A stretch of 64,000 nucleotides of DNA from Isoetes taiwanensis (lineage: Eukaryota; Streptophyta; Lycopodiopsida; Isoetales; Isoetaceae): positions 7,353,172 through 7,417,171 of the forward strand of contig JAJEKV010000059.1 of assembly GCA_021234155.1 (NCBI GenBank), read 5' to 3'. A program made the position numbers and the translations under genes. Under the pieces are notes generated by a model, which ran no database searches, had not been told where the DNA came from, and saw nothing but the letters and a program-made list of their open reading frames with translations. Shown here piece after piece: positions 1 to 64,000 of the stretch. Each line of letters starts with the position of its first letter. The first letter of the stretch is position 1.

Positions 1-1215
1 TGTACTCTCTTATCTTTATGGCTATATTTATAAAAGATTTGATTTCTTAAACGTTTATGGCTTTGGTAAGAAGCCTTGTATTACTTATGATATATCTCAT
101 TGGATACCAAGCTTTTAGAGACTAATCGTAGTCTCTATCTGAAATTAAAATGTGCTTTGATAAATTTGGTTCTATTATGCATATCAAGTAAATGGTTATG
201 GTAAGTACAATTTTTGCATTTTCTTAGAGCTCGAGTATTGATCTACTTAAATCCAGCCTTCGTACTGTTTGATTCATTGCAAAACGACCCAAGTAATCAG
301 GACTATTAGTTAAGTGATGGTTTGATATTGCTTAAAAGGGACACCAAGGAAGCCATCATCTGCAAGACTTACGCCTCTGATTTTAGTCATTATGTGTTGC
401 TTAGGATGCACCCTTACCTAATAATTTGGATGCCGTTTATACAGGAAGGTGCAGGCTGCAACTAATAAAGAATTATAATCTCATGTATTGAATACAATTT
501 AGCACTATCGACAAAGGTCTCAACCCCATTCATGAGGGCAACCCTTAGTGCTACAGCATCTTGTTATATTTGGATACAGCCACTTCATGATGCAACTTCA
601 TTGTCAAAATGTACCAATCTTGTTTCCACAAAAGTATATTGATACCTTACATCAAAGCTATTTTAGCCAGATAATTTAAATGGTAAAATTAATGTATTTG
701 TAACCTTTCCTTTCCTTCTATTTAAAATTATTGGATTCACGTGCTGCGTGTAAGTCACAACATGAAGACCTATGTTTTGTGTTGGAATTATGTTAAAACC
801 AATTGTGAGAAATTAGAGTTTTTATTTTTAAAATTTTATATGAACAGAGTAAAACCTTCATAATATTGCCACAAGCACATTTCAAAATTCAGGAAGTATA
901 AACAGCCTTAGAGAAATTGGATATCATTTTCGAGTGTACAGGAAACAAAGCAACAGGTTACCATTTTAGGGGTGAACCATCAAAATTCTGAAGCTGCCAG
1001 CTCATTTCTTCTTGAATTTGAACAATGGCAGATATTTACATTTATAGCATGCGAACCTGCATGAAACATTACATTCAAATACCTCCACCAGGTGCCACAA
1101 TTTGCAAAGACCTTGATATATACTTACCAATAAGATTATAATATTTCTGGCATGTTCTGTTCACCTGGCACCCTGCAAAACTCAAAACGTTTTAACTTCC
1201 AATATAGGATTGAGA
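1..1215. other. intergenic or flanking AT-rich DNA, no gene seen
   Basis: This AT-rich stretch has no open frame over 60 codons and no recognisable exon. It lies just downstream of the stop codon of the minus-strand PITH gene, so its right end probably contains that gene's 3' untranslated region. I saw no repeat or mobile-element signature. Confidence 0.5.
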
Positions 1216-2941
1216 CTACTGATTACTCAATAGATGGTCCAGTACGTACTTGTGTTCTGATGGATTTGGTAGAGCTTCATAGACAATAGTGGTTACCTTA
1301 TCCCTCTTTATCTGCATAATCAATTATATTAATTTTAACAGCTACCTATGAAACCTAAGCTGGCTTGTGGTTCATTTATTGGTAATCTATACTACCTGTG
1401 TTGCTTCACCCTTCAGTCCAATGTAATGAATACGTGTGGTACTAGCACCAAAATTCTCGGGAAAATGCAGGGTCAAATTTGCAATGCCTTGAAAGCGTGC
1501 ATATCTGTAGACTCCAGAAATTCGCAAGATAAACATCAAGCCTTTACTTTGAATTAGAATACATTGGGAATTTATCACCTTGTTTGATATTCAAAGTCTC
1601 CATTTGAGTTCTCAGCAAGCTCCCACTCCTGCACGCACCGTATTCCGATGAGTTAGTAGCAGTACAAAAGATTCCTAGCATGTTATCAAGGATAAACACC
1701 CGTCAAACTCATCAAGTAACTAGTTTTTTATGTTCAGAATTACAAGTATCTCACAACAAACTACCGTGCAATTGTTGCTTCTAAAGGTCTGTCTATCTAT
1801 CTATCTATCCTAAGTTTTTATATCTGTTTTAGTTGCTCATTAATGAACTCCACATAGTATATTACTTTGGAACCCAGTCAGTTCTCGATGTTTCAAACAG
1901 AGCCAGAACCTACTGTATCCTTGACGGAGCACCACATACTTTAGTTGTCAAGTTACACATTGATGCAATTTCATATGAAACCATGACAGGGGCAGATAAA
2001 GGATATTCCAGAGAATGGCCACCAAACACGGAAATTACTTGTGATTAAGAAGGAAATGAAAGGCATGCAACCTGGACAGGGGAGAGCTCCCGGACATCTG
2101 AAAAATCAATATCCTCGCGATTTATATACCTGCAAAAAACTTTACATTGTGAACAGCCAATTTATACCTATTAGTTAAAATTTCTTCTAAATGCCAAGCC
2201 CAAATCCTTTGGTGTCTTATTTGCCTGCAGGAATAGTTTATATGCTTTCTAAGAAACCTGTTTTCTCTACATTGAACTGAAATACAACATGATTCAGCCA
2301 TGCCTGGGGTCTGCCATATAATCATGTGACAGCATATGACAGACTTCGTATATTTCTCTTGCTCGGATTATTCCACAGCTTTCTAATTTTTGTACCCCCC
2401 CTAGCTTAAGCATACACAAGGTCCAAAGAAAAAAATCATGAATCTCTCAGTAAGCCAGGAGTTTGGTTCTTACGCTCGCATTTTTGCTGGACTTGATCCT
2501 CCTGTCTCGCCAATCACAGAGATGCTTTTAATCTTCACATCACATGTAAACCTAATTCCAGATACAATGGTGTCCATGTAAATTACAGGATGAGATCCTA
2601 AAAATTAATATGGCCAAGACTTTCTAATTATACATGTGATACATAAGTTGAACCACCTACGGGATAAAGACAAGGAGTTCCACATCATCGTTGTTGCTCT
2701 CCAAACATGCCTGCTAAACGCAAGAAGGAAATTAACGTACACGTATAGTATCAAGCCACTTGGCTGAATATCTAGAGAGTAGTAAACGGCATGAGTGCTC
2801 ATAAATACAGCTTAAAGGGGCATATTCCAGGAAAATGTTTCATAAAACTAAACCACTTACAGATGAATGAGAAAGGCGTTGATCCCAACTCTTGAAAACT
2901 GATTTGACACTCCCTTCAACAGCCTCATTTAGGGCCCACAC
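1216..2941 (-). CDS. PITH-domain-containing protein, multi-exon (5' coding exon not found)
   Basis: Seven minus-strand exons can be read with matching phases and GT-AG borders: 2941-2861, 2710-2661, 2551-2474, 2129-2072, 1628-1579, 1504-1396 and 1311-1216 (stop TAG). They give 173 residues with no internal stop. Telling segments are ALNEAVEGSVKSVFKSW, FTCDVKIKSISVIG, INREDIDFSDV, FQGIANLTLHFPENFG, IHYIGLKGEATQ and KVTTIVYEALPNPSEH, in the order known for plant PITH proteins. The PITH fold is a jelly-roll domain first named from thioredoxin-like proteins that associate with the proteasome; the plant protein's role is poorly defined. The usual N-terminal portion of about 35 residues with a His/Cys-rich start was not located, so either a first coding exon lies upstream in a form I could not see or it is lost. 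Clean splice sites and an intact frame suggest a working host gene. Family assignment is from memory of the family, without a search. Confidence 0.88.
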
Positions 2942-4680
2942 CTGTTATAACAAAGAAAATATGAAAAAGAATTTATTTCCAATCCAGTAGATATATAAAC
3001 GGTACGTCAGAATAATTAGGACAGGGAAACACATTAGACGAAATGAAAGGAATGCTATTGGAAAAGTGATCATTTCCAACATATTTAAAATGCTTGAGGC
3101 CAAATTGTCTTCTAATAGCACAATCACTTACTCTTGATGCCTTAAGGAGGTGAGAATTATGTTAAAGAGTGTTCGAAAAGTAGGATTCATCGTGTGTTGG
3201 TCTGCAATGTTTTACTAGAGATTTATGAAAAACAAATAGGAGGACAACATGTTAGTTTGTCTAAGCTGAGTCCGGTTGAGTTTCATACATATCATGAAAG
3301 AATGATATAGTAGTATTGATTGAAGGGAGCAACCAGCATATCGTATTATATGGTACATTGAAAGCGTGCAGCACCACAAAAATCGATATAAAATATGCTA
3401 TAAAACAAAAGAAGCATAAAAGCGCAATAAAAGCTTTGTTGCAGTGTGATACACCGACTTCTTATTTGGAAAGACAAAATGCCGCTGGATTATGCGAAAT
3501 CAGTTCATCTACCGACCACAATAAGAAAAAATGGGCAGAAAAAATACCCTTGGGAGATCGATATGCTTGTAAAGGGACCATTCAGCGGAACAGTCGTGTT
3601 CTGCACAATCGTGGTCGTGCTTACAAGTCGCCATAGACTTCTTTACTCCGGCAATACTACAGTCTTCTTTCAGAAAGAAAAAAAACAGTCATTTTTCATG
3701 CCACCAAATACTTTATACGTCCCACCAAAAAATTCCCAGAAAGCCACCTGTATTTTAATTGCCCGTGTATTATTTTTTATGAGCCTTTGGATTGAGGCAC
3801 ACTTGAAGGGATATTCTGCATAGGCAGATTCCTGTACAACCATCAGAGGTCTTCCTGGGTCAAATGGGCACATGTAGACCCGCTTTTAAAGGGGATGCCC
3901 AAGGCCTGGAACCATTGGTTAGCCTCATATAATATCATGAACTCTGTGTAATACAACAATGCATACTTGACCCCATATTATAGGGGCTTTCAAGAAAAAT
4001 AACCATAGGCCTAAATAATCTGAATACAGTACAGAAGCAGTATTGTACAACGAAGACTAGGGCTTGGAGAATCGAACCCCAACAAAAATCCAATGCCCTT
4101 GGCTTACCTGAAGCATGAGCCAGCCGGAAGCTTGGCTCTACAGAAGCCTGTGAAGATTGAAGAGAATAGAGCAACGGCGACAACAAAAAAGGAAACACAA
4201 GAATTTAATAACAAATGTAAACTTTCCTATTCCTAGGTCTGGGTCCCCAAGCTCTGCACCAAAATTTATGAGCATGTACAATTCCGCCAGGCCGCAAATC
4301 CTTGCTTCTCCATTTCGGAGATCCGATGCCCACAGGAAGACCAAATCCTTGCTTCTCCATTTCGGAGATCCGGTGCCCACAGGAAGACCCTGCTGAAGAA
4401 ATCCGGCACAAAAACAAGACATGATACAAGAGCCAAAGGAAAGAAGAGAATATGAAGAGAACTAACCTGTATGGCAGAGCAGCAGAGGCAAGATGGAGAT
4501 TCGCAAAAGAGGGCTCCCATCGGATGCAGGCCTCCGGGACGACGCCTGCAGGGGTCCGGATTTACCCCAAGCAGCTCGCTTGTGAGTGGAACAAGAAAAT
4601 GGCTAGTCAAAAATACACAAGGGGTGAATAAATGGCACAAAGGTGTTCCAAGGGGCAAGGTTGGGTATGGGAACGAGAAA
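2942..4680 (-). other. upstream region of the PITH gene with two exon-like segments
   Basis: Two minus-strand segments have good splice borders. One (4147-4108, 40 nt) sits between an AG and GTAAGCC. The other runs from roughly 4680 to 4467 and ends at a GTTAGT donor. Neither encodes a recognisable N terminus, so they may be 5' untranslated exons of the PITH gene; this is inference. The 3150-3850 stretch holds overlapping open frames on both strands with no family resemblance, and I do not call them genes. Confidence 0.35.
4296..4389. repeat. 47-bp direct tandem duplication
   Basis: Two adjacent 47-bp units (4296-4342 and 4343-4389) differ at only one position. They fall inside the possible 5' exon region of the PITH gene. 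Confidence 0.9.
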
Positions 4681-4749
4681 AAAGGCTAGGCTAAGAGGGT
4701 GCAAGGGTGGATATGTAGTAAAGTGAGCATATTAGAATAAAAACCAAAT

Positions 4750-4918
4750 GTGGATATGGAAATGGAATAAGAATAAGAATAAGAATGATTTTTTATCGTC
4801 CACTGAGGCCAATCGGCCTATGGAACCCATAAGGAGCGCATCAAACTTATTACTGTCCGGGTTAAAAAACCCCCGCCCCGAAGGGTTTTCGAGGGAAAAA
4901 CCGTGGCAGTAATAAGAA
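4750..4918 (-). mobile_element. SINE-like short retroelement copy with ATTCTT-type tail
   Basis: Read on the minus strand, this begins near ATTACTGCCACGG, passes CCCTCGAAAACCCTTCG, a run of T, a YCAGTGGACG box and a short A run. It ends in a microsatellite tail of repeated TTATTC units. The end of the window (63779-63932, plus strand) carries the same sequence of blocks in the same order with a TATTC tail. Two diverged copies with simple-repeat tails and no coding capacity fit the 3' end of a SINE or a truncated LINE. The 5' end and any target duplication could not be fixed. Confidence 0.55.
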
Positions 4919-5935
4919 TGCTGTCAAACTGTACAAGTATACATCATCATGAAATAATATATATACATGTCAAGTGTGTGCCCGAGGACGTAACTGATCT
5001 CGCTCCTGAAGGTATGATCCCAGCACCCGTACGGATGCTGTGCCCAATGTCACATGTAACGGCTGGCGTGTCCGAATTTGATCATATGATGGAGAAAAGG
5101 GCTAAGGCTTAAAACCATGTACCGTGGGGTCTTCCAAACTCTGACTTTCAAGCTTCAAAGGAGCATCTTCCAATCTTCTTTAGTCCAAAATCTTCTAGAA
5201 CATGTCTTGACCAAATGTTTGCCCACAGATAGTAACTCTCGTGAAGTTTGACCTTGAGTGCTTTAAGTTGACCTTGAGGATGAATTTTCTTTGACCTTCA
5301 GACCAATGTTGCCTACCAAGGTCTTCCAAACTTTGACCTAGTCTTCAAGCATAAACCAGATAGTTAGTATGTTGGCCTTTGGGGACAACACGGAACTTTG
5401 CAAAATGGAATATGATGATGTGGCTTCCTCTTTTTTAACTTCATCTAAATCATTAGAATTACACTTGATATAAATTTCCAAAATTGAATGGCAATTATAT
5501 CTCAATGTGCAGGTATGATGATCCATTAACTAGCCTTCCATAACCTCGATGCAAAAAATGTAGGGTTCACATTATGGGCTGCTCCCCTTGCCACAAGTGG
5601 CCAGGATTTGACAACACATGTTGTTACCCATGTGGCACTAACAAACAGCATGGAAAAGATGATGTGGCACTCCAAGTGGTGATATGGCATGCCAAATAAG
5701 GAAGGTCAAGTTTTGACTAGGCCAAAAATGAAAAGATGTCCATCTTTGGTCTTCTCATTAGGTGATGTTGGCAAATTTTAGGTGATATGGCTAGATGGTG
5801 GTGACGTGGACATGATGACTAGGACTTTATGCAAGAAATACGACAACCTTTGGAATTTTTTGTAGAGGAGATTGGCAATGGCAAGGGATATAATAGAATA
5901 GATTAGACACCCTTCCCCAAGTCGAACCAGGCCAA
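4919..5935. other. non-coding DNA, no confident feature
   Basis: There is no supported gene. Phrases such as GGTCTTCCAAACTTTGACC and several GATGTGGCAT-like motifs resemble the LTR and leader of the element at 9823-26807, so this may be an old degraded LTR fragment. That is inference from short similarities only. Confidence 0.35.
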
Positions 5936-7985
5936 GACTTTGCACGGCTGCCTCACCAGAGGAGAGAGGCCAAAGCCCAGGAGACGGACCCCAGAAAGGT
6001 TATCGAGGCAGCCTTTCCTGCCAGCGCTTCTTTGGGAGGCCATATGCCAGTGCCCACCCCTCCCGGTGCTCGATTTCCCTATCCAACCATTGGATCTGCC
6101 ATTCAAGTAACCTGCTTCGAGGAGGTTAAAAAAAAATCCAAGGTCGGCCCCGGAGAACTTATCAAACCGCGAAGCGTCCTGCGAGCAACCATGTAGAAAC
6201 CCAAGTGTTTTGTTGTTCATGCAGTACAAAGGCTCCAGAATGCAGAATCAACTTTGCATATCATCCGAAATGGCGAAATTACCCTAGGGACCAAGTTACA
6301 TGATCATTTTTTGCAACGAGCATTATTCTATAGCTACCTCCTAGGCCAATTGACTACGAACGTGTTGGACATGAGCTATTTTGGCGTGGTCTTCTGCCCA
6401 CAAAACTTGGTCTCCAGGGTAATGTCAATGTTCTGAGTCCATTGGCAGAGCTAGTTCATAGTTCCGAAGTGAGAGAATCGCCCGTCCATGGCTAGGAGCC
6501 TTGGGGAGAGAACCTTTGGGGCGAACTGCTTCCGGAAGGTTTTAAGGGTTCATCTTTTGGCTTCCTCTACATGATGATATTGTGCAAGATTCTGGTCAAA
6601 TCTGACTAGGATACGGCCTCCGAAATGTAAACCTTGTGTGGTGCTAGGTTATTGAAGGGTTTACGTTATGGCGGTCGAGTTTTGGTCGGTTGCACTTGGG
6701 ACATGGTTGAGAAGCTGCAGTTGAGAACACGAAGCAATAGGAACTGACAGAATGGGGTTTGGATTTATCCTCCTCCCAGTGTGGCAATTAGAAGTACGGA
6801 GCACCTTTTGCAGTAGCAAGATTGTTTGGGATCATTCGGGATGGCCGATAGATCCAAACTCTGTTATTTCAGTTGTCATAGCTCTACATGCATGTTCAAA
6901 AATGATGCACCTAGTTATCTATAAAAACAACCACATTTCGGCCTCCGAAACCTAAACCATGTGCGTTACTAGGTTATTGTAGGATTTACGTTATGGAGGT
7001 CAAGTTGAGGTCGAGTGCACTTGGGACATGGTCGAGAAGTTGCAGTTGATGACGCAAAGCAATAGGAACTGACGGAACGGCTTTGGACCGATTTTCCTCC
7101 CACTGTGGCAATCAGAAGTCAAGAGCTAATTGTATACAGATTGCCTTGAACCCCTAGGTTGCTTAAGACAACCAATCTTTGTCCAAATTTATGCAAAAAG
7201 GCATCAATTACATTAGGATCCCTAAAGCAAAATGAGGTAGTTGCACTCAGATCTAATATCTCGAGCTTGTTCAAATGATTCTTTGAGGAACAACTAGAGA
7301 AAAGTTGTCGTGAGATGTGTGAAAAAATTTGTCTCAATTTGGATTTGCTATGTCTGAGGAAATGGGGTTCAAAGTTGGAAGAAAATTTGGTCAATGCACT
7401 TCCCTGAGACTAAACAGGGTATGCATACTCAAATGATGCTATCTCTAGTTTCTTGAATGGTGTTTGAAATGACTATCAGAGAAAAGTTGTAGGAACATAT
7501 GGGAAAAAACTTGGCTTGATTTAGAACTGGGATGATGGAGAAAAATGAGTCCAAATTGGATCAAAAATTCTGTCAGTGAATTGTCACAGAAAACCAGCAA
7601 ACAGGTTTTTGGATCTCGAGCTTGATAAGGGTTTTTTGCACGATTTCAACTGATACGGGTATGAATAGGGGCTAATATCATGTGCAAAATGTAAAATTGT
7701 AGTTTGGATTGCGAGATTTGTCTCTGTAGATAGATCCAAACTCTATTATTTCAGTTGTCATAGCCCTGCATGCATGTTCAGAAATGATGCACCTAGTTAC
7801 CTGTAAAAACAACCACGTTTCGGCCTCAGAAATGTAAAACCTGTGTGTTACTAGGTTAATGTAGGAATTACGTTATGGAGGTCGAGTTTTGGTCGTTTGC
7901 ACTTGGGACATGGTCGAGAAGTTGCAGTTGATGACGCGAAGCAATAGGAACTGATGGACATGGCTTTGGATCTATTTTCCTCCCA
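5925..7985 (+). repeat. diverged copies of the 1.1-kb satellite family found at 46.9-59.0 kb
   Basis: The segment 5925-6480 follows the same block order as the satellite unit: CCCTTCCCCAAGTC, then CTTATCAAACCGCG, GGCGAAATTACCCTAGGGA, CTAGGCCAATTGACTACGA and GAGTCCATTGGCAGAGC. The last part of the unit (GTTATGGAGGTC..., CACTTGGGACATGG, GCAATAGGAACTGA, CCTCCCANNNTGGCA) then recurs near 6600-6830, 6930-7130 and 7800-7985. Divergence is much higher than between units of the main array. These are dispersed or ancestral relatives lying outside the CACTA element. Confidence 0.75.
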
Positions 7986-9376
7986 CCTTGGCATGTTGGA
8001 GCCTAGGTGGCATGTTGGAAACTGCGTGGCATTTCAGACCCCATGTGGCATGTTTGAAGCACCTTGGCATGTTGGAGCCAAGGTGGCATGTTGGAGCCCA
8101 CGTGGCATGTTTGAGCCACCTTGGCATGTTGGAGCCTAGGTGGCATGTTTGAGCCTAGATGATCAGGTAGCATGTTGGAGCCCACGTGGCATGTTTGAGC
8201 CACCTTGGCATGTTGGGCCCGGTTGGTATGTTGGAGCCCACGTGGCATGTTTGAGCCACCTTGGCATATTGGAGCCTAGATGGCATGTTAGAGCCCGCGT
8301 GCATTTTGGAGCCTACATGGCATGTTTAAGCCACCTTGGCATGTTTGAGCCTAGGTGGCATGTTGGAGCCCACGTGTCATGTTTGCGTCACCTTGGCTTA
8401 TTGGAGCCTAGGTGGCATGTTGTAGCCCACGTGACATATTTGAGCCACCTTGGCATGTTGGAGCCTAGGTGGCTTGTTGGAGCCTACTTGTCATGTTCGC
8501 GCCAACTCGGCATATTGGAGCCTAAGTGGCATGTTGGAGCCCACGTGTCATGTTTGCGCCACCTTATTGGAGCCTAGGTGGCATGTTGGAGCCCACGTGG
8601 CATGTTTGAGCTTAGGTGGCATATTTTAAGCCATCTTGGCATGTTGGAGCCCACGTGGCATATTTGAGCCACCTTGGCATGTTGGAGCCTGCATGTTGGA
8701 GCCTAGGTGGCATGTTGGAGACCGCGTGGCATTTTGAAGCCCACGTGGCATGTTTGAGCCACCTTGGCATGTTGGAACCCACGTGGCATGTTTGAGCCAC
8801 CTTGGCATGTTGGAGCCTAGGTGGCATGTTGGAGCCCGTGTGACATTTCGAAGCCTATGTTTGAGCCTAGATGACATGTTGGAGCCTAGGTGGCATGTTT
8901 GAGCCACCTTGGCATGTTGGAGCCTAGGGGGCATGTTGGAGCCCACGTGACATGTTTGAGCCACCTTGGTATGTTGGAGCCTAGGTGGCATGTTGGAGCC
9001 CCCGTGCATTTTGGAGCCTGGCATGTTTAAACCACCTTGGCATGTTTGAGTCTAGGTGGCATGTTGGAGCCCACGTGGCATGTTTGAATCACGCTGGCAT
9101 GTTGGAGCTTAAATGGCATGTTGGAGCCGCGTGGCATTTCGGAGCCTAGATGGCATGTTTGAGCCACCTTCGCATGTTGGAGCCGAGGTGGCACGTCGAA
9201 GTCCACGTGGCATGTTTGAGCCACCTTGGCATGTTGGAGCCTAGCTGGCATGTTGGAGCCTGCATGGCATGTTTGAGCCACCTTGGCATGTTTGAGACTA
9301 GGCTGCACGTTGGAGCCTAGATGGTATGTTAGAGCCCACGTGACCTGTTTGAGCCACCTTGGCATGTTGGAGCCTT
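7983..9376. repeat. 19-bp minisatellite with 57-bp higher-order unit
   Basis: About 70 head-to-tail copies of a 19-bp unit, GGCATGTTGGAGCCNNNNN, where the last five bases alternate among CTAGGT-, CACGT- and ACCTT-like versions. Three units make a 57-bp higher-order repeat, a multiple of three, so several frames stay open for hundreds of bases on both strands. The encoded 19-residue repeats are a by-product of the period and not evidence of a gene. The array starts exactly at the CCTCCCACCTTGGCA end of a satellite-family copy, which suggests local expansion from that sequence. Confidence 0.93.
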
Positions 9377-9820
9377 AAAAAACCATACTTCCTTAAAAAA
9401 AATAGCTACTTAGAAACTACACCTAGTTATAAATCACACCTAAAAAAAAACCATACTTCCTTAAGAAATAACTACTTAAAAGCTACACCTAATTATAAAC
9501 CATACCACTTCAAAAGCCCATACTTCCTTAAAAAACAACCACTTCAAAACTACACCTACTTGTAAACCACACCTTAAAAAAGCATACTTTCTTAAAAAAC
9601 AGCTACTATAAAACTACACCTAGTTATATAAACCACACCTCAAAAAAAAAAAAGCTTCTTAAAAACTACACCTAGTTATAAACTACACCACTTCAGAAAA
9701 CCATACTTTATTAAAAAACATCCACTTAAAAACTGCACCTACTTATAAACCACACTTTAAAAAACCTTACTTCTTTTCAAAAATAGCTACTTAAAAATTA
9801 TACCCACTTATAAACCAGAT
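9377..9820. repeat. A-rich tandem repeat, unit about 65 bp
   Basis: About seven imperfect copies of a unit containing CCATACTTCCTTAAAAAA, then a CTACTTAAAAACTACACC-like block and a TTATAAACCACACC block. It abuts the 19-bp minisatellite on the left and the left direct repeat of the Ty3/gypsy element on the right. Confidence 0.9.
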
Positions 9821-9822
9821 AT

Positions 9823-10458
9823 TGATTGTTTTCGACTAGCCAACTTAGGCCTTTTGGGATTTGATCTTTGACCCATACTTTAGTCTTGAATTGGTGATGT
9901 AATGGACTTGTGGAGCTTCTCTCCTCTTTCTTTTTCCTTTTTTAGAGAGAGAGTGCGCTTCTAATGACTTGTCAAGTGCATGGTAATGGATCATGATGTG
10001 TGTGTGTAATGTTCATGGTGCATATGTATGGAATATGTGGTGTGTGAGATTTTGCCCTAGGGAAAAAGACTTTGAGCCATGAAAATATGATGGATGAGAT
10101 GAGGGATGGGTATGAAGAATGAGTATGGATGTGAGCAATGCCTTCTTGAGCCAATATCTCTAAGATAGTGTGAAAATCTCAAAAGGTGGCAAGACAACAT
10201 ACTTCTTTGGGGGTCTTCCAATCTTTGACTAGGGATCTTCTCTTTTTGACTTCTTTTCCAATCTTTGACTCAAGTCTTGCTTCTTTTTGCTAACTTGAAC
10301 GCTCCTTTGAGTGTTCTCCATTGGTCTTCAACTTGATGTAAAGATTTGTCTTCATACCTAAACAATGAGCTCCAAATGGAAATGTCTTGCAAATGTGTTT
10401 TGATCTTTTTGTGTTTTCTTGTGAAGTTGCTCTTACATGCTGCCACAAGGTGGCAGCA
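9823..10458 (-). repeat. LTR-like direct repeat, 3' side of element 1
   Basis: It is nearly identical to 26174-26807. On the minus strand it begins TGCTGCCACC and ends AATCA, giving the TG...CA ends of an LTR. The terminal TGCTGCCACCTTGTGGCAGCA is an inverted repeat. The A-rich tandem array directly abuts its outer end, and no purine-rich tract is evident on the inner side, so the boundary is not textbook. Confidence 0.7.
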
Positions 10459-10980
10459 TCATGCTAAACAAACAGAGGGAGTGTGAAGTGGAGATGGTGT
10501 TCTTCAAATGAGCTTGCCAATGTGGGAGAATGGTTGACAGTACTCAGGGAGAAAGCTTGTGTGCATGGGGAGCAAGGGTGCTGGAAGAAAGCTGTTTGAG
10601 TGTTCAGATGAATATGAATGAATCAAGTGATGAACCTGCATGACAGAATGATAAATCTGTTAGTACCATGACTGCCATATGGAGATATGGTGGCAGTCTT
10701 TGACTTGGTTTTGAATAAAATGGAGATGGGGGAAGGGCTTGTAATGGATTTTGGCCAGCTTTGAGCAGATTATGTGCTTGTGAGTGTTTTGAAGGATGGA
10801 CCTGCATGGTAATGTGTGTGACCTGCCATTAGTTTAAGCATGTTTGAAGCTCCTTTTGCTGCTTTTGCTGAGAAGTAAACATGATTAGAAAGTAAGGAAA
10901 GTGCTGTTTGCATAAAAAAGTAAATCTAGGCCTAGTTAAATCTGATCTAACCTACAACTACCTACTTTCTGCAAGCAGGA
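10459..10980 (-). other. 3' untranslated spacer of element 1
   Basis: This spacer lies between the integrase stop codon and the left direct repeat. It holds no open frame of note and no clear polypurine tract next to the repeat. Confidence 0.5.
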
Positions 10981-12336
10981 CTATTCAAATAGACTTAAGG
11001 CAACATGCTGTTGCCAGTACCTCTTTAAGTGAAGGATGTTGAAAGGATTTGGCAGTTCCTGGCCATCAGTGAGATCCTTGAGCCAATAAGACTCCTTGCC
11101 AGCCTCACCAATGATCTCATAGGGTCCTTTCCACAAATTTTCAAACTTCCCTGCAACTTTCTCTCTGGTCTTGTTCCATTTCAGCACGAGTTCTCCTATC
11201 TTCATGGTACCTTGTAACCTGTGAGCAGCTTTGAATGCTGCCACATCCTTAGCCTTTTTCAGCAAGACTGCATTTTCAGCATCATACCTGTGCTCCTCAA
11301 GTTGCGTCAATCTAATAAACCTGTCTTGCAAAGCATCTTCCATTTTGAGATTAATAATATGTGCCATTCTTAAAGAAGGCAACTCTAACTCTATGGGCAA
11401 GACAGCTTCAATGCCATAAACCAAGCTAAATGGGGTATGCTTGGTGGCATGCTTTATGGTAGTTCGGTAGGCCCATAATGCATCAGTTAATCTCAAATGC
11501 CAGTCCTTCTTGGATATGCTTACTATTTTTTGTAGAATTAACTTAAGTACCTTGTTTGTTGACTCTGCCTGACCATTTCCTTGGGGATAATATGCTGAAC
11601 TCTTTGTGTGTTTGACCTTGAGGGTGCAGAGTAGCTGCTCAATCACTTCATTGATAAATTGTGAACCTCTATCTGATATTAGCTTCAAGGGGATGCCAAA
11701 TCTGGCACAGATATTTTCATGAAGGAATCTGGCTGTTGTTAGGGCATTGGCTTGTCTCAGTGGCACTGCTTCTGCCCATTTTGTGAAATAATTTGTGGCT
11801 ACCAGTATAAACTCATGCTGAGCAGAAGAAGGAGGATCTATAAGCCCTATAAAGTCCAATCCCCAGACTTGAAAGGGTCCTGGAGATATTATGGCTGTCA
11901 GTGGAGCAGGATGGAGGATTCTTTTTCCAAAGATTTGGCATTTGTGGCAACTTCTAATGTTCTCAAAGCAATCCTTGAAGATTGAAGGCCAATAGTAACC
12001 TGACCTGAGTATCTTTTTGGCCGTTGTGTCTGCAGCAAAGTGACCTCCACATACACCCTTATGACAGGCCTTTAACACCAATTCTGCCTCAAACTTGTCC
12101 ACACACCTTAGCAACACACCTTCTTTGTTTACCCTGCACAAAACATCACCAATTAGCCTGACTTTCTTGACCTTGTCTTTGAATCTCCTGTTTTGGCTCG
12201 GGCTCTGATTCTTTGGCAGCTCTCCCTTTTCAAGGTACTCTCTAATTGCCTGTTTCCAGTCTTCCTCCTCAAGTAGGTTAATTGTAGCCTCCATGTGAGT
12301 GCTGTCTAGATCCTCCAAGTCTTCATGCTTAAACAA
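10981..12336 (-). CDS. Ty3/gypsy integrase of element 1, intact frame
   Basis: This 451-residue frame carries a complete retroelement integrase. The zinc-binding HHCC domain uses H92, H99, C130 and C133 (KACHKGVCGGHFAA and SCHKCQ). The DDE core is D161 (VWGLDFIG), D222 (LISDRGSQF) and E258 (GNGQAES). The C-terminal part has the usual GPYEI block and ends with LHLKRYWQQHVALSLFE. The enzyme would insert the element's cDNA into chromosomal DNA in the nucleus. It is the C-terminal part of a longer Pol, so the Met at 12336 is only the first in the frame. That this frame stays open while reverse transcriptase is deleted suggests decay is recent, or the RT deletion came late. Confidence 0.93.
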   Translation of the reverse strand: MFKHEDLEDLDSTHMEATINLLEEEDWKQAIREYLEKGELPKNQSPSQNRRFKDKVKKVRLIGDVLCRVNKEGVLLRCVDKFEAELVLKACHKGVCGGHFAADTTAKKILRSGYYWPSIFKDCFENIRSCHKCQIFGKRILHPAPLTAIISPGPFQVWGLDFIGLIDPPSSAQHEFILVATNYFTKWAEAVPLRQANALTTARFLHENICARFGIPLKLISDRGSQFINEVIEQLLCTLKVKHTKSSAYYPQGNGQAESTNKVLKLILQKIVSISKKDWHLRLTDALWAYRTTIKHATKHTPFSLVYGIEAVLPIELELPSLRMAHIINLKMEDALQDRFIRLTQLEEHRYDAENAVLLKKAKDVAAFKAAHRLQGTMKIGELVLKWNKTREKVAGKFENLWKGPYEIIGEAGKESYWLKDLTDGQELPNPFNILHLKRYWQQHVALSLFE

Positions 12337-12402
12337 AACATCAGTAAGATAAGAGCTAGGATCCTTAGATTTGAGAGTTACCTGAATGTCTATATCATAA
12401 TC

Positions 12403-13445
12403 TTACACTTTGCAAGCCCACCTGCATAGTTTGGCTTTTTGTGGCTTCTTTGCAAAGAGTAGGGGCAGTGGATTTTGCTTCATGTACACTTGAGTCTTGC
12501 TACTTTGGATTAGGTGTCTCTGTTTGTCAAATAAATACATCAAAGCTGCTGCACTCTTCTCAAGCCTAGCATACCTCATTTTAGTATCAGACCATATTTT
12601 GCTGGAAAAGGTTACAATGTTATCCCCCTGCATTAAGGCAAGGCCTATAGCCTTTTTTGTTACACTCAGGTAGGCTTGGAAGGGCTCAGACATGTTTGGT
12701 GGCTTAAACAAGGTTGATTTGCAAATGGCCTCAATGATTGCCTCAAAGGAAGCTTGGCATGCTTCTGTCCATTCTACAGGTATGAACTTGTTTTCTTTTT
12801 TTGAGAACTTCTTTCCTTTGGTCAAGTTTGTAATGGGATGAACTGTGTGAGAGAAATGTGGCACATACATCCTTAAGAAGCTTGTCATGCCTAGAAAGCT
12901 CAACTTGTTTGATAGTCTTGGGTGGTGCTAAGTTTCTAAGAGCTTGGATCTTACTTTCTGCCACCTGAATCCCTTGATCTGAGACCTCATGTCCAAGCAG
13001 ATCCCCTTTTGAGCAAAAGAAGATGCATTTCCTTGGGTTTAAACTCACTCCTCCTTTCCTGCACAAAGAACAGAGTTGTGTGAGATAAGTCATGTGATCT
13101 TCTAGCTTGGTATTGACAAAAAGATCATCCAGATAAACTCTGAACAAATTAGGAGCCTTATCCTTGAAAATGGTGTCCATTGCTCTTTGAAATGTGCCAG
13201 ATTCCTTTGATACTAATCTGGTTAAAACCCGAGAAGCCATCCAAAAATGAATAAACCTCCTTTCCTGCAACTGCCTGCAACACTTCCTCAAGAAAAGGCA
13301 GAGGATAGCAGTCCTTTATTGTTGCCTTGTTCAAATCCCTGTAATCAATGCATATCCTAATGGTTTTGTTTTTCTTTTCAACAGGTACAATGCAAGACAG
13401 CCAGTCAGGGTTAATTATTTCCTTTATGACTCCAGCATCTTTCAT
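12403..13445 (-). pseudogene. Ty3/gypsy reverse transcriptase and RNase H of element 1, deleted and frameshifted
   Basis: Three overlapping minus-strand frames cover RT. The finger-palm part reads IRICIDYRDLNKATIKD and SFLDGFSGFNQI; the catalytic box is VYLDDLF; the thumb-side part reads SLNPRKCIFF and LGHEVSDQGIQV. Between GFSGFNQI and TFQRAMDTIF the usual 25-30 residues of the palm (the stretch with the PFGL box) are missing, so this RT cannot be active. The RNase H/connection part (FSSKIWSDTKMRYARLEKSA) follows in another frame. The enzyme normally copies the element RNA into cDNA in cytoplasmic particles. Frame breaks lie near 12900 and 13200. Confidence 0.88.
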
Positions 13446-13698
13446 TTTGAAGAGTTCTTACCTAATAAGATCTAACAAAGAACTGTTAATTCTTCTAAGT
13501 TTTTGCACAACTGGTTTTGATTTTTCTTTTATCTTAATCTCAAACTCACAAACACTCTTATCAACTCCTAACAGTTCCTTATACTTACAAATGCTTCCCT
13601 CTCCTCTTCTTTGAACATGTCTCCTACATATAAAACCCTATCTTCATTGTTTTTTCTTACCTTGACTTCCCTTACCTCCTTTTCAGAGCTTGCATTGA

Positions 13699-14985
13699 TT
13701 ACCAAGATTGGATAGAGTTGTTCTCCTCATCCTCCAGATCTTCCTCCTTGATGGCTCCCTTAGCCAGATGCTCCATAAGTACATCTCTGCATAGGGAATC
13801 TGCCTCAGAGTTAAGCTCTCTAGGTATGTGCTGCAATTCCCAGGTTGTGAACTTTGCTAGTGCCTCCAATGCTTGATCTTTGAGCTTTACCATTTCTTCA
13901 TGTTTTGCCTGATACTGCCCTTCAATCTGCCTGCCTATGAGTTGTGAATCTCCAAAGATAACAAGGTTAGTGACACCCAAATGGTTAGCTTCTTGAAGAC
14001 CTGCAATTAGTGCCTTATATTCTGCCATATTTGAAGTTAGGTTCTGATAGATCCTCCCTACTTTGGCTAGCAACCTGTTGTCTTTGTCCTTTATGATTGC
14101 AGCAGATGAAGCAATGCTTAGCCTTTTTGATACACCCCCATCAAACCACATGTAAGCACTCATTTCCTTTGGCATACCTTTGTGCACCTCCAAGGGCAGA
14201 TTTTCTTTTACAAGATTTACTTGTAGGTTATAAGGTGCATCTCCTCCTCTAGTCTCAATAAAATATTCTCCAATTTGCCTGGGAATTAACATTTCCTCTT
14301 GAATGAAGTGGTAAGACTCATACTCACCTAGTTTGTTGAAAAGTGTCCTCCTGCCATCCGAGATGGTGCATTCTCCTTTTGACCAAACTGGCCTTGCATC
14401 CACAGTTGATAGCCATCTTCTTCCTAATAATAAGTCATAAATTTCTGACCTTTCATTAGCTCCCTCAAATGCTACCACAACAAAATTAGCAGCTACCTTG
14501 ATTCCTTCAATATCAATTGCTACATCACTCACCATGCCTACAGGATTGATTCTTGAATTGGAGAAAGATTTTAGGATCATAGGGGCCTTTTTGTCCACCT
14601 CCAACCCACTTAGTTTCATAATATGATGTGGCATGACATTCAAAGGTGATCCCCCATCTAATAATACCTTGTTTAGGGTCTGATTACCAACTCTTGCTGT
14701 GCAGGTGAAGGCACCAGGATCATGCTCCTCTTGTCTTAGCATTTGCTCAGCTATATAGTTAGTAAAAACCACTTGCTCTTCTCTGGTGAGGTTTACCTGC
14801 TCTTCTTTAGACATATCTACAACCTTTTCTCTATAAGAAGGAGCAATTCTTAGCAAAGTCAACAGATCTACACTAACCTTGGCATTCTTGAGCAGATATT
14901 CAAACTCATCACTATCTTTTTTTAGAAATTTTTGATGAGGAGGGGGAGGTACAACCTGATTATCAATTTGCTTTTGTTTCTGCAC
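13699..14985 (-). CDS. Aspartic protease plus additional RNase H domain of element 1
   Basis: A 428-residue frame. Residues about 95-200 form a retropepsin-like protease whose active-site loop reads LLDGGSPLNVMPHH (D110; DGG in place of the usual DTG/DSG), with the later LLLGRRWL strand. Residues about 275-405 form a complete RNase H fold with the D-E-D-D set: D282 (MWFDGGVS), E322 (NMAEYKAL), D346 (VIFGDSQLI) and D396 (NSEADSL). This second RNase H is of the type plants use for an extra domain in some Ty3/gypsy lineages. It sits between protease and RT, and the normal RNase H remains after RT. In the well-known Tat/Ogre group the extra domain lies after RT-RNase H, so this order is unusual. 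The frame is intact. Confidence 0.88.
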   Translation of the reverse strand: MQKQKQIDNQVVPPPPHQKFLKKDSDEFEYLLKNAKVSVDLLTLLRIAPSYREKVVDMSKEEQVNLTREEQVVFTNYIAEQMLRQEEHDPGAFTCTARVGNQTLNKVLLDGGSPLNVMPHHIMKLSGLEVDKKAPMILKSFSNSRINPVGMVSDVAIDIEGIKVAANFVVVAFEGANERSEIYDLLLGRRWLSTVDARPVWSKGECTISDGRRTLFNKLGEYESYHFIQEEMLIPRQIGEYFIETRGGDAPYNLQVNLVKENLPLEVHKGMPKEMSAYMWFDGGVSKRLSIASSAAIIKDKDNRLLAKVGRIYQNLTSNMAEYKALIAGLQEANHLGVTNLVIFGDSQLIGRQIEGQYQAKHEEMVKLKDQALEALAKFTTWELQHIPRELNSEADSLCRDVLMEHLAKGAIKEEDLEDEENNSIQSW

Positions 14986-15029
14986 TTCTGGTCCATGAGA
15001 TTCAAATTCTGCTTCTTTGCCTTTGGCAT

Positions 15030-15734
15030 TTAGGGCCGGGCTCCCCTTGTGTGCACAGCCATGATCTCCTCTTCTCTTTGAAATTTTTCAACTTCATGGT
15101 GCAGTGAGTTGCTTTTCTTCCTGCAAGTACCTGATAGAGGCACTAGGCTCTGGTCTTGGGAAACACCTTTCATCCTGCAAAAACTTAACAGATGCACTTG
15201 GCTCACTAGCCTTAGCATTTTCTTGCCTAGCAAAATACTCTTTGACACTGCATTTATCTTCATAGTGTCCTATAGCTTTGCAGAAAGTACAAAGAGGGCA
15301 TTCCTTACCATAATGCCCTTTCTTACCACATTTTAGGCATGTCTTATACCAGCAATAATCTGAAGAATGGGTATTTCTGGTGCAGTGAGCACAGGCTGGG
15401 TAAACTCTCCTTTCTGGTTGGTTGGCCTTCATTTCCATGAGTTGTTTGGTGACCTCAGCCAACTCAGTGACTTTGTTGAGATCTGCTCTCATGTCTGACT
15501 CAGAACAGTTTGCATCATCAGTCTTAGTTTTTTTCTTCTCCTTTTGAATGGCATAAACAGGTACAGGGGCAAATCCCATGTACTCTTGATCATAATCAGG
15601 AAAAAAGGGTCATTTGAAGCTTGTAGGTCATCAGGGATGTAGGCTAACATTTCAGAGGCTTCAATGGATCTTGTAAAAGCTTTATGTATCGTGTCAAAAC
15701 CTTTTTGTCTCTGCAGCTTCAAACAAAGTTGCGT
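15030..15734 (-). pseudogene. Gag C-terminal half of element 1 with CCHC zinc knuckles
   Basis: Two overlapping minus-strand frames (15749-15489 and 15579-15094) encode the nucleocapsid end of Gag. CCHC knuckles are CLKCGKKGHYGKEC and CTFCKAIGHYEDKC, preceded by a less regular CAHCTRNTHSSDYC. These bind the element RNA during particle assembly. A frameshift lies near 15540. The upstream half of Gag is at 24158-24589, on the far side of the nested element that begins at 15735. Confidence 0.85.
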
Positions 15735-15800
15735 ATTAAACCGGAGCAAATCATTGAAACGAGAGCAAAAGGAATATTCCTCAAAGATTCCCTTTTTTTT
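15735..15800 (+). repeat. left terminal inverted repeat of the 8.4-kb element
   Basis: It starts ATTAAACCGGAG and includes AAAGATTCCCTTTT. The complementary right end lies at 24060-24110. Similarity is interrupted, as in an old or sub-structured TIR. Confidence 0.65.
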
Positions 15801-16965
15801 TTACAAAAGGGGGTAAAACGAGGTTAGAAAAAAAAAAGATGCATGAAATTCTATTTTGACCCCCAAATGACTAATTTTTTTTTGCAACGAAAAGAATTGA
15901 CTTTTTAAAGTGTCACTTTTCTTAGCAAATAGAATGTTCTTAAAGTATGTTTTAAGAGAGAAACTCTAATTTCAGGAGGATAAAATATTTAACAAAAAAT
16001 TGAAGTAAGTCTCAGAATCGAAATCGTAGTATTCTCAAAATTTGAAGATAGAATCTTCATATTCACATGCAAAATTGATCTTTTCTAAGACTTCGGTTAT
16101 GTGCAAAAGTGTGAGGAGTGATGAGAGAGGGATCGGGGCGTCTTCATATTCATTTATGCCATCGTCATCACCTTCACTTCTTTCATTTGTCATCCGAGGA
16201 AGTGCTTGAGTTATCTTCCTCATCACTATCAACGAGATGGTGAAGCATTGTCACCACCTTCTTCATCATCTTCTTCTTAATTACAAGCTTTTTTAAGCAA
16301 ATTGATAGTCTCAAGCGTAGAGCGATTGTCGATTTCAATTTAAAATCATAGCACAAAATAGTCACGTCGTTAAGGTTCAGTTTTCGTCCCTACAACCCAC
16401 CTTCTTGGACTTTCTCCTTTTCCTTGGCTTCTTATTTCTAACTCATATCTACCTTCAAAAGCATTTTTCGAAGCGTGTTGCAAGCCAATGAATCTTGAGT
16501 TTAGTGACTAAGCCTTCCTCCTTGACTGTGTCAAGCACTTTTGCTATCCGTAGCGATCGACCTTTGTCATCCTCCTCGGTCCGAAGAGCAATTAGCATAA
16601 CTTTGGTAATTTCGTGATATTACCTTGAGGCTCATTCTGCGTCTTGTGCGAGGTACATGACTTCGGTCCTCCTCGTCTTCTCTTTCAAGCAGGTGCAAAT
16701 GTAGCTTTGCTTGGACCTGCTTTGTCTTTGGGGTTGATGGAAGGTGTTAGGCCATTGAAATGGTTCTTGCAACTGTCTTAGAGCTATATTTTGTACAACA
16801 ATTTTCTGTTCGAGAAAGAAATTACTCCACCACATCCGATCTTCTTCTAAGAAGTACTTAAAGCCTGAGGAAATTCCATTTTCATGGCTTTTAAGGATGA
16901 CTCTGGGGTACTTTTCTTCTGCTTGGACTCCTTAGGATTTTTGAGAGGAAGTTGTTCAGCACGTT
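15801..16965 (-). other. decayed 3' part of the transposase region
   Basis: Short minus-strand frames are acid-rich (DSDEEDNSSTSSDDK; GDDDGINEYEDAP), with stops between them. They probably derive from the C-terminal part or 3' flank of the transposase gene read at 16966-18560. Nothing else is recognised. Confidence 0.35.
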
Positions 16966-18560
16966 CTATATGAAGGAAGTGTCTGGAATATATTTAAGGA
17001 AGCGTAATTCCTCTGGTGGACTCCAGTCCTTAGTTGTGGTATACATCTTCCCCTGTAAGAAGCTTTGGCCATCCTTCAAGTAGAACTTGATATGATGCTG
17101 AAAGGTGAGATCATTCAACTTGTTCACAGCTTGTTCTCTGTTTGAACATTGAGAGAAAACAAACTCTCTAAAATCAGCAGTCTCTTTAAGAAGATCGACC
17201 ACTGGAGTAGGAGTGTAAGAATCTTCAATAATTCGAACTAAAGAAGGAAGACAGAAAGCCTTGTTCCTTCTAAGGCTTACGAGAAAAATCTTTGAACATT
17301 TGGTCAATCCGATCATGAGTGTGGCCTACAAGTAAGAAACCGAGCTTCACTTTTCTAAAGATCCCTAGCTCCACTAACATGGCACAAGACATAAAGAGTG
17401 TTTGATTCTTGTTCTCCCTTGTAGTATTGTCAAGTTGCGAGATAAAGCACCGGTGGTAATTGCTCTTGCCTCATACTGGGACCTTGTTAAGAATTGTAAT
17501 TGTGAGGTTCGGGTCACCATGCAAGTTTGGATACGTCAAAAAATACTTTGCACTTTAGAGTTCCTTTGAAGACCATAGCTCCTACAAGGTGGATCTTAAC
17601 AAAACATTCCTACGGCACATCTTTAGGAATGTTCAAGAAATGTGGTAGAGGTGTTTTTTTTTTGGTCCATTCCATCAATCACAAATGCAGACATGTATTG
17701 CGATTGGACGTTCAAGAACTTTTTTCTATGCTTGGCAAGCTTTCTTCTCTCTGGCGCTTGTTGTTCACGATGTCGGCAAGGTTACATTTGCACAATATCA
17801 TGTAGAAGAAATCAGGTCAAAACATTTTCTCTCGAAACAAGTGAGAGATTGGAGAACATGAGCTTACTTTCTTTCGACCTCTGTCTTTGCGGTTTTTCGT
17901 TGACTCTTTAATTCTCGCACACCTCGAGCAAACGGTCATTCTATATTTTCTAGGAATTTTCACAAGACCAAATTCACTTTTCCACGGTCTGGTGAAGTGT
18001 GAGTAAGAGATGTCTTGAAGGAGTGCAAGTCTCTTTGTACTCATTAAAAATATCTTTTTGGTGATGTTATCGGTTAAATGATACATGTTCTTTGTTAGGT
18101 AGCTTCTCACATGTTTCTCTAAAATATTTCTCCATCCATGACACACAGTGAAGGGCATGCATAGTTACAACTCTTCTTGGTCCACAATGATCATCGATTC
18201 TTTGGATTTTTGTCCGGTCTTTTGTGTATTCTAGACATTCGGTGGACCCTAAGCGGTGGACAACCATAAAGCATTTTCGCAAACTTCTTGGCCGGTTAAT
18301 GTAGTGCAAGAAGGTGTTGCGGTCTGGTCTTACATGATAAGCTAAGTAGGCATTGCAGTGCGCCAATGTCATGGAACCGTAGTTGTCTCTCTAATCGCCG
18401 TAATTTAGCCATATTAAATCTGTTGATGCAACCCAATGAGCAGCATTTAGTTCTCAAAAGTCTCCTCATTTTGTGTTCATCCATAAGATTTCTTCTTCTT
18501 GAGAGGAGCACGCCCTCAAACCAAAATCCACCTTGAATTTCTTTGAAGATTGGCTTGAGA
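16966..18560 (-). pseudogene. DUF7869-type transposase-like protein, frameshifted
   Basis: Minus-strand frames joined across several breaks show a consistent protein. An early part has SWMEKYFRETCEKLP. Then comes SYSHFTRPWKSEFGLVKIP followed by a CSRCARIKES zinc-like pair. After decayed sequence come QLDNTTRENKN (17405-17437) and KLGFLLVGHTHDRIDQMF (VGHTHDRIDQMF at 17294-17329), then AFCLPSLVRIIEDSY. The DN...N and GHTHxxID motifs are the hallmark of the DUF7869 family, found in many eukaryotic repeat elements and thought to have an RNase H-like core; that link is family knowledge recalled, not searched. It is divergent to the methyltransferase gene and shares a promoter interval with it. An alternative reading is a captured host relative, but multiple family blocks inside one TIR element favour the element's own transposase. 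Confidence 0.65.
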
Positions 18561-19490
18561 ACATGTAATCTCTTTGTTCCTCGTTGGTGTCTTCATCTTC
18601 CTAAGTGGTGTGCTTGTAGATGAAACTTTTACTCTGGGGTGACTTCCTAAAGGATGGTCCTAAGTGGTGTTCTTGTGAAAAGAGGCAAAATCTCCTTTAG
18701 ACCGAATTCTGCAAATCCATGTGAAGTTGTTGTGTGAATAGGCATCTTTGGGCGTCGTCCTCATTTGTTAAAGGATGGTGATGGCCCATAAGAGGTTGTC
18801 ACATTTTGGCATAAGGGATGTTGTTCTTGTACCATCTTGAAAAGGAGTTCTTGCAAACATCTCCTTTAGAGTTGGTCTGAATTACAGTAGTATCAAATCC
18901 ATGTGTCACAACCGTTGTTGTGTGAAGAGGAGTGCATCTTTGGGCGTCGTCCTCATTTGTAGTGAAGTCATATTTTTGAAGGTGAGAGAAATTGAAATAG
19001 TCATAACCTCATCTTCTTTACATCTTTGTGTTCCTTGTATGTTTGGATGAAGGGGGCTTGTATGGAAATTTTGGATGAATAAGCAACAAAATGGGGGGGT
19101 AGCTTGTTCTTGAACACCCGTTGTTGTGGAGCTTCGTAGGTGGTCCGGGGATGGAACAAAGGGTGGTGGCAACATGCTCGGCCCGGTGGTGATTCTTTGG
19201 AAGGAGATGCCGGTGGCCGCTCTGAGGACTTGGTGGCCGGTTGGAAGGGTGGTGGAAGTCTGTTACGTCTTTGGACTCGGTGTGTCTTCGAAAGCAACAA
19301 CGATGAAGCAGAGGTAAGAGTCGGAGAATGCCGGTCTTCACTAGAAATGACGTTGTTCCCAAGCGTGTCCCGTGAACCGGCGAGCTTGAGACAACAAAAG
19401 ATGGTGGAAGCTTGTTCACGAAGCGGTTCGTCATCTTAACAACTGCAAAATAGTAAAGAGATTTGAGAAACTTTCTATAATGCAGAGCTT
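18561..19490 (-). other. upstream transposase region with internal direct repeat
   Basis: A roughly 115-bp block recurs near 18660-18775 and 18840-18965; both copies end GGGCGTCGTCCTCATTTGT. A minus-strand frame of 168 codons (19524-19018), proline- and histidine-rich, may be the N-terminal part of the transposase. It matches no family I know. Confidence 0.4.
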
Positions 19491-20140
19491 TTCTTATTCC
19501 CGAATACATGCCCACATAGTACAAGTAGAAGTTCCAGTACTAATCAAGTGAAAGTCAAAACAAAAGCTATTCTGGAATACACAAGAGTAGGATAGTAAAG
19601 CTAAACGTATTCCGCTTCACATAGAAAAAGAGAAAGACGAAAATGATACCTTTAAAAGGAAATTTCGGCGCCTTCGGTTATGTATTCGGTCACCGAGCTT
19701 TCGAGTCGCCAGCGCCAGCGCCTTCGATTATAATATTCAGAGACTGTATTCCGATTCACATAGAGAGAACATGGACAGGTCAGTAAGAAAGTACAACGTA
19801 CAATCATTTGCATGTCTGTTTCTTATTCCCGAATACACTTTGGCCTTTCACTCGAAGGCGAAAGTGTATTCCGGAATACACTTTCGCTTTCACTCGAAGG
19901 CGAAAGTGTATTCCGGAATACACTTTTGGACTCGAAGGCAAAAGTGTATTCCGGAATACACTTTCGTGTTTTTAGGTTTTAAGAGATTACTTTTCCATGT
20001 GTTTTTTAGTTATTTTAGGCGTTTTTCCTGCCTTTAAAGCTTGTTTAGACCTGTTTCTTTGTCAAGATTGCAGTGCTTTTTTGGCATTTTTGTCCTCTTT
20101 TTGCCCTCTTTTTTCCCTTTTTGCAAGACATTTTGTATTC
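19490..20140. promoter_or_regulatory. divergent promoter interval with palindrome cluster
   Basis: This lies between the minus-strand transposase relic and the plus-strand methyltransferase gene. It contains three perfect copies of GTGTATTCCGGAATACAC (19864-19881, 19906-19923, 19944-19961). The first extends to a perfect 30-bp palindrome (19858-19887). Degenerate copies occur near 19495, 19570, 19606, 19748, 19823 and 20132. Spacers between the perfect copies are themselves inverted repeats (CTTTCG...CGAAAG). The position suggests operator-like sites for a protein acting on both genes; this is inference. Confidence 0.7.
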
Positions 20141-21918
20141 TAGAATAGTTTTTGGCCACTGTTTTCTCTAACAAGGTCGTGTTTACAAACAATTTGCACA
20201 GACAAGACAACAGCAAGAAACAACAGAAGAGGCCCCTTAAAATCCCACACAAACCGCACCCACAGAGAAGGCTTGAGGAGTCAGCTGCGCCTACTATCTA
20301 CAAAAACTTCCAAACTCAATGATTCTTTACAAGGGGTACTTCTGGAAAGTACAGCACCCTTACTTTCCTACACGTCTGTCGGAGCCTTGGAACCAAAAGG
20401 TACGATGACAGGGAATTTGTTTGCATGGGCACCATCCAGGCCGTGAGTGAAGTAGCTGGGGAGTCCGGTCAGGCAGGGAGACTGTCTTTTCAGACATCCC
20501 AAGGCTTTATTCATGTTGATGAATCCTACCTTAGAGTGGTGAAAGTAAATCCACATCCTCTTTACAAGTATGTTTCTCACTACCTGAACAAGAAGTCGCT
20601 CTGTTCCATCATTAACTACGTTCGAAGCACAACGAGCGAGGACTTCCCCTACAGCGAGTCAAAACAAGAGGAAGATATCCCAGAGAGCCCGAGCAGTGCA
20701 TCACCATCTGGGAGTCCATCAGAGTCCGAAGAAAGGCCACCGTCACCACCACCAAAGCGGCAAAGGCAAACCGTTGCCGCTAAAGAGCCTAAAAAAAAGC
20801 AAACGGCTTTGATTGCAACAGAAGATGCTCCTGAGGCACAAAAGAAGAAGAAGGGGAAAGGCAAAGCACCTGGTGTTGCTATCAAAGAAAAAAAAGTTGA
20901 TAAAACATCTGAAAAAATGGAGGAGATAAACCTGCACAAGTTTGTGCAAGGTGTCATTTATTTGCCAGTCACTTGTATGAAGCTTCCACCGAAAAATGAA
21001 GCTGGTGAAAGGCCACTTCAGGTTCACAAAATTTACACCGATCACTTGAGGAACTTGAAAGACAGAATAAGGAGCAATCCAAATGCTCATGTGGCCCCAA
21101 TAGTTGTCCTTGTTGATAGGGAGCAGTGCAAAACCCCCAGGACTATGACAGAGAAAACGCAGAGACCTACACTCACTACGTCTTGGGAGGCAATCACAGC
21201 TTCAAGGCAAGAAGGCAACTTTATAAAGAGAAGAAGAACCCGAGGTACCTCTCTCCGTCCCTCATTTGTCTCTTGTGGTCTTACCGATGAAGAAGCTTAA
21301 AAATCGTTGCCAACACCCACAATCGCGACAACGAATATAAACTAAAGATGAGCTTAAAATCGACAAGATCCGGTTCATGCATTGTGGAGTGCGTAATTTT
21401 CAAGGAAAAGTACGGTGAGGACCTGAAGAAGCCAACGTTTTCCTTGGAGCTTAAGGAGGCGTGTGCCATTGAATGCTGCCTGAAATATGACGAGGCCAAT
21501 AAAAGGCGATCTCGTATTGGCCCACGATAACCGGTTTCAATTAGCTTTTAGAGATGGCAAGGTAAGCACAAAACGTATTCGAGAATAACAAATCAACTAT
21601 CTCACGCGGAAATCTTTTTGAACAGATTTGGGAACTTGAGCGAGATATTTTCAATGTTCGAGCGAGGGGAGTTAAAGAGCAAGGGCAAGGAGACAGCCAA
21701 AAAAAAAAATCATCCGACGTGCCCAAAAAGAAATGACCATTACCGTCTGGCGAGAAATGCAGGGCTTCTCCGACACAGAGATTCTCGAGAGGCTTCTCCA
21801 AAAAGTTGTTGATAAGGAGTTTAGCCTAGAAGAAATGTCAAAGGAATTGCACAAGTAAGATCTCTGCCACAAACTTTACTCTTTAGACGTTAGAGTCCCA
21901 AAAACATCGGGGTAGATA

Positions 21919-22230
21919 GTGTATTCCAGAATACACATACCTTTCTTCACATGGGCACTGTGTATTCCGGAATACACAATGCTTTTCTAGAGACAAGCAA
22001 TGTGTATTCCGGAATACACATTGCCCATGTAAAGGAAGGCATGTGTATTCTGGAATACACATGTCCTCTTCTAAAAAAGTATTGTGTATTCCAGAATACA
22101 CATTGCTTCTCTTGTGTATTCCAGAATTACACATTGCTTCCTTCAGAGAAGCAATGTGTATTCCGGAATACACAATGCATTTTGTTTCGAGGTAGCATCA
22201 CCAAGTTAACGGTTTGTATTCGTAATACAT
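21919..22230. repeat. intronic array of 18-bp palindromes, about 41-bp period
   Basis: Seven copies of GTGTATTCCGGAATACAC or one-base variants start at 21919, 21960, 22002, 22043, 22084, 22114 and 22156. A degenerate eighth lies near 22213. Steps are 41, 42, 41, 41, 30 and 42 bp. Spacers are short, unlike each other except that several begin or end with GCAAT/ATTGC. All lie in intron 2 of the methyltransferase gene. Confidence 0.92.
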
Positions 22231-22969
22231 TTAGCTTGACTTTTATTTGTTTTTCTTCTACTTTGCCTTGTTTCTTACTTTTTAACTCATTGTTTCCTTA
22301 ACGTCTTGCAGCCAAAAGAATGTCATAACATGTCAATTTAACATGTTTGATGGAGCAGCTAAACGTAGAGACATGGAAAAGGTGCAAGGAACTCTACCCA
22401 ATAGCCACTTCTGACGAGCGCATTGTGCAATATGCACCAAATTTTGAGGGCTGGGTAAGTACTCTCAACATTCCTCGTCTTTGCACACACGATCTCCTTA
22501 CAGTTGTTGTTATGTTTTTCCTCAGAGCAAAAAGAAAAACAAAGACCTTCCCGAGGGATTTATGCATTTGGTTAGAACAGCACGGGAAGAGAGGTCGTTA
22601 GCTGAAAGAAGAACTGTTGAGCCAGAACCATCCGACTACGAGAGATTTTGCATGTTTGATCAAAACAATTTATATTCAATCATTCACGGTGATTGCACGA
22701 ACCTTGTCGGAACGGTTAAGCCACAGGACTTCACTTTGGTTATTGCTGATCTTCCCTACGGGTTTAAGCTTAAAGACAGCAGATACGACGACCAGCCCTT
22801 CAAATTTTCAGAGTTTAATGCTTTTATTGATGGAATCAAGCAGATCACAACGGCTAAACATTGGCGTTTAGTTACTTTCCATTCGAGCATGCGATACCGG
22901 CTTGGTAGAATCAGCTTTCAAAAACCACTTTGGTTCTCCAGTTCAGGCAGGATATGAAAACCTTGTCTG

Positions 22970-23100
22970 GTAAGTCTTATTCCAGAATACAGTTACTTTT
23001 CTCTTTGATTACGTAGTGTATTCCGGAATAGTATTTTCCTGTTTCTGGTTTTCGAAGTGTTTTCTTGTTTTTGCTAACATCACTTTAAATGTTTCACTAG
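22970..23100 (+). other. intron 4 of the methyltransferase gene with two more palindromes
   Basis: The intron runs from GTAAGTC to CACTAG. It holds TTATTCCAGAATAC near 22977-22990 and GTGTATTCCGGAATA at 23016-23030. Intron 1 (21562-21625) also holds GTATTCGAGAATAC-like sequence at 21575-21589, whereas intron 3 (22455-22525) has none. Confidence 0.8.
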
Positions 23101-24059
23101 GTACAAAACGAACATCAACTACCATGGTGGAGGTCCAAGGTTGCTTAGCAAGGTAGAGTACCTTCATGTAGCTTATTGGAGTTTTGATGGGAAGAGGACC
23201 ATGGAACACTTCAACACTGCCGCCTGTCAAAACTTTTCAAACGTCCTTGAGTTTCCAAAGCAGTCTTACGTAAATTGCGGGGACCCAACCGCACAAAGGC
23301 GGGGATTGTGAATCACTACCGAAACCACAAAAACTCATCAACCATCTCCGGACATGTTCTCGTCCATGAGATTGGGTGCTTGATGCTTTCTCCGTTTACG
23401 GTACTACTATCGCATGTGCACTTAAGAAGGGCGCGAACTGTGTAGCCGTGGATATTGATAAGGATCTTTGTTAATTTTGTGAAGATGAGACCGGGTGCCT
23501 TACCTACTTTACCAGATGAACATCAAGAGCTAGGGGCCAAGTCTTCATCTGATTATGCTAAACTAACGTCCTCAGAGATACAGCCTCCATTCTCCAAACT
23601 CACTAGGCGATGAGGCAACCTTTGCAGAGCTTAAAGAAGTAGCTTTAGCTACCATTCCAGAGGACAAGGAGGATACAAAACTTAAGTCTCCAGCAAAGGA
23701 GCAGACGGCACAGAAGGACGAGGCGGCAGAGAGCAGCAAAAAAAATGATGAGGACTATGATGTAGATCTTTGACTACTGCATATTAAAATTAGCATTATT
23801 TATTACAATGAATCTTCCATATTGATGTACGAAAATTTATTAAAAATATATTACTTTTTTCCTCTCTATTCTGGTGCTTGTTTTTTTTCATGCTTTCAGT
23901 CTCTTCAAGTCTCTGCCTAAATTTCGCTATTTGTATGATTTCTGTTTCATAAGTACAAAGTTATCGCCTAATAATGGCCCAAAATTACACGAAAAAAAAT
24001 GCGAACCTCTAGAAATTCTCAACAACTTTCAAAAAAGGCTTATTTTAGAAACATGGTGT

Positions 24060-24110
24060 TTTTTAAAAGGGAATCTTTGAAACGGGAGTGATGCAACACT
24101 CCCGTTTAAT
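24060..24110 (-). repeat. right terminal inverted repeat of the 8.4-kb element, with hairpin
   Basis: Read inward on the minus strand it starts ATTAAACGGGAG and reaches AAAGATTCCCTTTT, matching the left end. The outer part also forms an 11-bp stem, AAACGGGAGTG with CACTCCCGTTT, around a 6-base loop. Confidence 0.65.
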
Positions 24111-24589
24111 TTGCAATCGTGTTTTCAGCATTTTTCTGTAGACTCGAGGTCTGCTGCTTAATCCCCTGATAAAAGAGGCAACCAAATGTAAAGTGTGGTA
24201 GGTACCTTGTAGACTTGGCACTTGGTAAGATAGCAATTAAACCTCTCAACATATTGGTGAGTTGTTTCACCATTTTTGATGTGAAAGTTCTGCAGCTCAA
24301 AGACCAAATCTTGTGGTTCAAGAAGCTTATCAAACCTGGCTAATTTTTTTTTGACAATCTCCTCCCAAGTGTTAGCACCATCACTAATCACATACTCCAA
24401 CCAAGCTCTAACCTCCCTGAACAAGAAAAAACTGTTTGCCAAAAACTGTTTGCCAAATGAAGTTGGATGATTGGTTTTTATTGGGAACAACTGCAATTGA
24501 TGCTCAAGGGAATCCAGAAAATGCTTGCAAAAGTCAGAGGCAAATGGTTGACCAGAGCTAGGTGAAGAATGGCTTCCTGACCGAGTCAA
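24111..24589 (-). pseudogene. Gag N-terminal half of element 1
   Basis: A 143-codon minus-strand frame reads like the conserved retrotransposon Gag segment: WLEYVISDGANTWEEIVKKK, then FDKLLEPQDLVFELQNF and ETTHQYVERFNCYLTKC. Gag forms the particle shell. The sequence stops at the right end of the nested 8.4-kb element; the zinc-knuckle half resumes at 15734. One frameshift near 24175 separates the frame from the last codons before the junction. Confidence 0.8.
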
Positions 24590-26173
24590 TTTTTGGTCAA
24601 TAACCCTGGCAGAGAGCTAAAATTATAAGGACTTTTTTGGGATTTCTTTCTTTGACACTTTCAACCTAACCTAAAGAACACGTGCATCATGTAGAAACAA
24701 CAGAAAGTATGCAGTGATGTACACAAATGCCATTTTTATAGATTTTTTTTTGTGACAGTCTGTAACAAAGTTAAAGAACAGGTTTTGGATTGTGGCCTAA
24801 CACGACTTTTTAGCTTTTAAATGAAGGAGTTGGCTTACAAGAGATGTAAACATGTATTAGATGAATGAAACCTAGTGCAAAATGCTATTTGACTAGACCT
24901 TTTTTGGTTTTTTGAGGAATTTGTCACTGACCTGATAATGCAATATTGAATAAGCACTCTAGATTGGGATTTTAATTAAAAGAACTTATACAAACCACAG
25001 TGGCTTTTGTTGTTGAGATTCAAGCACTGCTACATCACAAGTAGAACCATCAAGATTAGATCTTCAGGAAAAGCAAGACACAATCTTCACCAACTTCAAA
25101 TTTTCATTCAAAGGAGCCTTCAAGGATTACAAATGAGAGAATTTCCCAGTGATTTGACATGGAGAAATTCATATAATGAAAGAAGCAAAGGTAATACATA
25201 TCTTCAAATGATAATAAAGGACTTTATTGCACCAGATCTTCAAGAAATCTGACACAAGGAGGCAGTACAGGGCAAGTAGAGGTCATTCCCAACAGTAGCA
25301 TGCTGGATTAGATCACTCAAGGCGCTGGGGTGCTAAAAAATCTTCTGAAACCTCATTGATCCCTTAAATTTGACAATTTCTGGTCGGTTCTTGACAAGAC
25401 GGATCGGTTTTTGCCTCTTCTGCCTGTAAACACCTTCTTGATCTGCAAGTCAGTCGGTTGTGGTGTTGTAATTATGATTTCTTCCTCAAAATGAAGTTCC
25501 CTTTTTCGAATAATCCCCTTTAGCATGGCCTTGCTCTTGTCTGACAGTAATAAATGAGTTTTTAACCATTCTTAGCGAGATTCTTGGAATCAAAGGACTA
25601 AATCCGGCCGGTTTAATTATGATTTGCCAGTTGGTTGGGCTGATTTCTCGGATCTTGCCATGATTTTTAGGGTTCTTCACGAAAATAGAAATATCCCACG
25701 GGCGTTTGACGAAAAATGAGCTCGGCGGATTTCCACGCGACTGAATATGGTTGGCTGGGACATGACATGGATTTTTGGGGGGTAATTCAAGCCAAATGTT
25801 AGCACAACTAGGGTAGGGCACGCATCCCAAGAACCACTAAAACTAGGGCTAGATGTGGTCAAAATGAGAATCTTTGACCATCATTTTGCATGATTTTTAA
25901 TGGGCTTTCAGATGGAAAAAACAAATTTTGAAAATAAGCAACTTCATTTTTGGGCCTTTTTTCATGGTGTACAAGGACATGTGGCATATGGGTGATGACT
26001 TGGCAAATGCTGATGATGTGGCATGGTGAGGTGGAAGGCAAGGTGTCAAAGAAAATTTCCCTAGGTAAAATCTTGATGAAGTGTAACAAGGTGTGGGTGA
26101 CACGTGTTGGGTGAGTTGGTGATGATGTGGATGATGTGTGCATGACTTTTGAAGGTGAGGTGGCACTAGGTAT
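24590..26173 (-). other. 5' leader of element 1
   Basis: This is the roughly 1.6 kb between the right LTR-like repeat and gag. Open frames here (for example minus 26344-25859) resemble no family. I could not identify a primer-binding site directly after the repeat: the first bases on the minus strand read ATACCTAGTGCC, which does not start with TGG. Confidence 0.5.
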
Positions 26174-26807
26174 TGATTTTTTTCGACTAGTCAACTTAGG
26201 CCTTTGGGATTTGATCTTTGACCCATACTTTGGTCTTGAATTGGTGATGTAATGGACTTGTGGAGCTTCTCTCCTCTTTCTTTTTCCTTTTTTAGAGAGA
26301 GAGTGCGCTTCTAATGACTTGTCAAGTGCATGGTAATGGTTCATGATGTGTGTGTGTGATGTTCATGGTGCATATGTATGGAATATGTGGTGTGTGAGAT
26401 TTTGCCCTAGGAAAAAAGACTTTGAGCCATGAAAATATGATGAATGAGATGAGGGATGGGTATGAAGAATGAGTATGGATGTGAGCAATGCCTTCTTGAG
26501 CCAATATCTCTAAGATAGTGTGAAAATCTCAAAAGGTGGCAAGACAACATACTTCTTTGGGGGTCTTCCAATCTTTGACTAGGGATCTTCTCTTTTTGAC
26601 TTCTTTTCCAACCTTTGACTCAAGTCTTGCTTCCTTTTGCTAACTTGAATGCTCCTTTGAATGTTCTCCATTGGTCTTCAACTTGATGTAAAGATTTGTC
26701 TTCATACCTAAACAATGAGCTCCAAATGGAAATGTCTTGCAAATGTGTTTGATCTTTTTGTGTTTTCTTGTGAAGTTGCTCTTACATGCTGCCACAAGGT
26801 GGCAGCA
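26174..26807 (-). repeat. LTR-like direct repeat, 5' side of element 1
   Basis: This is the partner of 9823-10458, differing at few positions. Its outer end at 26807 cuts directly into a coding-like frame (ORF3), so the element probably inserted there. Confidence 0.75.
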
Positions 26808-27197
26808 ACTGCTCGGAACACTTTGTACCTAGCCCAAGCCTGAATTATAACATACTGGTAGTTCAAAGTAGGGCTGATGATTAGTAAATTAAAGAGGTCT
26901 CGAAGTGCATAAAATATCTGCCAAAGATGATCATTGGCATCATTAAAAGCCTCTTGCTTAGTGGAGTCCCAATAGTTCCAAGTGCGACGGAGTGTGAGTT
27001 GTAAATGTTCAAAAGCGCAGTCGCGAAGGAGGCTAACAACTTCGAAGCCTTAATAGCATCATAGGGCTCCCTTCCGTCTTCCTCGTCTCCGTATTTATAT
27101 TCTTCCTCTTCTTCGTCATACTCTTCGTCGTGTTCTTCATATTCGTCGTCGTCCTCCTCGTGATATTCCTGTTCTGGTGGTGTCTCGTCCTCTTCTT
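26808..27197 (-). pseudogene. ORF3 of the histone-fusion cluster: acidic exon, truncated by element 1
   Basis: A minus-strand exon begins after a good acceptor (CTTCTTACAG, 27207-27198). It starts with a strongly acidic tract (EEDDDEYEEHDEEYDEEEEE) followed by GREPYDAI. A frameshift near 27045 leads to CAFEHLQLTLRRTWNYWDST and DANDHLWQIFYALRDLFNL, ending at YKVFRA where the LTR-like repeat of element 1 begins. No family is recognised. It is co-oriented with ORF2 and ORF1 upstream and probably belongs to the same gene cluster or element. Confidence 0.5.
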
Positions 27198-27385
27198 CTG
27201 TAAGAAGGCAAGAGTGGATATACAACAAATAAATTATTCCTTATACTTCAAACTCCAGAAAGAGAAAGACAAGTATTATAGGAAAGAACAATTTGCTTGT
27301 ATTCAAAAGTGCATGAAAGATCAATGCAATATTACATAGTTTCGAGTGGCCAAAGGCCATACTCTACAATGCCTGATATATCTAG

Positions 27386-28753
27386 CTAGGATCTAGGCCC
27401 CGCATCTTGGTCCATTGGTGTAGGAGGTGGTGGTGGCAGTCGATGACGTAATAAAGTGACCCCTGGGTCAACGGTGGTGGCCACAAGAGAAGCAACCTCT
27501 GGAGGATAAGCGGCAGCTAATGGGCCGCCGTAAGGAGCTTCATGCTTATCCAGGGTGCTATATCCTAGCCCAAGGCGGTCAAGGCAAAGTCCCGACGTAC
27601 CAACACATAAGTGTAGCTTCTTGTGCCCCGCCAGGGTGGACAAAGCACGACGCCTCGGCTTCCGGGGCCAAGTCTCGGGCAACAAAAAGGACCTGCCCAT
27701 GCCTAAAGGCTGGTAAGAAAAGGCGGGTACGATGGTTTCCCCACGCTTTTCTTTGCGGACTAACCGAAGTGGCTATCTCCTTATCTAGGTCCATATGGAC
27801 CTCTTCCTCTTTAAGCTCTTCCTTCTCCTCTCGAACATGGCTAGGGTTATGATACAAGTCTTCCCCTTCTTCGTCTGAACCCGAAGGAATGTCGACGATG
27901 TGTTTGGGACATGGGGTCCCATTGCCGTAAATGCTTCCGGAGGAGGCTGAGATGGGGGATCTTGAAGCACAAGATCCCTAAGCCAGAGAAGGATGTCAGC
28001 TGGTTCTATGGTCTGCTGGTGGAATTGACGCAGCTGCTGCACCTCGGGAGGGAGGTCCACGGACGAAAAATCGATGAAGTCATCCATGCAATATTCGGCC
28101 AGCTGATAGAGGACTTGTACTTTCTCTCGCCCTTTGAACCTGGCCACTACATGGTATGCCCATATAATATCATCCAAAAGGAGGAACTCCTGACCTTGGT
28201 GATATATAACTGGAAGGACATCTAATCCGGTTAAGCGTCCTCCCCACTCCCGGCGTGGCGACATTTCTTCAGCTAGTTGCTTCCAGCGGACGAAGTCGTC
28301 CATCCCAATGTGCTCATCCTCTTCGTCATCTGACGAGTCGGGGAGCTTGCCCTTCTCGGCTGGCAGGGTCTCATCCTCGACATACTGGTTCATGAGGATG
28401 GTCAGGGCAAAAGTCACCTTGAGGAACTCCTGTCCCTCATGCATGACGACGGGTGGTTGCCGGCCCCACCAGAGTTTGCCCCTGAGCACCTCGCAGGCAC
28501 GCTTGCCCCCTCCAAGCATGTCTCGCACCACAGCTCGCTCAATGTATAGCTGTGGGGGTTCTCCCAGAGGAATGCAAAGAAGAAGCATCTCCTTGGTATA
28601 AAACTGCAAGAACCCGGCATAGTCAGGGTGGTTCTGCATGTTGGAGATGAGGTCGATGCGCTGGAGTAAGAAAGGCTGTAGGATATCAAAGGGAACTTGA
28701 GGGTCCCAGTGTTCTCCATCCTAATACCATTCAAGCAGGTTGGTGGCGGCCAT
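27386..28753 (-). pseudogene. ORF2 of the histone-fusion cluster, unknown family
   Basis: A start codon at 28753 begins MAATNLLEWY, followed at once by TAG. The frame then runs on for over 300 codons (QNHPDYAGFLQFYTKEMLLL; RDMLGGGKRACEVLRGKLWW) to 27785. A frameshift near 27850 leads to frames ending in PPPPPTPMDQDAGPRS at 27386. There is an internal duplication: HEGQEFLKVTF and, about 90 residues on, YHQGQEFLLLDDIIWAY. The stretch SSDDEEDEHIGMDD is acidic. I recognise no domain. GC-rich codons differ from the AT-rich surroundings. A single in-frame TAG in a long conserved-looking frame suggests recent inactivation, or readthrough. Confidence 0.55.
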
Positions 28754-29008
28754 TGGCGCTGGAAGGCAGGAGGGAGAAGGATAAACAAAAAGCTAGGGAA
28801 TGAAAATGAAACCCTAAAAACTTTTTAAGTACTCTTATCCCTTTTATGCTGACGTCAGCATTCACATTTTAAAGAAAAATATTAAAATTTGTTTTTTTTT
28901 TTCTTTAATAATCATAATGAACTAATCTGTAACAGGGACACAGTAGACAAAACTGGGATTTCTATTAATATTTACAAAAATTATTACAATGGGAATGCCC
29001 GAAGGCAG
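28754..29008. other. spacer between ORF2 and the histone-fusion ORF1
   Basis: Short AT-rich non-coding interval between two co-oriented minus-strand frames. Nothing specific is seen. Confidence 0.5.
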
Positions 29009-30006
29009 CTACAGATGATCTCCCCGGATTCGCCGGGCAAGGGCTAAATCCTTGGTCATTATTGTGACTCTCTTTGCGTGGATAGTGCAAAGATTTGCAT
29101 CACTGAAGAGAGATATTCAGTAGGCTTCAGCAGCCTCTTGAAGTGCCAAAATTGCAAAGGTCTAGAAGCGGAGATCGGTCTTGAATTCTTGGGCGATCTC
29201 CCTAACCAACCTCTGGAAGGGCAGCTTCCTTATTAGTAGCTCCGTGGTCTTTTGGAACTTACGGATCTCTCGTAAGGCCACGGTGTGGGGTCTGAAGCGG
29301 TGAGGCTTCCTTGAAGTAGCAACCTTCGGAGTCGGGCCCTGCTTCTTTGGCGCCGTCTTGCCGGCGGTGACAGGATGGGGCCGTGCAGCATCCACCCGCT
29401 CTTGTCGTCGAGTGGAGCTTGTGTGCTTGCCTATGTTTCTGATAGCCTTTAGTTTCTCTTTGTATTGGCTGCTGGACTTGCGAGCTGTGGATTTCCGGCG
29501 CCTCTTAACAGGCGTCTGGTCTACCAGGTCAGGCCACGTGGGTTTTCCTGCTCCGGGTTGGCATGCTGCTGTTGTTGCTCCTGCTGGGCTCTTTCTTATT
29601 CCTCCCGGGCTTTGCGAGCGGCTGCCGTGTCAGCTTCCACATGTGCAAACCATCGAGCCGCGATCCTTCGGAGTAGCTCCTGGTGGTAGCGGTCTGGCCT
29701 GGCCTGCATGTCAATCTGGATTGTTATTAGATAATCCAGACTGAAATCACTTGGGATCTCCCCCCAGCTGAAGCATTGGGTAGCTTCAAGCCACTCATAT
29801 TGGGGCAGTTCAAAGGGCTGGCAGTTGATGATGGTTCGGCCATCGCCCAGATAAACATACTCCCGACCCCGGACCGCAGTGTCTGCCCGCTGTATCTCCC
29901 AAAGGTCATTGTCTCGGGCCAGAGTCCTGGTGCGGGCTGCTTCCCATCTGATGCCCTCTTCTTCAGAGTATTGCTCGCACTCTAGTGGATAAAACTTAAC
30001 TAGCAT
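29009..30006 (-). pseudogene. ORF1, main part: unknown N-terminal domain fused to a histone H3 fold
   Basis: On the minus strand, an unrecognised region (FELPQYEWLEATQCFSW; DFSLDYLITIQIDMQA) leads into a Gln-rich coil and a basic linker ([20 protein letters not shown]). A histone H3 domain follows: [46 protein letters not shown], then [23 protein letters not shown] and LARRIRG, ending at 29009. All H3 helices are present. Two in-frame stops interrupt it (TAG after LRF, TGA after AEAY); TAA and a frameshift lie near 29600-29530. The frame continues upstream across the hAT and CACTA insertions to a start codon at 59841, about 415 codons in all. The protein is presumably nuclear. It could be a captured histone in a mobile element or a host chimeric gene. 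Confidence 0.7.
29162..29395 (-). other. histone H3-like segment, longest uninterrupted piece
   Basis: This frame covers the N-terminal linker, alphaN, alpha1, loop1 and the start of alpha2 of the H3 fold. Loop 1 has canonical length (FKTDLRF), unlike centromeric H3 where it is usually longer. The tail lacks the ARTKQTARKS start of normal H3, although [10 protein letters not shown] recalls the TGGKAPRKQ block. Confidence 0.85.
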
Positions 30007-31565
30007 CATAGTTGGGGCCGACCTAGGTCGGCCCTAAATTCCAAGCTGTTCCGACCTAGGTCAGAGTCGGACTAATCCGACCATGGGTCGTTAGGGTCAA
30101 AATGACCAAAAATTGTTTTTCCCCCTTTTTGATTGCTGCAATCCGTGGGCGCCAAGAATGCTGAAACAGAGGATTTTGGACCAAAATGGAGCTGCCGAAT
30201 CTTTTCCTGAGACTCTCAACTCTCTGTTGTAGTGCGAGGATGGCCAAACCTTTGCTGAATCGCCATCAGGTAAGCTTTCTTCCATGATTTTTTTTTTCCA
30301 TTCTAGACTGACTACAGTGGAAGGCGACTCTGCTGCTAAACCTTACCAGTCCTTCTTTTTTCTCAGTTATTATCTTCAAGCTTTCTTATGCCCTTTCTTA
30401 TCTCCTGCTGCAGTGAGGACCAGAGCTTGAGCCAACTATCAAATAAGCAGAGCAGCGCATCGACCAGTTTGACAAGGCATCGAACTCTCTGGTATTTACG
30501 TTCCTCTGGCCCACATTAGCAAGCAACACATTAGCAAGGGATAGATTTAAAAGTTTGCAACAATGGGGCATTTCAGAGCTACGGGTATGGAAATTGGTTC
30601 CTCATTGCAGCTGTCCCATTGGCGGGCATCAAACTGGTCTATTCCCAAAAGCAAGGTAATAGCAGTTTCTTATGTTTATAAGCAAAGATACCACTGTACT
30701 TAGTTTCCTTATGTTTCTCTTAGAAAGCATCAGAACCCTCTTGAAGAAGAGTTGCACCATTAGCTGCTAATGGATTCACATCCTCCTTGTCAATTGAACT
30801 CCTTAATGCTGCACTATTTATCATTATCCCAGGGAAGCTTGTTCTTCATTCAACAACCATCTTACTGCATCTTTATGCCCATTCCAGGAAGCATAGTGCA
30901 AGGCAGTGAAGCTTTACCGCCTTTTACATTGATATTAGGGAGCTCTAGTAAATCCATAACATTAGAATTTCCCTGTTTAGCTGATAAATGGAAAGGAGAT
31001 AATCCAGCAGTTTTAGTGCGTGCTTTATCTGCCCCCTATTTTCAATGCCTCCAAATTACCCATTCTTGCAGCATAAAATAGAGGGATTTGCTTGACAAAT
31101 TGGATACATGATGCTGGATACATTTATGTTACCTTATTGGCATTAATTTCTACTAACTAAGAAATTGCTTGTTTTTCTTTTTTTCTTTTAGCTATATTTG
31201 GCGCTACTTGTTGCTCGGATTTGGCAGCCCATCCATGGACTTTTGCTTGTTCTAACATAGCATAGTCTAATCTAGGTTCTTATATGACATTAAAATTAGC
31301 ATAGTCTAATTTAGGTTCTTATGTGATTAACATTAAAATTATTCTAATCTAGGTTCTTATCTGAACAATAGGTTGACAATCAAGTGTTTTAAAGTGAAAT
31401 GCGTTCCGTCTCGTAAAAAATTATCTCCAAAACACACAGGTACTAATGTATGATTTATTATCTTCTATCATTGACTTGAATTTTGGCAAAATAGGTCGGT
31501 AGGTCGGCGAAAAATTCCCACCTAGGTCGGTAGGTCGGCTAGGTCGGTGGATCGGCCCAACTATG
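30007..31565. mobile_element. hAT-like non-autonomous element with captured ankyrin fragment
   Basis: The 1559-bp element is flanked by the perfect 8-bp duplication ACTAGCAT (29999-30006 and 31566-31573), the size made by hAT transposases. The ends are inverted: CATAGTTGGGGCCGACC on the left and, on the other strand of the right end, CATAGTTGGGCCGATCC. Both ends carry repeats of CCGACCTAGGTCGG-like motifs as subterminal sites. Removing it and one duplication copy leaves the ORF1 frame open. It contains no transposase, so it needs one in trans. Confidence 0.88.
30735..31086 (-). pseudogene. ankyrin-repeat gene fragment inside the hAT-like element
   Basis: Minus-strand reading gives AARMGNLEALKI, then TAGLSPFHLSAKQGNSNVMD and LHYASWNGHKDAVRWLLNEE, which are ankyrin repeat signatures, ending VNPLAANGATLLQEGSDAF before a stop. 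Frame changes occur between the blocks. Ankyrin repeats are protein-binding scaffolds. This looks like a host gene piece carried by the transposon (Pack-type capture). Confidence 0.7.
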
Positions 31566-31573
31566 ACTAGCAT

Positions 31574-31774
31574 CATAACCAGGTCAGGTTGCTTGACTAT
31601 GGTGTATGCCTGCTGTTGCAAGTTAAGTTTTATTAAGAAACGCTCAGAGAGGTGAAAAATAGGATATGGTATCCTAATACCCTCAATGAAACGATGTACC
31701 AGCTCGTTTAGGAGGAGCTCAACCAGGTCGGGGTTGGTAGCTAAATGCTCCCCAAGCATGGCGTACAGTTGGGA
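31574..31774 (-). pseudogene. ORF1, second segment (between CACTA and hAT insertions)
   Basis: Minus-strand 67-codon stretch: SQLYAMLGEHLATNPDLVEL through FHLSERFLIKLNL to QPDLVMMLV. It is in frame with 30006 downwards once the hAT element is ignored, and with 59841-59797 upwards once the CACTA element is ignored. The family is unknown. The Met in its first codons is not the true start. Confidence 0.75.
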
Positions 31775-32340
31775 CACTACAAAATTAAAGCCGCATTACG
31801 GCGTCTATTACACGCCCGTCGGGCGTCGTTGCATCGTCGATGATCGGCGCCAAAACGTTGATAAATGACGATATTTCGGCGTCACGGCCGATAAGTTTAC
31901 CTTTAGCGCGTCGTTACTCGCTGCCGCAATGGCGCCGTCTTAAAGCGGCGACCCGACGCCGTTCAACGTGTCGCGCATTACCGTGGGTCGCCCACGCCGC
32001 ATCACCTGCCACTGATCGCCGCGCCACGCAATACCGGGCGCGGGCGTATGAGCTCGGCAATGTCGTTAAACGACGAAAAGTACACGTCATCATGTCGCGT
32101 GTCGTGCGTCCAGCATGGCGTTGCCAGCGCGTAGCGCTGACGTGGCGGCCACGTGTGGAACGTCGTTCAACGACGTTCCGGCGTGGTATCACACCGTCAC
32201 GGCGCGGCGACACGCATCACGGACGCCGTTCAACGACGTTGCTGATGTGGCGGCCGCGCGCTGACGTCGAGACGAATGATGAGGTGGCGATACACGTGGC
32301 AGCCACGCCATCAACGTCGTTAAACGACGATCAAGGAATT
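31775..32340. repeat. left subterminal region of the CACTA element
   Basis: GC-rich block with many direct and inverted copies of CGTCGTTNAACGACG. Open frames of up to 184 codons on both strands here are by-products of the repeat composition. Confidence 0.8.
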
Positions 32341-32797
32341 TTGAAAAAAAAAAATTTATTTAATATTATTCAATATTATTTAACGGACAGTTAATATTCA
32401 TATTCAAAATTAACAAATATTTAATATAAATAAATATTTAGTAATATTTATTAATATTAAATAATATTAATATTAACAATAATATTAATAGTATTAATAA
32501 ATATTAAATATGAACAAAATAAATCGAGAATAAAAATTTAAAAATTTAAAAATTTGAAAAATAGAAACAAATATTGATTAAATTATATTAGTATTCAGTA
32601 TCATGGTAGATAAGCATTATTATTTAATATGTAATTAAATGTTTAATAAATCTAAGAATAAAAAAGTAGAATCGAGCATAAAATTAACATAACAAAAAAA
32701 AATCACAAATAATAAGAACAAAGCATAAAAAATTTAGATTGAATTCAATTAATATATTTCACAATGTAATTTGCACATTACAAAATATATTGAGTCT
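32341..32797. other. AT-rich spacer
   Basis: Nearly pure A/T with AATATTTAATA-type repeats. It lies downstream of the stop codon of the minus-strand gene and probably serves as its 3' flank. Confidence 0.6.
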
Positions 32798-35700
32798 TTA
32801 GTTGTTGCTCTCTTCTTCTTCTTCTTCTTCTTCTTCTTCTTCTTCTTCTTCTTCATTGGCGCCTTCGTCTTCATTTACCTGCATTATATTGTATCGCAAC
32901 AATTAGTTCATTGTAGTCACAAATAATTATCTAATAAATGATACACACTTCCCCCCATTCACGCCAAGCAAGGCAAGATGAGTACCTTTTTTGAAGGCCC
33001 TTCGGCGTTCATCTTTAGCGGTAGGGCGACCCACCAAATGACTTCTATTGAGAATGAGCATCAAAACTAATGTTAGTGTTCAACTCGAGAACCTACATTA
33101 TAAACCAAATTTATACTTACAAATAGCTTATCCAGAAAGCCATAACCACGGACCAGTCTTATTGGCACTATGGCTGCCACTTGCTTCGTCGTACCTCGCG
33201 TCCAGCGCTGCCTTTGTTCTAGCTTCCCCTTTCTTTGATAATATGTTGGCCTTCAAACACTACAATGCAATACAAGGACTTAGTCCACATGGCGTCATCT
33301 AATTATACGACTCTCCAGACTACAATGCAATACAAGGACTTAGTCCACATGGCGTCATCTAATTATACGACTCATGGGAGAGATGATGTACTTGAAATGC
33401 CTCATTAGTCAACCAGATAGGCTGTGCCACTTCCTCTATCGAGACTCCTGTAGCTTTGGCAAGAGCTTTCAGCTGCTTCTTCTGATTACCTCTGCAAAAT
33501 ATAAATAAAATATGAGTACAATGAGGTTATAATGAAGAGCGAAAAGAGCCTAATACGGTGGCTTTAACATGTTTACCCCGCTTTGAACAAACCTCCCTCC
33601 ATGAGATCTCTCGACTTGAGCTCGGGATATTACGCTTCTAAAATCTCCTTGATCCTCTCTTTTCCTCATCATAGGCTCGAAGTTCCATTCACCCTTGTGG
33701 ACGTTTTGGCAAACGCTATTTGTGACACTATTAGCCATCTTCCAAAAAATTGTTGCCATCTGCAGATCTTTGTGGCGCGGCACCTTCTTGTTACTACACT
33801 CAACATCGACTAACATATGAATATGTGTTAGTGAACAAAAAGGGCATAATTCAAGATGAACTCACTCATATTCAAAGAGATGCCTTCGTGGAGGTGGTGC
33901 GAGGTGGTGCACGATCTTTAATAGAGCTTGAAGAGGAATTGCGTCCACTCGGCGTGAGCGACGGCCGGTGCTCATTAAATATGGGTTGGATCCCCTCGTC
34001 CTCGGGAAGGCCCAAGATTGAATTCGGAAGGAGTGTATGAGCTATGGCGTGGAGGGTCACAGCGCAAGACCTCGCCTACTTTGTTCAACAACTGGCCTGG
34101 CGCAATCTCCATTTCTGCGAGGCGACATCCCAAGTTGCAAGGCATTCCACCTATCTTCAGGGTTATCGCCTCGTTGATATCTCGGAGTTCCCTGCTCTTC
34201 GTCTTCTCCTTTCGGCGAGGTCCTTTTCCGCCTCTCTCGCCCGGTGGTGAGAAGAAGATCCGCCCATAACCACGACAACGAACATTATGCATAGGAAAAG
34301 AAGGACCTTAAACCGCATTTACATGCTACATTTAAAAACATTAGAACGTTAAAAATAAATGGTTAACTTACATTTTATCCTAGAAAAAAATCCATACCAA
34401 ATCCGCACAATGGTGGAGGTGGCGGTGGTGGCGAGCTAAACCCGAACGACCAACTTCGCCTCTTAAAGGCCTTTGCAGGTTTAGGGCTGTCAGTAAGGCT
34501 ACCAAGCCACGCGAGAAGTAAAGTTGTGAACAATAGATATGCCATCGTGCCGCATCCCATGGTTCTTTGGACATGTGCAAAAACTTGCAAGTTATTTATA
34601 TGGAGTGCGATGAATAACATAGTAGGAAAGCAACAAATGTTAGCAACATGGGAAGTTCATTACAAAACATTGGGATTTGAATAATTAAAAGTGTCTTTAT
34701 ATATTTGGTTATTAGACAATTAAAAAAATTACTCTTAAACATGGCAAGATATACAATATTGTATTCATTCTTTGAGTTGTGACAACAACAATTTTGACAT
34801 CTCCAAGGCATCCATGCACTTCATGTGTCGTCTTTGTCTCACAACCATGGTAGAAGATATTCCAACACTTTGTAAGGCTTCAACAACTTCAGAAGCTTTG
34901 GGTCATGATGAGAATACGTCTTCACGTAGGCACATCATTCTTGTTTTTTCCTCCTCCAACTTGTCAAGACGTCGTTGGTACATATGGGTTGGATTAATCC
35001 ATTGGGCATTGTTGTTATTATTAAACCACTCCATTCGTCGCATAGCTTGCACGAAATCTAGAAGCATCTCATAAATATATCCCAATGCATAGACATCATG
35101 AATTTCGTGTCCCCATACACGATCATCATCCTTTGATTTCTCAAACACAGTTTCCTCTAACCATGGATATTTTGCTTGTCCATCCGAAAGTAAGTACCGA
35201 CACTTCAACAAGGGACGACGCTCTTTGGCGTAAAATGAATTGCATTGTCCCAATCACCAATGGCCCCCACACATTTTGGTACTCATCATCAAAATGTAAT
35301 TTGACTCTCTTGCAATTAAGCTTTGTGTGAGTGAAGTGGCCTTTGTGGATCTCAACGACACCTTACGCTAGGGCAAGAGCTATCTACGGAACATCTTGAT
35401 ATACAACTCGCGATTTTGCTCCTAAGTTCAGCGCCTATGTGTTTGTCGGGTTCTTCTTGGCGCTCTAGCAATTGCATTTAACCATCTTCTAAAACATGAC
35501 AAGTTATTAGGTAAATAGTCAAACAAGTGTGCAAGTGTCTCTCCATTCATGAAAGGTAGAATCACCATTGGCCCTATGGTATCCCCACTAGAGCTAGCAA
35601 CTTCATATGCAAGTCCAATGGATGTAGCCAAAGCGGGGATGCGGGCTCTTGAAGCGTATGTATCTTTGAGCCATCTCATACGTCTACGCCCTATCTTTGC

Positions 35701-36350
35701 CCTTGAAAACCCATCCTTTGTATAGCTCATCATCTTGGAAGTGTTGTGTTCCGTTGATCTTGATTTGATCGCGGCGATGTGTTGGTTTCTCCTCAATAAG
35801 GCGTATTGCATCCACGGCCTCACGGGTATGGGATCAACAAAGATTGATGTGTTCATGTGATTCTCCAAAGAAAAGTGGGCCTTGCTAGGCCCTGCTCCAC
35901 TAGAGCTTCCCCCGATGCAAAGCATTTTAATTACCTCAACCGGCGTGCATTGAGATCCACAATGATGTTCTTGTGATGCCGCATTAAACTTTGAGCAATT
36001 CCATGAAGCTACCCATTCCTTGACACGAGCCTCGGCATTGGGACTTTTAAAAAGACCTTTGAATGCTTCAAACATGTCTTCAGTTCATCCATGGGGTTTC
36101 CAATCATTGGCTTTACATGTGTGTCAAGGAGAGAAGTCAACATTTCTTCTTGACCTGGCCATTTTTGTGCTAACTCAAATTGGCACTTCCTTTTCACATG
36201 TCTGACAAAATGGTCGACACGTTGACCAGTTTGCATCTCCCGGTCGGGACTTTCGTTAGCACATATCTCATTTATGACCACGCGTCTAATCTCACTAACC
36301 ATTTGTGTCTTCACACGCAGGGCCATACCTACAAACCAATTTAGATTCAT
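32798..36350 (-). CDS. unrecognised multi-exon gene of the CACTA element (transposase candidate)
   Basis: Several minus-strand coding-like segments lie in sequence. These are 36350-36009 (VGMALRVKTQMVSEIRRVVI; FVRHVKRKCQFELAQKWPG), 36060-35428 (WVASWNCSKFNAASQEHHCG; SYTKDGFSRAKIGRRRMRWL), 35253-34903 (CRYLLSDGQAKYPWLEETVF; ALGYIYEMLLDFVQAMRRME), a piece ending near 33370 (KKQLKALAKATGVSIEEVAQ), and a last exon 32878-32798. That exon follows an AG acceptor, encodes a run of glutamates from a GAA/GAG microsatellite and ends ESNN-stop. I cannot assign a family or a full splice model. Position inside the CACTA ends makes an element-encoded transposase or accessory protein the best guess. Stops and frame changes between pieces mean it may be decayed. 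Confidence 0.4.
32811..32854. repeat. (TTC)n microsatellite
   Basis: Uninterrupted TTC run, coding for polyglutamate on the minus strand in the last exon of the gene above. Confidence 0.95.
33259..33373. repeat. 60-bp tandem duplication
   Basis: Two adjacent copies starting ACTACAATGCAATACAAGG, identical except at the junction. Confidence 0.93.
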
Positions 36351-37860
36351 TAATCTTGCTTTGTGACTTTTTTCAAACCTTCATTATGAATCTTTACCTA
36401 CTTTCTTAAGAGTTAGTTTCCCTTTTAATTTTTTTTAAAAAACCAACTATTGAAATGTTTTCTTGCTCTTAACCACTCCACATCAGTGTTTCTTTGACAT
36501 CCCTAACATTTTTAAAAAACAACATTCTTAACTAGAAACTCGAAAATCAATAATGCAATTTTTCAAAAACCACCCCTTGTCCAATCCAGTAGAAAGATTT
36601 CTATTTATTGATATATTAATAAAAAAAATAAACAAGAGTAGGCGGTGAGCTTGGACGGGAACACCTAGTCTTCTCCACTCAAGGCGGAGCCTGACCATGC
36701 CCTTGTCCAATTCTCCCCAATTTTTTCTAAACTAAATACATTAATCAATAAAATTACAAGAGTAAACGGTGAGCTTGGACCCGGAACATCTAGTCTTCTC
36801 CACTCAAGGCGGAGCCGACCATGTCCTTGTCCAAGTCTCCCCAATTTTTTCTAAACTAAATACGAGCTTGGACCCGGAACACCTAGTCTTCTCCACTCAA
36901 GGCGGAGCTGACCATGCCCTTGTCCAAGTCTCCCCAAGTTTTTTTTTAACCTAAATAAAACATTAAAATTTTATTCTCCTACTCAAACTCAAATTCTTAC
37001 CTAGAATGTCTTCGAGCTGCGAAAATCGATTTCCAAGAGCGACGCATTTTGTTATTAGTGTACATGCAAAAAAATAAAGGCATTCAATAATTAGAAAACT
37101 TACATAAATAAAGAAATAAAAAAAAAAAACAAAAAGACCATTTACGTTAAAAAGATCATTGACATTAAAACTATTTACATTGTTGATTAAAAAGAACTAT
37201 ATATTGACATATAAAAACAAAAAAATAAAAAAATAAAAAAAAAGGAAGAACATAAAAAGAAGGGGCCTCGTCTTTCAACGACGTCCCCTTCTTGTAATAA
37301 AAAATAGAGGAAGAATGGACCTCGTCTTTCAATGACGTCCCCTCTTCTTCCATGGAAAAAAAATAGAAGAGGAAGAAGAAGAAGAAATAGAAGAAGAAGA
37401 ATAGAAGAAGAAGAAGAAAGGGGAGATAGGAAAGAAAGATTGAATAGAATGAGAAAGTGATGAAGAAGAAGAAGAAGAAGAAAATGAATAGAAGATTGGA
37501 AGAACGGAAGATTAGAAGGAAAAGACCAATGATTGGAAGAAGATTGGAAGAAAAAGGAGGAGGATTCGATTCATACTAAGAAGAGGCGAAATGGATTGAA
37601 GAAAAACAAGGATGGAAAGAAGAGGAGGATAGAAATGGGATGGATTGAAAACAAACAAGAAAAAACAAGAAGCCCTAAATCTATCAAACAACAAGCCTAA
37701 TTCAAAAATAGAGTTGATTGATCCATTGAAATACCTTTGGATGCTTGCTTGAAGCTTGGAAAGGACCCAGAAGGATGATCCGCCAAAAATCGCCACCTAA
37801 AAAACGCTCCTCCGTACCGCTTAGAACCAAAAAAACTAGGCGGCGGAAAAGCCGGCCCTG
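36351..37860. other. non-coding DNA with a roughly 100-bp tandem repeat and GAA-rich tract
   Basis: At 36630-36955 three copies of a unit contain GAGCTTGGACCCGGAACACC and CACTCAAGGCGGAGC; spacing is about 130 then 95 bp. At 37255-37345 a shorter block with CCTCGTCTTTCAACGACGTC occurs twice. At 37370-37490 the sequence is a GAAGAAGAAT-type purine tract. No gene is supported. Confidence 0.7.
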
Positions 37861-37869
37861 TTTTCTGTA

Positions 37870-38700
37870 AAAAAGTTACAGACGTCGTTCAACGACGTCG
37901 TGACGTCGTTCAACGACGTCTGTTATAGTCGTTGACCGACGTCCATAACGACGTCTTTGTGTTAAACGACGTGCTTTTTTTTTATTAAGTTATAATTATA
38001 AGTTATTATTATAATTATAATTATTATACAAAGAAGGATTGTTACCCGGTGGAGGGCCGTCATTTATGCAAATAATCTAACTCGTGAAGTTTGTTTTGAA
38101 CAGATGTTGAAAGTCCGGTTTGCCTCCACCTCCGCACATTTTGTGATAGAAAATGTAGAAATCAAACTCAAATTTTTTTATCTTCGAATTTAACCTAGAT
38201 GATTAAAAATGCTTTTCACCGATGGGTGAGGCTGCAATATTCGATCCGCATAAACGGCAGAGAAAAGAGGTGGGCAGATTTGTGGGAATAGCCGAATGAG
38301 CATTTCAGTAATAGTCGTTAAACGACGCGTTTTATAACGACGCCAATGTGTATACCTGACGTGTTTTTTTTGTTTATTAAGTTACCAACTTAGATCTATT
38401 TGTTTTATTACTTATGTTTTTTATCTATATTGTGGTGGCATAAGATAGATCCTTCAAAGAAATAAATCACCTTAATATAACATATCCTACTCACCTTGAA
38501 TTTCGAGTTCGAGATATTCAATTTCGTACACTCCATAATGAGTCCATACGAATGTGACCGCCACGGCAATTAATTTGTTGTCAGTACCGGATTTGGACAG
38601 TTAAGCTATACCTATTCTAGAGCCCGCCCTATGCTTTCATTTGACGACGTTTTGGTTTATATCGACGTGTCTTTTTTTTTTAATTAAGTTATTATTATTA
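37870..38700. repeat. internal copies of the CGTCGTT-AACGACG module
   Basis: Three modules (about 37875-37990, 38320-38380, 38640-38690) each have CGTCGTT/AACGACG palindromic motifs followed by CGACGTG, a T run and TTAAGTTA. The same modules recur at 44400-44480 and 44705-44800. A further shared stretch, GTTCGAGATATTCAATTTCG with its downstream bases, is at about 38505-38548 and 45398-45441. These look like extra subterminal regions, perhaps of a nested or duplicated CACTA derivative. Confidence 0.65.
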
Positions 38701-39320
38701 GCAATCTTTTTGGGTTGCCCCTAGGGGGGCAAACCCTTGTTTATGTGGGTTTGTAGAATATCTTCGGTATATGCTAGAATATACCTAGGATATGCTGCTG
38801 ACTGCTAAAAACCCCTTCCTCCCTGTAAATTGGCGGTCTCGTGGGTTCCGGATGGAGGATATTGCAACCGGGTAACTGGCAGGGCAGGGCATGGCATGAA
38901 TCGGTTGATAACAGACTACTCCTATGTCATTTTGCAAATGTTGTGGAGTCTGGAGCTTAGATGATAGAAATTGTTCCATCCGAAGAGGTTAAAAAGCAAA
39001 GCTTTGGAATGGAGATATAGCTGTGATGCAGTCATGTGAGGAGTGTGCAGAAGATACCGTTGGACTATCCAGTCGCCTGTGTTCGCCTGTCTTCATATGG
39101 TGGTAGCAATCGATCGTGGGCAAGCAGGACTTCAAGATTTGTGAGGACTAAATCTAGGGCAGAGCATGTCCGGCAAGCAGCAGATCCGACAGGCCTCTGC
39201 CAAATTATGTGAGTTACACACTCCGAGTCTGTATTGATTCAAATGAGCTTATACTGATTAGGTTGAAATGGGAATATGCAGCAATATTATTGCATGTTAT
39301 GTAGTTGCCTCACTGCCAAC
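38701..39320. other. 5' flank of the EEP-family gene
   Basis: No open frame is supported. The stretch may contain the promoter and 5' untranslated region of the gene starting at 39321, but I see no definable element. Confidence 0.35.
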
Positions 39321-41866
39321 ATGAGCATATCCATAACTGTCATGACTTTCAATCTGCACCGTGATGGAGCAGAAGATGAGCCCAACTCATGGCAACACCG
39401 TAAAGATATATGCACAACCATTATTTTGAAGTATGCAGCTGTGGTGGTATGTGTACAAGAAGGTAAAGCTTTCTCTTTCCCGGGATATGCCTGAATTGAC
39501 TGCCTGGTTAGTTATATGTTAATAATGATGCTTCCCAGAATGATTTATGAAGTCATTATGTACACATGAAATGCCTGTAGAAAGCAAAATTTTCTTATGG
39601 TATTTTTATCAATGGACTTTATATTGAGAACTGTTTATCTCTAAAAATCCTAAAAACCATGGTTGAGCTTTTGTGTTAGAATGTATAATGTTCGCATAAT
39701 CATATGAAACTGCTTTTAGAGTTCTTCTGGCACCGGATATAGTAGAGAAGTAAACAGGTTATCTTATATGCTAGGGCAACCTGGTCGATGCTAACCTTAC
39801 TTGCAAATGCTTACGTTGTTGTTCTTTATTCGGCCTGTAATCTTCTGTAAGCTCCTCAGTTTGCTTTTGAATTCTGTTCCAGCACTTTCAAGTTATAATT
39901 TCCTCAAACAATGGTCTAGGAGACGTCAATATGAAGTCTATGTTAATAATGGATTTATCTGTTACAAACTACCTAACTTGTGAAGTGCATATTATGCAGC
40001 ATTACAATCACAATTGGAAGATTTAAGACAAGCCTTACCAGGTAAATTATGATTCTTCAATTTTTGCTTCAACGAATGCACAATTTGCCTTCTGTAAACT
40101 GAAATGTTTCTTGAGACTTGTCACTATCAACTTCAACAGCTTATGATATTTATTTTAATTAAGCTGAAGGTCTGACTTGTAGTCTATCAAAAAGTGGCTT
40201 ATCCTGGAGCTGAAGTGGCACTTTGCTTATTAACTGCTTCTTTACATAACACAACCATATTTTCTAATACTACAATCACAAGCACAGATCCTGAGTTTAA
40301 GGTCGTTTTCAAAGATTAAACCTTCATAAGATATGTGCAAGCTTAGGATCGAGAATTGTCATCAAGTAAATCGAACTGTTGCCACTGACACTATTGCAAA
40401 TCCTAGTAGCATCACCGGGACAACTATATTTATGATCATTATTGGTGCATAGGTATTGCAATTGAACGTGGAAAATAGTAGTGTGTCAAGATTACCTTTC
40501 ATTTTGTATGCTTGATATTAGTAAAAAGCACTCATGTGCATATATAGTTATGAAGCAATTGGACCAGTTATATTGAACACTCTCATATTGACTGGATCTT
40601 GGAAGAAAATCTGCTCTGCTGAATTAATTCAGATACAGAGTCTAAAAGACTTGTAAAGACGAGAACTAAAAGGATTGGTATGTATATATGTAAATTATAA
40701 TTGTTTACTAGAACTATGTACCTATCTTCTGAAGATTGTCAGAATATGTATATATGTTGATGCTGCTGGAAAGTTGAGAGACCCTCAATGCTTAGAATTG
40801 CTGGGTTCAACCAATTTTTGCTGAGATCAGTTATACCATAATGCCATAAGAAGGAACCTTAAGAGCAGATGTTGGAACTGGCGATACTGCAACAAGTTAT
40901 TATGGGAGACATTTGTGGCATTGACAGTAACATAGAGGCAAAGGTTAGAAATGCGAAGGACTTGGGTCTCTCAACTTCTCAGCAGCATCAATGTAACAAT
41001 GTTACTAGCAACTTCTGCGGCACTGATAGCAATGAAGAGAAAAAAAGTGCATAATCTCTTAGAATGGGAAGGAGTTGGAATGTATGATGACATGATGATA
41101 TGGAATCAACATAATCTGAGATGACAATAATACCAGGAAAGGGATGTTGGTAGAGCTGATCTGCACTTCATTGTTCAATGTGACTATTCTAGTTTATGAG
41201 CTGGCATTTGATGTACTACTCTGACGTCTCCAGGATATGAACAATTTGGAATGTCACGTAAAGGATTGGATCATTCGACAGAGGAGCATTGTGCCATATT
41301 ATATGATAAGGAAAAGGTGGCACTTTCTATTATATTCATATTCATTTGTATACCAGGAAGCTTTTCATGGGGAATGTCAGCACCATGCATAGCAACTTGG
41401 GTGATATCCTTCTGTTACGTACTGTAATGCCAGTTGAATTTGCTAATCATTTATTAGAGATATCCACTCTCAATTATTGTTTTATTTCACCATATTTTTA
41501 CAAACTTCAGCTTAAAGGAACAACAATATACACTTACCATGGGTTTAAAGGTGAAACCTCTATCTTTGTTAGACTAGGCTTGGTCTTTCTCAATTATTGT
41601 TCAAATCTTAGGGTATTTTCATCCCAGGGGATAACCAAAGCACTGTAGATGTCTTGAAGCTGCTTTTTAAAGCAATATGCCTATGCTGGGATCGGCATAA
41701 TCAGGATTTGCATGTCGATTGGGTCTTGTATCGTGGAAGATCATTGGTACCTCATTTTAGCGAAGTGGTGAAGGACCATATTGACGGTCAATATCCATCT
41801 GGCCACTATCCTGTATATGTGGAATTCATGCTACCACAAAGCGTACGTGGCGCAGAGGAACTTTAA
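39321..41866 (+). pseudogene. endonuclease/exonuclease/phosphatase (DNase I-like) family gene lacking its catalytic middle
   Basis: Plus-strand exons with matching phases are: 39321-39462 (MTFNLHRDGAEDEPNSWQHR; VVVCVQE), 40000-40041 (SQLEDLRQALP), 41234-41316 (GYEQFGMSRKG; EEHCAILYDKEK), a stretch around 41352-41395 (PGSFSWGMSAPCIATW), 41511-41550 (TIYTYHGFK) and 41628-41866 (KLLFKAICLCWDRHNQDLHV; DWVLYRGRSLVP; HIDGQYPSGHYPVYVEFMLP, stop). This order and wording match a plant family of DNase I-like proteins. Between CIATW and YTYHGFK the family normally has about 80 residues including the N-x-D and G-x-F-N active-site blocks. Only about 115 bp separate them here, and I find no coding for them. 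The protein would be inactive as a nuclease or phosphatase. It sits wholly inside the CACTA element, so capture of a host gene is likely. Confidence 0.75.
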
Positions 41867-44400
41867 CAATTGTTTCGTTTCCTTTCATCAAGAAAAGAAG
41901 AGTACAAGAGTACAGAGAGAAGAAACATATTTAAAATGGAATGAATATTACTTATAGAACAAACCGAGGCCTCCATAATATGAAGAAGTTGGTGGATTGT
42001 ATCACATATTTTGAACCACACTTTATCTTTTTTTGGAAGTTCCTACCCTTTATAGTGCTTTGGGCTTCCTCTCCCTTCCCACTTGTATAAATTGACAGGG
42101 ATAATATTGCTACTGATTTAAAAAATTCAATCAGTTTTCTTTTTTATCATCCTTGCTAGATTGCTGCCTCATTGCGATTATCGGTGACAGTATTTTAAGG
42201 CTTCTATTTTTGGACAAATTATACTCCAAGCCATGGTTGAATGAAAATCAGGCTTTTATTCTTTTTATGCTTTGGGAGTTGCACCAATGTTGGAATTTCT
42301 ACCCATCAACATAAAATCAGCCGAACCAGGAAAACCTTCATTAGATCATTAATGGAACGCACGTACCAATAGCGTTCTACTGAGCTACAAGGTCCAAGTT
42401 GAGGAAAAGCTCAAGTGGTTCCTTATAGTCGTTCAACCGTTGGAAGCAATACAAGTCATTCAAACCATTGAACAGATAAAATACATAGCTTAAAATATAT
42501 TATAAAGCAAAAGCGTGGCACATACGATTACAACTGGTAACACAAATTCTGGCAAAAACACCAAAATTCGTCTCAGACCGTAGCACATATATCTGAATTC
42601 TTGAATCCAAACCACACCAAAATTCGTCTCAGACCGTAGCACATCTATCTGAATTCTTGAATCCAAACCAAATTTCTCAAGCCTTACGCTTTTATGCATC
42701 TTATCCCAAGTTGAGATAAGAAATTTGATGCATATCCATACAAAGTACCGCTAAAACTGTTACTAATTTGACAGGGAGCTTCCGGTATGAATAGGTCGCA
42801 GGGGCCACTGTTGGTTGCGCCCAAAATAAGAAGGCATGCTCGTTTCTAAGAACAGTCGGGCCTCGCAGGGACATGTTGTTGTGGATTACTAGATAGGTGA
42901 AGATAGTATTCTTTGTAACTTATAGAGGGTTTGGTATGAAATTAAGTTGTGTAGCTTGCTTGCACGCTGTTTAATGTGATGGTTTGATTTATTGCAGGGG
43001 AACAGTCTGGGAATGTTTGCATGGAGAGGTGGTGCTAGGATGTGCATATTATGGAACTTGCTTGCTTGCTAGCTACGGTAATGATTTGGAATTTATGGAA
43101 ATGATGCAGTTGAATAAACTAGGTGTTTTGTCTCCCACGGTCATGCATGTTTCTTGAGCTCAGACTTTTCTTCTGATATGCATTACTACATGGGCGAAGA
43201 TATTGTTCTTTGTAACTTATCCAGGGCTTGAGATCAAATTGAAATGCATCTAATTGGCAAATTTAGGGTGACTAGTTATTGTTGGGCTCATTTTCCCTGT
43301 GGTCATGCATGTTATTTGGGGATAGACTTTAGTTATTAGTTATTGGAGCCCCACATGGAGAGATGTTGCTGAGCGTTGCATATTTTGCAACTTATGCCCA
43401 TTACATCTAAAATAAATTTCTTTGGATCGTTACTTGCACTTGCATCACAAGAACAATATAATTCCGAATAATAAACCCTATACAACAACTAGATCTCCTA
43501 GCGGCGACCCACCTATTTACTCAATGATCGAATTTCTAGGATCATAAATAATTACCTTGGGTTTTCTGAGTATAATCATGGAATTTTTACAGCCATGAAT
43601 AGTCACCTTAGGTTATTTAATACTGCTTTAAACAATAAACAACCTTCACTATAACCATGAACCATAAAAAACGTCTTAATGTACACTCTTTTGGCCCACT
43701 TACATTTCTTCCTTCCTTCTTTCTATTTGCATCATGAAACTTAAAGAAACATTAATGATAGACAAACAACCACCCACCCCACTATTCTCACACATTATTA
43801 TAGATAGAACAAATATACTTAATAAACCATGAACTCTTCTCACATGGTCTCTTACATGTGCATCAACCCAATGGTGCTTGAATTCCATGGATAAATTTCA
43901 ACTACCACATCAACATGCAACAACTATAACTTCATTCTAATGCACAAATTCTTACAACCTTCATAAAATCTAAGAAAATCTTACAAAATATAAAAGAATG
44001 TAAGCGAACCTAAAGGTATCTCATAAAATTTAAGAGAATCTAAGTCAATCTATGGGAATATACATAATATCTTGGAGAACCTAAGGGAATTCGGGGAAGC
44101 CTTCATGGAATCTTGCCAAGTCTCATAAAATCACATAGAATCTTGGAGAATCTAGAGGCTTCTTGGGATAATTTTTGGAAATATAGGGTAATTCTACCCT
44201 ATATGTCCAACTGCATCCTACTCCAACAACACCTCAACACCTAAGCAGAACTTAGTAATGCAAATGCGAACCATCACCTTCACAAAATGTGAATGTTTTA
44301 AAATAGCAATTTCGATTCAAACACTCTATTGTCTACAACTACAACTTAAGCCACTTCACTCTCCGGCCATGGAGGGCAACCCTCCGTGCGCAGCACCTTG
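41867..44400. other. non-coding AT-rich DNA
   Basis: No supported gene. A 58-bp direct duplication (about 42550-42666, unit starting ACACCAAAATTCGTCTCAG) and runs of short AGAATCTAAG-like repeats near 43970-44170 are visible. The rest shows nothing recognisable. Confidence 0.6.
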
Positions 44401-44800
44401 TTTTTATACGACGTCTGTAATTTTCGTTGAACGACGTTTATAACGATGTTTCGGTTCCAAACGACGTATCCTTTTTTTTAAGTTAATATTATTAGCAACT
44501 TAGATTTGTTTCATTACTTATGTATTTTATCTATCCTTGTTTATCTATCCACTTAGATTTCTCTCCATCCTTGTTTATCTATCCACTTTAATAAACCAGA
44601 CTTGTGCACCATTGAGCTTCACTTGCATACTTTCATACTAAATCAAGCTTGCCAGCCACTTCAGTCATGACTGTAGCAGTGCAAACATATGGCTCACCAG
44701 GTTGCTCCTCTGCATACGTCAACGACGTCTGTTATAGTCGTTGACCGACGTCCATAACGACGTCTTTGTGTTAAACGACGTGCCTTTTTTTTATTATAAC
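44400..44800. repeat. second internal pair of CGTCGTT-AACGACG modules
   Basis: Modules at about 44400-44480 and 44705-44800. The second matches 37910-37980 almost word for word (GTTATAGTCGTTGACCGACG, CATAACGACGTC, GTGTTAAACGACGTG). Together with 37870-38700 they bracket the EEP gene relic. Confidence 0.75.
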
Positions 44801-46934
44801 TATAGTACATAGCCCATACGTTGTAATTATCGTTTGTGTTGCCCCGTGAAGGAAAGCAGCCTTCCATAAATAAAAAGAATTTGGTCCCCATATCTTTGTC
44901 ACTTTCCCCATGTGGATCTCCTTGATTCTTGTGGCGTTGTTCTTTCATTATATTATTTATAGTTTTTCTTTTGTTGTTGGCTATTATTCACCTCTCATGT
45001 TTTGAAAGAAAATGTGTTGAACTTGTCACATCCACTTCCCTTGGTAATAATGTTTCGTCTTTTGATGACGTTTCGTCTTTTGATGATGTTTCGTCTTTTG
45101 ATGATGTTATTAAAAGGAGCCACAATTTCGGGAATCGTGCAATTTCGGGAATCCCTTGGTAATAATGTTTCGTCTTTTGATGATGTTCCAAGCATATGTC
45201 ATTGTTTTATCAAGCTGGCTTCGACTGAGCGTGACTGTGCCTCGCCAATTTCAAGGTTTGAATTGTTCGATGCACTGTGCTTTTGATTGATGAAAGTTCT
45301 AGAAGCAATTATGCGCCAGACTACTACTTATATTCTTTGTTTCTGCACTGTGGAATGTAACTGTGTTATGATTTGATGTTTGAAGCCTTGAATTTCAAGT
45401 TCGAGATATTCAATTTCGTACACTCCATAATGAGTCCATACAAGCACAATTTCATTATAATGGGAAAATTTTTAGTAAACTGGATTTTTTTTTTATGGGG
45501 GTTATATAGACCTTATGCAGGGGTTGTATACACGTTTACAGTACCCTGTATCATAGACCTTATGCAGGGGTTGTATACACGTATACGTACCACCGTATCA
45601 TAGACCTTATGCAGGGGTTGTATACACGTGCAGTACCCGTGTATCATACATACATGAATATTTAGAGAACATAATAACATGGTATCATATACCAACTTCC
45701 AAACACAATAGAGACCAAAGTATGAACTATGTATGTCCCTAGTAACCTTCCCCAGGTTCCTAACCCCTTCCCCTTCCCTTTCCCCGCTGCTGAGGTGTAA
45801 CCCATGCATCCGGGTTGGGAGTCAAGAGCTCACGCTCTTCCCGCCTGATTCTTCCCACCATATGGGGTACCTAGTCATTAGAAAAAGTAATTCCATGAGG
45901 GATAATACTCACGGAAGAAGAGCGGACCCAACTCCACAAAATTGTTGTACACGTTGTAGTACACCCTAATAAGGCCATACATATGTCCCTTACAAATTTC
46001 ATGAATGAACTCGATATGTATGCATCAGAGAGTGTGCTAAATATCCAAAGACGAAGAAGAGGCCTCAAGCCCGATGTAGCATCTCGTCCGGATAAGGAGG
46101 GGGTTCAAGCATTCCCCTCATTGCGAAGTCTCCTATAACATTGAGGATGGATTAATTTCCATCGGTGGCTCATGACCACAATCAAATCGCTCGAATGAAG
46201 TTGATCAACTCCATTGTAAGCTCCTTGGTGGGGAGGCGTGGCGCAACCTCCACTCCAAGAAATGGTCCCATAGCTCATCCATTCCGGACCGCCGCAGAAC
46301 TTGGGGCATGCTTGCGTGCCTTGCGAGTAGCCCGGGGAGGATTGGGTCCAATCATTTGCAAAAGCAAGCAAGGATCACCGACGGAGCAAGGAACACGGAA
46401 GCAAGCGAGCAAGTAGCAAGATCAAGAGCAAGGAACAAGATCAAGTAGCAAGGAGCAGAGGTATGAAGTATCAAGGAACAAGGATCAAGATCAAGTAGCA
46501 AGGAGCAATGAACAATGAAGATCAAGTAGCAAGAAGATCAAGTAGCAAAGAAGATCAAGGAGCAAGATCAAGTAGCAAGGAACAAGATCAAGTATCAAGA
46601 TCATGAGCAAGGAACAAGATTATAGCAAGGAGCACGGGAATGAAGTAGCAAGGAACAAGGATCAAGATCAAGTAACAAGAAGCAATGAACAAGGAAGATC
46701 AAGTAGCAAGAAGATCAAGGAACAAGGAAGATCAAAAGCAAGAAGATCAAGGAACAAGGAGGATCAAGTAGCAAGAAAATCAAGGAACAAGGAAGATGAA
46801 GGAGCAAGAAGCAAGGATCGAGATCAAGTAGCAAGGTGAAAAGTGAGAAGTGAAAGCAAGCTGAAAGAATTTATAGCTACGAATCCAATAATGTTGAAGT
46901 ATAATACCAATAATGTTGAAGTATAATAATGTTG
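44801..46934. other. non-coding DNA with three small tandem repeats
   Basis: 45045-45190: an 18-bp unit, ATGTTTCGTCTTTTGATG, in several copies. 45505-45650: three copies of a roughly 50-bp unit containing ATAGACCTTATGCAGGGG and TTGTATACACGT. 46370-46860: low-complexity array of AAGATCAAGTAGCAAGGAAC-like units. No gene is supported. Confidence 0.8.
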
Positions 46935-49803
46935 AAGCAAGACATTCATAAATTCGTAATTAATGCATTGCACGAAAATAAATTCGATTTTTTTGCCCAT
47001 TTGGATCCCTAATTCATCTCCAAAGACACGCCCAATTTTCGGAATTTTCGGAGAAGGTCTAGGTCAAAGGGTTAGCATTAGAGCGGGCCGGGGCAGCAGT
47101 TTGCTGGGTGGCAACCGAGCCGCACCCTTCCCAAGTCCAACGAGGCCAGGACCTTGCACGGATCCCTCACAAGAGGGGAGAGTCCGGACCCCAGGAGGCG
47201 GGATCCAAAAAAGTTCCCGCGAGGCAGCCCTTCCTGGCAGCGCTCCCCGGGGCTGCACGCTAATGACCACCCTCTCGGAGCCCGGTTCCCCTATCCGACC
47301 ATTGGATCCCTCCGCTCGGGGGCCCCTCTTCGGGAAGGCCCAAAAGATTCCAGATCGGTCGGAGAACTTGTCAAACCAGGGCGGCCCCGATGTCGGCCTT
47401 GTAGAAAAACGCGACTTGCTTTTGTCGTTCGCACGCACGGGGAGGCTCGGAATGGCAAATCGACCACCGCCAAATCGTCAGGAATGGCGAAATTACCATA
47501 GGGAGCAAGTTACAAGGTCGGTTTTGCAAAAGAAAAAACACTCACGCCCCACGCCTCTACAAGATCCCGCATCCACATCCTAGGCCATCAGCGGCTGACT
47601 ACGAGTGTGATGGAAGTGAGCTACTTTGGCTTCTTGGAGTTCGGGTGGTCTTTTGGCCACGGAACTTGGTCCCTAGTGGGCAATGTCGACGTTCGAGTCC
47701 ATTGGACAGAGCGGGTCAGCGATTCCGGAGAGGGGATATCCTCTTCAGCGGGTCCATCCCCGAGGGCCTTGGGAGAGGAAATTCAGGCAAGCAGCTTGGG
47801 AGGGGATTTTAGGATCCGTGCTCAAGCGCCAACACCCCCTCCGTGGGAAGTCATCGCTTAGCGCAAGGTCCCTACCGGGACAAGGAGAGGGCCTCCAAAC
47901 GTAAACCCGTGGGTTGCCGTGCTCTAGAAGGGTTTGCGTTTGGGGCCGAGGAAACCGGGTGGGACCTGGCCGGTAGAAACCGAGAATACGGAGCAAGGGA
48001 ACCGACGGAGCCGGAGTTTGGGCCTATCCTCCTCCGATGTGGCAAGTAGAAAGTCGGGGCGCTTTGCAATGGCAAGACATTCATAAATTCGTAATTAATG
48101 CATTGCACGAAAAAATAAATTCTGATTTTTTGCCAGCTGGATCCCTAATTCATCTCCAGCCACACGGCCCAATTTTCGAATTTTAGGAGAAGGTCTAGGT
48201 CAAAGGGTTAGCATTAGAGCGGTCAAAATGGCCCATTGCAGTTTCCTTGGCAACGGCAACGAGGTGTTGGCACCCTTCCCCAAGTCAAACGAGGGGCCAA
48301 GAACCTCCGAAGGGATCCCTCACAAGAGGGGAGGTGGATTGGGGGACCCGGTGAGGCGGGATCCAAAAAGTTCCCGAGGCAGCCCTTCTCCTCGGGCATT
48401 TGGGCTCCTGGGGCTGATGAAATGACCACCCTCCCGAGCCACGGGGTTCCCCTATCCGACCGTTGGATCCCTCCTTTCAGGGGCCCCTCTTCGGGAAGGC
48501 CCAAAGATTGTATATATTGGGATCGGTCGGAGAACTTGTCAAACCCGGGCGCCCCGATGTCGGCCTTGTAGAAACCGTGACTGTTTTGTCGTTCGGCACC
48601 CGGGAGGCTCGAGGAATGGCAAATCGACCCCGCCAAATCGTCAGGAATGGCGAAATTACCCTAGGGAGCAAGTTACAAGTTCGGTTTTGCAAAAGAAAGA
48701 AACACTCCTTCCCCTCCACGGCGGTATCCCGCATCCACATCCTAGGCCAATTGACTACGTGTGATGGAAGTGAGCTACTTTGGCGCTTCTTGGAGTTCGG
48801 GTGGTCTTCTCGCCACGGAACTTGGTTCCCGAGCAATGTCGACGTTTCGGAGTCCATTGGCGAGCCAGATCGCGATTCCCGGAGGGGAGGTCGCCCCTCC
48901 GCCCCTGTGGCCTTGGGGAGAGGAAATTCGGGCAAGCAGCTTCTCAGATGTGGAGGGATTTTAGGGTCCGTGCTCGCCTCAACACCCCACTCCCACGCAA
49001 AGGAAGTCCGGCGCAAAGGTCCTGGCGAATCTAACAAGGAGAGGGCCTCAAACTAAAACCCCGTGGGTTGCCGGGCTCTAGAAGGGTTTGCGTTTTGGGG
49101 GCGAGCCCCGTCCATTGCACTTGGGACCTGGAAGTAGTAGCCGAGAATCGGAGCAAGGGAAACCGGCGGAAGGCGGAGTTTGGGCTGTCCTCCTCCCCGA
49201 TGTGGCAAGTAGAAGGGGGCACTTTTGCAGTGGCAAGACATTCATAAATTAAGTAATTAATGCATTGCACGAAAATAAATTCTGATTTTTTTGCCATTTG
49301 GATCCCCAATTTTGAATTTTACCCCGGAGGAGAAGGTCTAGGTCAAAGGGTTAGCATTAGAGCGGTCGGGGCAGCCGTTTGTGGCAACCGAGCTGGCACC
49401 CTTCCCAAGTCAAGCGAGGCGGGACCTTGCGGGGATCCCTCACAAGAGGGGAGAGTCCAGGACCGGGGAGGCGGGATCCAAAAAAGTTCGAGGCAGCCCT
49501 TCTGGCGGTGCTCCCGGGGCTGCACGCTAATGACCACCTCCAGGAGCCCGGTTCCCCTATCCAACCGTTGGATCCTCGGTTCGGGGGCCCCTCTTGGGAA
49601 GGCCCAAAAGATTCCAGACGGGTGCAGGAGAACTTGTCAAACCAGGCGTCGATGTCGGCCTTGTAGAAACCACACTTGCTTTGTCGTTCGAGACACAGGG
49701 AGGCTCGAGAATGGCAAATCGACCCGCCAAATCGTCAGGAATGGTGAAATTACCTAGGGGAGCAAGTTACACAGTCGGTTTTGCGAAAGAAGGAAACACT
49801 CAC

Positions 49804-50134
49804 TGTTGGGGTGATCACCACTCACCACACTCACCACACTTGTCACCACTCACCACACTCATCATATACCGTATATAGAGTGATATCGCCAGCATGCACG
49901 CGTCATGCGGGGATATTTTGCATTATGCATTGTGGAGCCATTATGAGCGTGATTATCCGAAAGAGAGAGTCCTGGAGAAGAACAGAGAGACGGTGTATTG
50001 AGAGAGAGTATTTTCATTGATCTAGCTATGGAGATGATGATTCTTTGTGTTGTGCATTGCCTTGATCTGATAGATTGAGTTTGGATTGTTGGGGTTTTCA
50101 TCCTTCTTGCAAGGTTAGAGTTCGTGCTCTAACA
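49804..50134 (+). repeat. 5' LTR of element 2
   Basis: 331 bp, TGTTGGGG...CTCTAACA. Its first 60 bases are a CACCACTCACCACACT-type minisatellite. It differs from the 3' LTR by small gaps and substitutions, including one fewer minisatellite unit. Confidence 0.95.
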
Positions 50135-50160
50135 ATTTGGCGACCACGGTGCTCGACAGA
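50135..50160 (+). promoter_or_regulatory. putative primer-binding site of element 2
   Basis: TTTGGCGACCACGGTGCTCG follows the LTR at once. It starts TTTGGCGAC like the Arg-type sites of some plant Ty3/gypsy lineages; the exact tRNA is not determined. Confidence 0.55.
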
Positions 50161-50526
50161 CCATTGATTGGCAAGAATTTCCATTGAAAAAGGAGTTGTT
50201 ACCATTGGTATTGGTGATCGTCGGTAAAGAATGGCACCATTGTGAAAGGAGCAATTTCTTGTGTGAAGGGGATTTTGCCGTAATTGATTTGTGGAGAGAA
50301 ATTTGACAAGGGGAGCGTAGTTTTATGCCCAAGAGAAGTAAGAAGGAGATCCCACTAAGCTCCATCATAACAAGAAGAGGACCGGTGAGTCAATCTTTGG
50401 GCTCAAAATTGCGTCAAGATTCAATTTCGTTTTCAGATTTGGGAGCAGATCTGGGGTCTAATTCTCAGATCCAGGAGGTTTTGATTCCCGACCGATCTAC
50501 ACGGTAATCCAATTTCGTTTTTCAAA

Positions 50527-52488
50527 TTGAAGGGAGATTCAATTTCGTTTTTCCAATTTCAAGAAACCCAAGAAGAGGCAGAGATGGCTGTATTACCACC
50601 TATGGTATGGGGTTTTCAGACAATGGGGATTCCAAAGTTTGATGATCTGGTGGATCGGGATCCTTTGAAGCATATTGTGAAGTTTGAGAGGTATTGCCAG
50701 CAATGTAAGTTACCGGCTGGTGATTATTTGCTTTGGTTTCATAGTTCTTTGCAAGATTCAGTGGAGGAATGGGCACAAACTCAGCCAGATACCATGACAT
50801 ATCAGGAATTAAAGGAAGCTTTCATTGCTAATTATCAAGAAGTTCATGGTAAGGATAAGACTATGGAAAGGTGGACCAATTTCACACAAAAGGAAGATGA
50901 ATCAATTAGAGAGTATAATCAGAGGTATATTGCGGTTCTCAAAGCCGTAGTTCATTGGAAGATTGCAAGGAATGATGAAATGGATATCCAATGGTATGTG
51001 AAGGGGCTGAAACGAGCTATTGCTCATAAGGTGAAGGCTAAACAGCCTACAACCTTGCTAGAGGCACAAAAGTATGCTCTCAATTTTGAAGATAAGTTGG
51101 GATACATTCATGAAGTTGCTGCTCCGAGCATAAAAAGTTGGGAGATTGCAGGCAAGATTTCTAAGCTTACAATTGGTGAGAAGCCAAGGGAGGTGCAGTT
51201 TATTACTTGTGAGTATTGTGGGTCTATTGGGCATTCTGATACTACATGTAGATTGCTGAAATTCTGCTCAAGATGCCAAATAAAGGGCCATAATGATCAA
51301 GAATGTAGGGAGAAGAGATTCTTTGAGAGGGCCAATCCGGTATTTGCCGTTATGCAACAAGCACCATCTATTCCTATTCAACCAATGCAAGCAGCACCTA
51401 TCATACTACAAGTTCCAATGATGCCACAAGCTCCAATTGCCCAACAAGTTCCAATGGGTTCCACACCAATGGTGCAGCCAAAACAGGGATGGTATCCAAG
51501 TAAGGCTCATTTGTATTGCAAGTTATGTGATAAATTCAAGCATGATGAAACTACTTGTTGGAAAATCCATGGGAAACCAGAATGGGCAACTAACAAGTAT
51601 CCACCAAAGCAGCAAGTGTTTGAATCAGTACCTCTTCCTAATAATGATGTTCGCATTCAAGATGCAAAGTACATTGATAATCCTCAAGTTAAGGCTCTTA
51701 TTGAGGAGCTTAAGAAGCAAGAGAAGGCAAAATCAGTAGTAAATTGTGGATTTGTTGAGGTGGAACATGACCCATTTCAGCAAGAAGAAGAGATTGGAGA
51801 AGTGAATGCAGTTACAAGATCACAAAAGGTGGTTCAAGAACCAAGAGTAGTGCCAATTGCAGAGAAGACTAAGACCTCTTTTCCAAAGGATTTGAAGGAA
51901 CATGCTTTGAAGGTGTCAGCACCTAAGAAGGTGCAATTCAATGTGCTGCCCACAGAACAGTTTCAGTCTATAGAAGAAAATCAGCCCATAGTAATGCCTC
52001 CTATGGTGGATGAGGAAATTCAAAATGAAGATGATGTGATCAGCCAAGTTTTGGCCACTAAAGTTACACTTACTCTTGAGCAATTGATGCATTATTCTCC
52101 AAATTTGTTGCAAGAGTTAGGGGGAAGAACAAAATCAGAAATTTCAGTCCAACAAATCATATCAAATGATACCGACAAGAGGAGAATGGAGCCACCAGCC
52201 CGGCAATCCAAGGATCCTGGGCCATTTCTTTGTGATGTGAGTATTAATGGATATCTAATCAAAGAGGCCAATATAGATACTGGCAGTGGAGTGAATGTAA
52301 TGCCTTACCATATAATGCTTCAAGTTGGATTGAAAATGATGGAACCGACAACTATGATGCTCAAAGCATTCAATCAAATGAAGGTGCAGCCTATGGGAGT
52401 CATAAGAAATGTTTTATGCAAGGTTTATGAGGTGGAAGCAATCTTGGTTTTTAATGGTTTTGAAATTTCCAGAGAGTGTGCATGCTGA
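50527..52488 (+). CDS. Gag-protease of element 2
   Basis: A 653-residue frame. Residues about 40-190 are the retrotransposon Gag segment (FHSSLQDSVEEWAQTQPDTM; DESIREYNQRY). Zinc knuckles follow: C228/C231/H236/C241 (CEYCGSIGHSDTTC), C247/C250/H255/C260 (CSRCQIKGHNDQEC) and a third, CKLCDKFKHDETTC, near residue 335. The protease active-site loop NIDTGSGVNVMPYH lies near residue 580. Gag packages the RNA; protease matures the polyprotein. The frame ends early in the protease domain by frameshift near 52480 and resumes one frame over at 52409-52993. An in-frame ATG at 50584 (MAVLPPMVWGF) is an alternative start. Confidence 0.9.
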   Translation: MKGDSISFFQFQETQEEAEMAVLPPMVWGFQTMGIPKFDDLVDRDPLKHIVKFERYCQQCKLPAGDYLLWFHSSLQDSVEEWAQTQPDTMTYQELKEAFIANYQEVHGKDKTMERWTNFTQKEDESIREYNQRYIAVLKAVVHWKIARNDEMDIQWYVKGLKRAIAHKVKAKQPTTLLEAQKYALNFEDKLGYIHEVAAPSIKSWEIAGKISKLTIGEKPREVQFITCEYCGSIGHSDTTCRLLKFCSRCQIKGHNDQECREKRFFERANPVFAVMQQAPSIPIQPMQAAPIILQVPMMPQAPIAQQVPMGSTPMVQPKQGWYPSKAHLYCKLCDKFKHDETTCWKIHGKPEWATNKYPPKQQVFESVPLPNNDVRIQDAKYIDNPQVKALIEELKKQEKAKSVVNCGFVEVEHDPFQQEEEIGEVNAVTRSQKVVQEPRVVPIAEKTKTSFPKDLKEHALKVSAPKKVQFNVLPTEQFQSIEENQPIVMPPMVDEEIQNEDDVISQVLATKVTLTLEQLMHYSPNLLQELGGRTKSEISVQQIISNDTDKRRMEPPARQSKDPGPFLCDVSINGYLIKEANIDTGSGVNVMPYHIMLQVGLKMMEPTTMMLKAFNQMKVQPMGVIRNVLCKVYEVEAILVFNGFEISRECAC

Positions 52489-53295
52489 AACTTATACTTT
52501 GTTGTTGAGTCGTACATGGTTAGATGCCGTACAAGCTGAGACTTCATGGAGGAAGCGTGAAATGAACATCTTTCAAGGAGAACACAAGGTGACTATAGAT
52601 CATCCTCTGAAATCAGCAAAAGGTACCTTTCTTTGCAATCCTTCTTTGAGCAGCCCGCAGTTAGAAATCAGCAAAGAGAATGCTATGGTGTCAGGGCAAC
52701 AAGGTCTTAGTTGTTTTCATGTCTTGGAAGTGGGTGACAGGGAAGATAAGACTTTGTACAAGTGGTTAAAAGGTACCCAAATTTCAGAAATACGTCATTT
52801 ACAGCAGCAAGTTGCAGATAAATATATCCAAAGACTTGAAAGTATTGGTGAAGGTGAGTTACAAGAGACTCTTGTAAACATGAAGGAGGAGTCCATTCAA
52901 AGACCCATTGATGACACTTTATTTCAGCAAGGTATTGATCTAGATCAAGTAGAGATGCTGATTTTGACATCAAGCATGGATGGGGTAAAGTAAATCAGCC
53001 CACTATACAAGTACAAGAAGCTTGGTGGCATGCGCACATTCTAGAGGATGAGGTAAATCAGATCAGTCCATATTCACCACAGTCATCACAGTCATTACAT
53101 GCACCAAATTCATCACAATCATCACATCCACCACATCCATTACAGTCACCACAGTCATCACACGCACCACATTCATCACTGTCACCACATTCACCACAAT
53201 CACCACATTCACCACATCACCACCACTCACCACCTTCATTACAGTCACCACATTCAGTCAAGAACATTAATATTTCTCAAGGAAATCAAGAAGAA
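52489..53295 (+). pseudogene. protease end and Ser/Pro/His linker of element 2 pol
   Basis: The frame 52409-52993 gives TLLLSRTWLDAVQAETSWR, the end of the protease domain, then linker sequence up to a stop at 52993. From about 53070 another frame, continuous with RT, encodes a low-complexity SPQSSQSLHAP-type linker built on TCACCACA minisatellite repeats. The same repeat type opens the LTR. Confidence 0.75.
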
Positions 53296-54336
53296 TTGGT
53301 TACTATTGGAGGCGATCTTACTCAAGAGGAGGAACGCAATTTGATATCTTTATTAAGAAAATTCAGGGATGTTTTGGCAAGAAATTACAAAGAATTGAAA
53401 GGCATTCCACCAGAGGTCGTGGTTCATACCATTGATTTGAAACAAGGCTCAAAACCAGTCCAACAAGCTCAAAGGAGAATGAGTCTAGCAATAGAGGAGC
53501 AAGTAAAGGCCGAAGTTATGAAGCTTTTAGAGGCAGGATTTATTGTACCAGTGCCAAATTCAGATTGGATCAGTTCTATTGTCCCAGTGAGAAAGCCAAA
53601 TAACTCAATCCGAGTATGCATTGATTACAGGGATCTCAATAAAGCTACCAAAAGAGATCATTTTCCTACACCATTCATAGACACTTTATTGGATATTGTT
53701 GCAGGAAATCAGGCCTATTCTTTCTTGGATGGGTACTCAGGATATAATCAGATCCAAATCTATCCACCACATCAAGCAATGACGGCTTTTCGAACACCTT
53801 TTGGCATCTATGCTTACAAGGTATTACCTTTTGGCCTCACAAATGCTCCAGCCACATTTCAGAGAGCTATGACATATGCTTTTCATAATATTTTAGACTT
53901 TTTGAGAGTCTTTATAGACGACTTGACAGTGTTTTCGAATCCAAGAAGGGATCACTTGGATCATCTTAGAAAAGTTCTTGAAAGATGCCGGCTGTATGGT
54001 ATAAGTTTGAATCCTGCTAAGTGTATTTTCTTCACTAGAGGAGGAAAACTATTGGGCAATTATGTTTCAGAAAAGGGATTACAAGTGGATCATGGTAAGA
54101 TTGCAGCCTTGGAGAAGGTCAAACCACCTACAAATGTATCCCAAGTGAGAAGCTTATATGGCCAACTCAGTTTTAGTAGGAGGTATTTGCATAATTTTGC
54201 TAAAGTAACCCAGCCACTTGTGGATTGTATGAAGCCAGGGCAGCATTTTAGATGGAAGGAAGATGCTCAAGAAGCATTTGAATGGTGCCTTGCACAATTA
54301 AAAGAGAACTTTGCTGATTCCTCCAAGAATGAGTGA
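53296..54336 (+). CDS. reverse transcriptase domain of element 2
   Basis: A 346-codon frame with the full RT: RVCIDYRDLNKATKRDHFPT, SFLDGYSGYNQI, AFRTPFGIYAYKVLPFGLTN, the catalytic box VFIDDLTVFS (F replaces the usual Y of YxDD), LNPAKCIFF and LLGNYVSEKGLQVDHGKI. It ends by frameshift (KENFADSSKNE) where the RNase H frame starts 25 bases earlier. The enzyme copies element RNA to DNA. The domain is complete but separated from RNase H/integrase by the shift. Confidence 0.92.
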   Translation: MVTIGGDLTQEEERNLISLLRKFRDVLARNYKELKGIPPEVVVHTIDLKQGSKPVQQAQRRMSLAIEEQVKAEVMKLLEAGFIVPVPNSDWISSIVPVRKPNNSIRVCIDYRDLNKATKRDHFPTPFIDTLLDIVAGNQAYSFLDGYSGYNQIQIYPPHQAMTAFRTPFGIYAYKVLPFGLTNAPATFQRAMTYAFHNILDFLRVFIDDLTVFSNPRRDHLDHLRKVLERCRLYGISLNPAKCIFFTRGGKLLGNYVSEKGLQVDHGKIAALEKVKPPTNVSQVRSLYGQLSFSRRYLHNFAKVTQPLVDCMKPGQHFRWKEDAQEAFEWCLAQLKENFADSSKNE

Positions 54337-55426
54337 GCCATTTCATTTATTCTTTACAGTTTGGGAGCAAGCTTTGGCTGTCACACTATGTCAGAAAAAT
54401 CAGCAAAAGTATTATGATGTGAATTACTATGCTAGCAGGTTGTTAACTCCACAAGAGCAGAAATGGACTCATGTGGAGCATCTTGGGTTGTCATTGAAGT
54501 GGGCCTTGAATAAATTTAGACATTATCTTCTTCCTTCACAATGGAATTCAGCAAATGTACAGTATGTTTACATTCATATGGATATCAACCCATTGCCATG
54601 CATTTACAACAAGACTGTCCAAGATCCTAAGTTTACAAGATGGGCTCTTATCATACAAGAATTTGAGTTGAAGTATGTTAAGATGGCTCAAGGAGCTCAT
54701 AATCCAAGTGCCTATTTGAGTAGTGGTGCTGAAATAGAAGAGGAAACAGACCAGCAAGTAGCGTTTCAGGATAATGAAGTATTACAGGGGTTCAGTGAGA
54801 CCGTGGATCTTTGGTATGCCAATATATACAGGTATTTACAAGATCAGACTTATCCTTTATCATTTTCAAAGCAACAAAAGCATGCTCTTAGAGTACAAGC
54901 AGCTGGTTATGTGGTGCACGAGGCTATTCTTTATAAGAGGACTATGGAAGGTCTCTTATTAAGATGTGTTGCTGGTCAGCAAACTCATGATTTATTGCAG
55001 CAAGCACATGATTGTCAGGGGCATTTTGCAGCCAGAACCACAGCTAGGAAGATCCTTCGTTGGGGATATTATTGGCCAACTCTTTACAAGGATACTAGAG
55101 ACTTTGTTAGCAAATGTGAGAAGTGTCAAAGGCATAAACAATTGACAGGCCACAATAATATGCCATTCCATCCTATTTTGAGCGTTGGTCCATTTCATAT
55201 GTGGGGATTGGATTACATTGGGCCTATCAATCCTCCATCTTCCAAAGGTCATAACTATATCTTGGCAGCCACATGCATGTTTACGAAGTGGGTAGAAGCA
55301 ATTCCAGCAAAGCATGCTACAGAAAATACCACAAATAAGCTTTCTTTATCACAATTTGATTTCTGGGTTTGGTGTTCCAACCATTCTTTTTGTCCGATCG
55401 GGGAACTCATTTCATGGGGAAAGTAG
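54311..55426 (+). CDS. RNase H and integrase N-terminal part of element 2
   Basis: A 371-codon frame. RNase H is represented by NYYASRLLTPQEQKWTHVEH and LKWALNKFRHYLLP. The integrase HHCC zinc finger is seen in QQAHDCQGHFAARTTARKIL and SKCEKCQRHKQL. The first catalytic Asp is in MWGLDYIGPINPPSS. The frame shifts after AKHATENTT, before the second Asp. The rest of integrase is at 55314-56083 in other frames. Confidence 0.9.
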   Translation: MLIPPRMSEPFHLFFTVWEQALAVTLCQKNQQKYYDVNYYASRLLTPQEQKWTHVEHLGLSLKWALNKFRHYLLPSQWNSANVQYVYIHMDINPLPCIYNKTVQDPKFTRWALIIQEFELKYVKMAQGAHNPSAYLSSGAEIEEETDQQVAFQDNEVLQGFSETVDLWYANIYRYLQDQTYPLSFSKQQKHALRVQAAGYVVHEAILYKRTMEGLLLRCVAGQQTHDLLQQAHDCQGHFAARTTARKILRWGYYWPTLYKDTRDFVSKCEKCQRHKQLTGHNNMPFHPILSVGPFHMWGLDYIGPINPPSSKGHNYILAATCMFTKWVEAIPAKHATENTTNKLSLSQFDFWVWCSNHSFCPIGELISWGK

Positions 55427-56083
55427 TAGCTCGGTTAACGTAAAAGATTGGTGTTCAACATGTGCAAGCTTTCGCTTATTATCCACAGGGCAATGGGCAA
55501 GCCTGAGTCTCACGAACAAAATTTGAAAGCTATCTTGGCCAAAACAGTGAAGGATAATCAAAGAAATTGACATGAAGCCTTGACAGATGCCTTATGGAGT
55601 TTCAGGTGTACTTACAAGTTGGCTACAGGATTTACACCATTTGAATTGGTTTATGGAGTGCAAGCTGTGATGCCTATTCATTTGGACATTCCTTTGTGTT
55701 CATTTGTGGAGCTACCTTATTATGAGAATTTAGGAGAAGTCCCAACTCCAAATCAAGTGCATAATAGGATGGATGATTTGCTGCAATTGCAAGAGATGAG
55801 ACAAGAAGCAGCAGACTTCAATATGAGGCATAAACAGAAAGTAAAGCTTATCAAAGACAAGTTACAGGTTGTCAATCCATTTGAGGAAGGGCAATTGGTG
55901 TTGTGCAGGACCACTAAGAAGCATCTATCCAAATTTCAAAGCCCATGGAAAGGCCCATTTCTGATTGATAAAGAGGTCCCAGGTGGGGCTTTCTACTTGA
56001 TGACTCCAGAAGGGGAATTGTTGCCTAATCCCAGAAATGGCAAGGATCTCAGGCCTTATTTTGAAAGAGAAGTGCTATTCTAA
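55314..56083 (+). pseudogene. integrase C-terminal part of element 2, broken
   Basis: The second Asp block (LSDRGTHFMG) is readable in a third frame near 55385-55420. AYYPQGNGQA is at about 55470-55500, but the expected Glu codon is disrupted by TGA. The frame 55580-56083 then gives the integrase tail: TDALWSFRCTYKLATGFTPF, FELVYGVQAVMPIHLD, PWKGPFLIDKEVPGGAFYLM and NPRNGKDLRPYF. Confidence 0.88.
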
Positions 56084-56479
56084 GGGATTCACATTTGGCA
56101 GAGCTCCAATTACAGAGAATTTGTGGAGAACTTTTGGGTTACAGCAGGTCGTTTTTCTGTAAAACCAGATGGTGACAGTTCCATAATGCACAATCTATCC
56201 GACATCAAAAGATGTGTTTCGGCGATACGAATCCAACGAGCTATGGTGCAGGTCAAACGGAGTTCTGGAACTCAAGATATCAGCTTTCAAACTTTGCCAC
56301 AGTTACAAAGACTCTGTTTCGTCACTGTCATTTTGGACCAGTTTGTTTGTATTAGTCATTTGGATTTGAGGAGGGTGTAAATGTGTCATTTGGGGACATG
56401 TCCCAAGGACCATATTAGTATTTTTGTTGTTGTGGGTTCTCCGCCACGGAGTGGCACATTTTCCCATTGTGGTCGCCAC
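56084..56479 (+). other. 3' untranslated region of element 2
   Basis: No clear polypurine tract sits directly before the 3' LTR. Instead the last bases read TTGTGGTCGCCAC, of which GTGGTCGCCA (56469-56478) is the exact complement of TGGCGACCAC in the primer-binding site (50138-50147). Confidence 0.6.
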
Positions 56480-56825
56480 TGTTGGGGTGATCACCACTCA
56501 CCACACTCACCACACTCGTCACCACTCACCACACTTGTCACCACTCACCACACTCATCATATACCGTATATAGAGTGATATACGCGCATGCACGCGTGCA
56601 GGATATTTGCACGTATGCATTGTGGAGCCATTATGAGCAGTATTATCTGAGCAGAGAGAGTCCTGGAGAAGAACAGAGAGACGGTGTATTGAGAGAGAGT
56701 ATTTTCATTGATCTAGCTATGGAGATGATGATTCTTTGTGTTGTGCATTGCCTTGATCTGATAGATTGAGCTTGGATTGTTGGGTTTTTCATCCTTCTTG
56801 CAAGGTTAGAGTTCGTGCTCTAACA
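56480..56825 (+). repeat. 3' LTR of element 2
   Basis: 346 bp, TGTTGGGG...CTCTAACA. It carries one extra CACCACTCACCACACT-type unit compared with the 5' LTR. Confidence 0.95.
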
Positions 56826-59018
56826 CTCATGCCCTCCACGACAGTATCCCGCATCCACATCCTAGGCCAATTGACTACGAGTGTGATGGAAGTGAGCTAC
56901 TTTGGCGCTTCTTGGAGTTCGGGTGGTCTTGGGCCCACGGAACTTGGTCCCTGTGGCAACGCCGACGCTCGAGTCCATTGGCAGAGCCGATTGCGATTCC
57001 GAGAGGGAGGTCGCCCGTCCGGCCCCGTGGCCTTGGGGAGAGGAAATTTGGGGCAAGCAGCCTTCCGGAGGGATTTTAGGGTCCAAGGCCAAGGCCAACA
57101 CCCCAACTCCACTTCAAGACACGGCGCAAGGTCCCGGCCGAACCGACAAGGAGAGGGCCTCCAAACGTAAACCCCCGTGGGTTGCCGTGCTCTAGAAGGG
57201 TTTGCATTTGGGGGCCGAAGTCCCGGTCTGTTGCACTTGGGACCCTGGCCGAAGAAGCAACAGCCGAGAATACGGAGCAAGGGGAACGGACGGGCGGAGT
57301 TTGGGCCCTGTCCTCCTCCCGATGTGGCAAGTAGAAGTTGGGGGCTTTTGCAGTGGCAAGACATTCAGAATTCGCAATTAATGCATTGCACGAAAATAAA
57401 TTCCGATTTTTTGCCATTTGTTTTCCTAAATCTCCACACACGCCCAATTTTCGAATTTTGAGGAGAAGGTCTAGGTCAAAGGGTTAGCATTAGAGCGGTC
57501 GGGGCAGCCCGTTGTGGCAACCGAGCTGACACCCTTCCCAAGTCAAACGAGGCCAGGACCTTGCAGGATCCCTCACAAGAGGGGAGAGTCCAGGACCCCG
57601 TGAGGCGGGATCCAAAAAAGTTCCCGAGGCAGCCCTTCCCTGGCCGCTCCCCGGGCTGACGCTAATGACCACCCTCCCGAGCCCGGTTCCCCTATCCGAC
57701 CCGTTGGATCCTCCGCTCAGAGCCCCCTTCGGGAAGGCCCAAAAGATTCCAGATCGGTCCCGGGAGAAGTTGTCAAACCGGGGCCCCCGATGTCGGCTTT
57801 GTAGAAACCAAGACTGTTTTGTCGTTCGGGCACCCGGGAGGCTCCGGAATGGCAAATCGACCCTGCCAAATCGTCCGGAATTGCGGTTACCCTAGGGAGC
57901 AAGTTACACTGGCCGGTTTTAAAAAGAAGGAAACACTCACGCCTCCACGACAAGATCCCGCATCCACATCCTAGGCCAATTGACTACGAGTGTGATGGAA
58001 GTGAGCTACTTTGGCTTCTTGGAGTTTGGGTGGTCTTCGGCCCACGGAACTTGAACCCCGTGGCAATGTCGACGTTCGAGTCCATTGGCAGAGCGTGATC
58101 GCGATTCGGAAAGGGGAGGTCGCCCGTCCGGCCCCGGGGGCCTTGGGGAGAGGAAATTGGGGCAAGCAGCTTAGGGGGATTTTAGGGTCCGTGCTGCGGT
58201 GTCAACACCCCCACTCCACGCGGAAGTCACGGCCGCAAGGTCCCGCCGAACCGACAAGGAGAGGGCCTCCAAAACGTAAACCCTTTGGGTTGCCGCTCTA
58301 GAAGGGTTTGCGTTTTGGGGGCCGAGCCCGGTCATTGACTTGGGACTGGCCGAAGTAGCAGCCGAGAATACGGAGCAAGGGGAACCGGCGGAGCGGAGTT
58401 TGGGCCCTGTCCTCCTCCGATGTGGCAAGTAGAAGTGGGGGGCTTTGCAAATGGCAAGACATTCATAAATTCGTAATTAATGCATTGCACTAAAATAAAT
58501 TCCGATTTTTGCTAGTTGGATCCCTAATTCATCTTCAGACACGCCTCAATTTTCGGAATTTTCGGAGAAGGTCTAGGTCAAAGGGTTAGATTAGAACGGT
58601 GGGGCAGCCCGTTGCAGGGCAACCGAGCTGGCACCCTTCCCCAAGTCAAACGAGGCCAGGACCTTGCAGGGATCCCTCACAAGAGGGGAGAGTTCGGACC
58701 CCAGGAGGCGGGATCCAAAAAAGTTCCCGAGGCAGCCCTTCCGGCAAAGACTCCCGGGCTGCGCTAATGACCACCCTCCCGGAGCCCGGTTCCCCTATCC
58801 GACCGTTGGATCCTCCGTTCAGGGGCCCCTCTTCGGGAAGGCCCAAAAGATTCCAGATCGGTCCGGGAGAACTTGTCAAACCGCGGGGCGTCCTGATGTC
58901 GGCCTTGTAGAAACCTGACTTTTTTTGTCGTTCGCACCGGGAGGCTTCGAATGGCAAATCGACCCTGCCAAATCGTCCGGAATGGCGAAATTACCCTAGG
59001 GAGCAAGTTACAAGGTCG

Positions 59019-59793
59019 GTTGCTGGAGTTGCTGGAGTTGTCTTCCCTTGAGGAGGAGGATTACTGCTAGAAGAAACATATCGCGCGAAGGTGGTCTTCA
59101 ACTGCTGGACCATTATAGCAAGATAGGGAAGAACACTCAAAAGATAAGAATAACAGCAGGTACTGATGGATCCACTTATAACGTGGATGTAGGGTTAGGG
59201 TTAGGGTTAGGGTTTTTATTTGGCAAAAAAAAAAAAAATTCCTCCCAGGTGGACGCCGTTTAACGACGCCGAGGGTCGACGGTCCGCCCCGCACGCAGTG
59301 AGCCCAACTTTGGCACCCGACACCATGCCACGCAGTGACGCGTGACACGCCAATAAGCAGCAACGCCGCTCAACGACATTTTGGTGGCGCGTCTTGACAC
59401 ACAAGCAGGCCAGCTTTGCACCAGCACCATGCCACGGAGGCCAACATGAAACGTCAGCTTTGTCTGACGTCGTTCAACGACAACGCGGGCGCCGTCTTGA
59501 CACGCTAGGCCGCCGGCTTTGGCAACGCCCATTTCCACGGGGCCAGACGGCGTCCCGCTACCAGAAGACGCCGTTGAGCGACGCCCACCGACGTGTTTTG
59601 ACGCTGCCCGCGCCAGCCTTGGCGCCATACTCATGCCACGCAGCAAATCGACGACGTCGCCGTACGATAAACGTCGTTGAACGACGTCGAAACGACGTTG
59701 TCGTCGTTGAACGACGATGTCGTCGATGTTCGACGACAACCCGTCGTTCTTCGACATCGGGACGTCGTTGAAGGACGACTATCCCTTGTAGTG
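59019..59793. repeat. right subterminal region of the CACTA element with telomere-like repeats
   Basis: The last satellite unit breaks off near 59018. At about 59188-59214 there are TAGGGTTAGGGTTAGGG repeats (telomere-like hexamer). From 59245 to 59790 there are many inverted copies of CGTCGTT-AACGACG, ending in TTGTAGTG at 59793. Confidence 0.8.
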
Positions 59794-59796
59794 GGA

Positions 59797-59841
59797 TATG
59801 GTGAGGCTTGAAGGGCCGAAGGTGTTCTTAGTTTGGGCCAT
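59797..59841 (-). pseudogene. ORF1, first 15 codons with start
   Basis: Minus-strand ATG at 59841 in a good context (ACCATGGC) encodes MAQTKNTFGPSSLTI. It then meets the CACTA right end at the GGA duplication. The next codons are at 31774 downwards, in frame. Upstream (59850-60000) is presumably the 5' leader and promoter of this gene. Confidence 0.72.
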
Positions 59842-59999
59842 GGTTGTAGGCGCTGGCGGATATTGAGGCGAAAAGTAAGGCGCTGGCATTTGGAGATGGC
59901 GCAGGCGCAAGCAAGGTCAAGGTTGAGAGCTGAGGTTCCGGTGGCTATGGCGGGCGATCAGATAGGCGGGAGGAGGCGCACGCGAAATAAAAAAAAAAG

Positions 60000-60478
60000 G
60001 CCCTTAACTTTTAAATTTAAAATCTTTTTTTTTTTTTTTTAAATTTTTTTATACGACGGAAATACGCATTTTATATGGAGCGGCGCAACTTAGGTTATAC
60101 GTGTTTATCTCGCGATTCTGGAGCGACCAAACCCGAGATGCACCGGAGTTTGGTTTGGCCCCTTGCTCGACCTTCTGCTGCCGGGTGACGACCCCTCTAG
60201 GGTATTTGGGCTATGCCCGACGATTGAGCAAAAATCTCGGCGATCCGAGCTATTTGGAGAAAGTTATGGTGATTACAAAACTCATACTTCTGGCTCCACT
60301 TCCTAACCTTAGCCACTCCACTATGGAACACGTCCCTCCACCACTAGGTCATTCTCCCCGTAACTAGGCTAACTAAGATGCTACTTACAGAATTGGGACG
60401 CTCTATCCTAGGAAAATTTACCGTCAACTAACGAGTTAGACTATGGCCAGTGCAACAATTTTGCTTCACCAAAATCAT
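60000..60478 (-). other. internal leader remnant of a third LTR element
   Basis: This lies on the inner side of the primer site at 60479 and has no gag or pol. It is probably the truncated leader of the retroelement whose LTR is at 60493-62025. The left limit of the remnant is unclear; T/A runs at 60020-60050 may mark it. Confidence 0.4.
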
Positions 60479-60491
60479 GGCTCTGATACCA
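60479..60491 (-). promoter_or_regulatory. initiator-Met tRNA primer-binding site
   Basis: On the minus strand this reads TGGTATCAGAGCC, the classic plant primer-binding site complementary to the 3' end of initiator methionine tRNA, one base from the LTR end. Confidence 0.9.
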
Positions 60492-60492
60492 C

Positions 60493-62025
60493 TGTGACGC
60501 TCCCAGAATCTATAGGGTGCTCCCATCGTATAGATACGGGACTTCCCCTCCCATGGCGACTAAATCACCATGGCAAGGCCCTCCGTCATACTCGGACTAC
60601 TTGGGATGGCCAAGTGTCCGGGCGAGGAACACGGAGGTGTCATTCGTCCCACGTCCTCTATGGAAAATCAAGCATACATATACGTTAGCATACAATCATA
60701 ATGCAAATAATATACCATCACGAAGGGTGGCCCATCCATCATCACCACGGTAAAGGTAATACATCCATAATAACATGAAATAACACCATAACGGGGCACT
60801 ACCCCGGGCTCAGACTCCAAGGGATCAACTGACGGCCAAGGCCTCAAGATATCAATAGACGGAAGTATAACATGGCGTTGGCTGGCATAAGACAATGGCT
60901 AGGGTTGTCCACTCCATCCGCCCCTCCTGTGCACACTTTGCAGATAGGTTGAATCATGCTATGACGTGCTTGTAGCCCTCCGGAGATGCAATCCCAAGGA
61001 ATCACCCTTCAGGACTACTCCGGGTTACATCTCCCCGGTCCGATGAGGCAGGTCAGAGAGGCGTCTCCTCCCCGAGTATGACGGATCCCTGGATGTGCTA
61101 GAGAACACGTGCCCCCTCAGTGACCCCCCCCCCATCCGTACTCGACTTACTCTCCTAAATCTAGAGGTCAGCTCACCAACCCGTTCGAGCCCAGGGCGGC
61201 CATATAGGCTCCCACCCCCAGCCCAGAGAGTGTCAGACCCATACTCGGCCCACACACAGTGACCGGCTATAGGCCTAGCACACTATAGAAGTCCTGTAGC
61301 CGCGCTAGGCAAGACCCCACCCCCGATTCACCATCATACTCGTTATCTGGTGCTGAACCACATCATAGCATCCCCAGCCAGGTAGGCTCTGGTGCACAAG
61401 CCGCAATTATTGGGTATTAAGGGATCTAACTAGAGACATCTCTAATCCTATGAAGCTTTTAGGTCACTACCTTTCCCTTAATTCCCCATACACGGAAGAA
61501 GCAGAAAGAACTAATGTAATTACCATCCATGTATTCAGAACAACTCATAAAGAGAATTTAATCATTCCATCTATTCAAAGAAGTGTTAAACCCTATCTAC
61601 TGACTAACCGGTGTCTTGGCTGGAGCCATGGTCACGATAGGCATCCATCTTTCGAAGCTGATAAATAAGTGTTGGCAAAAATAAGTGTAGGCTGCTGGCT
61701 ACTGCTCCTCCTCAATCCCAATTCGAATTTGGGAGAGAAATTGGGGTAGGACCCCTATTCCTTGTCCCAAAATGGCAAGTCCCTCATGGCCAATCGATTT
61801 GGGCCAGGTGGCACCCTCTCATTAGTGATAATTAGTTAATTAGACCATAATGACTTAATTAAGTTAATTAGGCCATTATAACTCATAATTATCCCTTTGG
61901 TTTTATTAACATAGCTAATAAAAACCATTATAGGTGAACCCTCACTTGGACCATTAGGCCCACTTTGTCCCGGTGACGTGTTATGGTATGCCTACGTATA
62001 CCGTATAGATACCTGGAACGTCACA
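60493..62025 (-). repeat. LTR (about 1.53 kb) of a third retroelement
   Basis: The ends are inverted: TGTGACG at 60493 and CGTCACA ending at 62025. The primer site sits directly at the left side, making this the 5' LTR of a minus-strand element whose body is missing. It has no coding capacity. The right-hand flank is CCTGG; the left partner for a target duplication is lost. Confidence 0.78.
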
Positions 62026-63778
62026 CCTGGCATGTAGGTAGAGTCTTTGATACATGTAACGCTACATTTCTTTCTACATATTTGTTAGCTTGTCAACACA
62101 TCACGGCAAACTCAAGACCAAAGAACCAAAGCAAATCTCAACCTCACTCTACTGGCATCATACACCACCACATAATCATTCCATCATATTTTCTTGCACC
62201 AATTTATATCATAAACTTAACTTCATTTGAGATTAGAGAAATTGAGATAAAGTTCAACAGAACCACATGATCATACTCAAAATATCATACTTCAACATAA
62301 TAATATTCAACTGATCAAGAAAGATACTCACAACTTCAAGAACTTTGCCTAGATGTCATCTTCCAAAATTGGGCCTCCCTTCTACACGAATTTTGGCTAT
62401 CTTATACAAAACTGCACTTGAACCTAGCCACCAGATCTAGGCAAATCTCAACCTTAGATCCAAATTCTAACTACCATAAGTTTACTAGATCCTGCCAACT
62501 CAACATCAAATCTAGGCCATCTAAACTCCTTGCAACTACCATGCTCTTCTAGATTCATGATACATCGATCATCAACTTATCAATCATTGAAAATATTTCT
62601 TAAGGACTTTAATACTCCTTCAAGTCCATAGGTTCCACTTCAATACATCATAAATGCTTCCTCCACAATATTTGCACATTTTTTACATTTTCTCCACATT
62701 ACACCCATATTGTTCTCAATTTATGCACACATTTCACCAATTTAAGCACATCATGCAAAAATAGTCAAGATAAAACACACAACAATGTTTCATCATATAA
62801 AATTTCTTTGCAATCATGCATAATATTTAAAGATTATGTGATCATCTATATGCTCTTAGAAGCTCAGAACACAACACTATTGAAGAAGGCATGGTAGATT
62901 CTTGGGATTATAGTATGACGAGATCTTTATCAAGGCTCCTATCATCTCTATTTCATCAGGTTCGCTCTTTGCTTGGGATTTTTTTTGCATCAAATAATAA
63001 TTCTGCATGTCTTGCTTCTTGATATTTCAGGGTGTTCTGAGTATTCCTTTTTATCTGCATATCCGTGTCAGTTTGGCTCTTCAATAAATGCGCTTGATTT
63101 ATTCCTTCTGCTTCAACTATGGCATAGGTGTAAGTGGTAATACTATGGAAGTCAGAATACCATGGAAACATCTCAGGTAATTTGGATTTTGCATTTTTTT
63201 ATTCTACAACCTTGGTTTTCAGATTTGCCTTGCATTCTTGCAGAAGGATTGTGGGGCTACAAGTGCTGATAAAGAGAGTTCACTTTGCCCTGTGCTTCTA
63301 AATTCTGACATGCAAAATAATGCTGGATGACTGGCGCTCAAAGTGATAAGGCTCATGGGCATACATGGTGTGCATTATCCTCCACTGGAAAAGGCTTTAG
63401 CAAGTACATTAGCATTTCTGTCACCTTGGAAGTTGTCCAGAGTTTCTCACATTCTTTCACTTGCAGGAGACCGTTGGAGTAATTTCAACAGCTATCCAAG
63501 TTTTGAAAAGAGGTTGGTTTTCTAAAGAATAAAATTAGAAATTGGCAGGACTCGAGCTTGGAGCTGGGAAGCAAATATTCTTCATAAAGCAGCTAATAGT
63601 TTTCTTTCTATATGCAGGCAGGATTTGATACAGAGAATGTATTTACTCATAATGATTGATTTGAAAATGTGTTAACTGCATGGACATGCTACATGCGATA
63701 GTTCTACTTCCCAATGACAGTCTGTTTCAAGTAATTTGTTGTGCCCTCAGTAGTCATTATCTCCGTTTGTCTAGTATC
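62026..63778. other. AT-rich DNA, possible exon near 63240-63330
   Basis: No firm gene. After CATTCTTGCAG at about 63231-63241 a plus-strand stretch reads KDCGATSADKESSLCPVLLN and ends in TGA at 63330. It may be a terminal exon of a gene, but I recognise no family. The rest shows nothing. Confidence 0.3.
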
Positions 63779-63935
63779 ATCATTACTGCAAAGGTTTTTC
63801 CCTTGAAAACCTTTCGAGGCAAGGGTTTTTTAATCCTAGTAGTAATGATTGTACTAGCCCATTGTATGGGTCCCATGACCTATTGGTCTCCGTGGACGTT
63901 AAAAAGCTATTCTATTCTATTCTATTCTATTCACA
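63779..63935 (+). mobile_element. SINE-like copy with TATTC tail
   Basis: Plus-strand partner of the copy at 4750-4918: ATTACTGCAAAGG, TTTTCCCTTGAAAACC, a T run, TATGGGTCCCATGACC, TGGTCTCCGTGGACG, then (TATTC)n. The tail differs in unit from the other copy (TTATTC), as expected for slippage at a retroposon 3' end. Confidence 0.6.
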
Positions 63936-64000
63936 AGATTAAAAACATGGGTCGGATTTGCAGCAATCAGAGGCTCCTTAACTGCAGGAATCCAAGCCAG

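Follow-up and report, generated by a model that had tools for sequence, protein, structure and literature searches.

A high-copy DNA transposon of Isoetes taiwanensis encodes, on the strand opposite its presumed transposase, a spliced gene for a predicted ParB/sulfiredoxin-fold domain fused to a beta-class DNA methyltransferase, and its non-coding parts hold arrays of short palindromes. Because the methyltransferase-ParB gene and the arrays occur together, the element may avoid silencing by means of a chemical mark that it places on itself. The copy described here lies in a stretch of 64,000 nucleotides (the window), where a decayed element of 8.4 kb occupies positions 15722-24123 between 4-bp target duplications. 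Its features are:

15718..15721, strand., target-site duplication, left copy, TTCA
15722..15746, + strand, left terminal inverted repeat AACAAAGTTGCGTATTAAACCGGAG, matching the right end at 19/25 positions
16090..19434, - strand, presumed transposase gene, decayed in the window copy; limits approximate, set by comparison to the longer frames of L013, L019 and L024
16966..17470, - strand, DUF7869 core (Pfam PF25273) with VGHTHDRIDQ, split by a frameshift; one piece matches at 6e-23, the second at 1.9e-5 (barely under the cut-off)
19495..20147, strand., spacer array between the divergent genes, seven sites TATTCNNGAATA at 19495, 19568, 19824, 19867, 19909, 19947 and 20136
20425..21854, + strand, ParB-like part of the fused gene, frameshifted near 21150 in the window copy; start codon not established
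21562-21625, + strand, predicted intron inside the ParB-like part, one palindrome
21855..22311, + strand, predicted intron (GTAAGA...TTGCAG), six palindromes (21922-22170) spaced by 41, 42, 41, 41 and 72 bp
22312..22454, + strand, linker exon of the fused gene, carrying a 4-bp insertion in the window copy
22526..22969, + strand, methyltransferase exon with motif IV, ADLPYG
22970..23100, + strand, predicted intron, two palindromes (22978, 23019)
23101..23773, + strand, methyltransferase exon with the SAM-binding motif; PF01555 at 2.9e-17 in L013 and 3.8e-17 in L014
24099..24123, - strand, right terminal inverted repeat AACACGATTGCAAATTAAACGGGAG (minus-strand reading), reverse complement compared with the left end
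24124..24127, strand., target-site duplication, right copy, TTCA

The initial annotation had placed an element with matching inverted ends at 15735-24110; the element is there and TTCA is duplicated on both sides, but those limits were 13 bp short at each end. Its reading of an interrupted gag frame also held, with a Retrotrans_gag match (5e-6) to the right of the element, a zinc-knuckle frame, seen by eye, to the left, and a frame of 113 amino acids that stays open across the junction when the flanks are joined at a single TTCA; this gag carries other breaks as well. Likewise, both gene calls were borne out: the minus-strand DUF7869 block, and a divergent spliced gene with GGNHSFKARR, ADLPYG and a SAM motif, whose GT-AG introns were predicted from the sequence. 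The window copy of the fused gene is broken by frameshifts, by the 4-bp insertion, which is absent from the other 10 copies compared, and by damage to the SAM motif (VLDAFSVYGTT, as against VLDAFSGSGTT in copies with open frames).

The genome (1,658,258,908 bases in 1110 contigs) was searched for further copies. The right-end 19-mer occurs 659 times, which amounts to hundreds of ends. The methyltransferase region has 39 other scored copies with 91-96% identity to the window (40 scored, the window among them, of 1338 first-look candidates; 150 of 1444 in a second search). Ten copies were fetched by their methyltransferase match, of which six were nearly the whole element and five had both ends. 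A 4-bp duplication was read by eye in 11/11 family-A elements with both ends readable (15 examined); duplications of this length are one of two marks of the Sola superfamily, the other being a Sola transposase. Hence, this high-copy element bounded by terminal inverted repeats is a DNA transposon, and a single-copy host gene was rejected as the source of the methyltransferase since the latter is a high-copy repeat.

The two genes also recur together. Among the 150 methyltransferase and 150 DUF7869 matches listed, 24 methyltransferase matches lie within 15 kb of a DUF7869 match where 0.4 pairs are expected, and 23 of these 24 pairs are on opposite strands. The same divergent pair was found at four of five divergent DUF7869 loci; the 8.5 kb taken from the fifth, L036, contain no fused gene. 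Since there are hundreds of ends and the pair recurs in divergent relatives, the data support that both genes belong to one mobile element, as had been proposed at the outset; judged by the ten fetched copies and by the copy number of the methyltransferase, neither ends without these genes nor a stable single-copy methyltransferase locus of the host appeared. Purifying selection on both genes is strong in the family to which the window copy belongs, with dN/dS of about 0.02-0.11: 0.02-0.03 in methyltransferase exon 3, which holds the SAM motif, where dS was measurable, and 0.06-0.07 in the transposase core. The filtered estimate used only residues with local identity of at least 0.6 and medians without saturated pairs; the unfiltered one, from which the values for exon 3 and the transposase core come, used 8/10, 12/12, 7/8 and 8/11 sequences (the others did not fit the cutting patterns), reports only pairs with pS >0.25 and has upper bounds that assume dS = 2. 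Congruence of the two genes is strong across families. Within family A the distances of methyltransferase and transposase are not significantly correlated (r 0.24; 93/999 permutations as high), which may reflect module exchange or frameshift noise.

The DUF7869 protein is presumed to be the transposase of the element. PF25273 scored 81.9 bits against a curated cut-off of 26 and matched 11/11 members of alignment A2. LQLDN and VGHTHDQID are invariant in the transposase alignment; they are no more than candidates for the acidic triad of a DDE transposase with its RNase H-like fold. The transposase profile had no match among solved structures, and the structural model is weak (mean pLDDT 40.4); what Foldseek and re-alignment offered was chiefly a region at the C-terminus resembling a BAH domain or chromo barrel, with a best Z of 6.7, below the level of trust. 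DUF7869 was absent from the open-licence literature searched.

The N-terminal part of the fused protein is predicted to have the fold of the ParB N-domain. In the structural re-alignment of its model (pLDDT 58-84 per ten-residue block, residues 191-330) the 13 best rows were all ParB, Noc, PadC or KorB, with Z of 9.1-11.7 and rmsd of 2.0-3.6 over 94-103 residues; Z 11.7 belongs to a bacterial ParB. From sequence alone the ParB identity would be weak: phrog_1033 matched 4/12 members (5.3e-6 in the best), TIGR03764 gave 18.6 bits, far under its cut-off of 143.75, and none of the 12 members matched a Pfam ParB family, Pfam giving DUF6551 instead, below cut-off, in 11/12. The best sequence matches of the ParB profile were unrelated (E 0.22 or worse) and were dismissed, and the search of this part against phages gave no match. 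At the place of the nucleotide box, which is GERR in classical ParB, the alignment read by eye has GGNHS or GGTHS, so that a CTP-dependent ParB clamp is unsupported.

The C-terminal part is a methyltransferase by profile: N6_N4_Mtase (PF01555) scored 63.8 bits in L013 against a curated cut-off of 26.7 (about 3e-17), and the motif order, AD[LI]PYG upstream of DAFSGSGTT, is that of the beta class. The part matched the CcrM structure at 1.6e-11 and phrog_67 at 2.7e-23; no orthology to CcrM is claimed because the NCBIfam CcrM model gave 51.2 bits, far under its cut-off of 830. Phage methyltransferases were 22.7-25.3% identical over 55-63% of the query (20 listed of 764 records), and pattern scans of genome and viral contigs confirmed no relative as prokaryotic or viral donor. 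The canonical catalytic motif of these enzymes is [DNS]PP[YFW]; motif IV of the families aligned is D[LI]PYG, outside this pattern, so that catalysis is not assured.

Each family of elements has its own 14-bp palindrome, with a common GTAT...ATAC frame and a family-specific centre; these arrays had not been among the observations of the initial annotation. In 20 elements none of the 268 mapped palindromes falls into coding matches, which cover 77,395 of 141,841 bp (coding being tblastn matches, and coding sequence without a match counting as non-coding). Of these sites, 262 divide into 136 in the inter-gene spacer and 126 in those gaps of the fused gene that bear introns. Exact 18-mers of the palindromes occur 2585 and 4415 times genome-wide, reversed controls 0 times. 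At 15 loci there were 2-25 palindromes per locus against shuffled means of 0.45-1.0, and chance was rejected overall by this comparison; L020 (3 palindromes) and L024 (2) are not above the shuffled maximum of 3. A separate palindrome type in L020 was dropped, its sites being a few of the family-A type. Spacings have a period of 10.25-10.5 bp (R 0.68, five elements) and are thus roughly helix-phased, with off-phase spacings of 27-29, 34, 38, 59, 100 and 112 bp; the test over 20 elements took spacings <130 bp only, and the phase p-values of both tests are not probabilities, since the copies share descent and the arrays grow by tandem duplication. Against 2585 intact sites there are 1698 CG-to-TG/CA, 213 other C-to-T and 11 T-to-C variants, many of them shared by descent and hence not independent mutations. 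In many copies the palindrome CpG thus looks decayed as if methylated by the host, so that whatever protection there may be does not last in old copies.

On balance, we consider it slightly more probable than not that the element is a self-marking system for anti-silencing or promoter control that acts through the ParB-methyltransferase on the palindromes. The ParB part would recognise the palindromes of its family, and the phased spacing could place several molecules on the same side of the helix for cooperative binding. The methyltransferase would then modify bases in or near the arrays, N6-adenine more likely than N4-cytosine, and the mark or the bound protein would keep host cytosine methylation away from the promoters and introns of the element, or regulate these, much as VANC does but by a base-modifying enzyme. 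The use of 6mA or 4mC by plants is contested. The position of the arrays outside coding matches speaks in favour of self-directed action. More tentatively, and at somewhat less than an even chance, a eukaryotic transposon superfamily in a vascular plant may have domesticated a ParB-methyltransferase that loads on the element's own family-specific, helix-phased palindromes and marks the element with a base modification of bacterial type, 6mA or 4mC; the protein would have co-evolved with the palindrome into separate specificities, a private epigenetic code for each family.

The palindromes could instead be operators for the transposase or a host transcription factor, with the ParB-methyltransferase acting elsewhere, e.g. 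at the transposon ends. Family-specific sites would co-vary with the transposase of the family too, and the spacer, where the divergent promoters have to be, contains 136 of the 268 sites; yet 126 lie in intron-bearing gaps of the ParB-methyltransferase gene and no palindrome of the window copy is near the 25-bp ends, and we regard this reading as unlikely. TTCnnGAA is the unit of heat-shock elements; the family-specific centres, and the absence of this unit from B-type sites, argue against one host factor. We give a slightly lower chance still to a methyltransferase that times transposition, methylation of the element gating the transposase or protecting cut DNA. Dam methylation acts in this way on some bacterial transposons, methyltransferase and transposase are under similar constraint, and roles of this kind are considered for methyltransferases of transposons in the available text of PMC3627910; against it, the arrays sit mid-element and not at the ends where the transposase would be gated. 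Least probable, in our view, is a catalytically dead methyltransferase fold whose one role is within a DNA-binding regulator. The D[LI]PYG in place of DPPY in the families read would fit this, whereas five aligned sequences agree without exception in DAFSGSGTT and in the D, P and Y of motif IV, and dN/dS is near 0.02 in the SAM-motif exon.

The self-marking reading has partial parallels. With ParB, Noc and KorB the Isoetes protein has the fold of the N-terminal domain in common, and palindromic sites near the ParB gene part are reminiscent of parS; it differs in GGNHS/GGTHS and the methyltransferase fusion, and no partition role is known or implied. Bacterial and phage beta-class methyltransferases (CcrM, phrog_67) are alike in the methyltransferase domain by profile, CcrM also by sequence, but the Isoetes gene has introns and a ParB fusion and sits inside a transposon. 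The sections of PMC5735166 and PMC10398659 on VANDAL and VANC describe a DNA transposon that has an additional protein and short motifs specific to each family, different between families as in Isoetes, arrayed in non-coding regions and introns; in Arabidopsis such arrays are the targets of VANC (PMC5735166). The likeness is in layout only: these sections credit VANC with a lowering of cytosine methylation and nowhere call it a DNA methyltransferase, whereas the Isoetes element has a ParB domain and a predicted base-modifying enzyme; the VANC motif has 9 bases in one orientation, whereas the Isoetes sites are palindromes; and the 4-bp duplications of the Isoetes element are a further difference from VANDAL. 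KDZ and other fungal transposons likewise carry a DNA-modifying enzyme beside the transposase, in their case TET/JBP dioxygenases that act on methylated bases in fungal hosts, and 'ParB' does not occur in the main text of PMC12730594. Giant-virus Mariner elements encode a transposase and a DNA methyltransferase; they differ in an extra endonuclease, TA duplications and Methyltransf_26 and cytosine-C5 domains, and the available text of PMC3627910 mentions neither a ParB domain nor palindrome arrays. Since this is a precedent for transposon-borne methyltransferases, the general idea is not new. An element with this gene pair and palindromes was not found in the open-licence literature searched, in line with the initial annotation, which knew of no described element combining the two proteins.

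A high-copy plant transposon thus keeps a bacterial-type methyltransferase, on which purifying selection is strong, along with target-like arrays. Enzyme and sites are thereby both concrete, and what long-read methylation calls should show is clearly predicted. If the self-marking reading is true, the Isoetes element would be an independent case of the VANC principle with other proteins, in which a transposon acts only on its own kind by means of diverging arrayed motifs.

The DNA transposon in the window interrupts the gag part of an LTR retroelement, with Retrotrans_gag on one side and a zinc-knuckle frame, recognised by eye, on the other.

Window 15722-24123: DNA transposon copy, 8,402 bp (decayed)

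Its ends are imperfect inverted repeats of 25 bp (19/25 alike), flanked on both sides by TTCA. Of 15 family-A elements (the family of the window's copy) examined, both ends could be read in 11, among them the window's, and each of these has, by eye, a 4-bp target duplication. The right-end 19-mer occurred 659 times exactly in the genome, its reversed control not at all. The methyltransferase region gave 40 scored copies, the window itself and 39 others at 91–96% identity, 4 of which were aligned over part of the query. Two other copies had further features at their borders: L017 is flanked on both sides, outside the 4-bp duplication, by a direct repeat of ~28 bp (by eye) and has a further left end at 9855, and L019:8196-8993 is an open frame resembling, by eye, a pentatricopeptide-repeat protein, partly outside the element's left end.

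The plus strand apparently carries one spliced gene, in which a ParB part would be joined to a methyltransferase part via a GT-AG intron predicted from the sequence; worked out by hand, the ParB exon and the linker exon appear to share one continuous reading frame. The gene is decayed in the window's copy, and the 4-bp insertion in its linker exon is absent from all 10 other copies compared. The linker exon is open in L009, L010, L013, L014 and L016, the five of these copies parsed by the splicing script (9 sequences tried, 3 not parsed), and L014 has an unbroken frame of 416 residues across the exons from linker to stop. The methyltransferase is of the beta class (PF01555, 3e-17 to 4e-17; CcrM structure, 1.6e-11; phrog_67, 2.7e-23). 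In five aligned sequences the SAM motif DAFSGSGTT is invariant and motif IV reads D[LI]PYG, not DPPY. Because motif IV has an aspartate and the relatives are adenine-specific, N6-adenine is favoured over N4-cytosine as the predicted target. The ParB-like part noted in the initial annotation is confirmed by its fold: with a model of fair quality at residues 191-330, the 13 best structural rows were ParB, Noc, PadC or KorB, sulfiredoxin coming next. The top Foldseek matches were sulfiredoxin (E 6e-3). Sequence profiles lean the same way as the fold: phrog_1033 is matched by 4 of 12 ParB-part members (5.3e-6 in the best), and TIGR03764 gave 0.0012, under its cut-off; a Pfam search of the ParB part gave no ParB match.

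The DUF7869 (PF25273) protein is encoded on the minus strand, with longer frames in L013, L019 and L024, and is named transposase because of its gene company and the inverted ends; a putative DDE triad is likely present. Structural re-alignment of the L019 C-terminus (residues 395-502 of a low-confidence model) gave mostly BAH or chromo-barrel-like rows (best Z 6.7); the transposase may read chromatin. Window 18742-18768 and 18934-18960, within the transposase gene region, form a perfect 27-bp direct repeat.

The pairing of the two genes is ancient and conserved. Among the 150 PF01555 matches listed for the genome, 24 lie ≤15 kb from one of the 150 listed DUF7869 matches (0.4 pairs expected). 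These lists comprise the best 150 of 1444 and the best 150 of 9910 first-look candidates, respectively, so there are at least 24 pairs. Among the matches listed, 23/24 pairs are on opposite strands and 17/24 are 4.9–6.2 kb apart. All 6 query parts were found in each of the 8 elements L019-L026, which were cut for having both matches and are thus selected for pairing. In five divergent loci, hand-picked from the 22 best DUF7869 rows and none of them within the 24 pairs, the transposase cores are ~60–69% identical to the window's family and the fused gene is on the opposite strand in four; these loci represent about two families and are therefore not five independent cases. One of them, L036, is a DUF7869 copy with palindromes and had no ParB-methyltransferase match within the 8.5 kb read.

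Within the window's family, where synonymous sites are near saturation, dN/dS was 0.02–0.03 for methyltransferase exon 3 where dS was computable, 0.06 (one pair; upper bounds 0.04–0.11) for exon 2, ≤0.05 for the ParB domain except for one close pair at 0.07, and 0.06–0.07 for the transposase core. Saturation of synonymous sites between families limits dN/dS there to bounds, up to 0.30. Filtered medians at dS 0.7–2 were 0.05 (methyltransferase), 0.06 (ParB) and 0.07 (transposase); the values of both genes being similar, upkeep of the methyltransferase is about as strict as that of the transposase. Transposase and methyltransferase distances gave r 0.24 (not significant) within family A (L009-L026 and the window) and r 0.88 across families; module exchange between subfamilies of family A is possible.

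The elements also carry 14-bp palindromes, whose centre differs by family within a frame, GTAT...ATAC, common to all.

Palindromes by family
Window family: GTATTCCGGAATAC
Divergent loci L034, L035: GTATGAATTCATAC and GTATAAATTTATAC
Divergent loci L036-L038: GTATAAATTTATAC

All 16 sites TATTCNNGAATA of the 64-kb window are inside the element, 7 in the spacer that separates the two genes and 9 in predicted introns of the fused ParB-methyltransferase gene. Across 20 elements, none of 268 mapped sites fell in coding matches, though these make up 77,395 of 141,841 bp; the stretch between the transposase and ParB matches has 136 of them, that from ParB to methyltransferase exon 2 has 98, the one separating exons 2 and 3 has 28, and 6 are outside the outermost matches. 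Genome-wide, the exact 18-mers GTGTATTCCGGAATACAC and CGGTATAAATTTATACCG occurred 2585 and 4415 times, the reversed controls 0 times. Spacings tend to multiples of ~10.4 bp (20–21, 30–32, 41–43, 51, 62, 72–73 and 83–84 bp; off trend are 27–29, 34, 38, 59, 100 and 112 bp), with R 0.68 at 10.25–10.5 bp in 5 elements and 0.54 for 24 distinct spacings, a periodicity inflated by tandem duplication and shared descent. The CpG at the centre of GTGTATTCCGGAATACAC frequently reads CA or TG, the pattern expected from deamination if the host methylates CpG in silenced copies: genome-wide, 1698 CG-to-TG/CA variants were counted and two control transitions reached 213 and 11, a count weakened by shared descent.

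We propose that the ParB-methyltransferase would bind the palindrome arrays and modify bases near them. This would shield spacer and introns from silencing by the host or regulate the promoters of the element itself. The layout is like that of the targets of VANC, the anti-silencing protein of Arabidopsis VANDAL transposons, which, according to two reports, are arrayed family-specific motifs in non-coding parts, introns too (PMC5735166; PMC10398659). DNA-modifying genes on transposons are already known, as excerpts on fungal transposons with TET/JBP dioxygenases (PMC12730594) and on Mariner elements of giant viruses with methyltransferases (PMC3627910) describe. In the open-licence literature, no paper was found on DUF7869 or on its pairing with a ParB-methyltransferase gene, and as far as this literature was searched, an element that unites a ParB-methyltransferase with a DUF7869 protein and family-specific palindromes is undescribed. 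Since the principle of transposons exerting epigenetic control over themselves is already known, the combination is a new form of a known theme.
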